Origin: Burkholderiales bacterium
Lineage (GTDB): Bacteria > Pseudomonadota > Gammaproteobacteria > Burkholderiales > SG8-41
Direction: 5' to 3'
DNA: 64,000 nucleotides
NCBI GenBank assembly: GCA_030684405.1
Contig: JAUXYA010000032.1
Span: forward strand, 302,764 to 366,763
The translations under genes and the position numbers were made by a program. Of this stretch, positions 1-64,000 are shown in pieces. Position 1 is the first letter of the stretch. Each line of letters begins with the position of its first letter. Below the pieces are notes generated by a model that saw nothing but the letters and a program-made list of their open reading frames with translations, did not search any database and was not told the origin of the DNA.

Positions 1-354
1 CTGAAAGTTGCGTTCGCTGCGGCTGCGCACAGACAGCACGTAGTTGCGGGCGACGAAGATATCGACTTCGCCGACGCGCAGATCCTCACCATCCGGCTCC
101 AGCATGTGCAGCACGAAAAACAGCGAGTCGCCGTATTCTTCGAATTTTGGCCGCTGGTGGCCGTGGCGGGCGTCTTCCACTGCCAGCGGATGCAGGTCGA
201 ACTCCTCCTCAAGCTGTTCAAGTTCGTGGGGCTCCGGATCGCGCACGGCGACCCACAAGATGCAGTCGTCTCGTTCGCGCCATTTGTGAATGTCCTCACG
301 TGCGACATCCGCAAGCTTCTGGCCGTCCTTGTAGGCTACGCTGTTGACCAGCAT
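1..354 (-). CDS. corA: CorA-family divalent metal transporter, N-terminal part (truncated by window edge)
   Basis: Manual reverse-complement translation MLVNSVAYKDGQKLADVAREDIHKWRERDDCILWVAVRDPEPHELEQLEEEFDLHPLAVEDARHGHQRPKFEEYGDSLFFVLHML... resembles the CorA N-terminal domain; runs off the left edge. Confidence 0.8.
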   Translation of the reverse strand, partial: MLVNSVAYKDGQKLADVAREDIHKWRERDDCILWVAVRDPEPHELEQLEEEFDLHPLAVEDARHGHQRPKFEEYGDSLFFVLHMLEPDGEDLRVGEVDIFVARNYVLSVRSRSERNFQ

Positions 355-379
355 GTCAGGGCCTCCCGCTTTGCGATGT

Positions 380-994
380 TCAGGCGAGCCAGGGCCGCTC
401 GCTGTGATAACGCGTTTCGAAAGCCTCTATCGCCGGCGTGTGTTCGAGGACCAGGCCGATGTCGTCCAGACCCTTTAGCAAGCGTTCCTTATACATCGGG
501 TCGATCATGAAGGGATGCGCCATGCCTTCGGTGTCGGTGACCGTCTGCGCCGGCAAGTCAATCGCCAGCGTCGCGCCCGGTTGCCCCTGCAATTGCCCGC
601 GCAGGCCGCGGCAGATCTCCTCGGGCAGCGTCACCGGCAGCATGCCGTTCTGCAGTTCGTTGGCGTAATGGATGTCGCCGAAGGATGGCGCGATCACCGC
701 GCGAATGCCGTAGTCGAGCAGCGCATAGACCGCGCCCTCGCGCGAGGAGCCGCAGCCGAAGTTGGCGCCGGCGACGAGGATGCCGGCTTTGCGATACGCC
801 GGCTGATTGAGCACGAAGGCCGGGTTCTCGCGGCCCTCGTTGTCGAAGCGCATGTCGTGGAAAAGATAGGGGTCGTAGCCGGCCTTGTCGTTGCGCAGCT
901 TGCGCAGAAAACGCACCGGGATGATGCGGTCGGTATCGATGTTCGCCATGTCGATCGGGGCGGCGACGGCGGTCAGGGTTGTGAACGGTTTCAT
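380..994 (-). CDS. leuD: 3-isopropylmalate dehydratase small subunit
   Basis: MKPFTTLTAVAAPIDMANIDTDRIIPVRFLR...GCGSSREGAVYAL motif; next to leuC. Confidence 0.96.
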   Translation of the reverse strand: MKPFTTLTAVAAPIDMANIDTDRIIPVRFLRKLRNDKAGYDPYLFHDMRFDNEGRENPAFVLNQPAYRKAGILVAGANFGCGSSREGAVYALLDYGIRAVIAPSFGDIHYANELQNGMLPVTLPEEICRGLRGQLQGQPGATLAIDLPAQTVTDTEGMAHPFMIDPMYKERLLKGLDDIGLVLEHTPAIEAFETRYHSERPWLA

Positions 995-995
995 C

Positions 996-2402
996 TCAGG
1001 CTCCCGTCAGTGTGCGCACGTCGGTGACGCGGCCGGTGACCATCGCCGCGGCGGCCATCGCCGGGCTCATCAGGTGGGTGCGTGCGCCCTTGCCCTGGCG
1101 GCCCTCGAAGTTACGGTTCGAAGTCGAGGCGCAGCGTAGCCCCGGGGGCACCTTGTCGCCGTTCATCGCCGCACAACTCGAGCAGCCTGATGCGCGCCAC
1201 TCGACGCCGGCGTCGAGGAATATGCGGTGCAGGCCTTCGGCTTCCGCCTGTGCTTTCAGCGCGGTGGAGCCCGGCGAAATCCAGGCCGGGATCATCGACT
1301 TGCGGCCTTTCAGCACCGCGGCGGCAGCGCGCAGATCCTCGATGCGGCCGTTGGTGCAGCTGCCGATGAAGGCGCGGTCGATGCGGATGTCCGTCAGCGC
1401 CATGCCGGGCTTGAGGTCCATGTAGGCCAGCGCCTGCAGGGCGTGAGCCCGCTTGTCCGCATCGCCCAGCGATTGCGGATCGGGGATGCGGCCCGACACC
1501 GGCAAGGCTTCCTCGGGACTGGTGCCCCAGGTCAGCATCGGCTCCAGCGCCGAAGCGTCGAGTGTCACCTCGCGGTCGAAGCGCGCGCCCTCATCGCCCG
1601 GCAGCGCGCGCCACTGGGTCAGTGCGCGCTCCCACTCGGCATCCTTGGGTGCGTACTCGCGCCCATGCAGGTACTCGTAGACCGTGTCGTCGGGCGCAAT
1701 CATGCCGGCCCGGCCGCCAGCCTCGATCGCCATGTTGCAGACGGTCAGCCGGCCCTCGATGCTCAGGCTGCGAATCGCCGGCCCGGCAAACTCGATGACA
1801 TGACCGGTGGCGCCGGCGGCGCCGATTTTCGCGATGATTGCCAGTACCACGTCCTTGCCGGTGATGCCGGGGCCGAGCCGGCCGTTGACCGTCACGCGCA
1901 GCGTCTTCGGTTTCTTCAGCCACAGGCATTGCGTGGCGAGGATCTGTTTCAGCTGCGAGGCGCCGGTGCCGAAGGCGTAGGCGCCGAGCGCGCCATGCGT
2001 CGAGGTGTGGGAGTCACCGCAGGTAATGGTCAACCCCGGCTGCGTGATGCCTAACTCCGGGCCGATGACGTGGACGATGCCCTGGCGCGCATCGTCCATG
2101 CCGAAATGGGTGAGGCTGTTGACGCGGCAATTCTCTTCGAGCAGCTGGATCATGTGCCGCGCATCGGCGTCTTCCGTGGCATCGAGGCCGCGCTCGCGGC
2201 CGACGGTTGGCACGTAATGGTCGGCCACAGCGAAGTTCTGCCGCGGTTTGCGTACCGTGCGGCCTTCCTTGGCCAGCGCGCCGAAGGCATGGAATGAACC
2301 TTCATGCACAAAGTTGCGATCGATGTGCAGCAGGGTGTCGCCGCCCGGCTTTTCAAGTATTACGTGGCTGTTCCAGATTTTTTCGAACATCGTTAATGCC
2401 AT
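996..2402 (-). CDS. leuC: 3-isopropylmalate dehydratase large subunit
   Basis: MALTMFEKIWNSHVI...; aconitase-family motifs GDSHTSTHGALGA, GSCTNGRIEDLR; start placed at internal Met. Confidence 0.96.
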   Translation of the reverse strand: MALTMFEKIWNSHVILEKPGGDTLLHIDRNFVHEGSFHAFGALAKEGRTVRKPRQNFAVADHYVPTVGRERGLDATEDADARHMIQLLEENCRVNSLTHFGMDDARQGIVHVIGPELGITQPGLTITCGDSHTSTHGALGAYAFGTGASQLKQILATQCLWLKKPKTLRVTVNGRLGPGITGKDVVLAIIAKIGAAGATGHVIEFAGPAIRSLSIEGRLTVCNMAIEAGGRAGMIAPDDTVYEYLHGREYAPKDAEWERALTQWRALPGDEGARFDREVTLDASALEPMLTWGTSPEEALPVSGRIPDPQSLGDADKRAHALQALAYMDLKPGMALTDIRIDRAFIGSCTNGRIEDLRAAAAVLKGRKSMIPAWISPGSTALKAQAEAEGLHRIFLDAGVEWRASGCSSCAAMNGDKVPPGLRCASTSNRNFEGRQGKGARTHLMSPAMAAAAMVTGRVTDVRTLTGA

Positions 2403-2403
2403 G

Positions 2404-4161
2404 TCAGCGTCCTTTCGCGATGCCTTCACGGCGCGGGTCCGCGCCGCCTTGCCAACCCCTGCCTGCCCGCATGATGCCGTGCAGGCCGCTCGTCATGTCC
2501 ACCAGCTGCACTTCGTGTCCCATCGCCTGCAGCGGTTCCGCCAGCGCCGCATACGCGGTGTCGCGCTCGATCTCGGTCGGACCGTTGCGGCTGCCGGCAT
2601 TCGGCAGGGCAATGGCGGACTGGATGTCCATATTCCAGTCCAGTGTCGCGATCAACGTTTTCGCGACGTAATTGATGATCCGGCTGCCACCCGGCGAGCC
2701 TACCACCAGGTGCAGGTCGCCATTCTTGCGGAATACCAGCGTCGGCGCCATGGAACTGCGCGGGCGCTTGCCCGGTGCGACGGCGTTGGCCACGGTGCGG
2801 CCATCCTGCTGCGGATTGAAATTGAAATCGGTGAGCTGGTTGTTGAGCAGGAATCCGCGCACCATCAGGCGGCTGCCGAAAAAGTTCTCGATCGTGGTCG
2901 TCAGCGACACGGCGTTGCCGGCTGCATCGATGATGGCGACATGGCTGGTGCCGGTGACTTCTTCAAGCGTGTCGTCAGCATGCACGAGTCGCGCCCCCGG
3001 CGGCGTCCCGGCTTCTGCCTTGACCATAGAGCGTTCGTTCGAGATCAGCCGTGCCCGGCTGGCCAGGTATCCCGGATCGAGCAGGCCGGCCACCGGCACC
3101 TCGACGAAACGGTCATCGGCCACCCAGCGGTCGCGGTCGGCATAGGCGAGGCGCCCGGCTTCGGCGAGCAGGTGTACGGCCTGCACCGAGCCCGGAGCCA
3201 GCGCCGAGAGGTCGTGGTGCGACAGCATCCCGAGCATCTGCAGCACGGCGATGCCGCCAGACGATGAGGGGGGCATGCCACAGACGCGATACTCGCGGTA
3301 GGGCGCGCACAGGGGATCGACCTCGCGCACCTGGTAGTCATCGAGATCCTTGAGATCCAGAACTCCGGGGTTCCTCGCATGGCCGCGTACGGCGGCGACA
3401 AGGTCGCGGGCGATAGCGCCGCGATAAAACGCGTCGGCGCCGCCGCTCTGCAGGGCGCGCAGCGTTTCCGCAAATTCGCGGTTGCGCATGATCGTGCCTG
3501 CGGCTTTCGGCGTACCGTCAGCATTCAGGAAATGCTCGCGTGCAGCCGCTTCTCCGGCGAGGGCTTCTTCGCGCAGCAGCAGCGCGTGTACACGCCGCGA
3601 CATCGGGTAACCCTTTTCGGCAAGGGCGATCGCCGGCTCGAACAGCAGGGCCCACGGCAGTCTCCCGTGTTTGCGGTGCGCCTGTTCCAGCAGACGGGCT
3701 ACGCCTGGTGTGCCGACGGCGCGCCCGCCGGCCACTGCTTCGCGGAACTGCATCGCCTTGCCGTCGCGCATGAACAGTTCGGCCGTGGCCGCAGCCGGCG
3801 CAGTTTCCCGACCGTCATAGGCCTGGATCTCGCGGTGTCCGGCGTTGTAGTGCATCAGGAATGCGCCGCCACCGAGGCCGGATGCATGGGGTTCGACCAG
3901 GTTCAGCACCAGCTGCACGGTGATCATCGCATCGACCGCGCTGCCGCCGGCGTCGAGGATTTTCAGGCCCGCTTCCACTGCGAGGGGATGCGCAGCGGCA
4001 ACCATGTGGCGCTGCGCATGGGCGAGCGTCTTGTCCGAGCGCCCGGTGGGTGGTTCGGGCTGCGCCGGCCTGTCAGTCTGCGCCTGCAAAGGCAGGGACA
4101 GTGCAGCCCACAGCAGAGCTGCGAAGCCGAACCGGGCCCGGCGCTGCGCGGTCTGGCTCAT
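2404..4161 (-). CDS. ggt: gamma-glutamyltransferase
   Basis: Signal peptide then ...VAAAHPLAVEAGLKILDAGGSAVDAMI..., TSHVAIIDAAGNAVSLTTTIE, GSPGGSRIINYV. Confidence 0.95.
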   Translation of the reverse strand: MSQTAQRRARFGFAALLWAALSLPLQAQTDRPAQPEPPTGRSDKTLAHAQRHMVAAAHPLAVEAGLKILDAGGSAVDAMITVQLVLNLVEPHASGLGGGAFLMHYNAGHREIQAYDGRETAPAAATAELFMRDGKAMQFREAVAGGRAVGTPGVARLLEQAHRKHGRLPWALLFEPAIALAEKGYPMSRRVHALLLREEALAGEAAAREHFLNADGTPKAAGTIMRNREFAETLRALQSGGADAFYRGAIARDLVAAVRGHARNPGVLDLKDLDDYQVREVDPLCAPYREYRVCGMPPSSSGGIAVLQMLGMLSHHDLSALAPGSVQAVHLLAEAGRLAYADRDRWVADDRFVEVPVAGLLDPGYLASRARLISNERSMVKAEAGTPPGARLVHADDTLEEVTGTSHVAIIDAAGNAVSLTTTIENFFGSRLMVRGFLLNNQLTDFNFNPQQDGRTVANAVAPGKRPRSSMAPTLVFRKNGDLHLVVGSPGGSRIINYVAKTLIATLDWNMDIQSAIALPNAGSRNGPTEIERDTAYAALAEPLQAMGHEVQLVDMTSGLHGIMRAGRGWQGGADPRREGIAKGR

Positions 4162-4171
4162 CCGGGTAACT

Positions 4172-5077
4172 TCAGAGCCCGGTGCGCTGGTCTTCGGGCA
4201 GGCCGTACTGGTTTTCGAGCGCCTGGATTTCGGGAAGGCCGGCAATGTCGGTGAACTGCTTGAAGTTCGCGACCTTGTCGCGCATGTAGGCGATGGAACC
4301 CGTCTTTTTCAGTTCACGCAGCAGGTTCTGCATGGCCGGGATCGCCGCCAGCATCACCCAGTTCGGATAGATCGAGATCTTGAAGCCAAGCTTGCCCAGT
4401 TCGTCGGCGGGCAGATCCGGTGTCTTGCCGCTGGCGGCCATGTTGTAGAGCAGAGGCACGCCCTGAAAGCGTTTCGAGACGATTTCAACCTGCTCGCGGC
4501 CCACCGGCGCTTCGATGAACAACACGTCGGCGCCGGCTTCGCGGTAGCGTTCGCCGCGCTCCAGCGCGGCATCCATGCCTTCGACGGCGATGGCGTCGGT
4601 GCGGGTGATGATGATGAAATCGTCGTCGCGCCGGGCATCGCAGGCTGCCTTGATCTTGGCGACCATCTCCGCGGTCGGGATCACGCGTTTGCCAGCGAGG
4701 TGGCCGCAGCGCTTGGGCCAGGCCTGGTCCTCGAGGTGAACGCCGGCGACGCCGGCTTTCTCGTAGTCGCGGATGGTGCGCCGGGTGTTGATCGGGTTGC
4801 CGTAGCCGGTGTCGGCGTCGGCAATCACCGGAAGGCCGGAGGCGTCAGCGATGCGGCCGGCGTTGTCGATCATCTCGGTTGCGGTCAGCAGGCCGACGTC
4901 GGGCATGCCGAGCCGGGTCAGACTGGTGCCGAAGCCGGTCATGTAAACCGCCTCAAAGCCTTCCATTTTTACCATGCGTGCAGCGAAGGCGTCGGCGACG
5001 CCGGGCACGACCAGGCAGCCGGGGCGCGCCAGCAGCGCACGCATGCGGGTGGTCAGACGTTCAGTGTTCTGGGCCAT
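4172..5077 (-). CDS. isocitrate lyase/PEP mutase superfamily protein (oxaloacetate decarboxylase-like)
   Basis: MTGFGTSLTRLGMPDVGLLT...DADTGYGNPINTRRTIRDYEKAGVAGVHLEDQ..PKRCGH. Confidence 0.92.
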   Translation of the reverse strand: MAQNTERLTTRMRALLARPGCLVVPGVADAFAARMVKMEGFEAVYMTGFGTSLTRLGMPDVGLLTATEMIDNAGRIADASGLPVIADADTGYGNPINTRRTIRDYEKAGVAGVHLEDQAWPKRCGHLAGKRVIPTAEMVAKIKAACDARRDDDFIIITRTDAIAVEGMDAALERGERYREAGADVLFIEAPVGREQVEIVSKRFQGVPLLYNMAASGKTPDLPADELGKLGFKISIYPNWVMLAAIPAMQNLLRELKKTGSIAYMRDKVANFKQFTDIAGLPEIQALENQYGLPEDQRTGL

Positions 5078-5090
5078 CAGGGTTTCCGTA

Positions 5091-6053
5091 TCATTCGAAT
5101 TTCAGGTTAAGTTTCTTCGCCAGCGCCTGCCACTGCTGCAGCTCGTCGCGGATGCGCTTGCTGAATTCCTCGGGAGAGCTTGCGCCGGGATTGGCGCCCA
5201 GCCCGCGGAAACGCTCGGCTACCGCAGCGTTGTCCATCACCTTGCGCACTGCGGTATTCAGCTTGGCGACCACCGGTTTCGGCGTGCCCGCAGGCGTCAG
5301 CAGGCCGAGCAGGGTGGAAGCTTGATAGCCTTTGTAGCCCAGTTCATCCAGCGTCGGCACCTGCGGCAGCGCCACAGCGCGCTGCAGGGTGGTCACCGCC
5401 AGAACTTTCAGCCGGCCGTCCTTGACGAAGCCGATGGACGCAGCGAGCTGGTCGACCATGGTTTCAACTTGACCACCAAGCAGTTCCGACAATGCCGGAC
5501 CGCTGCCCTTGTACGGCACGTGCAGCAGCCTCACGCCGGCCATGCTCGCAAACAACTCTATCGCGAAGTGGTTGGTGGTTCCGGCGCCGGCAGAGGCTAT
5601 GGTCAGCTTGCCGGGGCGTGATTTCGCCATAGCGACCAGTTCCGCGACCGACTGGATACCGGATCGCGGACTGGCCAGAACCACCAGAGGTACGGCCTGT
5701 ACCGTGGAGACAGGCACGAAATCCTTCAGCGAGTCGTAGGGCAGCTTCTTGAAAATGACCGGGTTCACCGACAGCGGACCGCTGGAACCGACCAGCAGCG
5801 TATGACCGTCGGCCGTCGATTTGGCGACCAGCGAGGCGCCGAGATTGCCGCCACCACCGGGCCGATTGTCGACAACTACGGTCTGTCCCAAAGCCTCGGA
5901 GAGGTGCGGCGCGATGATACGCGCGGAAATATCGACATTGCCGCCCGGCGCATACGGTACGACCATGCGGATCGGGCGCGATGGAAAGGGTTCTGCGGCG
6001 AATGAAGGCCATGTCAATGCTGCAAGTACCAGCAGGGCAATGGGTGTGTTCAT
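5091..6053 (-). CDS. Bug/TctC-family tripartite tricarboxylate periplasmic binding protein
   Basis: Signal peptide, PSRPIRMVVPYAPGGNVDISARII, HVPYKGSGPALSELLGGQV. Confidence 0.95.
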   Translation of the reverse strand: MNTPIALLVLAALTWPSFAAEPFPSRPIRMVVPYAPGGNVDISARIIAPHLSEALGQTVVVDNRPGGGGNLGASLVAKSTADGHTLLVGSSGPLSVNPVIFKKLPYDSLKDFVPVSTVQAVPLVVLASPRSGIQSVAELVAMAKSRPGKLTIASAGAGTTNHFAIELFASMAGVRLLHVPYKGSGPALSELLGGQVETMVDQLAASIGFVKDGRLKVLAVTTLQRAVALPQVPTLDELGYKGYQASTLLGLLTPAGTPKPVVAKLNTAVRKVMDNAAVAERFRGLGANPGASSPEEFSKRIRDELQQWQALAKKLNLKFE

Positions 6054-6170
6054 TTGCGGGATACTCTCGATGGTGGTGCTGGCGGTCGCTGCGCCTGTTG
6101 TTCTGGCCGGAGTGGAACTGGCGCCGTAAAGCCGGGAACATTTTATCGCGGTTCCCCCTCCCGCGGGCTA

Positions 6171-6725
6171 TCAGAGGGCGTTGCAGTGCCAGCGGCCGTC
6201 GGCTGAGCGGTCGAATAGCAGGGGCAGGCTGTTTGGCACCGGCGAGTCCTGTGGTGGCAGGTCGAGCCATGCACCGAGCACCCGGAAGGTGCCGGAGTGG
6301 GCGACGATCAGCGGCATGCGGCTCGCGCCGATCTGCTGCAGCCCGATCAGCGTGCGCAAGCGGAAGGCTTCCGGACTTTCGCCGCCGGGCGGAGTGGCGT
6401 TGCGCACGCGCAGTGCCCGCGGCTGGCCCTCGAGCTCGCCCCAGTTGCGTTCGGCGAGTTCAGCCACGATCACCGGCTCGATGCCCAGCACTTCGGTGAC
6501 ACAGCGCGCCGTGTCGCGCGCCCGCTGCAGCGGGCTGCACCAGATGGCATCGATGTCGCCGCTCGCCAGGCGCGCTGCCGCAGCCCGAGCCTGTGCCCAT
6601 CCCCGCTCATTGAGCGGAACATTGCTGGCGCCGGCGACCAGGCCAAGGCGGTTTGGCTCGGTTTCGCCGTGGCGCAGGAAACAGAAGGGTCCGCTGAGCA
6701 GCGGCGCCGGGGTGGCGGCATTCAC
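6171..6725 (-). CDS. histidine phosphatase family protein
   Basis: FLRHGETEPNRLGLVAG (RHG motif), WCSPLQRARDTA. Confidence 0.93.
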   Translation of the reverse strand: MNAATPAPLLSGPFCFLRHGETEPNRLGLVAGASNVPLNERGWAQARAAAARLASGDIDAIWCSPLQRARDTARCVTEVLGIEPVIVAELAERNWGELEGQPRALRVRNATPPGGESPEAFRLRTLIGLQQIGASRMPLIVAHSGTFRVLGAWLDLPPQDSPVPNSLPLLFDRSADGRWHCNAL

Positions 6726-7810
6726 AGTTCGACACGCCCCGTCGTGACCACCTGTGCCGGCGCAAACGCGCGCTGCCAGGCGGCAAGGTGTTTGGCGTCG
6801 CCAAAGGCCGGCAATATCGTGTGAGCACCCACCGACTTCACCAGTGCAACGTTGTCCGACAGCCGCGGATGAACATTCCAGCGCAGATAGCGGGCACGGC
6901 CGCTGCGGGTCAGTCGCTCGGCTGGCGTGTCCGGTGGCAGGTAGCCGGTGAACACGATAGCGGGTGTCTCACCGCTTTCCCAGCGCGCAAGCAGTTCTGC
7001 GGCATCGCCGGAAGTACCGTCGGCGCGGCTCGCCAGCGTGATGCCCGCGGGCTCGCCGGACGCGAGTGCGCCATCGGCAATGCGCGCGAGCTCCGGTGCC
7101 ACGCCGGGATGGAGACAGGCGGCATCGCTCGTCGCCAGTCGCTGCAGGGCCTTGCGCATGCGCTCGTCGATGCGCGGCAGCAAATGGCCGTTGCGCAGCA
7201 GGTGGAGTGCGATCTCCGGACCACGACCATTTTCAGGCACGGGCAGCAACAGGCCCCCCGGGACAGCGAAGAATTCCGCCAGCGCTTCCTGGCATTGCGC
7301 GAGCGGAATGTCGTAGTCGCCGTAGGAGGCGTCGAGAATCAGCGTGCCTGCGGGCGGCGGCGCGTCCCGGGCGTAGAGCGCGGATTCGCTTGAGTTGTCG
7401 CCCATGTACAGCAGGCCGTCGCCCAGCGCGAGGTGCAGCCAGACGCCGCCCGGCGCATGGCCCGAGCGCCCGGTGGTCACCCGCACGCCCAGCACATCGG
7501 TGCTGCCGCTGAGCGGCAGCGGCCGTAAGGCGACATGCGAGGGAAGGCTGCGGGCGACGATCTCTGTCGCGTAAACCGGCGGGTTGCCGATCTCCGGCAG
7601 CAGCTTGAGTCCGCCGGCATGGTCGGCATGACCGTGCGACAGCAGCAAGGCATCGATATGACCGACGCCGCTGACATCGGGCCACAAGCCCGGTTGCGGC
7701 CCATAGCCGAGGTCGAGCATCAGCCGCGAGTTGCCGGCTTCGACGACAAAGCAGGCCGGACCTTTGCGCCCGCAGCCGGACACGGGCACCACTGCGGGTA
7801 TGACAGCCAT
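6722..7810 (-). CDS. MBL-fold metallo-hydrolase
   Basis: LLLSHGHADHAGGLKLLP metallo-beta-lactamase HxHxDH motif. Confidence 0.93.
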   Translation of the reverse strand: MAVIPAVVPVSGCGRKGPACFVVEAGNSRLMLDLGYGPQPGLWPDVSGVGHIDALLLSHGHADHAGGLKLLPEIGNPPVYATEIVARSLPSHVALRPLPLSGSTDVLGVRVTTGRSGHAPGGVWLHLALGDGLLYMGDNSSESALYARDAPPPAGTLILDASYGDYDIPLAQCQEALAEFFAVPGGLLLPVPENGRGPEIALHLLRNGHLLPRIDERMRKALQRLATSDAACLHPGVAPELARIADGALASGEPAGITLASRADGTSGDAAELLARWESGETPAIVFTGYLPPDTPAERLTRSGRARYLRWNVHPRLSDNVALVKSVGAHTILPAFGDAKHLAAWQRAFAPAQVVTTGRVEL

Positions 7811-7816
7811 CGGGCT

Positions 7817-8509
7817 TCAATCGCCAGTCGGGGTGATCTGGAAACCCTTGACCGCGTCCATGCTCGACAGCGTCGCCGCCAGCGCGCGCAGGTTGCGGGT
7901 GTCGAGCGTGCGCAGCACCATGCGGTATTCGAAGTGCTCACCCTGGTCGCGCAAGCGATAGGTCACGCGGGCAACACTGAAATGATGCTCGTCGACCAGA
8001 TTGCGCAATTCATCCTCGCCCATTTCATGGCCGCGCTGCACGCGCACACTGAAAATCGCGTACTGCTCGGTGCGCATCTTGCTCTCGATCCAGCGGAAGC
8101 CCGACAGCGTGGCCAGCGTCAACACCGTAGCGAGTGCTGCGGGAAGGTAAAAGCCGATGCCGACCAGGATGCCGATGGCCGAGGTGATCCAGATCGAGGC
8201 TGCGGTGGTCAGTCCGCGCACCGATGCGCCTTCCTTCATGATCACGCCCGCGCCGAGGAATCCGATGCCGGTCATGATGCCCTGCGCCATGCGCGTCGGA
8301 TCGACCACCACCCGCGAGTTGCCGTCGGGCTGGAACCACTGGCTTTCGTAGACCGTGACCAGCATCAGCAGGCTGGAGGCGACACAGACCAGCGCATGGG
8401 TGCGGAAGCCGGCGGGCCGGCCGCGGTAGCTGCGCTCGAGGCCGATCAGGGCACCCACGCCCAAGGCGCCGGTCAGGCGGATGCAGATTTCGATGAAGTC
8501 GCCGTTCAT
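7817..8509 (-). CDS. MgtC/SapB family protein
   Basis: MNGDFIEICIRLTGALGVGALIGLERSYRGRPAGFRTHALVCVASSLLMLV; internal start chosen. Confidence 0.93.
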   Translation of the reverse strand: MNGDFIEICIRLTGALGVGALIGLERSYRGRPAGFRTHALVCVASSLLMLVTVYESQWFQPDGNSRVVVDPTRMAQGIMTGIGFLGAGVIMKEGASVRGLTTAASIWITSAIGILVGIGFYLPAALATVLTLATLSGFRWIESKMRTEQYAIFSVRVQRGHEMGEDELRNLVDEHHFSVARVTYRLRDQGEHFEYRMVLRTLDTRNLRALAATLSSMDAVKGFQITPTGD

Positions 8510-8660
8510 GGCCGGTATTTTCCTTGTTTGTGCTGCCGTTGCCACAATTCTGCAACAAATATTGCATAACTTCAGACCAGTTGCAATGAACATTGCAGCA
8601 CGCGAATGCCCGTGCTGTAATCAACCGCACCTTAACCCGTGGCAGAACGCGCAACAACCC

Positions 8661-9503
8661 ATGTCACTGCATGAACTCCTGGCACGGCTCGACGGAAAGC
8701 TGACGGCGGCGGACCACCGCCTGGCGCAGGTGCTGCTGGCTTCACCCCGAGAAACCGCCTTCCTGTCCGCTAGCGAAGTCGCACGGCGCGCCGGCGTGAA
8801 CGCCGCGACCGCGGTGCGTTTTGCGCGCAAGCTGGGCTGCGCCGGTTATCCCGAACTGCGCGGGCTGCTGCGCCAGGAGCTGTTCGGTGCTTCGGATGCC
8901 GCAAGCCGGATGCGCGAGCGCATGCGCAAACTTGCGGGTCGCTCGGTGCTGAAGACCTTCGTCGAAACCGAAATCGCCAACCTCGCACGTCTGTCCGAAC
9001 AGGTCAGCGATGCTGACCTGCGCGCCGCCGCCCGTGCGGTGAGGCGCGCCGGCCAGGTATGCCTTTATGCCGTCGGTCATGCCGCAGCGCTCGCCTGCCT
9101 GCTCGATTCCAGATTGGGGCGCGCTGGTTGTCGCACCCGCATCCTGTCCCCGGTAGCCCGTGACATGGCAGCCGACCTTGCGCAATTGCGCCGGCATGAC
9201 GTGCTGGTCCTTTTTGCGCTGAACGCGGTGCCGCCACTGATGCCGAAGATCGTTGCCCAGGCCCGGGCAGCCGGTGCCGTTTGCGTGCTGATCACCGACA
9301 TTCCCGCGCCGCCGCTCAAGCCTGCGCCGCAGATCGTGCTGGCTGCGGGACGAGGCCTTGTTGGAGAACCGCGCTCATTGGCGGTGCCGATGACGCTGTG
9401 CAACGCGTTGGTGCTGCATTTGTCGAGGCTTGATCCGCAGCGCACCCTGTCCAGCCTGGAGAAGCTGGACCGCGTGCGTCGTCAGCTCGGCGAAACATCC
9501 TGA
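8661..9503 (+). CDS. MurR/RpiR-family transcriptional regulator (HTH + SIS)
   Basis: SASEVARRAGVNAATAVRFARKLGCAGYPELRGLLRQEL; SIS-like domain. Confidence 0.92.
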   Translation: MSLHELLARLDGKLTAADHRLAQVLLASPRETAFLSASEVARRAGVNAATAVRFARKLGCAGYPELRGLLRQELFGASDAASRMRERMRKLAGRSVLKTFVETEIANLARLSEQVSDADLRAAARAVRRAGQVCLYAVGHAAALACLLDSRLGRAGCRTRILSPVARDMAADLAQLRRHDVLVLFALNAVPPLMPKIVAQARAAGAVCVLITDIPAPPLKPAPQIVLAAGRGLVGEPRSLAVPMTLCNALVLHLSRLDPQRTLSSLEKLDRVRRQLGETS

Positions 9504-9526
9504 TAACCATAGTCCCGGGAGAATCC

Positions 9527-10501
9527 ATGACCTGCATCCGAAATTTTATTCTTGCAACCTGCGGCTTTGCGCTTGCCGCACCAGCGGTTTCCGTTTGTGC
9601 GCAGGGTTATCCCGACCGCCCGATCCGCTTCATCGTGCCTTTCCCGCCGGGCGGCGGCAACGACATCGTCGGCCGCATCGTCGCCCAGAAACTGGCCGAA
9701 GGCCTGAAGCAGACCGTGGTGGTCGACAACCGCGGCGGTGCTGGCGGCACCATTGGCACCGACATGACCGCCAAGGCCCCCGCCGACGGCCATACCATGC
9801 TGGTCAACAACATCAGCCTCGCGGTGAACGCCACGCTGATTCCGAAACTGCCCTATGACACCCTGCGCCAGTTGGCGCCGGTCTCGATCATCGGCCGCCA
9901 GCCCAACATCCTGGTTGTGCATCCAGGCCTGAATGCCAAGAACGTCAAGGAGCTGCTTGATCTGGCGCGGGCGAAACCCGGCGGCGTCAACTACGGCTCC
10001 GGCGGCATCGGTACCGCCTCGCACCTGGCTACCGAGCTGCTGCAGCTCTCGACGGGCACGAAAATGACCCACGTGCCGTACAAGGGCCTGGGCCCTGCAC
10101 TGGTTGACCTGATGGGTGGGCGCACCGAATTCATCATCTCGACCATGGCCTCGGCACTGCCGCAGCTAAAATCCGGCAAGCTGCGGGCGCTGGCGGCAAC
10201 GACCGTCAAGCGCTCGGCGTTTTTCCCGGAAGTGCCGACGATGATCGAATCCGGCGTGCCTGGTTACGACTTCACCACCTGGTATGCGCTGGTGGTCCCT
10301 GCCGGCGTGCCAAAGCCGGTAATGGCGCGGCTGAATAGCGAGCTGAAGGTGATCGCGGAGACGCCCGCGGTGAAGGAGCAGTTCTCGGCCCAAGGGCTCG
10401 AGACCGCGCACACCGGCAGCGACGAGGCACAGAAATACCTGGCCGCGGAAGTGGCCAAGTGGGGCAAGGTGATCAAGGCCTCAGGGGCGAAGCCGGACTG
10501 A
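9527..10501 (+). CDS. Bug/TctC-family periplasmic binding protein
   Basis: YPDRPIRFIVPFPPGGGNDIVGRIVAQKLAEGLKQTVVVDNRGGAGG. Confidence 0.96.
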   Translation: MTCIRNFILATCGFALAAPAVSVCAQGYPDRPIRFIVPFPPGGGNDIVGRIVAQKLAEGLKQTVVVDNRGGAGGTIGTDMTAKAPADGHTMLVNNISLAVNATLIPKLPYDTLRQLAPVSIIGRQPNILVVHPGLNAKNVKELLDLARAKPGGVNYGSGGIGTASHLATELLQLSTGTKMTHVPYKGLGPALVDLMGGRTEFIISTMASALPQLKSGKLRALAATTVKRSAFFPEVPTMIESGVPGYDFTTWYALVVPAGVPKPVMARLNSELKVIAETPAVKEQFSAQGLETAHTGSDEAQKYLAAEVAKWGKVIKASGAKPD

Positions 10502-10610
10502 TTGCTTAGAAGAATGTCACCCCGGCGTATGCCGGGGTCCAGTCGGATGTATCGAACAGACCGGGTCTGGTCTGGATGCCGGCTTGCGCCGGCATGACCA
10601 GGTTGGTTTA

Positions 10611-11969
10611 TCAGCCCGCAGCGCGCTTGGCGCCGCCACCGGTGTCGTAATCGACGTTGGCCAGCTTCTCGGTATCCCACAACTGCTTCAGCAGAGAAGC
10701 GGCGGCAGCTTTGCCCAGCACCGGTTCAGCGAGTTCGGAGAACTTGTCGTTCAGTTCCTCGTCGGTCAGCGGCAGCTCGGGGTCGCCCTTGCGGTAGGGC
10801 TGGAAGTGTTCGAGCTTGCGGCCGTCGTTCAATTCGATTTCGACGCGCGACTCGCGGCGGTTGGGATAACCCGCCGAAATTTCCGGATCGGCAATCGGCT
10901 CGATTTTTTTCAGCAGGGCGCGCACGTCCGGATCGCTCAGGTGGTCGGGATCGAAGGCGTTCAGGCGCACGCTGCCGCGCACCAGCGCGTGGGCGACGGT
11001 GTACTGGATGCTGAACTTGGCCTGGTATTCGCCCTCGGGATTGTTGTTGTCGATGATGTTGAGGCCGGCCTTGTAGGTGTGCAGCCGGATGTGCTTCACG
11101 TCCTTGTGCGAGAAACCGTGCTGCTTCTGCAGGTGCAGTGCGCCATCGATAGACGGGAAGGTATGGCCGCAGCAGCCATGGTTCTTGAAGGTCATCTGGA
11201 TGATGTGGTAATCGCTGCCCAGTCCCTTGGTGGCCTTGCTCCAGTCCGGGTTCACGCTCATCGCGTTGCCGAAGCCGACTTCACCTTCGAGCATATCGAG
11301 CGCACCGGTAAGGCCCTTCATTGCCGCCATCGCCGCCCAGCAACCCGCGTCCGCGGCATGGCCGCCGTGCAGCGGTTTGGTCATTGCCTGCGAACGGAAG
11401 GCCTGCTGCAGGCCCGAGGCGAAGCTGCCGACCGTCGCCAGCGCGTGCATGAACTGTTCCTTGCTGGCGCCGAGGATGGTGGCCGCCGCCGCTGCCGCAC
11501 CGAAGGAACCGACGGTGCCGGTGGTGTGCCAGTACTTGTAGTGCGAGGGCATCACGGCCTCGCCGATGCGGGTCGAGACTTCGTAACCGACGATCACGCC
11601 GCGCAGGAAACGGTCACCCGTGGCGCCGCTGGCCTGGGCCGCGGCCAATGCCGCGGAGATGGTCGGGCTGCCCGGGTGGTAACCGGCATCGCGGTAGATG
11701 TCGTCGAATTCGACGGAGTGCGAAGCCGCGCCGTTGATCAGCGCGGCCGCGCGCAGCGTCGCGCGGCGGCCGGTGGCCAGCCTTGCCCGGCCGCGATCGA
11801 GGTCCTCGGCGAAGGCGTCTTCCATCAGCTTTGCCGGATTGACAATGCTGCCCGGCAGCAGTGCAGCGTACCAGTCGATCACCGCGCGTTTGGCGTGGTG
11901 AATGACCTGCGGCGGCAGTTTCGAAGTCTGTTCGCGGATGGCGTAATCGGCCAGTTGTTGCAGCAGCAT
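10611..11969 (-). CDS. MmgE/PrpD family protein
   Basis: AKRAVIDWYAALLPGSI..., GYEVSTRIGEAVMPSHYKYWHTTGTVGSFGAAAAAA. Confidence 0.93.
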   Translation of the reverse strand: MLLQQLADYAIREQTSKLPPQVIHHAKRAVIDWYAALLPGSIVNPAKLMEDAFAEDLDRGRARLATGRRATLRAAALINGAASHSVEFDDIYRDAGYHPGSPTISAALAAAQASGATGDRFLRGVIVGYEVSTRIGEAVMPSHYKYWHTTGTVGSFGAAAAAATILGASKEQFMHALATVGSFASGLQQAFRSQAMTKPLHGGHAADAGCWAAMAAMKGLTGALDMLEGEVGFGNAMSVNPDWSKATKGLGSDYHIIQMTFKNHGCCGHTFPSIDGALHLQKQHGFSHKDVKHIRLHTYKAGLNIIDNNNPEGEYQAKFSIQYTVAHALVRGSVRLNAFDPDHLSDPDVRALLKKIEPIADPEISAGYPNRRESRVEIELNDGRKLEHFQPYRKGDPELPLTDEELNDKFSELAEPVLGKAAAASLLKQLWDTEKLANVDYDTGGGAKRAAG

Positions 11970-12038
11970 GATGGATATCCTCCGTTCGGCTCGGTGCGTT
12001 GTAACGTCGTAACTCTGCCAGTACTGCGGGTTTCCTGC

Positions 12039-14198
12039 TCAGCGGCGGACGATCAGGCCGTCCACCGCCACCACGCCTTCGCCTTCCTTCTTCACGATCA
12101 GCGGGTTGATTTCGGCTTCGGCGATGTCCTCGAAGGCGGCCAGTTGCGAGAAGGCAGCCACTGCTGCGGCCAACGCCTTGCAGTCGCCACGGGTCATGCC
12201 GCGGTAGCCGCGGATCACCGCCAGGCCTTTCACTTCCTCGATCATCTGCAGCGCGGTCTCCGTTGTCACCGGGGCGAGGCGCATCGCGAAGTCCTTGTAG
12301 ATCTCGGCCAGCACGCCGCCGACGCCGATCACCACCAGCGGGCCGACCTGCGGATCGTGCTTGAAACCGACGATGACTTCGGCCAGCCCGCGCTCCATGC
12401 GCTGCACCAGGATGCCGTTGAGCTTTGCCTGTGGGTGTTTCACCTTCACGTTCGCGAAAATCCGATCCGCGGCCTGCTTCAGTTGCGCCGCGTCGCCGAT
12501 GTTCAGCACCACGCCGCCGGCATCGGTCTTGTGCGCGATGTCCGGCGACAGGATTTTCGCGACGACCGGATAGTTCATGTCGACCTTCGCATTGGCGTCG
12601 GCCATCACTGCGGTTTGCGCCTGCGGCACGCCCAGCGCGCCGAATACCGCGCAGGCTTGCTGCTCGTTGAGCTGATTGCCGGTGGCGGTTTTCAGCAATA
12701 CGCCGGCAGCAGCTGTTTTCTGCGCATCGGCCCTGGGGATGTCGACCGGCGGCACCCACTGCTTCCAGGCGCGGATCGAATCGGCACAGGACTCCGGCGT
12801 GCGGAAGCCGGCGATGCCGGCCTGGGCCAGCAGTTTCAGCGAGGCTTCGGCATGCGGCGCGAGAAAGACCGCAATCGCCTTGTCGCGGCGATCGGCCTCG
12901 ACCAGCGGCTCCACCGCAATCTGCGGCTGGAACTGCGCCGAGCTGCCGGCGACGGCCAGCACCAGGTCGCAGTGGCCGGAGGCGAGCAGGGCATTCAGCA
13001 CGCCGCCGTAGATTTCCTTTTTCGCACCGGCCAGCGTCAGGTCGGTGATGCGTGACTTGCTGATCGTGATGTTTTTCTGTGCCAGTGCCGCAACCAGCGC
13101 ATCGGTTGGCCCGACGACATCGACGCCATAGGTGCCGATGCGGTCGACCACGCAGGCCGCGCCGCCGCCGGTGGTGGTCATGGCCGCGACCCGGTGTTGT
13201 TTGTCCGGCTTGCGACCCTGCACCAGTGCCGGCAGCTCGAACAGCGCTTCCAGCGTGTCCACGCGCAGCATGCCGTGGGCCTTGAAGAAGGCATCGACGG
13301 CTTCGTCGGCGCCGGCCATCGCGCCGGTGTGTGATGCGGCCAGGTCCTGTCCCACTTCGGAACGGCCCAGCTTGTAGACGATCACCGGCTTGTTGACCGC
13401 ATAGGCGCGGCGCGCGGCCTCGGCCAGATGCGGTGCATCGCGGATGGTTTCCATGAACAGCAGGATCGCCTGGGTGTGCGGGTCATCGACCAGCAGGCCG
13501 GCCAGTTCGCCGACGCCGAGGTCGGCTTCGTTGCCGACCGAGATCAGTTTCGAGAAACCGACGCCGCGGCCCAGCCCGCGCGACATCAGCCCCCCCATCA
13601 TGCTGCCGGACTGCGACACGATCGCCAGCCCGCCGGGAGTGATGTCGAGCTTTTCCAACACCGCATTCACCGACAAAGCGAGATGGGTCTGGGTGCTGAG
13701 CAGGCCAATGCAGTTGGGGCCGACCAGGCGCGTGCTGCTGCCGCGGATGATGTCGTTCAGCTCCAGCTGCTTCGCGCGGCCGGCTTCACCGGTCTCGGCG
13801 AAACCGTCGCTGTAGACCGTGACCACCGGAATCTTCTTGTCGACGCACTGTTTCAGCGCCGCCGGAACGGCCTTGGCCGGCACCATCACAAAGGCATGGT
13901 CGACCTCGCCGGGTATGGAGGTGACATCGGGGTAAGCCTTCTCGCCAAAGACTTCCTCGCGGCCCGGATTCACCGGAATGATCTTGCCGGTGTAGCCGTG
14001 GCGCTTCAGGTAACGCTGCGGACGCGAGGTGTTTTTCTTCTCGTCACTCGACGCGCCGATCAGCGCGATGGAGCGGGGGTCAAATACGGCTTGGTAGAGT
14101 TTGTTGGTGGACATGGACTTAATAGTGAGGTGTGAGGCGTAAGGGGTGAGGGGCAGGGCAGGCGCGACGGGGTGGCCGGTTAACGCCTGACTCCTCAC
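12039..14198 (-). CDS. acetate--CoA ligase family protein (ADP-forming type acyl-CoA synthetase)
   Basis: FDPRSIALIGASSDEKKNTSRPQRYLKRHGYTGKI..., ATP-grasp tail; start may be internal (MSTNKLYQ...). Confidence 0.93.
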   Translation of the reverse strand: MRSQALTGHPVAPALPLTPYASHLTIKSMSTNKLYQAVFDPRSIALIGASSDEKKNTSRPQRYLKRHGYTGKIIPVNPGREEVFGEKAYPDVTSIPGEVDHAFVMVPAKAVPAALKQCVDKKIPVVTVYSDGFAETGEAGRAKQLELNDIIRGSSTRLVGPNCIGLLSTQTHLALSVNAVLEKLDITPGGLAIVSQSGSMMGGLMSRGLGRGVGFSKLISVGNEADLGVGELAGLLVDDPHTQAILLFMETIRDAPHLAEAARRAYAVNKPVIVYKLGRSEVGQDLAASHTGAMAGADEAVDAFFKAHGMLRVDTLEALFELPALVQGRKPDKQHRVAAMTTTGGGAACVVDRIGTYGVDVVGPTDALVAALAQKNITISKSRITDLTLAGAKKEIYGGVLNALLASGHCDLVLAVAGSSAQFQPQIAVEPLVEADRRDKAIAVFLAPHAEASLKLLAQAGIAGFRTPESCADSIRAWKQWVPPVDIPRADAQKTAAAGVLLKTATGNQLNEQQACAVFGALGVPQAQTAVMADANAKVDMNYPVVAKILSPDIAHKTDAGGVVLNIGDAAQLKQAADRIFANVKVKHPQAKLNGILVQRMERGLAEVIVGFKHDPQVGPLVVIGVGGVLAEIYKDFAMRLAPVTTETALQMIEEVKGLAVIRGYRGMTRGDCKALAAAVAAFSQLAAFEDIAEAEINPLIVKKEGEGVVAVDGLIVRR

Positions 14199-14201
14199 AC
14201 C

Positions 14202-15365
14202 TTACTTTTCACTGATCTTAGGCGGGCGCTGTGAGAAGCTGCGTTCGAAAATGCCTTCGGCAATGCGGTTCTTCAGGATCTCGATTGAGCCACCGGCGAT
14301 CATCCAGCCGCGGCACTTGCGGAAGCAGTATTCGACCAGCGATTCGTCGGTGTAGCCCATGCCGCCCATGATCTGCATCGCCTCGTTGCAGATGTCGAAG
14401 CCGGCCTGGTTGCAAAAGGCCTTGGCAATCGCCGTGTCATCGGCCGAGGGAATACCGCCGTCGGCGTTGACCGCGGCTTTGTAGAGCAGCAATTGGCCGG
14501 CGTCGAGCTTCATTTTCATGTCGGCGAACTTCCACTGCAAACCCTGGAACTCGCAGAGCAGGCGTCCGAACTGCTTGCGCTGCATCGCCCATTCCCGGGC
14601 AATGTTGTAGGCGTAGCGGCCGAAGGCCAGCGAACGCGCGGTGTTGCCGATGCGCTCGACGTTGAAGCCGGCGATCTGCTTCTTGAAGCCGCCTTCCTTC
14701 AGCATCACGTTTTCGGGGCCGACGTAGACATTGTCGAGATAGGTCTGCACCCACTCCTCGCCGTTGAGGAATTTCGACGGTGCGCCCTGTTTGAACCCTT
14801 CAGCATCACGCGGGATCAGCACCGAGCCGATACCGCCGACGCCGGGGCCGAAACGCACATAGGTCAGCATCACCTCGGCGTAGGAGGCGTGGGTCTGGAA
14901 CACCTTGATGCCGTTGATGCGGTAGCCTTCGCCGTCGGGCGTGGCCGTGGTTTTGAGATCGGTCACCGCGGAGCCGGCTTCCGGCTCGGTCATGCCGACG
15001 GTGATTACCGATTCGCCGGCGAGGATCTTGTTGAGGTAGCGCTTTTTCTGGTCCGGCGTGCCGTATTCGGCGAGCACGCGCACCGGCCCGAAGTTGCCGG
15101 CCTGGATCACGTCCGCGCTGCGCGGACACACCGAGGCGATGGTCTCGATCGCAATGATGGCATCCATCAGCGAGCCGCCCTGGCCGCCGTCTTCTTCCTT
15201 CATCGTGATGCCCATCAGGCCTTGCTCGGCCATCAGCTTTGCGACATCCCAGGGGTGTTCTTCCTGGTGCGCGCGTTTCAGCGCGCCGTCACGCAGATGG
15301 CGCTCGGCAAAACCGCGCACGGCGTCGCGGAACTGTTCCTGCTCGGGGGTGAATTTGAAATCCAT
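14202..15365 (-). CDS. acyl-CoA dehydrogenase family protein
   Basis: MDFKFTPEQEQFRDAVRGFAERHL..., VGMTEPEAGSAVTDLKTTA, MQIMGGMGYTDESLVE. Confidence 0.95.
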   Translation of the reverse strand: MDFKFTPEQEQFRDAVRGFAERHLRDGALKRAHQEEHPWDVAKLMAEQGLMGITMKEEDGGQGGSLMDAIIAIETIASVCPRSADVIQAGNFGPVRVLAEYGTPDQKKRYLNKILAGESVITVGMTEPEAGSAVTDLKTTATPDGEGYRINGIKVFQTHASYAEVMLTYVRFGPGVGGIGSVLIPRDAEGFKQGAPSKFLNGEEWVQTYLDNVYVGPENVMLKEGGFKKQIAGFNVERIGNTARSLAFGRYAYNIAREWAMQRKQFGRLLCEFQGLQWKFADMKMKLDAGQLLLYKAAVNADGGIPSADDTAIAKAFCNQAGFDICNEAMQIMGGMGYTDESLVEYCFRKCRGWMIAGGSIEILKNRIAEGIFERSFSQRPPKISEK

Positions 15366-15486
15366 GATTTGAACCTGCGGATTGATGAGTTTCCGATTTT
15401 ACCGCCCGCTGCACTGTGAGTCAGTACATCAAATGAAATCCGTATCATGGAAAAGTGGCGATTTGAAATCGTTTGCATCCCACTCA

Positions 15487-16608
15487 TCAATCAAGCGGCT
15501 TCAGCTCGTAACTGGTGCTGCGTCCGCTGGCCTGCGAGCGCATCAGGATGTTGCGTTCGACCAGATCCGTGATGTCGCGCAACGCTGTGTCCTGCGAGCA
15601 TTTGGCGATGGCCGCCCATTTGCTGCTGGTGAGCTTGCCCTCGAAACCATCGAGCAGCCTGTTGAGTATCCTGATTTGCCGGTCGTTCATGGGCATGCCC
15701 GACCAGTGTCTCCAGAATCCGGCTTTTTCGAGCACCGACGACAGCGTTGCGTCTGCGCCCTGCACCGCGCGCAGCAGGCAGCCGAGGAACCATTCCAGCC
15801 AGCCGGTCACGTCCATTGCCCCCTTCTGCGTCGCTTCCAGGCGGTCGTAATATTCCTTGCGCTCGTGTTGAATCTGCGCCGACAGGCTGTAGTAACGCTG
15901 TGTTGCGGTTTCCGCGCGCGCGAGCGCGATGTCACCGACGGCGCGCGCGATGCGGCCGTTGCCGTCCTCGAACGGGTGGATCGTGACAAACCACAGATGG
16001 GCCAGGCCGGCCTTGATCACCGGATCGTTTTGCGGGTCGATGTTGAACCACTGCATGAAATCAGTCATTTCGACATCCAGCAGCCGGGCGGGCGGCGCTT
16101 CGTAGTGGACGGCTTGCCGCTGCAGGGGACCAGAGACGACCTGCATCGGACCTTGCGCATCATCGCGCCAGGCCCCGACGCGGATTTTCCGGAGTCCGCT
16201 GTGGCCGGTCGGAAACATCGCCGCATGCCAGCCGCACAGCCGCTCGGCGGTCAGCGGGCTGTCATGATTCCGCGTGGCGTCCAACACCATGTCGACCACG
16301 CCATCGACATGCCGGTCTGCCGGTGCCAGCGCGCCGATCTCGATACCCAGACGCCGCGCCACCGAAGAACGCACTGAATCGGGGTTGAGTATTTCGCCCT
16401 CGATTTCGCTGGTCTTGAGCACATCCTCGGTCAGCACACGCAGTGTCGCCTGGTCGCGCAGATCCAGTCCGAGGTCGTGCATGCGGCCTGACAGATGCCC
16501 CTGCGCCTGATGAACCTGGGCCAGCAGCGGCGTCAGCCGCAGGTGGTTGTAAGTCCAGTGCGGCCAGTCGGCGAGTTGCCAGATATAGGTTTTATCTCCG
16601 CGTTTCAT
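15487..16608 (-). CDS. Fic family protein with C-terminal winged-helix-like region
   Basis: Fic motif HPFEDGNGRIARAVGD; upstream inhibitory-like TSEIEGE; C-terminal LTSSKWAAIAKCSQDTALRDITDLVERNIL wHTH-like. Confidence 0.95.
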   Translation of the reverse strand: MKRGDKTYIWQLADWPHWTYNHLRLTPLLAQVHQAQGHLSGRMHDLGLDLRDQATLRVLTEDVLKTSEIEGEILNPDSVRSSVARRLGIEIGALAPADRHVDGVVDMVLDATRNHDSPLTAERLCGWHAAMFPTGHSGLRKIRVGAWRDDAQGPMQVVSGPLQRQAVHYEAPPARLLDVEMTDFMQWFNIDPQNDPVIKAGLAHLWFVTIHPFEDGNGRIARAVGDIALARAETATQRYYSLSAQIQHERKEYYDRLEATQKGAMDVTGWLEWFLGCLLRAVQGADATLSSVLEKAGFWRHWSGMPMNDRQIRILNRLLDGFEGKLTSSKWAAIAKCSQDTALRDITDLVERNILMRSQASGRSTSYELKPLD

Positions 16609-16644
16609 GCGGAGATTGTGGGGATTATTCACCGCAGGGTCAAT

Positions 16645-16673
16645 ATATTCACCGCATGATGTGCGGTGAATAT
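16645..16673. promoter_or_regulatory. Perfect 12-bp inverted repeat upstream of the Fic gene, candidate operator
   Basis: ATATTCACCGCA-TGATG-TGCGGTGAATAT; extra half-site ATTATTCACCGCA at 16624-16636. Confidence 0.6.
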
Positions 16674-16761
16674 CGGGCATAAGCACCGCAAACGCCTGCG
16701 GCTATATTATTAACTATTTGATTTTATTGATTATTTTAAATGGTGCTTGCTTGACGTGTTC

Positions 16762-17664
16762 TCAGGGGTACATCGCCCAGCCGACACGCCCCGTTTCTGC
16801 GCGGAACAGGTGGCCGTCGGTGCTGGTGACGAACAGCGTGCTCATGTCCGGTCCGGCGAAGCAGCAGTTGGTCGGGCGGTTGCAGGGTACGGGATGGGTT
16901 TCGAGAACGCGCCCGGTCGGCGAGAACACGTAGATCATCGGGCCCGGTCCAGACACTTCCCAGCCGGCAGTGGCAACGATGTTGCCTTCCCGATCTAAAG
17001 TCATCCCGTCGATGCCGCGGTGGATGCCGCGATAATCCTCGCCCCAGGTGAACAGTGTCTTGTAGGGCCCGAGGCTGCCGTCGTCGCGGATCGGGTACGC
17101 GCGCAACTCGCGGGCGATACCCGCAGTGAAGCTGCTTTCGGCGACATAGAGCGTGCTTTGGTCCTGCGACACCAGAATGCCGTTGGGCTGGGTGGTGTCG
17201 AAGACGACGCGGGTGATCGAATAGCTGCCGTCCTTCTGCGGATCGAGGCGGTAGACCGAACGGTTGTCGAGTTCTTCCTTTTCCGTATGGTCGATGTTGC
17301 CTTCGTTCCAGGGATTGGTGAACCAGATGCGGCCCTTGCGATCGATCGCGAGGTCATTCGGCGTGTTGAGGCGCTTGCCTTCGAACTTGTCGGCGACCAC
17401 CACGTTTTTGCCGTCCGGATCAAAACGCATCAGGCTGCGCCCGCCCTGGCAGCAGCCGAACAGTCGTCCCTGCGCGTCATAGGCGAGGCCGTTGACGCGA
17501 TCCAGCCCCGTGCGCCAGGGCGTGATCGCGTTGGTTTTCGGATCGCAGCGGAAAATGGTGTGGGCGTGGATGTGGGTGAAGTAGAGGTGTTCACCGTCCC
17601 ACACCGGGCCTTCGGTGATCGGCAGGCCGACCGGTTTTTTCAGGAGTTGAAATTTCCAGGACAT
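16762..17664 (-). CDS. SMP-30/gluconolactonase/LRE family protein
   Basis: EGPVWDGEHLYFTHIHAHTIFRCDP..., NDLAIDRKGRIWFTNP, PNGILVSQDQSTLYVAES. Confidence 0.93.
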   Translation of the reverse strand: MSWKFQLLKKPVGLPITEGPVWDGEHLYFTHIHAHTIFRCDPKTNAITPWRTGLDRVNGLAYDAQGRLFGCCQGGRSLMRFDPDGKNVVVADKFEGKRLNTPNDLAIDRKGRIWFTNPWNEGNIDHTEKEELDNRSVYRLDPQKDGSYSITRVVFDTTQPNGILVSQDQSTLYVAESSFTAGIARELRAYPIRDDGSLGPYKTLFTWGEDYRGIHRGIDGMTLDREGNIVATAGWEVSGPGPMIYVFSPTGRVLETHPVPCNRPTNCCFAGPDMSTLFVTSTDGHLFRAETGRVGWAMYP

Positions 17665-17786
17665 GGCGGGCCTTTGGTGAGTGACAAAGAGGGGCAAGCA
17701 ACACAAAGTTGTGGTTGCCCCTCTACTTCGTTTCAAGTGTTCCCTTGTCTCCCCGGCAGGGGGCGGGGAGAGGGAACATCGAAGAT

Positions 17787-19190
17787 TCAGGCTTTGAGCA
17801 AAGGCCGCAGCTTGATGACGCTGCCAATCTTCTCCAGGCCCCAAACCGCATCACAGAGCCGGCGCGAACGGGCCTTGCCGAGGATCGGCGCCATCAGGTG
17901 AAAACACTTCTCGTCGACCTGTTCGCGCGTCATCGGATTCTGCGCCGTGCCGAGCACTGCCTTGACGTGTTTGCGCAGCATGCGGCCGTTCTTCAGCTTC
18001 AAGTCGATGATGCCCTGGCGCGAAGGCATTGCGCGGGTCAGTGCGTCATCGCCAAGGAGTGTGATGCGCTTGCGCAGGTCGAGCACCTGCTTGTCGAACA
18101 TGCGCTTCTCGTCGTGCGAGGACTCGAAGGTGACGATGCCGTCAATCAGCATCACCGCGCACATGTGCTGCATGCAGATATCGGGCATGTTGCGGTTGTC
18201 GGTGGTGTTGGCGGCCTGGTGCGCGACGCGGATCACCAGCTTGTCCACGTCTGCGGCCTTGACCCCGTTTTCGCGGATCATCTCCAGCAGGCCGTCGAGC
18301 GGTGCCTGGATCGGTGAGCCGACCGACCAGCGCTTGATGTTGGTGTTCATGATCTCGTAGACCTTGCCGAGATCCTTGATCAGGCGCTTCGGTTCCGGCT
18401 TGCGGCCGATGCGGCGGGTTTCGTCGTAGGCGATGTAGAAATTGCGCTCGCCTGAAAACACGTCATCCACCGCAGTGAAGCCACAGGACACCATCGACGC
18501 TGCTGCGGTGCCGTTGCGCGCCGGCATGCCGCCGAAGTCGAAGGCCTTCTCGATGTGTTCCTCGTCGCGCATCCAGCAGGAAATGCCCGAACACTGCTGC
18601 GCGGTGTACGACAGCGCATGACGCATGCCGTTGTAGTTCAGGCCCGCCAGCAGGGAAGCCGCTGCTGCGGCGCCGAAGCTCGGGCCGAAGCTGTGGGTCG
18701 AGTGTCCGACCTGGCGGAAGTCATAGGGATGCAGCGAGAGGTTGATGCGTGCACAGAGGTCATAGCCCAGTGCAACGGCGCGCAGCAGCTGCGTGCCGTT
18801 CGATTTTTCGCGTTCGCCCATCGCAAGTGCGGCCGGCACGATCGCGCAGCCGGGGTGCGACAGCGAGGGGGCGTGCGAGTCGTCGGTCTCGTCGGCATGC
18901 GCCAGCATGCCGTTGATGTGCGCAGCCTGTTCAGCGTTGGTGATGACGTCCGAGCCGATCACCAGCGCCTGCGGAGTACCGCCGAGCGTCTTTGCGTAGG
19001 CGATGGCTTTCTCGCCCGGCAGCAGGCGCGAGCCCGAAACCATCGCGGCGATGGTGTCGAGCAGGTGGTGCTTGGTCTTCTCCGCGACTTCTTTGGGTAG
19101 CGGCTTTCTCGCTGCGCCGGCCATGTAGGTGGCCAGGGTTTTCATCAGCGGAGAAACCGCGGTTTTGGAAGCTTTCGATTTGCTGCTCAT
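17787..19190 (-). CDS. MmgE/PrpD family protein
   Basis: TKHHLLDTIAAMVSGSRLLPGEKAIAYAKTLGG..., GYDLCARINLSLHPYDFRQVGHSTHSFGPSFGAAAAASLLAG. Confidence 0.92.
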   Translation of the reverse strand: MSSKSKASKTAVSPLMKTLATYMAGAARKPLPKEVAEKTKHHLLDTIAAMVSGSRLLPGEKAIAYAKTLGGTPQALVIGSDVITNAEQAAHINGMLAHADETDDSHAPSLSHPGCAIVPAALAMGEREKSNGTQLLRAVALGYDLCARINLSLHPYDFRQVGHSTHSFGPSFGAAAAASLLAGLNYNGMRHALSYTAQQCSGISCWMRDEEHIEKAFDFGGMPARNGTAAASMVSCGFTAVDDVFSGERNFYIAYDETRRIGRKPEPKRLIKDLGKVYEIMNTNIKRWSVGSPIQAPLDGLLEMIRENGVKAADVDKLVIRVAHQAANTTDNRNMPDICMQHMCAVMLIDGIVTFESSHDEKRMFDKQVLDLRKRITLLGDDALTRAMPSRQGIIDLKLKNGRMLRKHVKAVLGTAQNPMTREQVDEKCFHLMAPILGKARSRRLCDAVWGLEKIGSVIKLRPLLKA

Positions 19191-19963
19191 GGCATCAGTA
19201 CTCCGCCGTTAACGTGGATGGATTGTCCGGTGATGTAGCGCGCGTCGGGTCCGCACAACATGCGCACCATTGCTGCGATTTCCTGGGGTTCGCCGCGCCG
19301 GCCGACCAGCGGCAGCGTCTTGCGATGATCCGGACGCTCCGGCGCGCCGGGCAGGCCGCGCACGGTAGCGATCGGGCCGGGCACCACGCAGTTCACGGTG
19401 ATGTTGTGCTCGGCAAGATCGTGGGCCACCGCCTTGGCCATCGCTGCAAGGCCGCCCTTGGACGCCACGACATGCGCGCGATGCAAGGCACCCTTATGGC
19501 CGGTCAGGCCGCCGATGTAGACCAGCGAGCCGCCACCGGCCTTGATCAGCTGGGGCAGGGCGGCCTGAGAGACGAGAAAGGCACCGTCAAGCACGGTCGA
19601 AGTTACGCGCTTCCACTCCTCAAAACTCATCTGTGCGAAAGGTGTTTCGGCGCGGATGGCGGCGTTGCTGACCACCATGTCGATGCGTCCAAATTGTTTT
19701 ACGGTTTCATCGACGAGGTGTTTGACTGCGGCTGGATCCGTGATGTCGCCCATGCACAGCGCCGCTTTGCCACCCGCCTTCTCGATCATCGCAACGGTTT
19801 CTTCGCCCGCCTCGCGCGAGGTGTTGGCATTGATCATCACCGTCGCACCGCCCGCGGCGAGCGCGCGCGAAATGGCGCGGCCGATGTTGCGCGCGCCGCC
19901 GGTGATCAGCGCAACTTTGCCGGTGAATTCATCACCGCGCCGCATGCCGATTTCATAATCCAT
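19187..19963 (-). CDS. SDR family oxidoreductase
   Basis: KVALITGGARNIGRAISRALAAGG Rossmann motif; VASKGGLAAMAKAVAHDLAEHNITVNCVVPG. Confidence 0.95.
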   Translation of the reverse strand: MDYEIGMRRGDEFTGKVALITGGARNIGRAISRALAAGGATVMINANTSREAGEETVAMIEKAGGKAALCMGDITDPAAVKHLVDETVKQFGRIDMVVSNAAIRAETPFAQMSFEEWKRVTSTVLDGAFLVSQAALPQLIKAGGGSLVYIGGLTGHKGALHRAHVVASKGGLAAMAKAVAHDLAEHNITVNCVVPGPIATVRGLPGAPERPDHRKTLPLVGRRGEPQEIAAMVRMLCGPDARYITGQSIHVNGGVLMP

Positions 19964-20235
19964 TAAATATCCTTTAAAATCAATTACTTATAACTTGACG
20001 AATGGGCTTGCTGCCGCAAAAAAAGCGGCAGTAAAAAAGCTTCCAAAGCCAGGTATGCAATGAACGGTCGGCGTCTGCGCCAGTACAAGAGCGCGACGCT
20101 CAAGTTCAAACATCGGGATCTCCTCCGGCAGCCGCGTCGCAAAGCCCTGCGCAGCGACGGGATGTCATTCTTCAGTGGGCACTTCGATTCTAGCAGCCCC
20201 GAACCGCGCACGTCGGCTGATGTCCGTACTGTAAA

Positions 20236-20757
20236 ATGCCGCTTTTCGCAAAGGGGCTTGCAGTGAAAAAACCGAAGGTCGGCATCGTCATGGGCAGTCA
20301 GAGCGATTGGGACGTGATGCGCCATGCGGTCGCCATGATGCGCCAGTTCGGCGTGCCCTTCGAAGCCCAGGTAGTCTCCGCGCACCGCACGCCCGATCTG
20401 CTTTACCGCTACGCCGAGGGCGCCGAAGTCCGTGGCCTGCAGTGCATTATCGCCGGTGCCGGCGGCTCGGCGCACCTGCCGGGCATGCTCGCGGCAAAAA
20501 CCATCGTGCCTGTGCTCGGTGTTCCGGTGACCTCGCGCGCGCTGAAAGGCCTCGACTCGCTGCTGTCCATCGTGCAGATGCCCAAAGGCGTGCCGGTAGC
20601 GACATTTGCTGTCGGCGAAGCGGGAGCTGCCAACGCCGGACTGTTCGCCGTGGCGATGCTCGCGTACGCGGACCCTAAACTCGCGAAGAAACTCGCGACC
20701 TTCCGCAAAAAGCAGACCGCGACCGTGCGCGCGATGAAGCTGCCGATAAAAAAATGA
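20236..20757 (+). CDS. purE: 5-(carboxyamino)imidazole ribonucleotide mutase
   Basis: [40 protein letters not shown]; true start may be GTG at 20263. Confidence 0.96.
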
Positions 20758-20892
20758 AAGCTGAAAATCAATTTACAGGATGTACAGGATTGACAGGATG
20801 AAACCACGCATGCCCGGTTTTTATCTTGTTCATCCTGTCCATCCTGTTAATGGACTTAGGGTTTTCCCTGTGTCCAATCCTGTTTTTCCATC

Positions 20893-22029
20893 ATGATTTT
20901 TCCCGACGCCATGCTCGGCATGCTCGGCGGCGGCCAGTTGGGCCGCATGTTCACGCTCGCCGCGCACAGCATGGGTTACCGCGTCACCGTGCTCGATCCC
21001 GACCCGCTGAGCCCCGCCGGCGCGATCGCCGACGTGCACCTGAAGGCCGCCTACCAGGATGTCGAGGCGCTGCAGCAACTGGCCGATACCTGCGCCGCGG
21101 TCACCACCGAATTCGAGAACGTGCCCGCCGAGAGCCTGCGCTGGCTGGCGAGTCACTGCGCAGTGCGTCCTGCCGGTGACGCCGTGGCCATCGCCCAGGA
21201 CCGCATCCGCGAAAAGGCCTTCGTTCGCTCCTGCGGGATCGAGGTCGCGCCTTACGCGGTGATCGAAAAAGCTGCCGACCTCGACACTGCGGATGCCGCG
21301 CTGTTCCCCGGCATCCTCAAGCGCGCGCGTTTCGGCTACGACGGCAAGGGCCAGGCGCGCGTGGCGAATGTCGCCGAGGCGAAGAAAGCCTTCGCTGAAA
21401 TGGGCGCCGAATCCTCCGTACTGGAACAGCGCATTGCCCTGAAATGTGAAATCTCCGCCGTGGTTGCCCGCGGCGCCGACGGCAGCGGCCGCGGTTTTCC
21501 GGTGGCCGAGAACCGCCACCGCAACGGCATCCTCGACGTCAGCATCGTGCCGGCGCGGGTGACGCCCGAGCTCGCGCAGCGTGCCGAACAATGGGCGCTG
21601 AAGATTGCCGAAAAGCTCGATTACTGCGGTGTGCTCGCGGTGGAATTTTTTGTCACTACAGACGGGCAGTTGCTGGTGAATGAAATGGCGCCGCGCCCGC
21701 ACAACAGCGGCCATTACACCCTCGACGCCTGCGCCACCTCGCAATTCGAGCAGCAGGTGCGCACGCTTTGCGGCCTGCCGCTGGGCGACACCCGGCTGCT
21801 CGCTCCGGTGGTGATGGTCAACCTGCTCGGCGAAGCCTGGCAGCATGGCCAGCCGCAGTGGGAGCGCGTATTCCTCGCGCCCGAGGGGAAGCTCCACCTT
21901 TACGGCAAGCACGAGGCCCGCGCCGGCCGCAAGATGGGGCATTTCACGATGCTTGGTGCCAGCGCAGACGCTGCGCTGCAGAAGGCGCTGATTGTGCGCA
22001 GCGCGCTGTATCCGGACTGGAAAGACTGA
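20893..22029 (+). CDS. purK: 5-(carboxyamino)imidazole ribonucleotide synthase
   Basis: AMLGMLGGGQLGRMFTLAAHSMGYRVTVLDPD..., LLVNEMAPRPHNSGHYTLDAC. Confidence 0.96.
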   Translation: MIFPDAMLGMLGGGQLGRMFTLAAHSMGYRVTVLDPDPLSPAGAIADVHLKAAYQDVEALQQLADTCAAVTTEFENVPAESLRWLASHCAVRPAGDAVAIAQDRIREKAFVRSCGIEVAPYAVIEKAADLDTADAALFPGILKRARFGYDGKGQARVANVAEAKKAFAEMGAESSVLEQRIALKCEISAVVARGADGSGRGFPVAENRHRNGILDVSIVPARVTPELAQRAEQWALKIAEKLDYCGVLAVEFFVTTDGQLLVNEMAPRPHNSGHYTLDACATSQFEQQVRTLCGLPLGDTRLLAPVVMVNLLGEAWQHGQPQWERVFLAPEGKLHLYGKHEARAGRKMGHFTMLGASADAALQKALIVRSALYPDWKD

Positions 22030-22127
22030 GGGGCGAATGATTGTCGGCCGCCCCTCACCCCGGCCCTCTCCCCGCAAGCGGGGCGAGGGAGAGTTTCTTG
22101 ATGCGCATAGCGGAATCTGAAACGACC

Positions 22128-23015
22128 ATGAGCGACACCCCGCTGTACAAGACCGACCTCAAAAGCCTGCCCTTCCTCCACCGCGGCAAGGTGCGCGACA
22201 TCTACGCCGTCGGCGACGACAAGCTGCTGGTGGTGCAGAGCGATAGGCTCTCCGCCTTCGACGTGATCCTCGACGATCCGATTCCGGGCAAGGGCCGCGT
22301 GCTGACGGAAGTGTCGTACTTCTGGTTCGAAAAACTCAAACACATCGTCCCCAACCACCTGACCGGCATTGATCCGGCGACGGTGGTGGCGCCGGAAGAA
22401 CGCGCGCAGATCGCCGGCCGCGCGATGGTGGTCCACAAATACCAGCCGCTGATGGTCGAGGCCGTGGTGCGCGGCTACATCATCGGTTCGGGCTGGAGCG
22501 ATTACCAGAAAACCGGCGCGATCTGCGGCATCCAGTTGCCCGCGGGCCTCAAGCAGGCGGAGAAACTGGCCGAGCCGATTTTCACGCCGGCGTCGAAGGC
22601 GCCCGCCGGCCATCACGATGAAAACATCACCTACGAGGATGTTGTAAACACCATCGGTGCCGCGAACACCGCGAAGGTGAAGGAGATTTCGATCCAGCTC
22701 TACACCGAAGCCGCAGCCTTTGCCGCGACGCGCGGCATCATCATCGCCGACACCAAGTTTGAATTCGGCACCGACGCCGCCGGCAACATTTTCCTGATCG
22801 ACGAGGCGCTGACGCCGGATTCCTCGCGTTTCTGGCCTGCGGCGGAATACCGCACCGGCATCAGCCCGCCCAGCTTCGACAAGCAGTTCGTCCGCGACTG
22901 GCTGGAAACCCAGCCCTGGAACAAGAAGGCGCCTGCCCCGCGCCTGCCCGCCGCCGTGCTGGCGAAGACCGCGGAGAAGTACCGCGAAGCCCAGCGCATG
23001 CTGACCGGCCACTGA
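22128..23015 (+). CDS. purC: phosphoribosylaminoimidazolesuccinocarboxamide synthase
   Basis: [34 protein letters not shown]; internal Met start at 22128. Confidence 0.96.
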
Positions 23016-23016
23016 G

Positions 23017-24180
23017 ATGTCGACCACGCTGTTTCCCGAAGGCAGTAAATCCGAAGGCGCCGCGGTGACCACCGGCATCCTGCCCGACCGCGACATCGCG
23101 CGCCTGATCGAAGGCGGGCGCATCAGTGCCGAAGGCGGTGTCGATCCCTCGCAGATCCAGCCGGCGAGCCTCGACCTGCGCCTCGGCACCACCGCCTGGC
23201 GCGTGCGCGCAAGTTTCCTGCCGGGCAAGACCTCGACCGTGCAGGCCAAGATCGACCGCCTGCAGATGCACAAGATCGACCTGAGCCGGCCGACTGTGCT
23301 GGAGAAGGGATGCGTCTACATCGCCGAGCTGATGGAAGAGCTGAAGCTGCCCACCGACATCGCCGGTTATGCCAATCCGAAAAGCTCCACCGGGCGGCTG
23401 GATATTTTCACGCGGCTGATCACCGATTGCGGCGCCGAATTCGAAGGTGTGGCGGCCGGTTACAAGGGCAAGCTCTACGTGGAAATCATGCCCCACACCT
23501 TCAGCGTGCTGGCGCAACAGGGCACGCGGCTCAATCAAATTCGTTTCGTCCGCGGCAATCCGCCGCCCTCCGACACCAAACTCACCGAACTCGACCAGAC
23601 CATCAAGTTGGTCTATTCCGACAGTGAAATGCCGCTGCCGGCGATCATCAAAAACGGCCTGTGGATTTCGGTGGACCTCGAAGGTGATGCCAGCAACGGC
23701 ATCATCGGTTATCGCGCGAAACATCATGCGCCTTTGATCGACCTGTCAAAACTCAATCATTACGACCCGCTCGACTTCTGGGAGCCGATCGCCCGCAACG
23801 CCGAACGCAGCCTGGTGCTGAGTCCGGATGACTTCTACATCCTCGTGTCGCGCGAACGCGTGCGCATCCCCAACAGCCATGCCGCGTCGATGGTGCCCTA
23901 CGATCCCTCGGTCGGCGAATTCCGCATCCACTACGCCGGCTTCTTCGATCCCGGCTTCGGTTACGGCGCCAACAACCTGAAGGGCGCGCGCGCCGTGCTC
24001 GAAGTGCGCTCGCATGACGTGCCCTTCATGATCGAACACGGCCAGGACGTCGGCCGCCTGATCTACGAACGCCTGCTCGGCGAACCGGAAAAAATCTACG
24101 GTGTGAACATCGGCTCGAACTACCAGTCGCAGGGGCTGAAGCTGAGCAAGCAGTTCAAGCCGCTGGCGATGCCGGTCTAA
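23017..24180 (+). CDS. dcd: 2'-deoxycytidine 5'-triphosphate deaminase (long form)
   Basis: GGVDPSQIQPASLDLRLG..., YANPKSSTGRLDIFTRLITDCG dUTPase/Dcd motifs. Confidence 0.92.
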   Translation: MSTTLFPEGSKSEGAAVTTGILPDRDIARLIEGGRISAEGGVDPSQIQPASLDLRLGTTAWRVRASFLPGKTSTVQAKIDRLQMHKIDLSRPTVLEKGCVYIAELMEELKLPTDIAGYANPKSSTGRLDIFTRLITDCGAEFEGVAAGYKGKLYVEIMPHTFSVLAQQGTRLNQIRFVRGNPPPSDTKLTELDQTIKLVYSDSEMPLPAIIKNGLWISVDLEGDASNGIIGYRAKHHAPLIDLSKLNHYDPLDFWEPIARNAERSLVLSPDDFYILVSRERVRIPNSHAASMVPYDPSVGEFRIHYAGFFDPGFGYGANNLKGARAVLEVRSHDVPFMIEHGQDVGRLIYERLLGEPEKIYGVNIGSNYQSQGLKLSKQFKPLAMPV

Positions 24181-24318
24181 ACAACGGCCTCCATCCCGTC
24201 ATTCCGGCGGAAGCCGGAATCCAGACAGGTCGCTGCGGGTGTGATGCACGTCCCTGGATTCCGGCTATCCCTCAAGGGGCCTTCATGCGGAGCGCCCCTT
24301 GTGTTTCTGCGGCAACAA

Positions 24319-24555
24319 TCAGCGTAGCGCGTCGATCGAAGCGCCGAAGTTGATGTGGAAGGGCGCGCCATCGAGCACCAGCGCCGGCACCGACTTCACG
24401 CCGGCGGCGTCGGCCTCCTTCAGCCGCGCCTTGTGCTGGCCGAGGTGTACGACCTCGACCTCGTATTTCGCCGGATCAATGGCCATTGCGACATTGCGTT
24501 CGGCATCGATGCACACGGGGCATCCGGCGTGATAAAACACAGCTTTGCTTTTCAT
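24319..24555 (-). CDS. glutaredoxin/thioredoxin-like small thiol protein
   Basis: MKSKAVFYHAGCPVCIDAERN...SVPALVLDGAPFHINFG; CPVC and cis-Pro. Confidence 0.85.
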   Translation of the reverse strand: MKSKAVFYHAGCPVCIDAERNVAMAIDPAKYEVEVVHLGQHKARLKEADAAGVKSVPALVLDGAPFHINFGASIDALR

Positions 24556-24677
24556 GCGGGTCTCCTTGGACGGTGGGTTTGTGCGACAGGCACGCCGCCA
24601 TCCTGGGCCTCCGCGACGCGCGGCAACAGCAGGCACCTTCCGGAGCCCCGGGCACTTTTTGGTGTAAATCGGCGAAT

Positions 24678-25010
24678 ATGAACGCGAAAAAAAATCTGTC
24701 CGCAGCCTCTGAATACCGACAGCTTGAGGATGTGGTCGGTTGCAAATGGTCGGTGTCGGTGCTGCAGGCGGTCGCCGAAGGCATCTCGCGGCCCGGCGCG
24801 CTGGAACGCCATATCGCCGGCATCTCGACCAAGGTGCTGTCGGAACGCCTGCGCAAGCTCACGCGGTACGGCCTGCTCGACAAGCGGGTGTATGCCGAAG
24901 TGCCGCCGCGCACCGAGTACGCGCTGACGGCCTGCGGACAGAAGCTCGTGCGCATCATCAGCCAGATCCGCACCCTCGACGAGGCCATCCGCAATACTGG
25001 TGAGCGCTGA
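24678..25010 (+). CDS. HxlR-family winged-helix transcriptional regulator
   Basis: CKWSVSVLQAVAEGISRPGALERHIAGISTKVLSERLRKLTRYGLLDKRVYAEVPPRTEYALT. Confidence 0.93.
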   Translation: MNAKKNLSAASEYRQLEDVVGCKWSVSVLQAVAEGISRPGALERHIAGISTKVLSERLRKLTRYGLLDKRVYAEVPPRTEYALTACGQKLVRIISQIRTLDEAIRNTGER

Positions 25011-25072
25011 CGAACATTACATAAGTATTTGTTTTTATTGATATTTTTATTATCCTGCGCGATACTCGCGAG

Positions 25073-26056
25073 ATGACGCATTCCGTTCCCAAAGCCGACA
25101 TCACCCACGCCGCCGCCGTGCTCAAGGCCGGCGAACTCGTCGCATTCCCCACCGAGACCGTCTACGGCCTCGGTGCCGATGCCTCGAATGCCGATGCCGT
25201 GCAGAAGATCTACGCCGCCAAGGGCCGGCCTTCCAGCCATCCGCTGATCGTGCATGTCGCCGACGCTGTGCAGCTCGCCAACTGGGCGCGCGACATTCCG
25301 CCGGCCGCGCATGTGCTCGCAAAAAAATTCTGGCCCGGCCCGCTGACGCTGGTGCTCAAGCGCAATCCGAAAGTGCCCGATGCCGTCACCGGCGGCCAGG
25401 ACACTGTCGCGATCCGCGTACCTTCGCATCCGGTCGCGCAGGCGCTGCTGCGTGAATTCGGTGGCGGTGTTGCCGCACCTTCAGCGAATCGTTTTGGTCG
25501 TGTGTCGGCCACCACGGCCGCCCACGTGCGCGAGGAATTCGGCGATGCAGTCGCCTGCGTACTCGACGGCGGTGCAGCGGATGTCGGCATCGAATCCACC
25601 ATCGTCGACTGCTCGCGCGCGACACCGAGCCTGCTGCGCCCGGGCTGGATCACACCGCAGCAGCTCGAGGCTGCACTCGGTGCGCCACTGGCCGCACCCG
25701 ATGCCGATGCACCACGCGTATCCGGCACGCTGGAAAAACACTACTCGCCGCAGACCCCGGTGATGCTGATGGAAGGTGACCTGGTCATCGAACTCGCGCA
25801 CAGCCTGACGCGCCAGGGCAAGAAGGTAGCTGTGCTGGCGCGGACTACGCTGCGGCCGTTAATTGATGATTTAGTGTGGCGGGCTGCGCCGGCGGATGCG
25901 GCGGGTTACGCGCATGACCTGTATGCCAATCTGCGCGAGCTGGATCAGGCCGGTTGTGATGCGATCCTGGTGGAGCAGCCGCCGGAGGTGGCGGAGTGGT
26001 ATGCGATTCGGGATCGGCTTAACCGTGCTGCTGCAGGCTCCGGAGAAAATCACTAA
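25073..26056 (+). CDS. L-threonylcarbamoyladenylate synthase (Sua5/YrdC family, full-length)
   Basis: GELVAFPTETVYGLGADASNADAVQKIYAAKGRPSSHPLIVHV; C-terminal Sua5 domain ...SGTLEKHYSPQTPV. Confidence 0.96.
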   Translation: MTHSVPKADITHAAAVLKAGELVAFPTETVYGLGADASNADAVQKIYAAKGRPSSHPLIVHVADAVQLANWARDIPPAAHVLAKKFWPGPLTLVLKRNPKVPDAVTGGQDTVAIRVPSHPVAQALLREFGGGVAAPSANRFGRVSATTAAHVREEFGDAVACVLDGGAADVGIESTIVDCSRATPSLLRPGWITPQQLEAALGAPLAAPDADAPRVSGTLEKHYSPQTPVMLMEGDLVIELAHSLTRQGKKVAVLARTTLRPLIDDLVWRAAPADAAGYAHDLYANLRELDQAGCDAILVEQPPEVAEWYAIRDRLNRAAAGSGENH

Positions 26057-26081
26057 TGCGATCAGCGTTAATGTTTAGCTC

Positions 26082-26786
26082 ATGTCCAATCAAACGTCGA
26101 TGACAAACGAAAGTGACCACATTCGAATGCGCTATGTGGCATTTTGCGACGTCCTTGGGTTCGCTAATGCGGTTGAAAATCGTTTTGAGGAGACAATAGC
26201 GGTATATAAAGAGTTTATGGAGAAGATACGAGATTGGCCTATGCCGGAAAAGGCCGAAGTATCAATTTATTCAGACTCTATTTTAATAGTGGCTGATGAG
26301 TTAACGCCCGTTCTTCATGCGGTAAATCTTTTATGGTTTGCGACGCTTGGACAAAATTGGATGATTCGCGGTGGTATCGCTTACGGCCGTTATTGGGAGC
26401 GACGAGAAAACGGGAATCTATTTGTTGTTAGCGACGCACTTGTCCGAGCAGTCAAGCTTGAGGGGATGGCAAAGATGCCTGCAGTGACATTCTCGCCAGA
26501 GGTAGATTTGCACTTGGGCCTTTGGATGGCTCGCTTCGAACATGGGCTTTTCACCGCTCCGATCTTGCATTTTCAGGGGTTGTCGTTCGTAAATCCCTTT
26601 AATAATTTTTGGTTTACTTCAGCACGAACGCGCGCGACAGAGTTACTAAATCAGTTTCCAGAACATAAAGTAAAGTATTCGTGGTTCTTGGATTTGGCGG
26701 AAGCTGTGGAGCGCGATGAAGCTCTGATTCCTGACGCCGTTTTCCAGCGCGCAATTGAACTTGGGATTTTGGTTAAGCAGGTTTAG
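26082..26786 (+). CDS. hypothetical protein, class III nucleotidyl cyclase-like fold predicted
   Basis: VAFCDVLGF ... SIYSDSILIV ... WMIRGGIAYG pattern reminiscent of cyclase-homology domains; AT-rich relative to neighbours. Confidence 0.6.
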   Translation: MSNQTSMTNESDHIRMRYVAFCDVLGFANAVENRFEETIAVYKEFMEKIRDWPMPEKAEVSIYSDSILIVADELTPVLHAVNLLWFATLGQNWMIRGGIAYGRYWERRENGNLFVVSDALVRAVKLEGMAKMPAVTFSPEVDLHLGLWMARFEHGLFTAPILHFQGLSFVNPFNNFWFTSARTRATELLNQFPEHKVKYSWFLDLAEAVERDEALIPDAVFQRAIELGILVKQV

Positions 26787-26796
26787 GGATTAAGGG

Positions 26797-26865
26797 GGCG
26801 GGCGTGGATCACGCCGCAGTAGCTTGAAGCCGGGCTCGGTTCGTCGCTGCCCGTGGCGGTGATTG
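26797..26865 (+). pseudogene. Degenerate sua5 fragment
   Basis: Encodes WITPQ*LEAGLGSSLP, matching WITPQQLEAALGAPLA of the intact sua5; about 38 of 49 nt identical by hand (26805-26853 vs 25646-25694), with an in-frame TAG. Confidence 0.75.
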
Positions 26866-26868
26866 AGC

Positions 26869-27843
26869 CTAAATTTTCCCCTCCGCAACCAACCTGCGGT
26901 AATGCTCGCCCAACACGGTGAGCTTGCAGGCTTTACTGCCCATGGCCGCATGCCACATATGCTGCGCACCATCCGGCTCAACTAGATTCACGCGGACGTA
27001 GTTCTGGAGGATTGCGAACTTGACTGTGTTCACCGGGTCGGGCGGTGGAATTGACGGATCGGGCGGTGTCGGGCGCTCTGGCTCGAAAGTCGGGTCTAAC
27101 TTGAGCTCCGAAGTTCCAATCGGGAAAAGCTCCGCGAGCTTCTGAAGCTCACCGAGCGCAATGGGCGGTTGTACCGTCCGCAGCGACACAAACCGTTTCA
27201 CGTTGGTCTTGAACACTGGTCGCTGTTGCCACGGCCCTAACGATTGATCGATGTAAGCGTAAACACTGCCCGGCGTAATCGCACCGATCAGGTTGCGGGC
27301 CGCCCCCGTTAGTGCATCAATGAACAACGTCGTGAAAACTCCCGACCCGTTCTTTTCCGAAGCATACTGCGTGTCCGTCGAAGCCGTGAGAATGGTCATG
27401 CCGTCGGTTAGCTCCGACATGGTGGTTGCTGTCGGCTTTGCGCCAGCGATGCCGGAGTGGCAGCTGTCGAGGACGATGATCTTGTTCTTGGCATGCGATT
27501 TGGCCGCAAACGTCATCACATCGCCAAGCGCCAAACCGTCATCGCCCTTGGAGTCGCTTCCTAAGAGGTAGCCGCCGGTTTCGTCAAGGTGCCCGTGACC
27601 GGCGAAATAAAACAGCGCGATATCGCTGTCCCCTTCGAACAATTCCCGAACTTTATTCCGCAGCGATTCTCTCGTGACCGCCGCGTTAGCCCCGGTCCCC
27701 GCAAGAAGTTCGACGGCAAAGTTCACGGTGCCGTCGCCGTTGCGTTCCAATATGGCTTTGACACCGTGCGCGTCGTTGACGCAGCCGTACAGCGCGGGAC
27801 CGTGCTTATAGAAATCAATCCCGACCACGAGAGCTTTTTTCAT
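26869..27843 (-). CDS. caspase-like (peptidase C14) protein with Pro-rich linker and small C-terminal domain
   Basis: [32 protein letters not shown]; catalytic His YFAGHGH and Cys VLDSCHSG. Confidence 0.93.
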
Positions 27844-27849
27844 GGGCGC

Positions 27850-28239
27850 TTACCGTTGCCCAGCGATTAGCTTTTTAAGATTGTCCCAGGTCCACTGGTA
27901 GATCTTGTCCGTGGCCTTTACCGACGTGGGGGCAGTGCACGTTTTGTCAGAGTATGCGGCCAAGCAAAAGTAGGGAGTCCCCTTCGCTTGAGCGAGGGAC
28001 ACTTCAGCGGCAACGCCAGCAGCGGTGTGCGTTTTCGTGCCGCACAGGACAATCATCACATTCACGTTGTCGAGCCGACGACCAACCTTCGTTTTCCAAT
28101 CACCAGTCAGATGATCCTTCACCGAGGCGTCGCTGAAATCGAACGGACTATCTGGCAGTTTTGCCTGCCCTGCTAGCATGATCTTTGCGCCTTCGTCATT
28201 GTCGTAATCAAAGCTTATGAACGCTCTTGTTTTTGCCAT
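27850..28239 (-). CDS. TIR-like domain protein (MTH538/DUF1863, ThsB-type)
   Basis: RAFISFDYDNDEGAKIML...DWKTKVGRRLDNVNVMIVLCGTKTHTAAGVAAEVSLAQAKGTPYFCL; GAGGGG RBS; 6-nt gap to the caspase ATG. Confidence 0.88.
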   Translation of the reverse strand: MAKTRAFISFDYDNDEGAKIMLAGQAKLPDSPFDFSDASVKDHLTGDWKTKVGRRLDNVNVMIVLCGTKTHTAAGVAAEVSLAQAKGTPYFCLAAYSDKTCTAPTSVKATDKIYQWTWDNLKKLIAGQR

Positions 28240-28433
28240 GTCGAATCCCCTCTAAATTGTCTTGCGGTTTTATCTCCTTGGATTTCTGCCGACTTGCGCA
28301 GGAAGCTTAGCGTAGACCGGTATGTCTATCCACCGTATCAAAAAATCAGGGCTATTCAACAGTAAAGCGGGATGAAAAAGGTGGATTCCTGCGTGATAAC
28401 ATCTCCGCACAATTAGGTAAATCGAGGTGAGGT

Positions 28434-28514
28434 ATGGCTGAAAACGAGAAAGCCGGAGATCCACCACCACCACCGCCCGACACGGACGGAATTGTTAGAC
28501 GAAATGGGGGCTGA
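28434..28514 (+). CDS. Polyproline microprotein 1 (26 aa)
   Basis: MAENEKAGDPPPPPPDTDGIVRRNGG*; GAGG(TGAGGT)ATG ribosome-binding site; paralogous to the next ORF; absent from the supplied ORF track. Confidence 0.65.
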   Translation: MAENEKAGDPPPPPPDTDGIVRRNGG

Positions 28515-28515
28515 A

Positions 28516-28608
28516 ATGACTGAACGCGCAACCGCTGAAACCCCATCACCGTCCCCACCACCGCCACCGCCGCCTGACACGAGCGGCGTTGTGCGGAAGG
28601 GCCGTTAG
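28516..28608 (+). CDS. Polyproline microprotein 2 (30 aa)
   Basis: MTERATAETPSPSPPPPPPPDTSGVVRKGR*; start 1 nt after the upstream stop (TGAAATG); shared C-terminal motif. Confidence 0.62.
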   Translation: MTERATAETPSPSPPPPPPPDTSGVVRKGR

Positions 28609-29117
28609 AAAAACACCAAGGCGAGTGCCACAGGTGTTGCCAGTCCCAAGAGGATTCCGATGCGAATACTTTTGGCTTTCCGGTTGTTCGCAAAGATGCT
28701 TTGCTCAATTCTGTTTTTGTAGTGAAACGTGATGTAGGCCAGCATTAACGGAATAACGCTGTCCTCTCCATCTATTGTTCCTTTGTTAAGCCACATTTCG
28801 GGATTGCTCCCGACCGTGCCGTATTTATCATCCAGCAGCGCCTTTGCAAAGAATCCGGCTCCAATAACAAAGATCAGCCCGGTGAAAATGAATGGGTAGG
28901 CCTGAAGACCCGCGACCTTTTCTTTTAGCAACGTTCCGCCCACGCCAAACCCCGCGAGCGCCAACGCGACATAAGCGTTGAACAGAAAGAAAGCCTTTTT
29001 CTCAAATTCCTTTTTCACATCGAGGAGGTCAGTTAGACACCTCAAAGCTTGGTCGTGAGCTTCTTTCGCAACGGTCGGGTTGATCTTGGATTGCTGGATT
29101 TCTTCAAGCGTCATCAT
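28605..29117 (-). CDS. Multi-TM membrane protein (SLATT/2TM-effector-like architecture, tentative)
   Basis: MMTLEEIQQSKINPTVAKEAHDQALRCLTDLLDVKKEFEKKAFFLFNAYVALALAGFGVGG...YPFIFTGLIFVIGAGFF...YGTVGSNPEMWL...IGILLGLATPVALALVFF; AGGGGAG RBS. Confidence 0.75.
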   Translation of the reverse strand: MMTLEEIQQSKINPTVAKEAHDQALRCLTDLLDVKKEFEKKAFFLFNAYVALALAGFGVGGTLLKEKVAGLQAYPFIFTGLIFVIGAGFFAKALLDDKYGTVGSNPEMWLNKGTIDGEDSVIPLMLAYITFHYKNRIEQSIFANNRKAKSIRIGILLGLATPVALALVFF

Positions 29118-29307
29118 GCCGTTCTCCCCTAATGTTTTTACAGAAGATACTAGCAGTTCTAGTTTCGATGTTTCCCTAGGATAAATCCCCACATTGTCTT
29201 GGAAGAAAACGAAAGAAAATGCGGGGTTATATTAAGTGAGAATTAACATCTTGACTTCCTGCCGTCGTAAACTCCTCCTTGAACTCAAAAAATATAGAGG
29301 GAGTTCC

Positions 29308-30270
29308 ATGCGCAGCATTTCATTCTTTGGTCTTGCCATTACGACGGTCGCGGCTTTCATCATGCCCGCAGCACAAGCCCAGACCTACCCCGTCAAACCC
29401 ATCCGCATCATCTCCCCCTACACCGCCGGTGGCCTGGGCGACCTGGTGCCGCGTGCCATCGGTGCCGGCCTGACCGAAGCACTGGGCCAGCAGATCCTCG
29501 TCGAAAACCGTCCCGGTGCCTCGCAGGCGATCGGCATGCAGCTCGTCGCGAAATCGCCGGCTGACGGTTACACGCTGGTCTATGGCAGCGTGACCAGCCT
29601 CGCGATCAATCCGGCGGTGACCAAGGATCTGCCTTACGACCCGGTCAAGGATTTCGCGCCGCTGTCGCTGTGTGTGACCACGCCGTTATTTTTGGTCACG
29701 CATCCTTCGGTGCCGGCCAAGAACGTGAAGGAGCTGGTCGCACTGGCGAAACGCCAGCCGGGCAAACTCACTTTTGCATCGGGCGGCAACGGTTCATCGA
29801 ATCATCTGGCCGGTGAATTGCTGAAACTGCTGGCGGGTGTGGACCTGCTGCATGTGCCGTACAAGGGCGCGGGTCCGGCGATGATTGATGTGATGGCGGG
29901 GCATGTGGACATGATGCTCGGTGCGGCGGGGCTGGCTGAAGCGCGCGCCGGTCGTGTGAAAGTGCTGGGCGTGACCAGCGCCAACCGCGCAGCGGCTGCG
30001 CCGGATCTGCCGACGCTGGCTGAATCGGGCGTGAAGGGTTATGAATCGACGATCTGGTTCGGCCTGCTGGCGCCGGCCGGGACGCCGCAGCCCATCGTCA
30101 ATCGCCTGTCGCAGGAGATCGGCAAGGTGCTGCAGCAGAAATCGCTGCGGGATCGCTTCAATACCGTGGAGCTGACGCCGACCACGCCCGAAGGATTTGC
30201 CGCGCATATCCAGCGCGAGATTCCGAAGTGGCGGCGGGTGGTGACTGAGGCGAAGATTGCGGCGCTGTGA
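29308..30270 (+). CDS. Bug/TctC-family periplasmic binding protein
   Basis: MRSISFFGLAITTVAAFIMPAAQAQTYPVKPIRIISPYTAGGLGDLVPRAIG. Confidence 0.95.
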   Translation: MRSISFFGLAITTVAAFIMPAAQAQTYPVKPIRIISPYTAGGLGDLVPRAIGAGLTEALGQQILVENRPGASQAIGMQLVAKSPADGYTLVYGSVTSLAINPAVTKDLPYDPVKDFAPLSLCVTTPLFLVTHPSVPAKNVKELVALAKRQPGKLTFASGGNGSSNHLAGELLKLLAGVDLLHVPYKGAGPAMIDVMAGHVDMMLGAAGLAEARAGRVKVLGVTSANRAAAAPDLPTLAESGVKGYESTIWFGLLAPAGTPQPIVNRLSQEIGKVLQQKSLRDRFNTVELTPTTPEGFAAHIQREIPKWRRVVTEAKIAAL

Positions 30271-30418
30271 TTAGAGGGTATAGGCGGGTTTAGTGGTTGC
30301 CCCTCTGCTTCGCCACAAGTGTTCCCTTTATCGAAGCCCCTCACCCTAACCCTCTCCCCACAAAGCTGTGGGGAGAGGGGATGATTATTAGTAAGTATTT
30401 GATTTTATTAATTATTTT

Positions 30419-31567
30419 ATGAAAACCCTCTCCATCGCCATCATTGGCGCCGGCATCGGCGGCCTGGCTGCTGCTGCGCTGCTGCGCCGTGCGGGCCATG
30501 ACGTGAATGTGTTTGAACAGGCGACGCAGTTTGCCCGCGTCGGCGCCGGCATCCAGATGGCGCCGAATGCGATGAAGGTCTTGCGCCTGCTGGGGGTTGA
30601 ACAGCGGCTGGTGAGCACGGCCTTCCAGGCGGATTTTGCCTTGAGCCGCGAATGGGACAGCGGCAAGCCGAGCAGCGAACTGCCGCTGGGTGCGGAGGTG
30701 ATGCAGAAGTTCGGCGCGCCCTACCTGTTCCTGCATCGCGGTGATCTGCACGCAGCGATTGCCGATGGGGTGCCGAAAGACATCGTGCATCTCGGCATGA
30801 AGCTGAAATTCTTTGACCAGAAGCCCGGCGGCGTTGATCTGCATTTCACCAACGGCGTGATGATCAAGGCCGATGCGGTGATCGGCGCCGATGGCGTGCA
30901 TTCGCTGATTCGCGAGCAGATGCTCGGACCGGAGAAGCCGCATTTCACCGGCCGGGTGGCCTATCGCACGACCTTCCCGGCATCACGCTTGCAAGGCTTG
31001 ACCCTGGCGCCGGTGCGCACCAAGTGGTGGGGGCCGGACCGGCACATGGTGGTGTACTTCGTCACGCGCAACCGCGACGAGCTGTATTTCGTAACCTCGG
31101 TGCCGGAGAAGGCGGACTGGATCACGCCGGAGTCCTGGTCGGCGAAAGGGGATCTGGAGGAACTGCGCGCGATGTATGCCGGTTTTCATCCGGAAGTGCA
31201 GGCGATCCTGCAGGCCTGTCCCGAAGTCTACAAATGGGGATTGTTCGAACGCGATCCGCTGTCGCGCTGGTCGGAGGGGCGCGTCGCGCTGCTCGGTGAT
31301 GCCTGCCATCCGATGACGCCGTACATGGCGCAGGGCGCGGCTTCGGCGCTGGAGGATGCGGCGATCCTGTCGCGGGTGCTGGCGGGTGTGGAAGCCGATG
31401 GTTTGTCTGAAGCCTTCAAGCTGTATGAAGCCATCCGCAAGCCGCGCGCATCAGCGATCCAGGCTGGTTCCAGTGCCAACACCTGGCTCAAGGACAAGAC
31501 CGATCCGTCCTGGGTCTATGGCTACGATTCGACGACGGTGCCGCTGACCGAGCCGGCGGCGGCCTGA
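30419..31567 (+). CDS. FAD-dependent monooxygenase (6-hydroxynicotinate 3-monooxygenase NicC-like)
   Basis: IAIIGAGIGGLAAAALLRRAGHDVNVFEQA; GDACHPMTPYMAQGAASALEDAA; tail NTWLKDKTDPSWVYGYD. Confidence 0.88.
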   Translation: MKTLSIAIIGAGIGGLAAAALLRRAGHDVNVFEQATQFARVGAGIQMAPNAMKVLRLLGVEQRLVSTAFQADFALSREWDSGKPSSELPLGAEVMQKFGAPYLFLHRGDLHAAIADGVPKDIVHLGMKLKFFDQKPGGVDLHFTNGVMIKADAVIGADGVHSLIREQMLGPEKPHFTGRVAYRTTFPASRLQGLTLAPVRTKWWGPDRHMVVYFVTRNRDELYFVTSVPEKADWITPESWSAKGDLEELRAMYAGFHPEVQAILQACPEVYKWGLFERDPLSRWSEGRVALLGDACHPMTPYMAQGAASALEDAAILSRVLAGVEADGLSEAFKLYEAIRKPRASAIQAGSSANTWLKDKTDPSWVYGYDSTTVPLTEPAAA

Positions 31568-31600
31568 CCATTATTTTGTAATCCATTCCCGAGAGATTCC

Positions 31601-32539
31601 ATGAAACACGACGTCATCCTCACCGCCAAAGGCCATGCCGGCACCCAGAAACGCATGGAGCAGGAGTTCAACCTGGTCAAGCTGTGGGAGCAGCCGGACC
31701 GCGCTGCGGCGCTGAAGGCTGCCGCGCCTAAGGTTCGCGCGCTGGCGCATACCGGCCACTCCAAGGTTGATGCCGCGCTGATGGATGCGCTGCCGAAGCT
31801 CGAGATCATCGCCAACTTCGGCGTTGGCGTGGACCAGATCGACCTCGATGCCGCCAAGGCACGCGGGATCGTAGTTACCAACACTGCGAATGCGCTGAAC
31901 GACTGCGTCGCCGACTGCGCGATCGCGCTGGTGCTGAACACGCTGCGCAAGTTTCCGCAGGCGGACAAGTATCTGCGCGCCGGCCGCTGGAAGACCGACG
32001 GCACCTATCCCTTCACCACCTCGCTCGGTGGCAAGACCCTGGGCATCCTCGGCCTCGGCCGCATCGGCGAGGAAATCGCCAATCGGGCGAAGGCCTTCAA
32101 GATGAAAGTCCGTTACCACAACCGCAACAGGAAGGACGTCCCCTGGACCTACGATCCCGACCCGGTGACGCTGGCGAAAAATTCAGACGTGCTGGTGGCG
32201 ATCACCCCCGGCGGGCCTGAGACCGACAAGCTGGTCAATGCCGCGGTGCTCGATGCGCTGGGGCCGCAGGGTTATGTCGTCAACGTCGCGCGCGGCTCGG
32301 TGGTCGACCAGCCGGTGCTGCTGAAATACCTGCAGGAAGGAAAAATCGCCGGCGCGGGGCTCGACGTCTATTACGACGAGCCGAATGTCGATCCGGCCTT
32401 TTTCGGGCTCGACAACGTGGTGCTGCTGCCGCATATGGCGAGTGCGACGAACGAAACACGCACAGCGATGGGCTTATTGCAGATCGAGAATATCCAGCTG
32501 AAGCTGGATGGAGAGGCCGTGAAGACCCCGGTGGTTTGA
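31601..32539 (+). CDS. D-isomer-specific 2-hydroxyacid dehydrogenase
   Basis: KTLGILGLGRIGEEIANRAKAFKMKVRYHNR; VNVARGSVVDQPVLLKYLQEGKIAGAGLDVY. Confidence 0.95.
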   Translation: MKHDVILTAKGHAGTQKRMEQEFNLVKLWEQPDRAAALKAAAPKVRALAHTGHSKVDAALMDALPKLEIIANFGVGVDQIDLDAAKARGIVVTNTANALNDCVADCAIALVLNTLRKFPQADKYLRAGRWKTDGTYPFTTSLGGKTLGILGLGRIGEEIANRAKAFKMKVRYHNRNRKDVPWTYDPDPVTLAKNSDVLVAITPGGPETDKLVNAAVLDALGPQGYVVNVARGSVVDQPVLLKYLQEGKIAGAGLDVYYDEPNVDPAFFGLDNVVLLPHMASATNETRTAMGLLQIENIQLKLDGEAVKTPVV

Positions 32540-32606
32540 TCCTCCGGGACCTGCCGTCCAATGGCGGGCGAATGCCCGCCGCTGCGGACCGCTGCCGGTT
32601 TCGGCG

Positions 32607-33023
32607 TCAGCGGTTCAACGCGTCCAGCCCGACGCGGGCCAGTTCTTCGTCACGTTTCCCGCTGGGATATCCGCCGACGCCGATGCCGCCGAGGATCACG
32701 CCGTCGCGGACAATCACCACGCCACCCTGGCCGAAGGTCAGCTGGGGGTCGCCCATTTCGCTGACGCTCCTGCCATTGGCATGCAGTTTCTCGGCATGCG
32801 CGCCGGTGTCCATGCCGAGTATGGCCGAGGTGTACGCCTTGCGAATGGCGTGGCGCCGTCCGAACAGGCGCATATGCCCGGTCTTGGCAAAGGCCAGCAG
32901 ATTGCCGGCGTCATCCACAATCACGATCGACACATGCTCCCCCGGGTTTTGCAGGGCTTTGTCGATCATGGCATCCATCGCAGCACGCACCTGGGCGAAA
33001 GGCAGGGGGGATTTGTCGGTCAT
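32607..33023 (-). CDS. GlcG/HbpS family protein
   Basis: VSIVIVDDAGNLLAFAKTGHMRLFGRRHAIRKAYTSAILG...GGVVIVRDGVILGGIGVGG. Confidence 0.92.
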   Translation of the reverse strand: MTDKSPLPFAQVRAAMDAMIDKALQNPGEHVSIVIVDDAGNLLAFAKTGHMRLFGRRHAIRKAYTSAILGMDTGAHAEKLHANGRSVSEMGDPQLTFGQGGVVIVRDGVILGGIGVGGYPSGKRDEELARVGLDALNR

Positions 33024-33287
33024 GGTCTGGGTTCCTCGGTTTCGGTCGGTTGAACGGATCCGGCTCACGCATTCTAAGCGGTGAGCGCTGAGGCCAGGGC
33101 CGGCCACCGGCTCGCCGCATATCCGCTGCGGGCACGCCGTGGTCTGCCTTGCCGCGTTCCAGGCTGGGCACTGAGCCGTTCGTCGGGTGGCGAGGCGCGT
33201 CAGTCAGGCGGTTTTTCATGCAGGAACTAGTGCATGGTGCGAAAGGTTGCAGATTGTTAGACTGCCGGAAAATCTGGAATAACCGCC

Positions 33288-34247
33288 ATGCGCCGCAGCG
33301 ATTTCGACATTACGGACAAGATCCGCACCACCGACACGATCGAGGTCTCCGATCACGTCCTGGGCCTGTTCCGCGCCCTCTATCCCAAGGGCAATCCGCG
33401 GCCGATGGAGCGCGCCTTCGAAGAACTGTCGAAGATGTACCACGGCAAACATCCGGACTATCATCCCTGCGACACCGAGTACCACGATATTCAGCATGTG
33501 CTGGATGTGACGCTGGCGATGGCGCGGCTGCTCGACGGCTTCCAGCGCGATCCGCGGGAACAGGCGCCGCTGTCACCGGAGTTATTCAGTGTCGGTGTCA
33601 TCACCGCGCTGTTCCACGATGTCGGCTACCTGCGCCGGCGTAACGACCGCAAACACCGCTTTGGCGCCGAATACACGCTGACCCATGTCTCGCGCGGCGC
33701 GAAGTTCCTGCTTGGCTATATGCCGAAAATCGGCATGAAGAAGTACGCCCTCGACGCTTCGGTGATCATCCATTTCACCGGCTACGAGCGCAATCCGGAG
33801 GGCATCCGCATGGCCGATCCGGTGATGCGCCGCATCGGCGAGATCCTCGGCACCGCGGACATCATCGCGCAGATGTCGGACCGCTGTTATCTCGAGAAAT
33901 GCCATGACCGGCTGTACCCCGAGTTCCTGCTCGGCGGCATCGCCGAGCGTAAACAACCCGACGGCAGGATTGTCGTGGTCTACAAGTCGGGCAAGGACCT
34001 GCTCAGCAAGACGCCGGATTTTTACATTAACGCGATGAAGCGGCTCGAGCACAAGCTGCACAGCGCCTATCAATATGCCGCAGTCCATTTTGGTGGCCGT
34101 AACCTCTACATCGAGGAGATGGAGAAAAATTCTGCCCATGCCGAAGCCGCCACCGGCGCGAGCGGACGCAGCCGCCTGCGCCGCGCAGCGCCGAATACCC
34201 TGCTGACCGGTGTGCGTTCGGTGCCTGAAGGGTTGGTCATCCGCTGA
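33288..34247 (+). CDS. HD-domain phosphohydrolase/phosphodiesterase-like protein
   Basis: YHDIQHVLDVTLAMARLLDGF...ITALFHDVGYLRRRND. Confidence 0.85.
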   Translation: MRRSDFDITDKIRTTDTIEVSDHVLGLFRALYPKGNPRPMERAFEELSKMYHGKHPDYHPCDTEYHDIQHVLDVTLAMARLLDGFQRDPREQAPLSPELFSVGVITALFHDVGYLRRRNDRKHRFGAEYTLTHVSRGAKFLLGYMPKIGMKKYALDASVIIHFTGYERNPEGIRMADPVMRRIGEILGTADIIAQMSDRCYLEKCHDRLYPEFLLGGIAERKQPDGRIVVVYKSGKDLLSKTPDFYINAMKRLEHKLHSAYQYAAVHFGGRNLYIEEMEKNSAHAEAATGASGRSRLRRAAPNTLLTGVRSVPEGLVIR

Positions 34248-34346
34248 GCGGCACCTCCCTTTCGCCCGCTAGGCAAGGCGAATCGCCGTATCTCAGCTTG
34301 CCCCGACACAGTACAGTAGCCGTTCCTGTCCAAAGAAAGTCCGTCC

Positions 34347-34895
34347 ATGCGTTTTCTTTTTCGCACCGGCATTCTGATCGCGCAGCTGCTGGTTTTTCTC
34401 GTGCTGATGACGGTGATCTCGCTGGGCACCACTTACTTCACCGCCGAGCGTTATCCGGAAGGCGCGACGCCGGTGCGCCTGTTTCCGGTGATCGCACTGC
34501 CGTTGGCGGCGACTGATCCGCTGCGCTACGAGCTGCTGCGCTGGCCGGACATCACGCGCAAGGATCCGCCGCCGCCGCCCCGCAATCTGCGACTGCCGCA
34601 GCCTGCGGGTGAATTCGAAGTGCCGGCCTTCGGTAGCTTCAAGCCATACGTGCATTTCACCGCGCGTGATGCGGCCGAGGGCCGTCAGCGTGTCGAGCTC
34701 AAGGTGACCGAGGATGATTACGTGATCTACGCCGCCTATGACACGGACGGCAACACGGTGGCGCCGAAGTACTTCCGCGTCTGGGGCCCCTCGTCACTGC
34801 TGCTCGCGGTGTTTCCGGCGTTCGTGCTGGTGCTGGTGCTGGGGCGCCTGCTGCGCCGGCGTTTCCTGCCGGCACCCGCCGCAGGCAAGCCTTAG
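34347..34895 (+). CDS. hypothetical membrane protein
   Basis: N- and C-terminal hydrophobic segments (IAQLLVFLVLMTVISLGTTYF; LLLAVFPAFVLVLVLGRLL). Confidence 0.6.
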   Translation: MRFLFRTGILIAQLLVFLVLMTVISLGTTYFTAERYPEGATPVRLFPVIALPLAATDPLRYELLRWPDITRKDPPPPPRNLRLPQPAGEFEVPAFGSFKPYVHFTARDAAEGRQRVELKVTEDDYVIYAAYDTDGNTVAPKYFRVWGPSSLLLAVFPAFVLVLVLGRLLRRRFLPAPAAGKP

Positions 34896-34899
34896 CCGT

Positions 34900-35380
34900 T
34901 TATTTCGCGCGCGACAGCAGGAATTCGCCGAGCGCGACCGCGCGGCTTTTGAGCAGCACATCGACGCGATGACGGCCCGGATGGGGCTTGCGCGTTGTCA
35001 GGTTGGCGAGCGGACGCGGTGTGGCGACGCCCACCTGTTGGCGAGTTCGAAGCGGATCACAATACCAGCGCTTATTGAGAATTACATATGTAAGTGACAC
35101 GAGGACTATGCCCCCGTCATTCCTGCGCGCCCCGAAGGAAGTCCCCCTGGGGGGCAAGCAGGAATCCAGGGGTTTTGTATTGAAGCGAAACTGGATTCCG
35201 GCTCGCGCTACGCGCGTCCGGAATGACGGAATCTTTGTCACTGAATTATGTAACCTTCAATAGTAAGCGTCGAGTGCGTCGCGCAGGAACGCGCGCGACT
35301 GAAACGCCGGGTGCACCGGCAGGATCATCCGCGCGATGCGTCGCGGGACCTCCGGCCGTAGCTGTTCCTGAGGGGTTACG
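34900..35380 (-). pseudogene. DNA alkylation repair (HEAT-like) protein remnant, interrupted by a MITE-like element
   Basis: N-terminal piece VTPQEQLRPEVPRRIARMILPVHPAFQSRAFLRDALDAYY* (35257-~35380) and C-terminal piece PRPLANLTTRKPHPGRHRVDVLLKSRAVALGEFLLSRAK* (34900-~35080). Confidence 0.65.
35082..35253. mobile_element. MITE-like element with about 18-bp imperfect terminal inverted repeats
   Basis: TTACATATGTAAGTGACA ... TGTCACTGAATTATGTAA; internal CCGTCATTCC...CCGGAATGACGG inverted repeat. Confidence 0.65.
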
Positions 35381-35391
35381 CCACTGCGGAA

Positions 35392-35862
35392 TCAGTTGCC
35401 GCGCCCCTGCAGCTCGCCGAGCTTCATGCCGTGCCAGGAGGGCAGTGCTGCGAGGAAATCCGGGTGTGCACCGGCGATCCAGACGTACTGTTCGTCTTCG
35501 TGGAGCACGCGGAACCTGAGGATATGGCCCCGCAGCCACCAGGCAATGCCGAGGTCGGTGACACCGGTCAGCAGCATTACGACTGCGGGCAGTATGCCGA
35601 GCATGAAGTAGATCGCCGGCGCAGCGATGATCATCGCGACACCGGCCATGGCGATAATTTTTGCGACACGGCCGCGCCGCGAGTTGCAGGCCGGACAGAC
35701 CGGCGGCCGCAGCTTTGAACGGGTGCCGGGTATGGGCGGGGCGACCTCCGTCACCGCGCAGACGCCGCCGCAGGACAGGCACAGCGAAGGGAACTGCTGA
35801 CGATGGCGCTCGACGACGATCATGTCATCGCTGCGGTAAACCCCGGAAGTGCCCTTCAGCAT
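35392..35862 (-). CDS. hypothetical membrane protein with Cys-rich N-terminus
   Basis: CLSCGGVCAVTEV..PVCPAC followed by two TM segments. Confidence 0.6.
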   Translation of the reverse strand: MLKGTSGVYRSDDMIVVERHRQQFPSLCLSCGGVCAVTEVAPPIPGTRSKLRPPVCPACNSRRGRVAKIIAMAGVAMIIAAPAIYFMLGILPAVVMLLTGVTDLGIAWWLRGHILRFRVLHEDEQYVWIAGAHPDFLAALPSWHGMKLGELQGRGN

Positions 35863-35878
35863 GGTCGGATAAGCCTGT

Positions 35879-37081
35879 TCAGTTGAAGGCCGAGAGCCCG
35901 GTCTGGGCACGGCCGAGCACCAGCGCATGGATGTCGTGGGTGCCTTCCAGCGTGTTGACGGTTTCCAGGTTCAGCATGTGCCGGATCACCGGGTACTCGT
36001 CGGAAATGCCGTTGCCACCGAGCATGTCGCGCGCGGTGCGGGCGATCTCCAGCGCCTTGCCGGTGGAGTTGCGCTTGAGCAGCGACACCATCTCCGGCGT
36101 CGCGCGCCCTTCCTCGCGCAGCCGGCTGACGTGCAGGCAGGCGAGCAGGCCCAGTGCGATTTCGGACTGCATGTCAGCGAGTTTTTTCTGCACCAGCTGG
36201 TTTGCTGCCAGCGGCTTGCCGAATTGCTTGCGGTCCATCGTGTACTGGCGCGCGGTGTGCCAGCAGGCTTCGGCGGCACCGAGCGCGCCCCAGCAGATCA
36301 CGAAACGCGCGTTGTTGAGGCAGCCGAAGGGCCCTTTCAGGCCGCTCACGTTCGGCAGCAGGTTGGCTTCCGGCACGAACACATTGTCCATCACGATTTC
36401 CCCGGTGGGCGAGGCGCGCACCGAGAACTTGCCTTCGATCTTGCGCGTGGAGAGCCCCTCCATGCCGCGCTCGAGGATGAAGCCGCGGATCACGCCGCCG
36501 TCGTCCTTGGCCCAGACGATCATGATGTCGGCGATGGGTGCGTGGGTGATCCACAGTTTCGTGCCGGTCAGACGCCATCCGCCGTCGACCTGGCGCGCAC
36601 GGGTGATCATGCTGCCGGGGTCGGAGCCATGGTCGGGCTCCGTGAGGCCGAAGCAGCCGAGCAGTTCGCCGCTTGCCATTTTCGGCAGATATTTCTGCCT
36701 TTGCTCCTCGGAGCCGTAGGCATAGATCGGCGTCATCGCGAGCCCGCCCTGGACGCCGACCGCGGAGCGGAACGCGGTGTCGACGCGCTCCAGTTCGCGC
36801 ATGATCAGGCCGTAAGCGACGTAGCCGATGCCGGCGCAGCCATAACCCTCAAGTGGCGCGCCGAGGAAGCCAAGTTCACCCATTTCGAGCATCACTTCAC
36901 GGTCGAAACTTTCCTTGCGGTTCCACTCACGGATGCGCGGCGCGAGTTTTTCCTGAGCGTACTGGCGCGCGGTGTCGCGGATCATCCGTTCCTCGTCGGT
37001 CAGCAGGGCTTCGATCAGCAGCGGATCTTCCCACTGGAAATGGCCGCCGGTGAGTGTGACGGCGGTGTGGTCAAGGGTCAT
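35879..37081 (-). CDS. acyl-CoA dehydrogenase, glutaryl-CoA dehydrogenase-like
   Basis: [36 protein letters not shown]...[20 protein letters not shown]...[30 protein letters not shown]. Confidence 0.93.
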
Positions 37082-37129
37082 GCCGGGCTCCGGTTTGCTC
37101 AAGCCCGCAATTGTACCGGCGATGCGGCC

Positions 37130-37684
37130 TCAATCGTTGTTGCGGGCCACGATGTGGGTCGGCAGGCCGTCGATGCTGCTCTGGTTTTTCAGGCCCCAAT
37201 ACTCGTGCAGGCCGGTCGTGCCTTTCTTTTCAGCCCAAGCCTCGAGTGCGCCACGCTCGCCTTTGTAGTCCATCAGCGGTACGCCCATGCCGCAGGAGGT
37301 CTGCACATGCGTGATCGCAAGATCGAAAATCTGCCGTGCTCCGGGCAGCGGCTTGAAGTGCGTGTAAAGCTCAGGCCACTCGGTATCCCGAAGGTGGATC
37401 ACGCGGGCGGTGCCATACAGGCGCAGGATCAGCGGCGCACCGTCGAAGGCGCAGAACATCACGGTCATCCGCGCATCTGCCTGCACATGCGCCGAGGTTT
37501 CGTTGCCGCTACCGGTGACACTGAGCCAGACCACGCGTTTCGGATCGAGTACGCGGAGTGTATCCATACCCTTGGGCGAAACGTTGATGCGGCTGTCGGC
37601 AGTGGCGGTGCCGACGAAGTAGATTTTCTGTGTGCGAATGAACTCGATGTGGCGCTCGGACAGCGCTTCGAACATCATGGCCAT
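37130..37684 (-). CDS. pyridoxamine 5'-phosphate oxidase family protein
   Basis: IRTQKIYFVGTATADSRINVSPKGMDTLRVLDPKRVVWLSVTGSGNETSAHV. Confidence 0.9.
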   Translation of the reverse strand: MAMMFEALSERHIEFIRTQKIYFVGTATADSRINVSPKGMDTLRVLDPKRVVWLSVTGSGNETSAHVQADARMTVMFCAFDGAPLILRLYGTARVIHLRDTEWPELYTHFKPLPGARQIFDLAITHVQTSCGMGVPLMDYKGERGALEAWAEKKGTTGLHEYWGLKNQSSIDGLPTHIVARNND

Positions 37685-38029
37685 GTTGATAGCCCTTTGA
37701 TAACAGGGCATTTGATTTTAGCAGCAGGCCCTGCCTAGCTGTCCGAACTACTTCCGGAACGGCACCGACAACAGCCGCAGCCCGATGCATCCGCACCGCA
37801 GTTCCCGATGCCTACCGGTGCGAAGGGCGCGCATTGATTCCGATCCGCAGTTCTGGTAATCCACTGCGTCGAAGAAAGCGGATTATCTGAAGCCGATGTC
37901 CAGCGGCCGACCGCTGAAGTTGCGTGCCAAAGTGTTTGAGTCCGGTTCAAGGCTAATCCGCATCAGCTGTTCGCTGTACTCCGACGGCGAGGAGTGCGCG
38001 CGTGGCGATGCGCACGGCCTGTTCGAGTC

Positions 38030-39007
38030 CTAAGGGAGGGTGACGATGACCTTACCCAGAAGCGCATTTGACTCAACATAGGCTTTGGCTTCGGACAGGC
38101 GATCAAACGCGAACACACGATCAACCATCGGCCTGATCAGCCCATCAATCAGGCCAGGCAGGAAATCGCGATTGAAACCGGCTGTGGCCTTCGCACGGTC
38201 AGCTGTCGTCAACGGTGTGTTGGAAATGCCCGCAATTTCCAACCGCTTCGCGTGCACCACTTCGAGGTTCAGGTTGGCATTCATCACACCGTCAACATAG
38301 CCAACCACGATCAGCCGCCCGAAATCGCAAAGAGCATCCTGGGTTGCCGTAAATGCCGTACCACCAATCAAGTTCACAGCAACATTTGCCCCCTTGCCAT
38401 CGGTCGCCTCAAGGACAGCCGGCGCAAATGAAGTGCTGTCCGCACAAATGGCGACATCAAGTCCAATGTCTTTCAGCTTTTTTAGTTTTTCGGCGGATCT
38501 CGAAACGCCAATAGTTTTTACGCCTAGGTATTTGCCGGCCTGTATGCAGGACACGCCGACGCCAGATGACGCACCGGCCACCAGCAACCATTCGCCGACC
38601 TTGATTCGCCCATACTGAATCATTGCCTCCCAAGCGGTGATGAATGCGATAGGAACCGCCGCCGCCTGTTCCCAACCCAATCGCTCGGGTATGAGTGTCG
38701 CAAGCGCAGATTCAACAAGGACATACTCGGAAAAGCTTCCCTTGGCACGGGCCATGACGCGATCACCTACCGCAAATGCAGTGACACCAATGCCGACTGC
38801 ACAGACTTCTCCCGCCGCATCTACGCCACCGGGACGGGCGACATCCGCCTTATGTCGAGCAATCGTTGCGAGGATGTCGCCTCGATTTAATGAGGTAGCA
38901 CGAACCTTTAGTAAGAGTTGTCCCGGCCCTGGAACCGGAACGGGAATGTCGCGTAGTTCCAATGTAGTAGTACCATTTGCAACGCCTTTGATCCAATACG
39001 ATTTCAA
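38030..39007 (-). CDS. zinc-binding dehydrogenase/quinone oxidoreductase family
   Basis: PGQLLLKVRATSLNRGDILATIARH...GEWLLVAGASSGVGVSCIQAGKYLG. Confidence 0.92.
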   Translation of the reverse strand: MKSYWIKGVANGTTTLELRDIPVPVPGPGQLLLKVRATSLNRGDILATIARHKADVARPGGVDAAGEVCAVGIGVTAFAVGDRVMARAKGSFSEYVLVESALATLIPERLGWEQAAAVPIAFITAWEAMIQYGRIKVGEWLLVAGASSGVGVSCIQAGKYLGVKTIGVSRSAEKLKKLKDIGLDVAICADSTSFAPAVLEATDGKGANVAVNLIGGTAFTATQDALCDFGRLIVVGYVDGVMNANLNLEVVHAKRLEIAGISNTPLTTADRAKATAGFNRDFLPGLIDGLIRPMVDRVFAFDRLSEAKAYVESNALLGKVIVTLP

Positions 39008-39033
39008 TGATGCATCCGGTTTCTTTAAGTGGA

Positions 39034-39918
39034 TTAGTCTTTCTGAATTCCGAGCATGGCACGAGCCTCATCTGTGGTTGCCACTTCACGTCCCACCGAA
39101 CGGCCGAATTCAGCAAAACGGTAGACGAGTTCGGCGTTCGTGGGATACCCGAGTTCAGGATAAGGATAGTCCCCCAGTCCTGGCGCAAGATGTCCACCCT
39201 GCTCCAGTGCCAATTTCGAAACATTGAACAAGTTGCCTTCTTTAAGGGCAACCGTCCATTCGATCTTGCGATGCTGAGGCAGGAAGTCAATCAACGCCTG
39301 CAGTCCGCGTGGCGTTCCAGGATGCGCCCCTACATGCCAGCCATCAGCCAATACACATTGGATGTAAGCCGGTTCACGGATTGCCCCCATGTCCATAAGC
39401 GCATCAGTCATGCGAATGAAAGGCACTGCCCACACCGACAGGTGGGGTTTGACGCCTGATTCCGTCATTCCCTTGGCGAGAAAGAGGCAGGTCTCGGTGC
39501 TATTGACATAAGTTTTGTTTACTGTTTTAAACGCTTTCGCCACGGGGTCGTAACTGTCGAGGTTGGTCGAGCCTGTATCAACGGCGGCAAAGTCAGGTCG
39601 CGAACGAGTTTTTTCCCCCATGAGCTTGATGTGCTGGAGGCGGTTTTCATCCTCCTTGACGGTATGTACCCCAAGCGTAGAGTCAACAAGGATGTCGGTG
39701 CGATCACGGATCTTTTCCACGATTTCCGCATATATTTCCGGCTGATGGCATGCGCTGCCATCGGGGTTACGCGCGTGGAAATGGATGATTGACGCACCGG
39801 CCTCACGACATTGAGCGGCCGTGTCGGCGATTTCGTCTGGCGTAAAAGGAATGTTTTTGTTGAATTCTCGGCCAACGTATTCATTGACTCGCACAGTAAT
39901 GATTAGCTTTTTATTCAA
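39034..39918 (-). CDS. 3-keto-5-aminohexanoate cleavage (BKACE/DUF849) family protein
   Basis: LIITVRVNEYVGREFNKNIPFTPDEIADTAAQCREAGASIIHFHARNPDG. Confidence 0.95.
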   Translation of the reverse strand: MNKKLIITVRVNEYVGREFNKNIPFTPDEIADTAAQCREAGASIIHFHARNPDGSACHQPEIYAEIVEKIRDRTDILVDSTLGVHTVKEDENRLQHIKLMGEKTRSRPDFAAVDTGSTNLDSYDPVAKAFKTVNKTYVNSTETCLFLAKGMTESGVKPHLSVWAVPFIRMTDALMDMGAIREPAYIQCVLADGWHVGAHPGTPRGLQALIDFLPQHRKIEWTVALKEGNLFNVSKLALEQGGHLAPGLGDYPYPELGYPTNAELVYRFAEFGRSVGREVATTDEARAMLGIQKD

Positions 39919-39971
39919 ATCATTCTCCGCTTCACCAGGTCAAAAGCCTGAAGCAATCGCGATTGAGGCTA

Positions 39972-40943
39972 TCAAGGCGCCGCATTCCAAAGACCGACTT
40001 TCTTGGCAATGGCTGTCCATTTCCTGATTTCCTCGGCTAGGAATTTCCCGAATTCTTCGGGCTTGCTGCCCACTGTGTCGGAGCCGAACTGCACCATGCG
40101 TTCAGTCAACTCCGGCGAACGCACGATCTTCACGATCTCTTTGTTCATTCGGTCGACGATCGGTCTCGGAGTTTTTGACGGTGCAAGAACGCCTGTCCAG
40201 ATTGTCGCCTGATAACCAGGCACTCCGGTTTCGGCAAGTGTCGGCAGATCTGGCATGAACGAAGAGCGCTTGGAATCGCCTAATCCGAGTGCACGCAATC
40301 TGCCGCTTTTGATGTGAGGTATCGCCACCAGTGACGGACTTAACGACAATTGGATCTGCCCGCCGATCAGATCGGTGATCATCGGGGCAGCCCCTTTGTA
40401 GGGGATGTGAACCATTTTGATGCCGGCCAGCGAGCTCAACAGTTCTGTAGCCAACTGGGTGGCGCTGGAGCTCGTGCCGTAGTTAAGGCCGGATTTACTC
40501 GATTTCGCAAATGTCACAAGTTCGGCGACATTCTTCACTGGAACCGATGGATGTACCACAAGTATTAGTTGTTGCGATGCTGTCTGCGTAATCGGCGCAA
40601 AGTCGCGTAACGGGTCGTAGGACAGTTTCATGCCCATAGCGGTATTAATTGCCAAACTGCTCGACACCATCAGGAGTGTGTATCCGTCCGGAGCAGAGCG
40701 TGAAACCAGTGCCATGCCGATCACTCCATCAATACCCGGACGATTGTCGGTAATGACAGGCTGTCCCATCGTCTCGGTCAGCTTCTGGCCGATGATGCGG
40801 GCAAGGACGTCCGTATTGCCGCCGGCAGCAAAAGGAATGACGAAACGTATCGGTTTTGAAGGGTAAGGTTGTGCAATAGCGGGCAGCGCAAGAAGCCCGA
40901 ATAATGCTGTAGCCACAACAAATACAGGTCTGTATGAACTCAT
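39972..40943 (-). CDS. Bug/TctC-family periplasmic binding protein
   Basis: YPSKPIRFVIPFAAGGNTDVLARIIGQKLTETMGQPVITDNRPG. Confidence 0.95.
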   Translation of the reverse strand: MSSYRPVFVVATALFGLLALPAIAQPYPSKPIRFVIPFAAGGNTDVLARIIGQKLTETMGQPVITDNRPGIDGVIGMALVSRSAPDGYTLLMVSSSLAINTAMGMKLSYDPLRDFAPITQTASQQLILVVHPSVPVKNVAELVTFAKSSKSGLNYGTSSSATQLATELLSSLAGIKMVHIPYKGAAPMITDLIGGQIQLSLSPSLVAIPHIKSGRLRALGLGDSKRSSFMPDLPTLAETGVPGYQATIWTGVLAPSKTPRPIVDRMNKEIVKIVRSPELTERMVQFGSDTVGSKPEEFGKFLAEEIRKWTAIAKKVGLWNAAP

Positions 40944-41009
40944 GGTTTCCTCCGTTTTGTTTACTTGTTTGACTGGCGTACTTGGGCAATCAGCTCTGTT
41001 GAATTCAGG

Positions 41010-41874
41010 CTACTTTTTCATGTTGAGAATGCAGCGCGCCTCTTCGGGGGTTGCTATATCACGCCCCATCGCTTTGGCCATGCCGGCAATGAATTTCACT
41101 AATTCAGCATTGGTGGGATAACCCAGCTCAGGATAGTGGTAGTCGCCTAACCCCGGAGATAAGTGGCCACCGCGTTCGATGGCCAACGCAGCTACCGGCA
41201 GGATGTTTCCCTTCTTGACACATACGGTCCACACGGCCTTGCCGCTGGGCGGTAGTGCATGGAAAAACGCCGAAAGTCCGTCGCTCGTGCCGCGATGCCC
41301 CCCGATGATGCCCCCTTCGCAAAGTACCAAGTTAACCATGGCTGGTTCGACGAATTCGCCGAGGTCCAGAAATGCGTCGACAGCCCTCAAAAATGGTACC
41401 GACCAGCACGCAATCAAGGGTTTGACGTTGATGGATTTCATCGTGCGAGCGAAATTGAGGCAACTGCCAATTGTGTTTACATAAGCTTGGTCTGTGGTCT
41501 GAAAACGCTTTTCGGCGGCTAGGTATCTATCGGTGTTGTTGCTGCCGATGTCGATGCTCGCCATGTCCGGCTTGGCTTCAATCACATGAGCCAATCGTTT
41601 TTCGTCTGCACCGGCGTTATGGATATTTCCCAGTGTCGTATGTACCAGGATGTCGGACTTCTCGCGAATTTTGCGGGCTATCTCAGCATAAAGCTCAGGA
41701 CTGTTGGAACGCCCGCCATCGGGTGTCCGTGCGTGCACATGAGTTATTGCTGCGCCGGCAGCACGGCATGCGGCTGCATCTTCGGCGATTTCATCCGGTG
41801 TGTAAGGAATGTTTGGGTTGGGGCCACGCTTCATCCATTCGTTTTGACGCACCGTAATTATGAGCTTTTCCAAA
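41010..41874 (-). CDS. 3-keto-5-aminohexanoate cleavage (BKACE/DUF849) family protein, second paralogue
   Basis: (TTG start?) LEKLIITVRQNEWMKRGPNPNIPYTPDEIAEDAAACRAAGAAITHVHARTPDGG; start codon uncertain. Confidence 0.93.
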
Positions 41875-41895
41875 GCATCCCCTTTTGACAAAAAC

Positions 41896-41924
41896 GACGT
41901 CGTTCCGTATAACGGAACGACGTC
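41896..41924. promoter_or_regulatory. Perfect 13-bp palindrome between BKACE genes and a divergent IclR gene, candidate operator
   Basis: GACGTCGTTCCGT-ATA-ACGGAACGACGTC. Confidence 0.75.
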
Positions 41925-42010
41925 CCGAATTTTAATTAACATTAACTTGAGGAGAGCAAAGGTGTCAACACAAGGCCCCTCGCAACTCATTCCTAGAACT
42001 GTGAAACCAC

Positions 42011-42760
42011 ATGCTTGATAAGACGCTACTCAAAGGTCTTCTAGTCATCGAGGAGCTTGCTTCCAGCGCAAAACCTCGGGGTGTTTCGGAAATGGCCCGC
42101 AAACTTAATATGTCCAAGACCAGCATGCACCGTCTGCTGCAGACCCTTGCAAGCAAACGCTATGTTGCACAAGATGAGGATGGCACCGGCTATCATCTGA
42201 CGATGCGGTTATGGGAAATTAGTGCTCAGGTTACTTCGCGGATCGACGTGAAACGAGTTGGCGGTACATATCTGCGTCGTCTGGCGGACAAAACCGGAGA
42301 AAGTGCCCACATGACTGTTCTGGAAGGATCTGAAGTCGTATACATCGACAAGATTGACAGTCGTCAGCCGCTACGGGCATTTACGCCGATTGCCGGACGC
42401 GCGCCAGCTTACTGCGTGGCCACCGGCAAGGCATTGCTTGCTTGCCAGACCGAAGAGTTTGTTGATCAATTGGAAGGTCGCTTAAAACCGTTTACAAAAT
42501 TTACCATTACCTCACTCGTAAAGCTCCGAAAAGATCTAAAAGATGCGCGGCGTCTGGGATACGCTGTAAACCACTGCGAGTGGCGGGACGACATCTGCAG
42601 CATTGGCGCCGTGGTCTACGATGTTTCCGGGAGTCCGATCGCAGGTATCGGAGTCTCTGGCCCAGTGCAACGCCTGCAGCCTAAGGCCATCAAGCGCATA
42701 GGACCTTTGGTCAGGGAAACCGCCAGTAGCATTTCGAGAGAGCTGGGATTCAGGGATTAG
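42011..42760 (+). CDS. IclR-family transcriptional regulator
   Basis: GLLVIEELASSAKPRGVSEMARKLNMSKTSMHRLLQTLASKRYVAQDE... and IclR effector domain. Confidence 0.95.
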   Translation: MLDKTLLKGLLVIEELASSAKPRGVSEMARKLNMSKTSMHRLLQTLASKRYVAQDEDGTGYHLTMRLWEISAQVTSRIDVKRVGGTYLRRLADKTGESAHMTVLEGSEVVYIDKIDSRQPLRAFTPIAGRAPAYCVATGKALLACQTEEFVDQLEGRLKPFTKFTITSLVKLRKDLKDARRLGYAVNHCEWRDDICSIGAVVYDVSGSPIAGIGVSGPVQRLQPKAIKRIGPLVRETASSISRELGFRD

Positions 42761-42934
42761 AGCAATCTGTGACCTAAATGCCGCTCCACGAACCATAACT
42801 ACGAAAAGCACATTCTTTGTGGGCCGAATGCTTCATCGAAACGGTCTATTGAATTCCATTGCATAAAACGCTGCGGGCTAGCGCTTCGTCGGATACTCGC
42901 AGTCGTGCTTGACGGGGCCTCCGAAAGCAGGCGA

Positions 42935-43510
42935 TCACGCACCGCTGTTAACTGTCTTGACGATTTCGTCGTGCAACTTGGCTGCAATGTCGCTTAGTAC
43001 CTTAGATTGGCTGAGCAGGCCTTAATAGTCGAACATGTCGGCTTTGGTGTAGCCCGCTTCCTTGGCTGACAGAATTTCGGGGTAAAGCGGAGAATGCTGC
43101 TGCGCTCCCCAGAGCGAGTGCTTCCACTTGATTTGGTTTGACATACGGCGATATTACCGGCAAGTCAACGAACATGCCCTGGATCTGTCTGGCAACGACA
43201 TCACTCACCGTCGGACCCGCGCCCTTGTAGGCAACGCGGGTAGTCTTGATACCAGCTTTGGCCATCAGCACATAAATAGTTGAGCCGAAGGCGACGAATT
43301 CCCTGAGGATTTTAACCGCCATTGAAGGATGCAGCATGATCAGGCTGCTGGTGGTTATCACCGGCGACAGCGGCGGCATGTCGCGCATAGTGTCGGACGG
43401 CGTCTTGGTTTAGACCACCATGTTGATCGCGGTGAAGCTGGCGGTGGGTCATCAGCGGCGTGTGGCCGTCGGACGCGGCGCGATGTTGCGCGAGATGATG
43501 TCAGCCGGGC
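42935..43510 (-). pseudogene. Decayed Bug/TctC receptor gene
   Basis: Frameshifted pieces: TTRVAYKGAGPTVSDVVARQIQGMFVDLP; PLYPEILSAKEAGYTKADMFDY*GLLSQSKVLSDIAAKLHDEIVKTVNSGA. Confidence 0.8.
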
Positions 43511-43587
43511 CGGGTAGGTCAAAAATGCAGCAGGGGCAATACAATTGCAGCGCAGATGCTGTGGGCGATTGAGGATCGCATACGATC

Positions 43588-44325
43588 TCAGCGTGTGGCG
43601 CGGTCGAGGAACAGCTTCACCTGCTGCACGAGCTCCCGTTCCTTGCCATTGAAGAAATGGTCGGCGCCAGCAACACTGATCTGGCCGGAGCCACGCACCG
43701 TCTGGATGGCGGCGGCGCGTTTCGAGGCGTTGTCGAGCACGGCCGGCATATCCTTTTCTCCCATCAGGTCGAGAACCGGTGCCTTGAAGGTTTCGGGTTT
43801 GCTGTACTCGCCGGAGATGCCGATGGCGATGAAGGCATCGATCGTCGGCGCATCGCCGCGGTTGAGCAACACATTGGTCATGCGCGCGCCGAGGCTGTGC
43901 GCGACGATTGCGACTTTTTTATGACCTCGCTTGCGCAGGAACTCCACGGCAACGGCGATGCGCTCAGCTGCTTCCGCAAACAGCGGTGGGTACTGGTCGC
44001 CGCGCGCCTCGGAAGCGAGCACCGGCATCTGCACCGACAGCGTCGCGTAACCTTGCTCTGAGAGATTGCTGCGCAGCGGATTGATCAGGCCCCAGTCGGG
44101 ATGCACGCCGAGTCCGTGGACGACGACCACGCCGGCCTGCGCTTTTGCGTTTGGCGCATGGATGGCGAGAAATTTGCGTCCCGAGGGCAATGCGAGCTGG
44201 ATCGGGTCGCCGATCAGTATCGCCGGCGTGATCTCGGCGGCCCAGCGTTGTTCTCGGTCGTAATCGGCCTTGGCCCAGGCGTTGAGGCTCAGCACGGTGA
44301 AGAGCAGGATGATCAGGCTGCGCAT
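43588..44325 (-). CDS. alpha/beta-hydrolase, DUF3530-like
   Basis: Signal peptide; VVVVHGLGVHPDWGLINPLRSNLSEQGYATLSVQMPVL...VAIVAHSLGARM. Confidence 0.85.
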   Translation of the reverse strand: MRSLIILLFTVLSLNAWAKADYDREQRWAAEITPAILIGDPIQLALPSGRKFLAIHAPNAKAQAGVVVVHGLGVHPDWGLINPLRSNLSEQGYATLSVQMPVLASEARGDQYPPLFAEAAERIAVAVEFLRKRGHKKVAIVAHSLGARMTNVLLNRGDAPTIDAFIAIGISGEYSKPETFKAPVLDLMGEKDMPAVLDNASKRAAAIQTVRGSGQISVAGADHFFNGKERELVQQVKLFLDRATR

Positions 44326-45104
44326 TATTGTCCTTTGAATTCCGGTTTGGTCTTGGCAATGAAGGCGCGCACGCCTTCCCGGTAGTCTGCGGTGTCGAAG
44401 CAGGCGAAACCCTCGTCCCACTCGGCAGGCGGGATGGCGACGCCGGGAGTCAGGCGTTCGATGAATTGCTTGTGCCAGCGTGCGACCAGCGGCGCGCCGT
44501 CGGCGATGCGGCGAGCCAGCGCATAACTTTCCTTTTCCACCTCGGTATCAGGTGCCACGCGGTTGACCAGGCCCTTGTGGTAAGCCTCTTCGGCGCCAAA
44601 CACCCGGCCTTCGAGCAGGATCTCCAGCGCCACCGCGCGGCCGACCAGCGTGAGCAGCCCGGTGAGCTCGCCGTAGCCCATGGTCAGGCCGAGTTTGCTG
44701 ATCGGCACGCCGAAACGGCTGGAGCTGCCGCAGATGCGCATGTCGCACATCGCGGCGATTTCGAGTCCGCCACCAACGCAGGCGCCTTCAATCAGCGCGA
44801 CGGTCGGGTGTTTGCACCGTGCAACGGCCTGCATGGTCGCGTGGATCAGCTCGCCGTAGCCCTTCGCCTGGCGCGCATCGGCGCGTTCGCTGGCGAATTC
44901 GGCGATGTCGGCGCCGGCGGCAAAAGCCTTGCCGCCGGCGCCGCGCAGCACGATGCAGCGCAGTGTTTCGTCGGCCGACAGTTGGCGCAGGGTGTCGCCG
45001 AGCGCCTCCCACATCCCCCGGTTCAGCGCATTAAGCCGCTCCGGCCGGTTCAGCGTGACGGTGGCGATGTCGCCGTCAATCGAGGTCAGGATGTAGTCGC
45101 TCAT
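44325..45104 (-). CDS. enoyl-CoA hydratase/isomerase family protein
   Basis: VTLNRPERLNALNRGMWEALGDTLRQL...AFAAGADIAEF...GACVGGGLEIAAMCDMRI. Confidence 0.96.
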   Translation of the reverse strand: MSDYILTSIDGDIATVTLNRPERLNALNRGMWEALGDTLRQLSADETLRCIVLRGAGGKAFAAGADIAEFASERADARQAKGYGELIHATMQAVARCKHPTVALIEGACVGGGLEIAAMCDMRICGSSSRFGVPISKLGLTMGYGELTGLLTLVGRAVALEILLEGRVFGAEEAYHKGLVNRVAPDTEVEKESYALARRIADGAPLVARWHKQFIERLTPGVAIPPAEWDEGFACFDTADYREGVRAFIAKTKPEFKGQ

Positions 45105-45113
45105 GCCCGTGTA

Positions 45114-45941
45114 TCAGGCCGCCACACCCGCAGCCCGCGCCTGCTCGACGAGGAAGTGGCGTGCGGCCAGCATGTCGTCGAGCTTGGCGAAGGCGTTGGT
45201 GTAGGTGCCGCGGAATCCCTTGTCCTCGATCATGCGGAACATCGCGCCGAAATCCAGGTTGCCCTTGCCCGGGATCAGGTGCTGCTCCTTGCCGTTGCGG
45301 AAGCAGTCGGCGAGGCGCACTTCGCCGACCCGCGAAAAATCGAGCGCATTGACGAAGCCCTCGATGCCTTCAGGAACAAGGTGCGCATGGTTGGCAGTAA
45401 ATGACAGTTTGAACGCGGGCGAGGCGATGTCCCAGTAGTACTGCCATTCCTCCAGGGTGTGGGCGAGGTAATGCACCTCGGCGTCCTCCGGCTCCTTGTT
45501 GAGGTTCTCGAGCAGGATCACGGCTTTCTCCTTTTCGGCGTGGCCGCAAACGCGTTTCAGGCGCTCCTTGCCAACCTCCATGCGCATTTTCATGTCCGAA
45601 CCGAAGTGGTAGCCGGCATGGACGACGATCCACTGCGCGCCGAGTTTGGGGGAAATGTCGACGTAGCTGCGCAGGTAGGCTTCCACGCCGTCGCCGACGT
45701 AGGGTGAATATTCGGCGACGTTGACCGCTGACAGCGTGTGCAGCGCGAGGTGCACGCCGTGCTGTTCGAGCGCGCCCCGCACTTTTTCGCAGCGTGCGTC
45801 GTCGAAGCTGGTAATCGCATTGGCGGCGGTATCGAGCTGGATGTCGATGTGTTTGACGTTGTTTTTCGCCGCCCAACTGATGGCGTCTTCCAGCGGGAGG
45901 CGGCGTCCGATGTCGATGCCGATGCGGTCCAGCAGGCTCAT
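45114..45941 (-). CDS. sugar phosphate isomerase/epimerase (xylose isomerase-like TIM barrel)
   Basis: IGIDIGRRLPLEDAISWAAKNNVKHIDIQLDT...WIVVHAGYHFG. Confidence 0.88.
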   Translation of the reverse strand: MSLLDRIGIDIGRRLPLEDAISWAAKNNVKHIDIQLDTAANAITSFDDARCEKVRGALEQHGVHLALHTLSAVNVAEYSPYVGDGVEAYLRSYVDISPKLGAQWIVVHAGYHFGSDMKMRMEVGKERLKRVCGHAEKEKAVILLENLNKEPEDAEVHYLAHTLEEWQYYWDIASPAFKLSFTANHAHLVPEGIEGFVNALDFSRVGEVRLADCFRNGKEQHLIPGKGNLDFGAMFRMIEDKGFRGTYTNAFAKLDDMLAARHFLVEQARAAGVAA

Positions 45942-45977
45942 GACTTCATTCCCCTGTTCATGTTGTGATTTGTCGAT

Positions 45978-46112
45978 TAAGTTTGAGTCCGGTCATACCG
46001 CTTTCGCGCCCCGGCCATGACCACCTTGCCCCATTTTTCCGTTTCGGATTTCAGGTAGGTGGCAAATTCTGCCGGCGTATTGATGACGGCGTATCTGGCA
46101 TGAGGCTCCTCC
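45978..46112 (-). pseudogene. C-terminal remnant of a Bug/TctC receptor
   Basis: Manual translation ARYAVINTPAEFATYLKSETEKWGKVVMAGARKRYDRTQT*; matches the EFAxYLxxExxKWGKV tail of Bug proteins. Confidence 0.75.
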
Positions 46113-46198
46113 TCCGATTTTTAATGCCGGAGCGCGCCGCTTCCTGCAGGCCGATGTGCCCCGGGGAACCCGAAGCATAGCATCGGCCTGTTGCGCGC

Positions 46199-47395
46199 TT
46201 AAGCAGCCTTGGCGGCGCGGGCCGTGGCCTTGCCGCCGGTGAGATGGTCCATCGCCGCCGCTACGCCGCCTTTTTTGTGCGGCACGCCAGCGAGTTCGAG
46301 GCCCATCTCGACGCCGGCAAGCGTGGCCATGAGAGTCAGGTCATTGAAATCGCCGAGGTGCCCGATGCGGAACACCTTGTCGGCGATCTTGCCGAGTCCG
46401 CTGCCCAGCGACATGTTGAAACGTTCGAGCACGACCTTGCGGAAGGCAACTTCGCTGTGGCCAGCGGGCATCAGCACCGCGGTCAGCACGCCGGAGTATT
46501 CCGCCGGGTTCTGGCACAGGATCTCGAGGCCCCAGGCATTGACCGCGCGCCGTGTGGCTTCGGCGTGGCGCTGGTGGCGCGCGAACACCTGGTCCAAACC
46601 CTCTTCCTCGAGCATGCGCAGCGCTTCGCGCAGACCATAGAGCAGATTGGTCGCCGGCGTGTAGGGGAAGAAACCATTCTTGTTGGACGCGAGCATTTCT
46701 TCCCAGGACCAGTACGAGCATGGCAGCTTTGCATGTTTGCTGGCGGCCAGTGCCTTCGCCGAAATCGCATTGAAGGACAGTCCCGGCGGCAACATCAGGC
46801 CTTTCTGCGAGCCCGCGACAGTCACGTCGACACCCCATTCGTCGTGGCGGTAGTCGATCGAGCCCAGGCCGGAGATGGTATCCACCATGAACAGCGCCGG
46901 ATGTTTCGCGCGGTCGATGGCATTGCGTACTTCGCCGATGCGTGAAGTGGCGCCGGTGGAGGTTTCGTTGTGTACTACGCAAACAGCCTTGATCGTGTGC
47001 GCCTTGTCTTCGAGCAGGCGTGCCTCGATCGCGGCCGGGTCGGCGCCGTGGCGCCAGTCGCCGCTGATGAACTCGGGTTTCAGGCCGAGGCGCAGCGCGA
47101 GGTTTTTCCACAGTGTCGCGAACTGGCCGCTTTCGTACATCAACACGCTGTCGCCGGGCGACAGCGTGTTGACCAGCGCGGCTTCCCAGGCGCCGGTGCC
47201 GGAGGCCGGATAGATCACCACGTCGCCAGCGGTTTTGAATATGCGTTTCATCCCGGCGAGAACATCTTTGCCGAGCTGCGCGAATTCGGGGCCGCGGTGG
47301 TCGATGACCGGCATGTCGATGGCGCGCATCACGCGCTCGGGGACGGTGCTGGGTCCGGGGATTTGCAGGAAGTGGCGGCCGGCGATGTGGCTCAT
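46199..47395 (-). CDS. alanine/serine--glyoxylate aminotransferase-like, class V aminotransferase
   Basis: FLQIPGPSTVPERVMRAIDMPVIDHRGPEF...MVDTISGLGSIDYRHDEWGVDVTVAGSQKGLMLPPG (PLP Lys). Confidence 0.94.
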   Translation of the reverse strand: MSHIAGRHFLQIPGPSTVPERVMRAIDMPVIDHRGPEFAQLGKDVLAGMKRIFKTAGDVVIYPASGTGAWEAALVNTLSPGDSVLMYESGQFATLWKNLALRLGLKPEFISGDWRHGADPAAIEARLLEDKAHTIKAVCVVHNETSTGATSRIGEVRNAIDRAKHPALFMVDTISGLGSIDYRHDEWGVDVTVAGSQKGLMLPPGLSFNAISAKALAASKHAKLPCSYWSWEEMLASNKNGFFPYTPATNLLYGLREALRMLEEEGLDQVFARHQRHAEATRRAVNAWGLEILCQNPAEYSGVLTAVLMPAGHSEVAFRKVVLERFNMSLGSGLGKIADKVFRIGHLGDFNDLTLMATLAGVEMGLELAGVPHKKGGVAAAMDHLTGGKATARAAKAA

Positions 47396-47571
47396 GATCG
47401 GGCTCCAGAAAGGGAATGGGTGAGCCGGCATGGTAAACCTGTGATAACGCCAGAGCAATTACTTTTTGTATGCAAAAATGCCGGAAAGCGAAGTGATCGC
47501 CCGCAGTCTATTTATAACATATTGTTTTAATTGATATTTATGAATTGCATCAGGAATGAGTAAAAGGTATT

Positions 47572-48303
47572 ATGCATACAAACGGAGTCCCCACCATGCC
47601 CGACATCCCCATGCCCCAAGCCTCGAGCGTCACCTTCCTGGCCGAGCGGCGCTTGCTCCATGAAACCGTGATCGACCAGCTGCGCGACCTGATCGTGCAA
47701 GGCGAACTGGCGCCCGAGACCAAGCTTAACGAACGCGTGCTCGCCGAACGGCTGGGCACTTCGCGCACGCCCCTGCGCGAGGCGATCAAGTTCCTCGCCT
47801 CCGAGGGCCTGGTCGAACTGCTGCCCAACCGCGGCGCAGTGGTCGCAGCGCTGAAGCCGGAGAAAATGCAGGAAGTCTTTGTCGTGCTCGGCGCGCTTGA
47901 GGCACTGGCGGGCGACCTTGCCTGCCGCAATGCGACCGAAGCCGATATCGCCGACATCCGCGCACTGCATTACCACATGCTCGCTCACCACGCCCGCGGC
48001 GAACTGGCCCAGTATTTCCGCTACAACCAGCAGATTCACCAGCGCATCATCGACTGTGCCGGCAATGCCACGCTGGCCCAGGCGTGGCGCGCGATGAATG
48101 CCCACGTCAAGCGCGCGCGTTACCTCGCCAACCTGTCGCGCGAACGCTGGGACAAGGCGGTGAAAGAGCACGAAGACATGATTGATGCGTTGCTGAAGCG
48201 CGACGGCGCGCGGCTGCAGGTGCTGTTGCGCGACCACCTCTCCAACAAGCTGGTCATGGTTATGGAGGCGCTGCAAGCCCGGAAGACGGAGGCCGCGCGA
48301 TGA
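47572..48303 (+). CDS. GntR-family transcriptional regulator (FCD domain)
   Basis: LRDLIVQGELAPETKLNERVLAERLGTSRTPLREAIKFLASEGLVELLPNRGAVVA. Confidence 0.95.
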   Translation: MHTNGVPTMPDIPMPQASSVTFLAERRLLHETVIDQLRDLIVQGELAPETKLNERVLAERLGTSRTPLREAIKFLASEGLVELLPNRGAVVAALKPEKMQEVFVVLGALEALAGDLACRNATEADIADIRALHYHMLAHHARGELAQYFRYNQQIHQRIIDCAGNATLAQAWRAMNAHVKRARYLANLSRERWDKAVKEHEDMIDALLKRDGARLQVLLRDHLSNKLVMVMEALQARKTEAAR

Positions 48304-51300
48304 ACGCTCCCGCCAAACCCGTGCATTTCGCGCGCGGCGCGCCTGACCGCAGTTCACTCGCGCGCAGGTTGCGCCGGGAAATCCGCGGTGAAGTGCTGTT
48401 CGACGCAGCGTCGCGTGGCCGCTATTCCACGGATGCCTCGATTTACCAAATCGAACCGGTCGGCGTGGTAGTGCCGCGCGACGACAACGACGCCCTGGCT
48501 GCGCTGCAGATCGGGATCGAGGCCGGCGTGCCTGTGCTGCCGCGCGGCGGCGGTACCTCGCAGTGCGGCCAGACCGTAGGCGCGGCGCTGGTACTCGACG
48601 TGTCGAAACACCTCAACGAAATCGTCGGCTTCGACCGCGACACGCATCGGGTCATCGTGCAGCCGGGGATCGTGCTTGACCATCTTAATGCCTGGCTCAA
48701 GCCGCACGGCTTGTGGTTCCCGGTTGACGTGTCGACCAGCGCGCAGGCGACCATCGGCGGCATGACCGGCAACAATTCCTGCGGATCGCGCTCCATCGAA
48801 TACGGCAACATGGTGCACAACGTGATGGGCATCGACGCCTGGCTCGCCGACGGCGAGGTCTGCCGCTTCGGACTGTTGCCGCAGGATCTGTCGCAGCTCG
48901 ACGGCGGTGAGCGTTATCGCGACATTGTCCGCCGCATCATTGCCATCGCCCGTCGCGAGGCCGGGGAAATCGAACACCGCTATCCCAAGGTGCTGCGCCG
49001 CGTCGGCGGTTACAACCTCGACATGATGCTGCCGCCGGGCGTGAACATGGCGCACCTGCTGGTCGGCTCCGAGGGCACGCTCGCGTTTTCGCGGCGCATC
49101 GAACTGAAGCTGTCGCCGCTGCCGAAGCACAAGACGCTGGGGGTCTGCCATTTCCCGACTTTCTACCAGTCGATGGAGGCACCGCAGCATATCGTCGGGC
49201 TGAAGCCGGCGGCAGTCGAACTGGTCGACAACACCATGATCGACCTTGCCCGCGGCAACCCGGCGTTCCGGCCGATCGTCGACCAGTGCGTGAAAGGTGA
49301 ACCTGCGGCCATTCTGCTGGTGGAGTTTGCCGGCGAAGACCGCGACGAGCAGATCCGCCGGCTGAAGCAGCTTACAGAACTGATGGCTGATCGCGGGCTG
49401 CCTGGCAGTGTCGTCGAAGTCATCGACCCGGCGCTGCAGCGCGAGTTCTGGGAAGTGCGCAAGGCGGGCCTCAACATCATGATGTCGATGAAGGGCGACG
49501 GCAAACCGGTGTCTTTCATCGAGGACTGCGCGGTGCCGCTGGAGCATCTCGCCGAATACACCGACAGACTTACGCAGGTGTTCCAAAAACACGGCACCAA
49601 GGGCACCTGGTACGCGCACGCCTCCGTCGGCTGCCTGCATGTGCGGCCGATTCTCGACATGCGCCGCGACGGTGCGCAGAAAATGCGCGCGATCGCCGAA
49701 GAGGCGGCGGCGCTGGTGAAGCAGTACAAGGGTTCGTATTCCGGCGAGCACGGTGATGGTTTGGTGCGCTCGGAGTGGATTGCCCCCTTCTTCGGGCCGA
49801 AACTGACCGCTGCATTCGGCGAGATCAAGGACCTCTTCGATCCGAAAGGTCTGATGAACCCGGGCAAGATCGTGCGTCCATCGAAGCAGGACGACCGCAG
49901 CCTGTTCCGTTTCAAGTCTGGCTACGAGGCAAAGCCGCCCTCGACGGTGCTCGACTGGTCTGAATGGGGTGGCTTCGACAAGGCTGTGGAGATGTGCAAC
50001 AACAACGGCCACTGCCGCAAGTTCGACGCCGGCACCATGTGCCCCTCGTACCGCGTGACCCGCGAGGAGCAGCACCTGACCCGCGGCCGCGCCAACACGC
50101 TGCGGCTGGCACTGTCCGGCCAGTTGGGACCGAACGCGCTGACCTCGAATGCCATGCGTGATGCGATGGATCTCTGCGTGTCCTGCAAGGGCTGCAAGCG
50201 CGAATGCCCGACCGGCGTCGACATGGCGAAAATGAAAGTCGAATGGCTGCATCACTGGCGCCGCCACCACGGCTTGCCGCTGAAGGAGCGCCTGATCGCC
50301 TTCCTGCCGCGCTACGCACCCTGGGCGAAGCGGGCGGCACCGCTGCTCAATGTGCTGCAGGCCCTGGCCAAGCCCTTTCTCGGTTTTGCTTCGAAGCGCT
50401 CGCTGCCGGCTTGGCGCAGCGATGCTTTTCATTCCCTCTCCCCCAAGCTTTTGGGGGAGAGGGGCAGGGTGAGGGGGGGCAGCAGCGCCGTTGATGCCCT
50501 TGCACCTCCGCTTCGCTCCAAGTGTTCCCTTGACCCCAGCCCTCTCTCCGCGTTGCGGGCAGAGGGAGCGGAGGTTCGAGAAGTCGTGCTGTTTGTCGAT
50601 ACCTTTAACACTTACTTCGAACCGGAGAATGCACGCGCCGCGCTGCAGGTGTTGCAGGCGGCCGGCTATACAGTGCACCTGCCGCAGCCGGAGGGCGAGA
50701 CACGTCCGCTGTGCTGCGGCCGCACCTTCCTCGCCAGCGGTTTGGTTGAGGAGGCGCGCGCCGAGGCGCAGCGCATGATTGCCGCCCTCAAACCCTACAT
50801 TGAGCGCGGTGTGCCGGTGATCGGTCTTGAACCGTCCTGCCTGTTCTCATTGCGCGACGAGTTTCTGTCACTGCTGCCGGGTGCCGACGCTGCGGCGCTG
50901 GCGCTGCAGGCATTGTTGTTTGAGGAATTCCTCGCCCGAGAACACGAGGCCGGGCGGCTGCAGTTGAAGCTGAAAGCCCTGCCGCAGGCCAAGGCGCTGC
51001 TGCACGGCCATTGCCACCAGAAAGCCTTTGCCGCGATGCCGGCAGTGCAGAAGGTGCTGGGCCTGGTGCCGGGGCTGATGGTCGAAACCATCGAATCGAG
51101 CTGCTGCGGCATGGCCGGCAGCTTCGGGTATGAAGCGCGCCATTACGACACCTCGATGCGCATGGCGGAACTGTCGTTGCTGCCCAAGGTGCGCGAAGCC
51201 GGGGATCAGACGCTGATCGTCGCTGACGGCACCAGCTGCCGTCACCAGATCCACGACGGCGCGAAGCGCGAGGCGCTGCACGTCGCGCGCGTGCTCGCTG

Positions 51301-51314
51301 CAGCGTTGGCCTGA
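48300..51314 (+). CDS. FAD-linked oxidase + Fe-S (GlcD-GlcF-like) fusion protein
   Basis: FAD-binding LPRGGGTSQCGQTVGAALVLDVSKHLN; Fe-S CVSCKGCKRECPTGVDMAKMK; CCG/CCGMAGSFGY motifs. Confidence 0.94.
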   Translation: MNAPAKPVHFARGAPDRSSLARRLRREIRGEVLFDAASRGRYSTDASIYQIEPVGVVVPRDDNDALAALQIGIEAGVPVLPRGGGTSQCGQTVGAALVLDVSKHLNEIVGFDRDTHRVIVQPGIVLDHLNAWLKPHGLWFPVDVSTSAQATIGGMTGNNSCGSRSIEYGNMVHNVMGIDAWLADGEVCRFGLLPQDLSQLDGGERYRDIVRRIIAIARREAGEIEHRYPKVLRRVGGYNLDMMLPPGVNMAHLLVGSEGTLAFSRRIELKLSPLPKHKTLGVCHFPTFYQSMEAPQHIVGLKPAAVELVDNTMIDLARGNPAFRPIVDQCVKGEPAAILLVEFAGEDRDEQIRRLKQLTELMADRGLPGSVVEVIDPALQREFWEVRKAGLNIMMSMKGDGKPVSFIEDCAVPLEHLAEYTDRLTQVFQKHGTKGTWYAHASVGCLHVRPILDMRRDGAQKMRAIAEEAAALVKQYKGSYSGEHGDGLVRSEWIAPFFGPKLTAAFGEIKDLFDPKGLMNPGKIVRPSKQDDRSLFRFKSGYEAKPPSTVLDWSEWGGFDKAVEMCNNNGHCRKFDAGTMCPSYRVTREEQHLTRGRANTLRLALSGQLGPNALTSNAMRDAMDLCVSCKGCKRECPTGVDMAKMKVEWLHHWRRHHGLPLKERLIAFLPRYAPWAKRAAPLLNVLQALAKPFLGFASKRSLPAWRSDAFHSLSPKLLGERGRVRGGSSAVDALAPPLRSKCSLDPSPLSALRAEGAEVREVVLFVDTFNTYFEPENARAALQVLQAAGYTVHLPQPEGETRPLCCGRTFLASGLVEEARAEAQRMIAALKPYIERGVPVIGLEPSCLFSLRDEFLSLLPGADAAALALQALLFEEFLAREHEAGRLQLKLKALPQAKALLHGHCHQKAFAAMPAVQKVLGLVPGLMVETIESSCCGMAGSFGYEARHYDTSMRMAELSLLPKVREAGDQTLIVADGTSCRHQIHDGAKREALHVARVLAAALA
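50428..50575 (+). repeat. Dispersed intergenic-type repeat located in frame inside the GlcDF-like fusion CDS
   Basis: ccctctcccccaagcttttgggggagaggg + gcttcgctccaagtgttccctt + ccctctctccgcgttgcgggcagaggg; similar intergenic copies at 17715-17780, 22040-22092, 30291-30380. Confidence 0.75.
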
Positions 51315-51321
51315 TCCCGGC

Positions 51322-53340
51322 ATGGACGGCACGGCCGCAACGGCTCCGTCCGCGCCAGCGGCTGCTGGCGCCGCGCTGATCGAGGTCGAAAATCTTCATG
51401 TGAGTTTCGCCACGCCGCGCGGGACCGTGCGTGCGGTCGACGGCCTGTCCTGGAATATCAGGCCCGGTGAAGTGCTGGCGCTGGTCGGCGAGTCAGGCTG
51501 TGGCAAGTCGGTATCGGCGCTGGCGCTGCTGCGCCTGCTCGCGGACAACGCGCGGGTCGAAGGCCGCATTGTTTTCGAAGGCCGCGACCTGCTGCAGTTG
51601 CCGGCCGCCGCACTGCCGGCGATTCGCGGTCGCGACATTGCAATGATTTTCCAGGATCCGCTGAGCGCGCTGAATCCGGTGCTGCGCATCGGTTTCCAGG
51701 TGGCCGAGCCGCTGCGTATCCACCTTGGCATGAGTGCGCCGGCGGCGAAACGTCGCGCGATAGAACTGCTGCAGCGTGTCGGCATTCCGGACGCCGCGCG
51801 GCGCGTAGATGATTATCCGCATCAACTCTCCGGCGGCATGCGTCAGCGGGTGGTCATCGCCACCGCAATCGCCTGCAATCCGCGGCTGATCATCGCCGAT
51901 GAGCCGACCACCGCGCTTGATGTCACGCTGCAGGCACAGATCCTCGGCCTGCTGCGTGAACTCGCGCGCGAGCAGGGTATCGCGTTGCTGCTGATCACCC
52001 ACAACCTCGGCATCGTCGCGCGTTACGCCGACCGCGTCAGCGTGATGTACGCGGCGCGTATGGCTGAAGAGGGACCGGCCGCAGCCTTGTTCGCGCGGCC
52101 ACTGCACCCGTATACCGCCGGTCTGCTGCGCGCGGTGCCGCGGCTGGACCGGCCACGCGGAACGCGCCTGGATACCATAGAGGGCGCGCCGCCCGATCTG
52201 CTGGACCTGCCCGCCGGCTGCCGTTTTGCACCGCGCTGCGCCTGGCGCATCGAAGCCTGCACGCAGACGCTGCCCGAACTGAAAACGGTGGCGCCGCGGC
52301 GCTCATCCGCCTGTCTGCGTGCCTTGGAACTCGATGAATCGAAGGCGGCCATATCCGCTCAGCCATCCCCGCGCGTGATGGACGCAGCGACCACGCCGCT
52401 GCTGCAGGTGCGCGGCCTGTCGGTGCACTACGATCGCGGCCGCGGCCAGACGCCACTGCGCGCCGTGTCCGATGTGTCTTTCGATGTTCCGCGCGGCAGG
52501 ACACTGGGTCTGGTCGGCGAATCGGGCTGTGGCAAGACCACTGTCGGGCGCGCTTTGCTGCGACTGGAAACTGCCGCTGCGGGCAACATCGTCTTCGACG
52601 GTGCGGAAGTGACGCAGTTGTCGGGCGCCACGCTGCGCGCCTATCGCCGCGGCGCACAGGTGGTTTTCCAGGATCCGTACCACGCGTTGAATCCGCGTAT
52701 GACCCTCGGCGCGATCATCGGCGAACCGCTGCGCGTGCACCGGCTGGTGGCGGATGCGGCGGCGGCCCGCGCGCGCGTGAACGAGCTGTTGCAACAGGTC
52801 GGCCTCAGCCCCGACATGGCGGCGCGTTATCCGCACCAGCTCTCCGGCGGCCAGCGCCAGCGCGCCGGTATCGCGCGGGCGCTGGCACTGCAGCCCTCGT
52901 TCATTGTCTGCGATGAGCCGGTGTCTGCGCTCGACGTGTCGATCCAGGCCCAGATCGTCAACTTGCTGGAGGACCTCCAGCGCGAGCTCGGCCTGAGCTA
53001 TCTGTTCATTGCCCACGACCTCGCCGTGGTGCGCCACATTGCCGATCGCGTGCTGGTGATGTACCTCGGCCGGGTGATGGAAATGGCCGACCGCGATGCG
53101 CTGTATGCGGCGCCGCTCCACCCCTACACGCAGCTGCTGCTGGAGTCGGTTCCGGTGCCCGATCCGGCGGTGGAGGCGCGTCGTCCGCAGCCTCGAATCG
53201 CCGGTGAAGCGCCGGCGGCGCCGGCCTCAGGCTGCGTGTTTCAGGGGCGCTGTCCGCGGGCGACTGTCGAGTGCGGCTCGGTGCTGCCGCCGCTGCGCGA
53301 AATCAGGCCCGGGCATCATGCGGCGTGCCTGAAGCTGTAG
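51322..53340 (+). CDS. ABC transporter ATP-binding protein, tandem (DppD-DppF-like) fusion
   Basis: Two sets of Walker A GESGCGKS/T and LSGGMRQR / LSGGQRQR signatures; oligopeptide C-terminal CRFAPRC. Confidence 0.96.
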   Translation: MDGTAATAPSAPAAAGAALIEVENLHVSFATPRGTVRAVDGLSWNIRPGEVLALVGESGCGKSVSALALLRLLADNARVEGRIVFEGRDLLQLPAAALPAIRGRDIAMIFQDPLSALNPVLRIGFQVAEPLRIHLGMSAPAAKRRAIELLQRVGIPDAARRVDDYPHQLSGGMRQRVVIATAIACNPRLIIADEPTTALDVTLQAQILGLLRELAREQGIALLLITHNLGIVARYADRVSVMYAARMAEEGPAAALFARPLHPYTAGLLRAVPRLDRPRGTRLDTIEGAPPDLLDLPAGCRFAPRCAWRIEACTQTLPELKTVAPRRSSACLRALELDESKAAISAQPSPRVMDAATTPLLQVRGLSVHYDRGRGQTPLRAVSDVSFDVPRGRTLGLVGESGCGKTTVGRALLRLETAAAGNIVFDGAEVTQLSGATLRAYRRGAQVVFQDPYHALNPRMTLGAIIGEPLRVHRLVADAAAARARVNELLQQVGLSPDMAARYPHQLSGGQRQRAGIARALALQPSFIVCDEPVSALDVSIQAQIVNLLEDLQRELGLSYLFIAHDLAVVRHIADRVLVMYLGRVMEMADRDALYAAPLHPYTQLLLESVPVPDPAVEARRPQPRIAGEAPAAPASGCVFQGRCPRATVECGSVLPPLREIRPGHHAACLKL

Positions 53341-53494
53341 GTGCCAACCGGTTTTTACGCGTTGGGGCTATGTGTGTCAGCACACGGATTGCCCAGGGAA
53401 AATCGTCAATACTGAACATTCGATGTGGCCGGGTGCGTTGAGTCTATGCACGCTCGGCACACACTCATATTAATGATGACTTCCAGGAGCGAAC

Positions 53495-53683
53495 ATGAAT
53501 TTGAACAAAACATATACGGCGGCTCTGGCACTGACCGGATGCGCTGTTGCCTTCGGCGTTTACGCCCGGCGCAAGCACAATCAGCGGGTGAAAGCACGGG
53601 AACTGCAGAACGCGCTGGAAGTCTGGGAAAATGAAGGCGGTATCGTGCCTCCTTCGTCGGCACAGACTGCGCTAGTCCGTTGA
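53495..53683 (+). CDS. small single-TM hypothetical protein (62 aa)
   Basis: AGGAGCGAACATG start context; MNLNKTYTAALALTGCAVAFGVYARRKHNQRVKARELQNALEVWENEGG. Confidence 0.55.
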   Translation: MNLNKTYTAALALTGCAVAFGVYARRKHNQRVKARELQNALEVWENEGGIVPPSSAQTALVR

Positions 53684-53800
53684 GCAGCATGGTCATCGGG
53701 AGTTTTTAGCCGGGTGCCGTGATGGTCCTCAGCTACCGCACGATGGCGCTCGAATCCAGGGGGCAAAGGCTGCGTCGGCCGCCGCCCCCTGATGACGGGT

Positions 53801-54907
53801 TCAGAACTCTCGCGCGTAGCGCCGCACTTTCGCTTCGTCGACACGAATCCCCAGCCCCGGACCGGTCGGGACGTCGAGATAACCGCCGTTGAGCCGGATC
53901 GGCTCGGCAACGATGTCGTCGGCGAGGTAGGGGCTCGACAGGCTGACACCCCAATCGAGTGACGGAATCGCTGCGGCGAGGTGCAACAGCCCGGCGCTGG
54001 CGATGCCCGCTTCAGCGATCTTGCAGGCGAGATTGACCTTCATGCCCAGTTCCTCGCACAGCATCGCGGCGTCTTGTACCGCCTGCAGGCCGCCGAGCTT
54101 GATGGTTTTCAGGCTGCAGCCCTGCGCAGCTTTCATGTCGTGATGGCGGCGCAGGTCATCGAGGCTGTGCAGACCCTCATCGACACCGATTTTCACGCGG
54201 CTTGCCGCAGCGACGCGCGCCATGCCTGCCACGTCGTGGGCGGCGACCGGTTGTTCGAAGAATTCGATCCGGGTGTCGGCAATGCCGCGCACGAAGCGGA
54301 TGGCTTCTTCCGGTGTCCATGCCTGGTTGGCATCAGTGCAGATCAACACCTTGTCGTCCTTGACCGACGCGGCCACTGCGCGCGCGCGGTTGGCATCGGC
54401 TTCCGGCGTGTCTACGCCAACCTTGATCTTGATCGCGACATAACCTTCGGCCAGTCGCTTCTGCGTCTCCGCAATGTCGCCGGCAGTGCTGCCGGTGCCG
54501 ATCAGGCGCAGCGCCGGTACGCGCCGGCGCTTCGCGCCGCCAAGCAGTTCGTACACCGGCTTGCCACGCGCCTGACCCAGCGCGTCGAACAGCGCCATTT
54601 CAATGGCGGCCTTGGCGCTGTTGTTACCGTACAGATATTGGCCGGCGCGGTGCATCGCCGCTGCGATGTCGTCGGCTGCCTGGCCTTCGAGCTTGTCGGC
54701 GAGGTGGCGGATCGCTGCGACCATGCTGCCCTGGGTTTCGCCGGTCATGGTCGGTGCCGAGGCGGCTTCGCCCCAGCCAATGATGCCATTGTCGGTTTCG
54801 ATGCGCGCGAGCACGTTTTCGGCATTGCGCACTTCCTCGAAAGACATTTTGACCGGCTTGATCATCGGCAGGCTGATGGCGATGGCCTGGAGTCGCTGGA
54901 TGCGCAT
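53801..54907 (-). CDS. mandelate racemase/muconate lactonizing enzyme family (enolase superfamily)
   Basis: AIKIKVGVDTPEADANRARAVAASVKDDKVLICTDANQAWTPEEAIRFVRGI...FFEQPV. Confidence 0.94.
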   Translation of the reverse strand: MRIQRLQAIAISLPMIKPVKMSFEEVRNAENVLARIETDNGIIGWGEAASAPTMTGETQGSMVAAIRHLADKLEGQAADDIAAAMHRAGQYLYGNNSAKAAIEMALFDALGQARGKPVYELLGGAKRRRVPALRLIGTGSTAGDIAETQKRLAEGYVAIKIKVGVDTPEADANRARAVAASVKDDKVLICTDANQAWTPEEAIRFVRGIADTRIEFFEQPVAAHDVAGMARVAAASRVKIGVDEGLHSLDDLRRHHDMKAAQGCSLKTIKLGGLQAVQDAAMLCEELGMKVNLACKIAEAGIASAGLLHLAAAIPSLDWGVSLSSPYLADDIVAEPIRLNGGYLDVPTGPGLGIRVDEAKVRRYAREF

Positions 54908-54979
54908 TATTGAGATCCGAGTAAAAAGCGGCGCCGCAGCGCCGCCATGAATGTGGATTAAAACAGCGGGTTCGTGGGG

Positions 54980-55936
54980 TCAGAGCTTGCCGATACGCTG
55001 TACGGCCCGGGCCATGCGTTTGTAATCAGCGTCAAAAAATGTCTTGAACTCCGGCGTATCGCGATAATCGGGCACTACCTGCACCTTGGCCAGCGTTTCG
55101 GCAAACGAGGGGTCAGCGGCGACTTTGCGGATCAAGTCGCGCAATTGTGTCAGGGTGGCATCGGGAATACCCGCCGCAGTGAATACGCCAACCCACAGGT
55201 AGGCTTCGATATCGATTCCCAGTTCCTTGAAGGTCGGCACTTCAGGCAAGGAGGGATGCCGTTTCGCACCCCAGCTCGCCAGCGCACGCATCTTGCCCGA
55301 TTTGACATGCGGGAAAACCGCGGCGACGCCGCCGTCGGTGGCGTCGACGTGGCCGCCGAGCAGCTGCGTGATCGCGGGACCGCCGCCGGTAGTCGGCACA
55401 TGACGCATTTTCAGGCCGGCGGCATCGAGGAACATTTCCATCGGCACGTGCGTGATGCCATAGGGGCCGGAAGACGAAAAGGTGCTGCTGCCTTTGGCCG
55501 CCTTGGCGAGCGCGATGAATTCCTTGACGGTCTTGGCCGGCACCGTCGGATGCACGGTCAGGATCAGCGGATCCGCGCTCAACAGGGCCACCGGCTGGAT
55601 CTGCGCCAGCGTGTAGGGCGACTTGATGCCGTAGAGCTTGTCCTTCTCGATGACCAGGTAGATGTTAGGTGTCGTTACCAGCAACGTGTGGCCGTCGGCC
55701 GGCTGGTTGGCGACGAAGGCAGTGCCGACCGCGGCCGTGCCGCCAGCGCGGTTGACCACCGGCGCCGGTTGTTTGGTCAGGCGTTCAATAACCGCCGACA
55801 ACGGCTGGGCGTGGATCTGGTTCATACCGCCGGGCGGATTCGGTACGACCACGGTCATGGCCTTGTTCGGGAAGGTCTGGGCCTGTGCGGCCAGTGACAC
55901 GGACGCGCAGGCTGCGGCGATCAGCAATCGTTTCAT
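54980..55936 (-). CDS. Bug/TctC-family periplasmic binding protein
   Basis: FPNKAMTVVVPNPPGGMNQIHAQPLSAVIERLTKQPAPVVNRAGG. Confidence 0.93.
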   Translation of the reverse strand: MKRLLIAAACASVSLAAQAQTFPNKAMTVVVPNPPGGMNQIHAQPLSAVIERLTKQPAPVVNRAGGTAAVGTAFVANQPADGHTLLVTTPNIYLVIEKDKLYGIKSPYTLAQIQPVALLSADPLILTVHPTVPAKTVKEFIALAKAAKGSSTFSSSGPYGITHVPMEMFLDAAGLKMRHVPTTGGGPAITQLLGGHVDATDGGVAAVFPHVKSGKMRALASWGAKRHPSLPEVPTFKELGIDIEAYLWVGVFTAAGIPDATLTQLRDLIRKVAADPSFAETLAKVQVVPDYRDTPEFKTFFDADYKRMARAVQRIGKL

Positions 55937-56147
55937 GAGGCTCCTCCTGGAGTGCACGGGCATCCTGCACCCGCGTTGTTCGTTGTTTTGTGTTTACTGG
56001 AAAGGCTATTGGAAAACGTTAATCCCTAAACCCGGTGAAGTCAATTGCGTGCCGCGGCCGTTGCAGTTGGCAACACGGCGCAACTTGGTTAGCCTACGCG
56101 CACCACGGCGGCCGAAGGGCCGACAATCTCCCGATCATAGAGAAACG

Positions 56148-57065
56148 ATGACCCAAAAAATTCAATCCATCCTGATCTACGGTTACGGCGTCATGGGGCA
56201 GGGCGTAGCCCGTACCTTTGCCAATGCCGGCTTCGACACCATCATCCGCAGCAGCCGCGCTGCGGAACTGAAGGACCTGCCCGCTGGCGCCCGCGCAGTC
56301 ACCGCCTTGCCCGATACGCCGCCTGATCTGGTGCTCGAACTGGTGCCGGAAGAGGTGAAGACCAAGCAGGCAGTATACCTAGAGGTCGAGGCGAAATATC
56401 CCGGTGCGGATGTAATCATCGCCACCGGAACCTCGGGACTCGATCTGGTCGAGCTGGTCAAGCCGCTGAAGCATCCCGAACGCTTCGTCGGCCTGCACTA
56501 CTTTATGCCGGCTGATCAGGCGCTGGTGGTCGAAGTCATGGCCGGACCGCAGACCCCGCGCGAACTGGTCGATCTCTGCACCGAGGTGTTGCGCCGTACC
56601 GGCAAGGAGCCGGTGGTGCTCTACAAGCCCATCGTCGGGTTCCTGGTGAACCGGCTGCAGCACGCGATCCTGCACGAGGCCTACTACCTCATCGAAAACG
56701 GTGTTGCCAGTGCTGCTGACATCGATCACGCCGCTCGGCGCATGCTGGCGCCGCGGATGTGCGTCAATGGCCTGATCGCCCAGAAGGACCTGAGCGGTCT
56801 GGTGATTCACGCTGGTGCGCAGGCCTCGATCGTGCCGGAGCTGTTCCACAACCGGGTACCCAACCCGATGCTGCAGGCGATGGTGAAAAACGGCGAAACC
56901 GGCACCGCGGCCGGCAAGGGTTTCTACGACTGGGAAGGCTGCGATACCGCGGCGGTGCGCAAGCAGGCTTCGGTGCAATTGGCGAAGCTGACCGAGTTCC
57001 TCGATTCCGAGGCGATGCAGCCGGCGCCGTACACCCAGCCCAAGCCGCGCGACCCACGGCGTTGA
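56148..57065 (+). CDS. 3-hydroxyacyl-CoA dehydrogenase-like NAD-dependent oxidoreductase
   Basis: ILIYGYGVMGQGVARTFANAGFDTIIR...FVGLHYFMPADQALVVEVMAGPQTP. Confidence 0.88.
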   Translation: MTQKIQSILIYGYGVMGQGVARTFANAGFDTIIRSSRAAELKDLPAGARAVTALPDTPPDLVLELVPEEVKTKQAVYLEVEAKYPGADVIIATGTSGLDLVELVKPLKHPERFVGLHYFMPADQALVVEVMAGPQTPRELVDLCTEVLRRTGKEPVVLYKPIVGFLVNRLQHAILHEAYYLIENGVASAADIDHAARRMLAPRMCVNGLIAQKDLSGLVIHAGAQASIVPELFHNRVPNPMLQAMVKNGETGTAAGKGFYDWEGCDTAAVRKQASVQLAKLTEFLDSEAMQPAPYTQPKPRDPRR

Positions 57066-57787
57066 TTGCCGATCCGCGTCGCGCCCTGGTGCTCGGCGCG
57101 CGTGAGGCGCTCGGCGTGCCTGCGGCCGTGCTCGGCGCGGGTTTTCTCGGGTACGGCTCACTCGCCGCTGACGCTGGATATCCCGTTTATCTGACACTAC
57201 TGGCGACTTTTGCCATCTGGGCACTGCCTGGCCAGCTGGTGTTGATGGAAATGCAGGCGGCCGGTGCCGCACTGGCGGCGACACTGATCGCGGTGTCTCT
57301 CAGCGCCGCGCGCTTTTTACCGATGACGCTGACCCTGATGCCGCTGATGCGCCGCGGCAACAATGCACGCCGGCTGTGGCAATTCCTGCTTGTCGCGCAG
57401 CTGGTGTCGATGACCACCTGGGCGGTGGCGATACGCCGCTTCGAGGACGCCGATCTTCAGGACCTTGAAGCGCGCTGGCGATACTTCATAGGTTTTTCCG
57501 CGGTATGCATTGGCTCCGCGGCCTTGTGCGCCGTGATCGGTCAGCTGCTGATCGGCGCACTGCCGCCGCTGGCGCGTTTTGGCCTCGCGCTGCTGACACC
57601 GCTGTACTTTTTCGTGACCCTGGTCGGCGAGGCGCGCTCGAAAGCCTCGGTCACCGCGCTGGTCTGCGGTGCCGGGGTGGCGCTGGCACTGCACGAGGTG
57701 GCGCCTGGCTGGAGTCTGCTCGGTGCCGGGCTGATCGGCGGCAGCGCCGCCTTCCTGCTGCAGCGGACCCATGCCCGGCGCGGCTGA
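57062..57787 (+). CDS. azlC: AzlC family branched-chain amino acid exporter subunit
   Basis: (TTG) LIADPRRALVLGAREALGVPAAVLGAGFLGYGSLAADAGYPVYLTLLATFAIWALPGQLVLMEM; adjacent azlD-like gene. Confidence 0.85.
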   Translation: MIADPRRALVLGAREALGVPAAVLGAGFLGYGSLAADAGYPVYLTLLATFAIWALPGQLVLMEMQAAGAALAATLIAVSLSAARFLPMTLTLMPLMRRGNNARRLWQFLLVAQLVSMTTWAVAIRRFEDADLQDLEARWRYFIGFSAVCIGSAALCAVIGQLLIGALPPLARFGLALLTPLYFFVTLVGEARSKASVTALVCGAGVALALHEVAPGWSLLGAGLIGGSAAFLLQRTHARRG

Positions 57788-58112
57788 CATTGCGCTGGCG
57801 ATTGCTGCCTGCGGGCTCGCGACCTGGCTGTGGCGCGGCCTTGGCGTACTGCTGTCGGGCCGTCTCGATCCGAACAGCGCGATGTTCGAATGGGTGTCCT
57901 GCGTTGCCTACGCGCTGGTCGCCGGACTGATCGCGCGCATCATCGTTTTCCCCTCTGGCCTGCTCGCGCAGACCGCACTGGCCGACCGTCTGCTTGCCTG
58001 CCTTGCCGCCCTGCTGGCCTATCACCTCGCCCGGCGCAATATGTTCGCCGGCATGGTTTGCGGCCTCGCCGTGTTCATCGGTGCCGCTTACGTTCGCGGG
58101 CTCATCGCTTAA
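57771..58112 (+). CDS. azlD: AzlD domain-containing protein
   Basis: Small multi-TM protein overlapping azlC end; LLSGRLDPNSAMFEWVSCVAYALVAGLIARIIV. Confidence 0.85.
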   Translation: MPGAADIALAIAACGLATWLWRGLGVLLSGRLDPNSAMFEWVSCVAYALVAGLIARIIVFPSGLLAQTALADRLLACLAALLAYHLARRNMFAGMVCGLAVFIGAAYVRGLIA

Positions 58113-58121
58113 AATTGCGGC

Positions 58122-58907
58122 ATGAGCGGTGAAATTCTGGTGGCGCGCGAAGGTTTGGTCGCGACCGTCACGTTGTCCAATCCCCCCAAACTGAATGCGC
58201 TGACGGTGGCGATGTGGCGTGCGCTGGCCGCTGCTTTTGTCGAACTGTCTGCTGACGACGGACTGCGCTGCATCGTGCTGCGCGGTGCAGGCAACGAGGC
58301 TTTCGCGGCCGGTGCCGACATTGCCGAGTTCGCTACGGAACGCAACACCATCGAGCAAGGCAAAATTTATCACCGCGAATTGGTCTACGGTGCGCTGCGT
58401 GCGGTGGGCGAATGCCGGCATCCGACAGTAGCGATGATTCATGGCGCCTGTGCCGGAGGCGGGCTGGAACTGGCCTGCCAGTGCGACTTGCGCCTTGCCG
58501 GGACCGGTGCGCGATTCGGGGTGCCGATCAACCGCCTCGGATTCGCGATTGCGTACGACGAGCTTGCTGTGCTGCTGCCGCTGATCGGGCGCGCCGCGGC
58601 GCTGGAAATCCTCGTTGAGGGCCGCATGTGGGGCGCGCAGGAAGCATACGACAAAGGGCTGCTGACGCGGCTGGTTGATGACGCCGCGCTGGCCGCCGAA
58701 ACTGCCGCCACCGTGAGCCGCATCTGCGACGGTGCGCCGCTGGTCGCGCGCTGGCACAAGCAGTTCATTCGTCGCCTGACGCCGCAGCCGGGACCACTGT
58801 CCGCGGCCGAGTTTGACACCAATTTCGACTATTTCAACACCGAGGATTACCGCATCGGCTACGATGCCTTCATTAACAAGCAGAAGCCGGGGTTCAAGGG
58901 GCGCTGA
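58122..58907 (+). CDS. enoyl-CoA hydratase/isomerase family protein
   Basis: VTLSNPPKLNALTVAMWRALAAAFVEL...AFAAGADIAEF...GACAGGGLELACQCDLRLA. Confidence 0.96.
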   Translation: MSGEILVAREGLVATVTLSNPPKLNALTVAMWRALAAAFVELSADDGLRCIVLRGAGNEAFAAGADIAEFATERNTIEQGKIYHRELVYGALRAVGECRHPTVAMIHGACAGGGLELACQCDLRLAGTGARFGVPINRLGFAIAYDELAVLLPLIGRAAALEILVEGRMWGAQEAYDKGLLTRLVDDAALAAETAATVSRICDGAPLVARWHKQFIRRLTPQPGPLSAAEFDTNFDYFNTEDYRIGYDAFINKQKPGFKGR

Positions 58908-58913
58908 TTTTCA

Positions 58914-59003
58914 GCCGCCGATGAACGCCGATAAACGCAGATGAAAACCGAAAAACTGCCGTCTGAAAGAACGGGTCGGCGTTCATCTGCGTTTATCGGC
59001 GGC
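58914..59003. repeat. Inverted repeat of family gccgccgatgaacgccgataaacgcagatg
   Basis: Arms gccgccgatgaacgccgataaacgcagatg... / ...ggcgttcatctgcgtttatcggcggc; second copy at 61675-61757. Confidence 0.85.
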
Positions 59004-59054
59004 AAATGATTTTTCGGTTTGACTCACTCTTTAATCCATTTTTCAGGAATCACC

Positions 59055-60278
59055 ATGGCCGGACCCTTATCGCATGTCAAAGTACTGGACCTCTCCCGCG
59101 TACTCGCGGGACCCTGGACCGCACAAAACCTCGCGGACCTGGGTGCCGAGGTGATCAAGGTGGAGCGACCCGGCAAGGGTGACGATTCGCGCGGCTACGC
59201 GCCGCCGTTCCTGAAAGACGAACAGGGCCGCGAGACGAAAGAGGGCGCCTATTTCTGCGCCGCCAACCGCGGCAAGAAATCGATTACCGTGAATCTGAGC
59301 AAGCCCGAAGGCCAAGAGCTGGTGCGCGAACTGGCGAAAGGCGTCGACGTGCTGGTGGAGAATTACAAAGTGGGTGATCTGGCGCGCTACGGTCTCGGTT
59401 ACGATGACCTCGCCACACTCAACCCCGGCCTGATCTACTGCTCGGTCACCGGCTTCGGCCAGACTGGCCCGGACAAGGACCGTCCCGGCTACGATTTCAT
59501 GGCGCAGGGCATGGGCGGCCTGATGAGCATCACCGGCGAAGCCGACGGCATGCCCGGCGGCGGTCCGCAGCGCGTCGGCATCCCGATCATCGACATGACC
59601 ACCGGCATGTACGCGACGATCGCGATCTGCGCCGCGCTGGCCAACCGCGCGATCACTGGCAAGGGGCAGTGGATTGACGTCGCTTTGCTCGACAGCTGCG
59701 TCGCCTTCCTCGCCAACCAGGCCATGAATTACTTCGCCACCGGCGAGTCGCCCACGCGCATCGGCAACGCGCACCCGAACATCGTGCCCTATCAGACCTT
59801 CAAGACCAAGGACGGCGCCATCATCCTCGCCTGCGGCAACGACAACCTGTTCAACAAGTTTTGCGAGGCGGCGGGCTGTGCCCATCTGCCCAAGGATGCG
59901 CGTTTCGCCAACAATGCCGAACGCGTGAAAAACCGCGTCGAGATCACGCGGCTGCTCAACGAGGTGTTCGAAAAACGCACGACCAGGGAATGGGTCAAGC
60001 TTCTCGACGACGCGGGTGTTGCAAACGGACCGATCAACACCATCAAGGAAGTGTTCGAAGAGCCGCAGGTGATTGCCCGCGGCATGAAAATCGAGCTATC
60101 GCATGCCGCGGCCGGCAAGGTGCCGCTGGTCGCAAGCCCGATGCGCTTTTCAGGCACACCGCTCCAGTACGACGTCCCGCCGCCCATCGTGGGGCAGCAT
60201 ACGGACGAGATCCTGCGTGACGTGCTGAAGCTCAGCGATGCCGCGATTGCCAAGTTGCGGACGGAGCAGATTGTTTAG
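59055..60278 (+). CDS. CoA transferase (CaiB/BaiF family)
   Basis: MAGPLSHVKVLDLSRVLAGPWTAQNLADLGAEVIKVERPGKGDDSRGYAPPF. Confidence 0.96.
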   Translation: MAGPLSHVKVLDLSRVLAGPWTAQNLADLGAEVIKVERPGKGDDSRGYAPPFLKDEQGRETKEGAYFCAANRGKKSITVNLSKPEGQELVRELAKGVDVLVENYKVGDLARYGLGYDDLATLNPGLIYCSVTGFGQTGPDKDRPGYDFMAQGMGGLMSITGEADGMPGGGPQRVGIPIIDMTTGMYATIAICAALANRAITGKGQWIDVALLDSCVAFLANQAMNYFATGESPTRIGNAHPNIVPYQTFKTKDGAIILACGNDNLFNKFCEAAGCAHLPKDARFANNAERVKNRVEITRLLNEVFEKRTTREWVKLLDDAGVANGPINTIKEVFEEPQVIARGMKIELSHAAAGKVPLVASPMRFSGTPLQYDVPPPIVGQHTDEILRDVLKLSDAAIAKLRTEQIV

Positions 60279-60287
60279 CGGATGGTA

Positions 60288-60362
60288 ATTCGTGATTGGT
60301 GACTGGTAATTGGTGGGGGTGCCTTTGCCAATTACCAATTACCAATTACCAGTCACCAATCA
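60288..60362. repeat. Perfect long inverted repeat with ATTACCA microsatellite
   Basis: GTGATTGGTGACTGGTAATTGGT ... ACCAATTACCAGTCACCAATCAC. Confidence 0.85.
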
Positions 60363-61160
60363 CTAAAGGAAGCTGAAAAGCATCTTCGTCGCCAGCACAA
60401 ACAGCAGCGCGGCGAAGACCTTCTTCAGCAGCGGGCCCGGCGTGCGGTGGGCGAGTTTCGCGCCCAGCGGCGCGAGCAGCATGCTGGCGATGACGATGCC
60501 GGCCAGTGCCGGCAGGTAGACGAAACCGACGCTGTGCTCGGGCATGCCGCTGCGGCCGAGGCCGGTGAGCACGTAGCCGGCGGTGCCGGCGGCGGCGAGC
60601 GGCCAGCCGACGGCAGCTGCAGTACCGATGGCCTCGTGGATACGCATGCCGCGCTTAACCAGCCAGGCGACGACCAGGGCTGCGCCGCCGGTGGCGGTCA
60701 GGCTGGAGATGACGCCGATCAGCGCGGCGGAGAGATTCAGCCCCGTCGTGGTCATCGGCAACGCGCCAGCCTCGGGTTTTTTGCCGAAAAACATCTGCCA
60801 GGCGATGTAATAAATCAGCAGCGTGAACACGACGCTGAGCAGGCGCACGTCGAGCACGCTCGCCAGCAGCGCGCCGCCGAAGGTGCCGATCACGATGCCC
60901 GGTGCCATGCGCTTGACAGCTGCCCAGTTCACCGCGCCATGGCCATGGTGGGCGCGCACGCTCGAGACAGAAGTGAACAGGATGGTGGCCATCGAGGTGC
61001 CCAGGGCGAGGTGCACGACATGTCCGGCGTCGAAACCCTTGGCGGCGTAGATGAAGGCGAGCACCGGCACCATCGCCGCGCCGCCGCCGATGCCCAGCAG
61101 GCCGGCGAAAAAGCCGACGAAGGCGCCCAGCGCGAGGTAGGCCCACCACCATTCGAACAT
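60363..61160 (-). CDS. sulfite exporter TauE/SafE family protein
   Basis: LGAFVGFFAGLLGIGGGAAMVPVLAFI...LGTSMATILFTSVSSVRAHHGHGAVNW. Confidence 0.95.
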   Translation of the reverse strand: MFEWWWAYLALGAFVGFFAGLLGIGGGAAMVPVLAFIYAAKGFDAGHVVHLALGTSMATILFTSVSSVRAHHGHGAVNWAAVKRMAPGIVIGTFGGALLASVLDVRLLSVVFTLLIYYIAWQMFFGKKPEAGALPMTTTGLNLSAALIGVISSLTATGGAALVVAWLVKRGMRIHEAIGTAAAVGWPLAAAGTAGYVLTGLGRSGMPEHSVGFVYLPALAGIVIASMLLAPLGAKLAHRTPGPLLKKVFAALLFVLATKMLFSFL

Positions 61161-61176
61161 CGGGGTCAGGCCCGCT

Positions 61177-61629
61177 TCACTTCATCAGGCCGAGGATGTA
61201 CTTCCACTCGTCGGGATCGACTGGGGTGATCGACAGCCGGTTGCCTTTGGCCAGCACGCGCATTTTCGCCAGCGGCTTGTGTTTGCGCAGCTCGTCGAGC
61301 GAAATGAGCGGCGTCTTTTTGACGAAACGGAAATCGACATGCAGCCAGCGCGGATTGTCCGCTGCCGCCTTCTCGTCGTGGTACTTGCTCTTGCGGTCGA
61401 ATTGCGTCGCGTCCGGATAGGCGCTCTTGCTGACCTCGGCGATGCCGACGATGCCCGGTGTCTCGCAGTTGGAGTGGTAGTAGAAGGCCTGGTCGCCGAC
61501 CTTCATCTGGTCGCGCATGAAGTTTCGCGCCTGGTAGTTGCGCACGCCGGTCCAGGGTGTTGTCTTGTCGCGGGCGAGGTCGTCGATGCCGTAGACATCG
61601 GGTTCGGATTTGATCAGCCAGTAGCGCAT
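61177..61629 (-). CDS. EVE domain-containing protein
   Basis: MRYWLIKSEPDVYGIDDLARDKTTPWTGVRNYQARNFMRDQMKVGDQAFYYHSN. Confidence 0.95.
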   Translation of the reverse strand: MRYWLIKSEPDVYGIDDLARDKTTPWTGVRNYQARNFMRDQMKVGDQAFYYHSNCETPGIVGIAEVSKSAYPDATQFDRKSKYHDEKAAADNPRWLHVDFRFVKKTPLISLDELRKHKPLAKMRVLAKGNRLSITPVDPDEWKYILGLMK

Positions 61630-61820
61630 GGGAGTATCGTTCCGGATGGGCAATCTAAAATCAAAAAAGCATTTGCCGCCGATACACGCCGATGAACGCG
61701 GATGACTGCTTCGCCCCCCGTTCTATCGGCGTTCATCTGTGTTTATCGGCGGTTAAATCGAATCCGTTCTTTTTGTTACTCAACAACTGCCGCACAAAAA
61801 AAATGCGGCTGCGCCGCATC

Positions 61821-62089
61821 AGGGCCTGTTAACCATTATTTCATGAGTGCGACGGCGACGATTTGGCCTCAGGGCTAGGAGCGTCGAGCGCGGTTTGCCC
61901 CTAGGCAAACAAGCGAAGGCGCGACAACGCACTGGGGCCAAATCGTCCCGTCCCTGCGGGTTGTGGCCAAAATCGCCACTGGCTGCGTTGCTTGCCTTGC
62001 CCATATTCTCGATATGAACTGCGGCAAGCGCTTCGCCACTGACGATTTTGGCCGCAACGCATCTCACGAAATAATGGTTAACAGGCCCT
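61821..62089. mobile_element. MITE-like element with 22-bp perfect terminal inverted repeats
   Basis: AGGGCCTGTTAACCATTATTTC ... GAAATAATGGTTAACAGGCCCT, with nested inverted repeats around GGCCAAATCG/CGATTTTGGCC; no credible ORF. Confidence 0.75.
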
Positions 62090-62096
62090 TGTAGGG

Positions 62097-62275
62097 TCCC
62101 CCGCATGTGCCGTCGCAGACCAGCATCCTGAACCTAAGGTTCAAGGCGGCCACCTTCCGGATTTCTTCAGGCACGTCCGACTTGGGACGCGCACACCGAA
62201 ACCACTTTGGTCGGCGACCAGAGCGATGTTATTGGCTCAAAGAGTATATGGCCTGAACAAACACCGCAGGGGAAA
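62097..62275 (-). ncRNA. ssrS: 6S RNA
   Basis: Minus strand CCCCTGCGGTGT...CCGCCTTGAACCTTAGGTTCAGGATGCTGGTCTGCGACGGCACATGCGGGG matches the 6S 3' region; immediately downstream of zapA as in other proteobacteria. Confidence 0.88.
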
Positions 62276-62343
62276 CTGTTGAACGGTACGTCGTCAGGGG
62301 AACTGCAGCGGGAAAAACCAGCGACTCAACTGCAAAACAACAT

Positions 62344-62652
62344 TCAGAACAGCTTGGCTTGCTCCGCCATCGCCTGATCGATGGCCGTTTCCATGCGTTG
62401 AATTCTACGCTTGGTTTCCGCGATGTCAAAGCCGCCGACCTTCATCGACAGGAATTCATGCGTGATGTTGAGCGCAGCCATGATTGCAACCCGTTCGAGA
62501 CCGATGACTTTGCCGCGGTCGCGAATTTCCTGCATCCTGGCGTTGAGGTACTCGACGGCTTCGAGCAGGCCTTTCTGCTCGTGTTCCGCACAAGCGACGC
62601 GAAATTCGCGTCCCATGATGTTGATCTGCAAACCCTTCGGGTCAGCGCTCAT
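62344..62652 (-). CDS. zapA: cell division protein ZapA
   Basis: INIMGREFRVACAEHEQKGLLEAVEYLNARMQEIRDRGKVIGLERVAIMAALNITHEFL. Confidence 0.95.
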   Translation of the reverse strand: MSADPKGLQINIMGREFRVACAEHEQKGLLEAVEYLNARMQEIRDRGKVIGLERVAIMAALNITHEFLSMKVGGFDIAETKRRIQRMETAIDQAMAEQAKLF

Positions 62653-62849
62653 GTTTCCTCGGCGGGAATCTGCTTGACGATTTCTTCGAGGCGCTGGCTG
62701 GCGGCCTCGATTTTCTGTTCGAGCTGCTTGTTGCGATGCAGGCTCGCGGCCAATTCCTGGCGCAGCCGCTGCGTGTCTTCACGCAGCCGCTGGTTGGTAT
62801 CGACAAACTGCGCGAGTTTGTCCTCCAGTGCCTTGAGTTCGGCTTCCAT
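62649..62849 (-). CDS. ZapB-like small coiled-coil protein
   Basis: MEAELKALEDKLAQFVDTNQRLREDTQRLRQELAASLHRNKQLEQKIEAASQRLEEIVKQIP; overlaps zapA. Confidence 0.85.
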   Translation of the reverse strand: MEAELKALEDKLAQFVDTNQRLREDTQRLRQELAASLHRNKQLEQKIEAASQRLEEIVKQIPAEET

Positions 62850-63129
62850 GCGCGCACTATAGTGGGGATATCGCGGAAAATCCAGACAGCTCAAGCGCTA
62901 AGGCCCGATTTTGAATGTAGTTTGGCATGTCGGACATCCGCGCCGGATCGAGTCGCAGGGTACCCCGGCAAGCACCGCCGTCTGTTGTCCTAGGGCACCC
63001 GGCATTAATTTATAACTATTTGTTTTTAAAAGACAAATACTTCGGCTTCGACGATGACCTCGGCGCCGGCCTGATTTACAATCCGCGCTGTCCTGGACGA
63101 ACTGCGACCGCATGCGGCCAGTCCCGGAC

Positions 63130-63419
63130 GCGTTTCGGGTGCCGGCGCTCCCCTGCGGGGACGCCGGTGAAACGGGAAACAGGTGCGGCAGCAGGATTGA
63201 TTTTTCAGGATTGAGGATTGAGGGGAGGGTGGCAACAGGCACTCACTCCTCACTCCTCACTCCTCACTCCTGCGTCCAAAGCCTGTGCTGCCCCCGCAAC
63301 GGTAAGCGATCGGCATTCAGTTCAGTGTATGCACTGCCGCGCCATCCAGCCACTGTGTCCCTCGGACACGGGAAGGCGGCGCGGCGGAGATCGTGAGCCC
63401 GGAGACCGGCCTGCAACGC
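63130..63419 (+). promoter_or_regulatory. Cobalamin riboswitch with expanded variable arm
   Basis: GGTGCC...GGTGAAACGGGAAACAGGTGCGG ... AAAGCCTGTGCTGCCCCCGCAACGGTAAGCG ... AGCCACTGTG ... GGGAAGGCGGCGCGG ... GAGCCCGGAGACCGGCC; candidate P1 GCGTT/AACGC. Confidence 0.9.
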
Positions 63420-63535
63420 TGTGGTGGAAGTGCCGCGGGGAGGCGGCGGGCCCGGTATTTGAGTCCCTCTTTCCTCGTCGCAGCACTTCCTCGGGCATTT
63501 TTTGCGCGCGGCGGGCGCGTCTGACGGGGAATGAC

Positions 63536-64000
63536 ATGCATTGGGTATGGATTGGGACCGTAGCACTGCTCGCGGTCGAGGCAGCGCAGGCTGCGGAGCA
63601 GCAATTGGCGATTCTGGATCCGGTAGTGGTGACCGCGACGCGGTTCAGGGAGCGTTACGACGACAAGCCGGTCAACGTTACGGTGATCAGCGCCGAGGAC
63701 ATGCAGCGCAGCGCGGCGAAAACCGTGCCCGACCTGCTGGCAGAACAGGCGGGGATCCACATTCATGATTTTTTCGGCAACAACGCGGCGACGACGACCA
63801 TCGACCTGCGCGGCTTCGGCATCAGCGGCACACAGAACACGCTGATCCTGATCGATGGCCGCCGCGCGGCCGACCTTGATCTCTCCGGCGTGCAGTGGTC
63901 GGCCTTGCCCCTGAGCGCGATTGAGCGCATCGAGATCGTCCGCGGCAGCGGCGCCGTGCTCTACGGCGATGGAGCGACGGCCGGCGTGGTCAATATCATC
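63536..64000 (+). CDS. TonB-dependent receptor (BtuB-like), N-terminal part, truncated by window edge
   Basis: Manual translation MHWVWIGTVALLAVEAAQAAEQQLAILDPVVVTATRFRERYDDKPVNVTVISAEDMQRSAAKTVPDLLAEQAGIHIHDFFGNNAATTTIDLRGFG... plug domain, downstream of cobalamin riboswitch. Confidence 0.92.
   Translation, partial: MHWVWIGTVALLAVEAAQAAEQQLAILDPVVVTATRFRERYDDKPVNVTVISAEDMQRSAAKTVPDLLAEQAGIHIHDFFGNNAATTTIDLRGFGISGTQNTLILIDGRRAADLDLSGVQWSALPLSAIERIEIVRGSGAVLYGDGATAGVVNII

Follow-up and report, generated by a model that had tools for sequence, protein, structure and literature searches.

Two short genes for polyproline microproteins very probably stand in tandem beside a TIR-caspase gene pair in the window, the stretch of 64,000 nucleotides (64 kb) analyzed here, and proline-rich microproteins are linked to TIR-caspase pairs in four arrangements, that of the window included. 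Our reading, to which we give a probability of about 0.5 as a whole, is that the microproteins would be disordered regulators, adopting a polyproline (PPII) conformation, of a neighboring small membrane protein with three transmembrane segments (3-TM), an effector that the TIR-caspase pair would release.

A TIR-caspase cassette with two microproteins

Table 1. Features of the cassette, numbered from the first nucleotide of the window.
Feature	Position	Strand	Remarks
Variable cargo segment	26800-29377		Low GC, 0.533 vs about 0.63 nearby
Caspase-like protease, 324 aa	26869-27843	-	PF00656, E 1.2e-17
ThsB-type TIR protein, 129 aa	27850-28239	-	PF08937, E 9.3e-8
Microprotein 1, polyproline, 26 aa	28434-28514	+	P6 tract, then DTDGIVRRNGG; GAGG(T) 6 nt upstream of the ATG
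Microprotein 2, polyproline, 30 aa	28516-28608	+	P7 tract, then DTSGVVRKGR; paralogue of microprotein 1
3-TM membrane protein, 170 aa	28605-29117	-	TM 42-60, 77-95 and 151-169 by hydropathy

The cassette occupies a variable segment of the genome (Table 1). Congeners retain the flanks at about 90% identity with other cargo between them: two Ser/Thr kinases and a PP2C phosphatase stand at the same site in one (G687), and different genes in another (G1048). A cargo hotspot of the genus lies between the conserved ORF at 26082-26786, or sua5, and tctC (2041-5729 in L234 and 1636-3783 in L236). That ORF, on the plus strand, encodes a 234-aa protein that is conserved in G687, matches nothing in Pfam, PADLOC or NCBIfam, and begins with a stretch (MRYVAFCDVLGF...IYSDSILI) that looks cyclase-like by eye.

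The catalytic Glu78 of the TIR protein is invariant among eight homologues, and the His83/Cys128 dyad of the caspase is invariant in its homologues, in which the C-terminal domain is also conserved. Along its whole length the caspase shares 57% identity with the caspases of a P2-like prophage module (L162/L163). In type IV Thoeris, N7-cADPR made by a TIR protein activates a caspase-like protease, according to Rousset et al. (2025) as cited in PMC12847820 and PMC13373217. The window resembles this system, from its genes alone, in having a ThsB-type TIR protein adjacent to a caspase-like protease with conserved catalytic residues, but differs in adding the microproteins and the 3-TM protein.

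The first-pass annotation had described two microprotein ORFs next to the TIR-caspase pair, and it was right about their place, both genes of the pair lying on the minus strand at 26869-28239, as well as about their sequences (MAENEKAGDPPPPPPDTDGIVRRNGG for microprotein 1 and MTERATAETPSPSPPPPPPPDTSGVVRKGR for microprotein 2, each ending at a stop codon), their strand, the GAGG motif and the single nucleotide between the first stop and the second start. An in-frame ATG at 28504 is an alternative start for microprotein 2, four codons longer (MGAEMTERAT...), from which it would overlap the end of microprotein 1, stop included, by 11 nt.

Are these two ORFs genes? No other ORF of 20-50 aa in the 64 kb has at least five consecutive prolines, and within 2.07 Mb of fetched sequence tandem pairs of short ORFs with five prolines occur only in the window and in two further loci (L216 and L222), which had entered that set through an unrelated membrane-protein search. 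Over 14 aligned codons, microproteins 1 and 2 differ by about 8.5 synonymous and about 4.5 non-synonymous changes, a bias that leans toward coding and is weak on its own. Non-coding or chance proline-rich repeats would sit comfortably with the absence of any match to a sigma-70-type promoter or an intrinsic terminator around the microproteins and with an exact tail motif absent elsewhere; this explanation is nonetheless very improbable, since it must also account for the sole such pair in 64 kb, with a Shine-Dalgarno sequence, for a tandem pair of the same type in an independent TIR-caspase locus (L165) and for the synonymous bias. Judged from sequence, the earlier claim of real coding holds, and both ORFs are in all probability genes.

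The tail consensus common to the two copies, which had been proposed as a signature to be sought in other systems, is not shared elsewhere, and the search suggested for it came out negative. Six-frame searches with the pattern PPPPD[TS]xG[IV][IV]R gave no match in IMG/VR and, among 369 class genomes, only that in the source genome; the 13 matches from 84,980 species genomes are on the antisense strand, in the wrong frame or in unrelated sequence, and none is a true homologue; the shorter PPPPPDTxG occurs in one further place among 399 genomes of the order. With no other in-frame occurrence in a short ORF, the motif is a local paralogue signature. A similar tail, PPPPPDTGGITKKGL, ends a protein of an IMG/VR phage (L026, 968-1270), which is a common phage protein of the YRKKP type matched by 712 phage records; it was set aside as a relative, the similarity being possibly coincidental, because its neighbors include neither a TIR-caspase pair nor a TM partner. 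A diglycine tail of the ubiquitin-like kind was also rejected, since only microprotein 1 ends in GG.

Microproteins at other TIR-caspase loci

About 38 distinct TIR-caspase loci were collected from plasmids, IMG/VR, phage records and related genomes, duplicate fetches being merged, and proline-rich microproteins were found at six of them besides the window (L160-L163, L165 and L183). In the P2-like prophages L160-L163, the TIR protein, the caspase, a 3-TM protein and a microprotein form one tight operon. The microprotein there has the sequence MxQKPPPPPPPPTR[NA]VRG[DN]VRPPPPPP..., is preceded by AGGAG 8-10 nt upstream, and is followed directly after its stop by a GC-rich hairpin and a T tract, seen by inspection. 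In L165, from another genome of the order, tandem proline-rich microproteins (MSNCADNPIPQPQPLKKDDSPPVRK and MADKPNPIPQPAPSRRDYVKDSPRPVPTAPSQPPPSKK) stand directly 3′ of the caspase gene with gaps of 0-2 nt, and a separate 3-TM gene converges on the pair. In L183, a SLATT-like 2-TM gene, preceded by MSEPVFRSHRPPRPMPPPPPPPPPPPPPPPSR, converges on the TIR-caspase pair.

Most TIR-caspase loci examined have no proline-rich microprotein and carry instead a second TIR gene or a small, weakly RyR-like protein. The second TIR gene lies 3′ of the caspase in L200, L207, L210, L006, L007 and L010. The weakly RyR-like protein, of about 90 aa (IEHERWAHWQ...), is encoded by a third gene just after the caspase in L196, L197, L202-L205 and L209; of two tested, that of L203 matches the RyR domain with E 0.0025 and that of L196 does not, and it is possibly a constant accessory of many TIR-caspase loci. 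At about 3440-4465 of L156, on the minus strand, genes that appear by eye to be SLOG-like and SLATT-like (2-TM) lie by the TIR-caspase pair.

A membrane protein family with adjoining microproteins

Relatives of the 3-TM protein of L163 (A7; 19-93% identity to L163) occur in P2-like and other prophages and in plasmids of P. syringae, Photobacterium and Vibrio; a search of class genomes and phage records yielded no further useful members. At all 17 intact family loci examined, a proline-rich microprotein lies right 3′ of the TM gene, overlaps it or is fused to it, against a chance background in which a short ORF with five prolines is near about 1.1% of random positions. A TIR-caspase pair is also present at only 4 of the 17, and the membrane protein and microprotein stand without one in L213, L214 and L219-L221, P2-like prophage loci of the sort that elsewhere bears such a pair. 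Each family locus has one to three microproteins, in tandem arrays of three (L224, L226/L227) or two copies (L222, L216). In L216, L217 and L222, a microprotein-like tail is fused to the C-terminus of the TM protein, and L216 and L222 have a free microprotein besides.

Between the two prophage copies in L163 and L220, the 27 codons of the microprotein differ by 17 synonymous and no non-synonymous changes, which at the level of sequence is a clear sign of purifying selection. Most copies have 6-9 consecutive prolines, and those of L226/L227 and L165 are proline-rich without a long run. After the prolines, Rx[VILA][RKF] is found in 12 of 16 non-redundant family copies against 1.2 expected when the non-proline residues are shuffled, although the pattern was defined post hoc on the same sequences and its probability is thus no test; in its strict form it is absent from the peptides of the window, L165 and L183, the window having only G[IV]VR[RK]. 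What the copies conserve is a high proline content and a short basic tail; long runs of proline are not part of it. This bears on the idea that the runs stall ribosomes in an EF-P-dependent manner, so that the ORFs would serve as translation sensors and not as sources of proteins. The 6-9 consecutive prolines of most copies would suit such a role, but copies without a long run have remained proline-rich (L226/L227, L165), which favors PPII-type binding over stalling, and residues beyond the run are conserved at the protein level. Since long runs are not a conserved feature, stalling was rejected as a general explanation, and we consider it scarcely credible.

That the microproteins always adjoin the membrane protein gene, and are in places fused to it, makes the membrane protein their likeliest partner. 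Their small size, tandem copies and fusions are compatible with a role in regulating or inhibiting a membrane effector. The first-pass suggestion of small antitoxins for the membrane protein goes the same way: the comparative evidence, three fusions included, favors a partner of that protein, and an antitoxin-like action would belong to the mechanism proposed below. Another reading, also raised by that annotation, makes the microproteins dedicated substrates, inhibitors or activators of the caspase, that is, bait peptides, with the membrane protein a separate neighbor. The linkage to TIR-caspase in its four arrangements, the position of the L165 pair immediately after the caspase and apart from the TM gene, and candidate Arg/Lys sites in the microprotein tails would all be in keeping with it. 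This reading is unlikely, because in L213-L227 the microproteins follow TM genes with no caspase nearby and because it is the TM protein that the fusions join; the claim of caspase cleavage in particular is not supported, as most TIR-caspase loci are without microproteins and most loci with a microprotein and membrane protein are without TIR-caspase.

How does the membrane protein of the window relate to this family? Its gene converges on the microprotein genes from the opposite strand, with an overlap of 4 nt. It matched no family in searches of Pfam, PADLOC and PHROG, and tblastn found no homologue in 299 genomes of the phylum, in plasmids or in IMG/VR. Alignment with the L163 family by hhalign gave a probability of 3.4% (E 0.013), and homology to that family was likewise not demonstrable for the membrane proteins of L165 and L183. 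The proteins of the window, L163 and L165 are nevertheless alike in size and TM layout, the segments of L163 being 28-46, 62-80 and 153-171 (compare Table 1), and the window locus has the anatomy of proline-rich microproteins (about 25-55 aa) adjoining a small 3-TM gene. With the same size, layout and neighborhood but no demonstrable homology, the window is a locus of the same kind by anatomy only, and membership of its TM protein in the L163 family is not established from sequence. Its structure model is poor (pLDDT 52). The AlphaFold2 model of the L163 family is fair (pLDDT 81), with four helices, two of them long, and has no match in the PDB or among the viral structures of BFVD.

SLATT 2TM proteins are predicted to be nucleotide-responsive pore-forming effectors, sometimes found with TIR or other nucleotide-related effectors (PMC7159879). 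The window is similar in having a small helical membrane protein by TIR and caspase genes, and the L183 partner weakly matches a 2TM effector of PADLOC (E 0.026); the window and L163-family proteins differ in their third, C-terminal TM segment and in the polyproline microproteins, and neither matches the SLATT models in Pfam. The microproteins and their membrane partner belong to no Pfam or PADLOC family, and the partner matches only PHROG 36961, of unknown function, which recognizes L163-type proteins (E 9.6e-8) and not that of the window. A weak match of one L163-family member, L225, to Csx27, a type VI-B CRISPR-associated membrane protein (E 0.0047), is below any safe threshold.

A proposed mechanism and its meaning

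An outline of the proposed process is as follows: the microproteins would be disordered, PPII-helical partner or regulator subunits of the neighboring 3-TM protein, which is the likely effector and may damage or gate the membrane. The proline stretch and short basic tail would bind the membrane protein or its partners, most likely keeping it inactive. The sensor of infection would be the TIR protein, whose nucleotide signal would turn on the caspase-like protease. The caspase might act in parallel, remove the microprotein or process the membrane protein, and the freed effector would bring about abortive infection. The TIR-caspase pair would thus be an activation arm acquired by some cassettes. 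Binding, inhibition, toxicity, cleavage and phage defense are all steps that we infer. Some observations speak against the regulator model. In the window the microproteins and the TM gene lie on opposite strands, and a simple positive-inside reading would put the C-terminus of the TM protein outside the cytoplasm, a poor fit with fused tails that substitute for free cytosolic peptides. The same side of the balance holds the undemonstrated homology of the window, L165 and L183 membrane proteins to the family, the strict Rx[VILA][RKF] motif that their peptides do not have, and the many TIR-caspase loci, most of those examined, that are free of microproteins.

The microproteins and membrane protein might instead form a free-standing module, of a toxin-antitoxin-like or superinfection-exclusion kind, that merely shares a hotspot with TIR-caspase. 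Such a module would explain why the pairs stand alone at the P2-like prophage loci L213, L214 and L219-L221, and the site in the window is indeed a hotspot with unrelated cargo in relatives. We regard it as a doubtful though possible explanation, since the linkage to TIR-caspase is repeated in different gene orders and the four genes of L160-L163 share one tight operon.

Regulation of a membrane effector thus remains our preferred reading. Its broader form, in which proline-rich microproteins are a new class of membrane-effector regulators that in TIR-caspase cassettes couple nucleotide signaling and proteolysis to membrane disruption, is put forward tentatively. The TIR-caspase pair is already known, whereas the wider microprotein class would be new if its function were shown; a literature search, which covered few subscription journals, found no paper on polyproline microproteins in phage defense. 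Genes of 25-50 codons escape most annotation, and a component of immune cassettes may therefore have been overlooked. Similar modules can be sought by a simple rule: proline-rich microproteins, often in tandem, adjoining small multi-TM genes. If gating downstream of TIR/caspase signaling proves true, type IV Thoeris would gain a membrane arm, and bacteria would have a minimal counterpart of the pore formation that caspases trigger.
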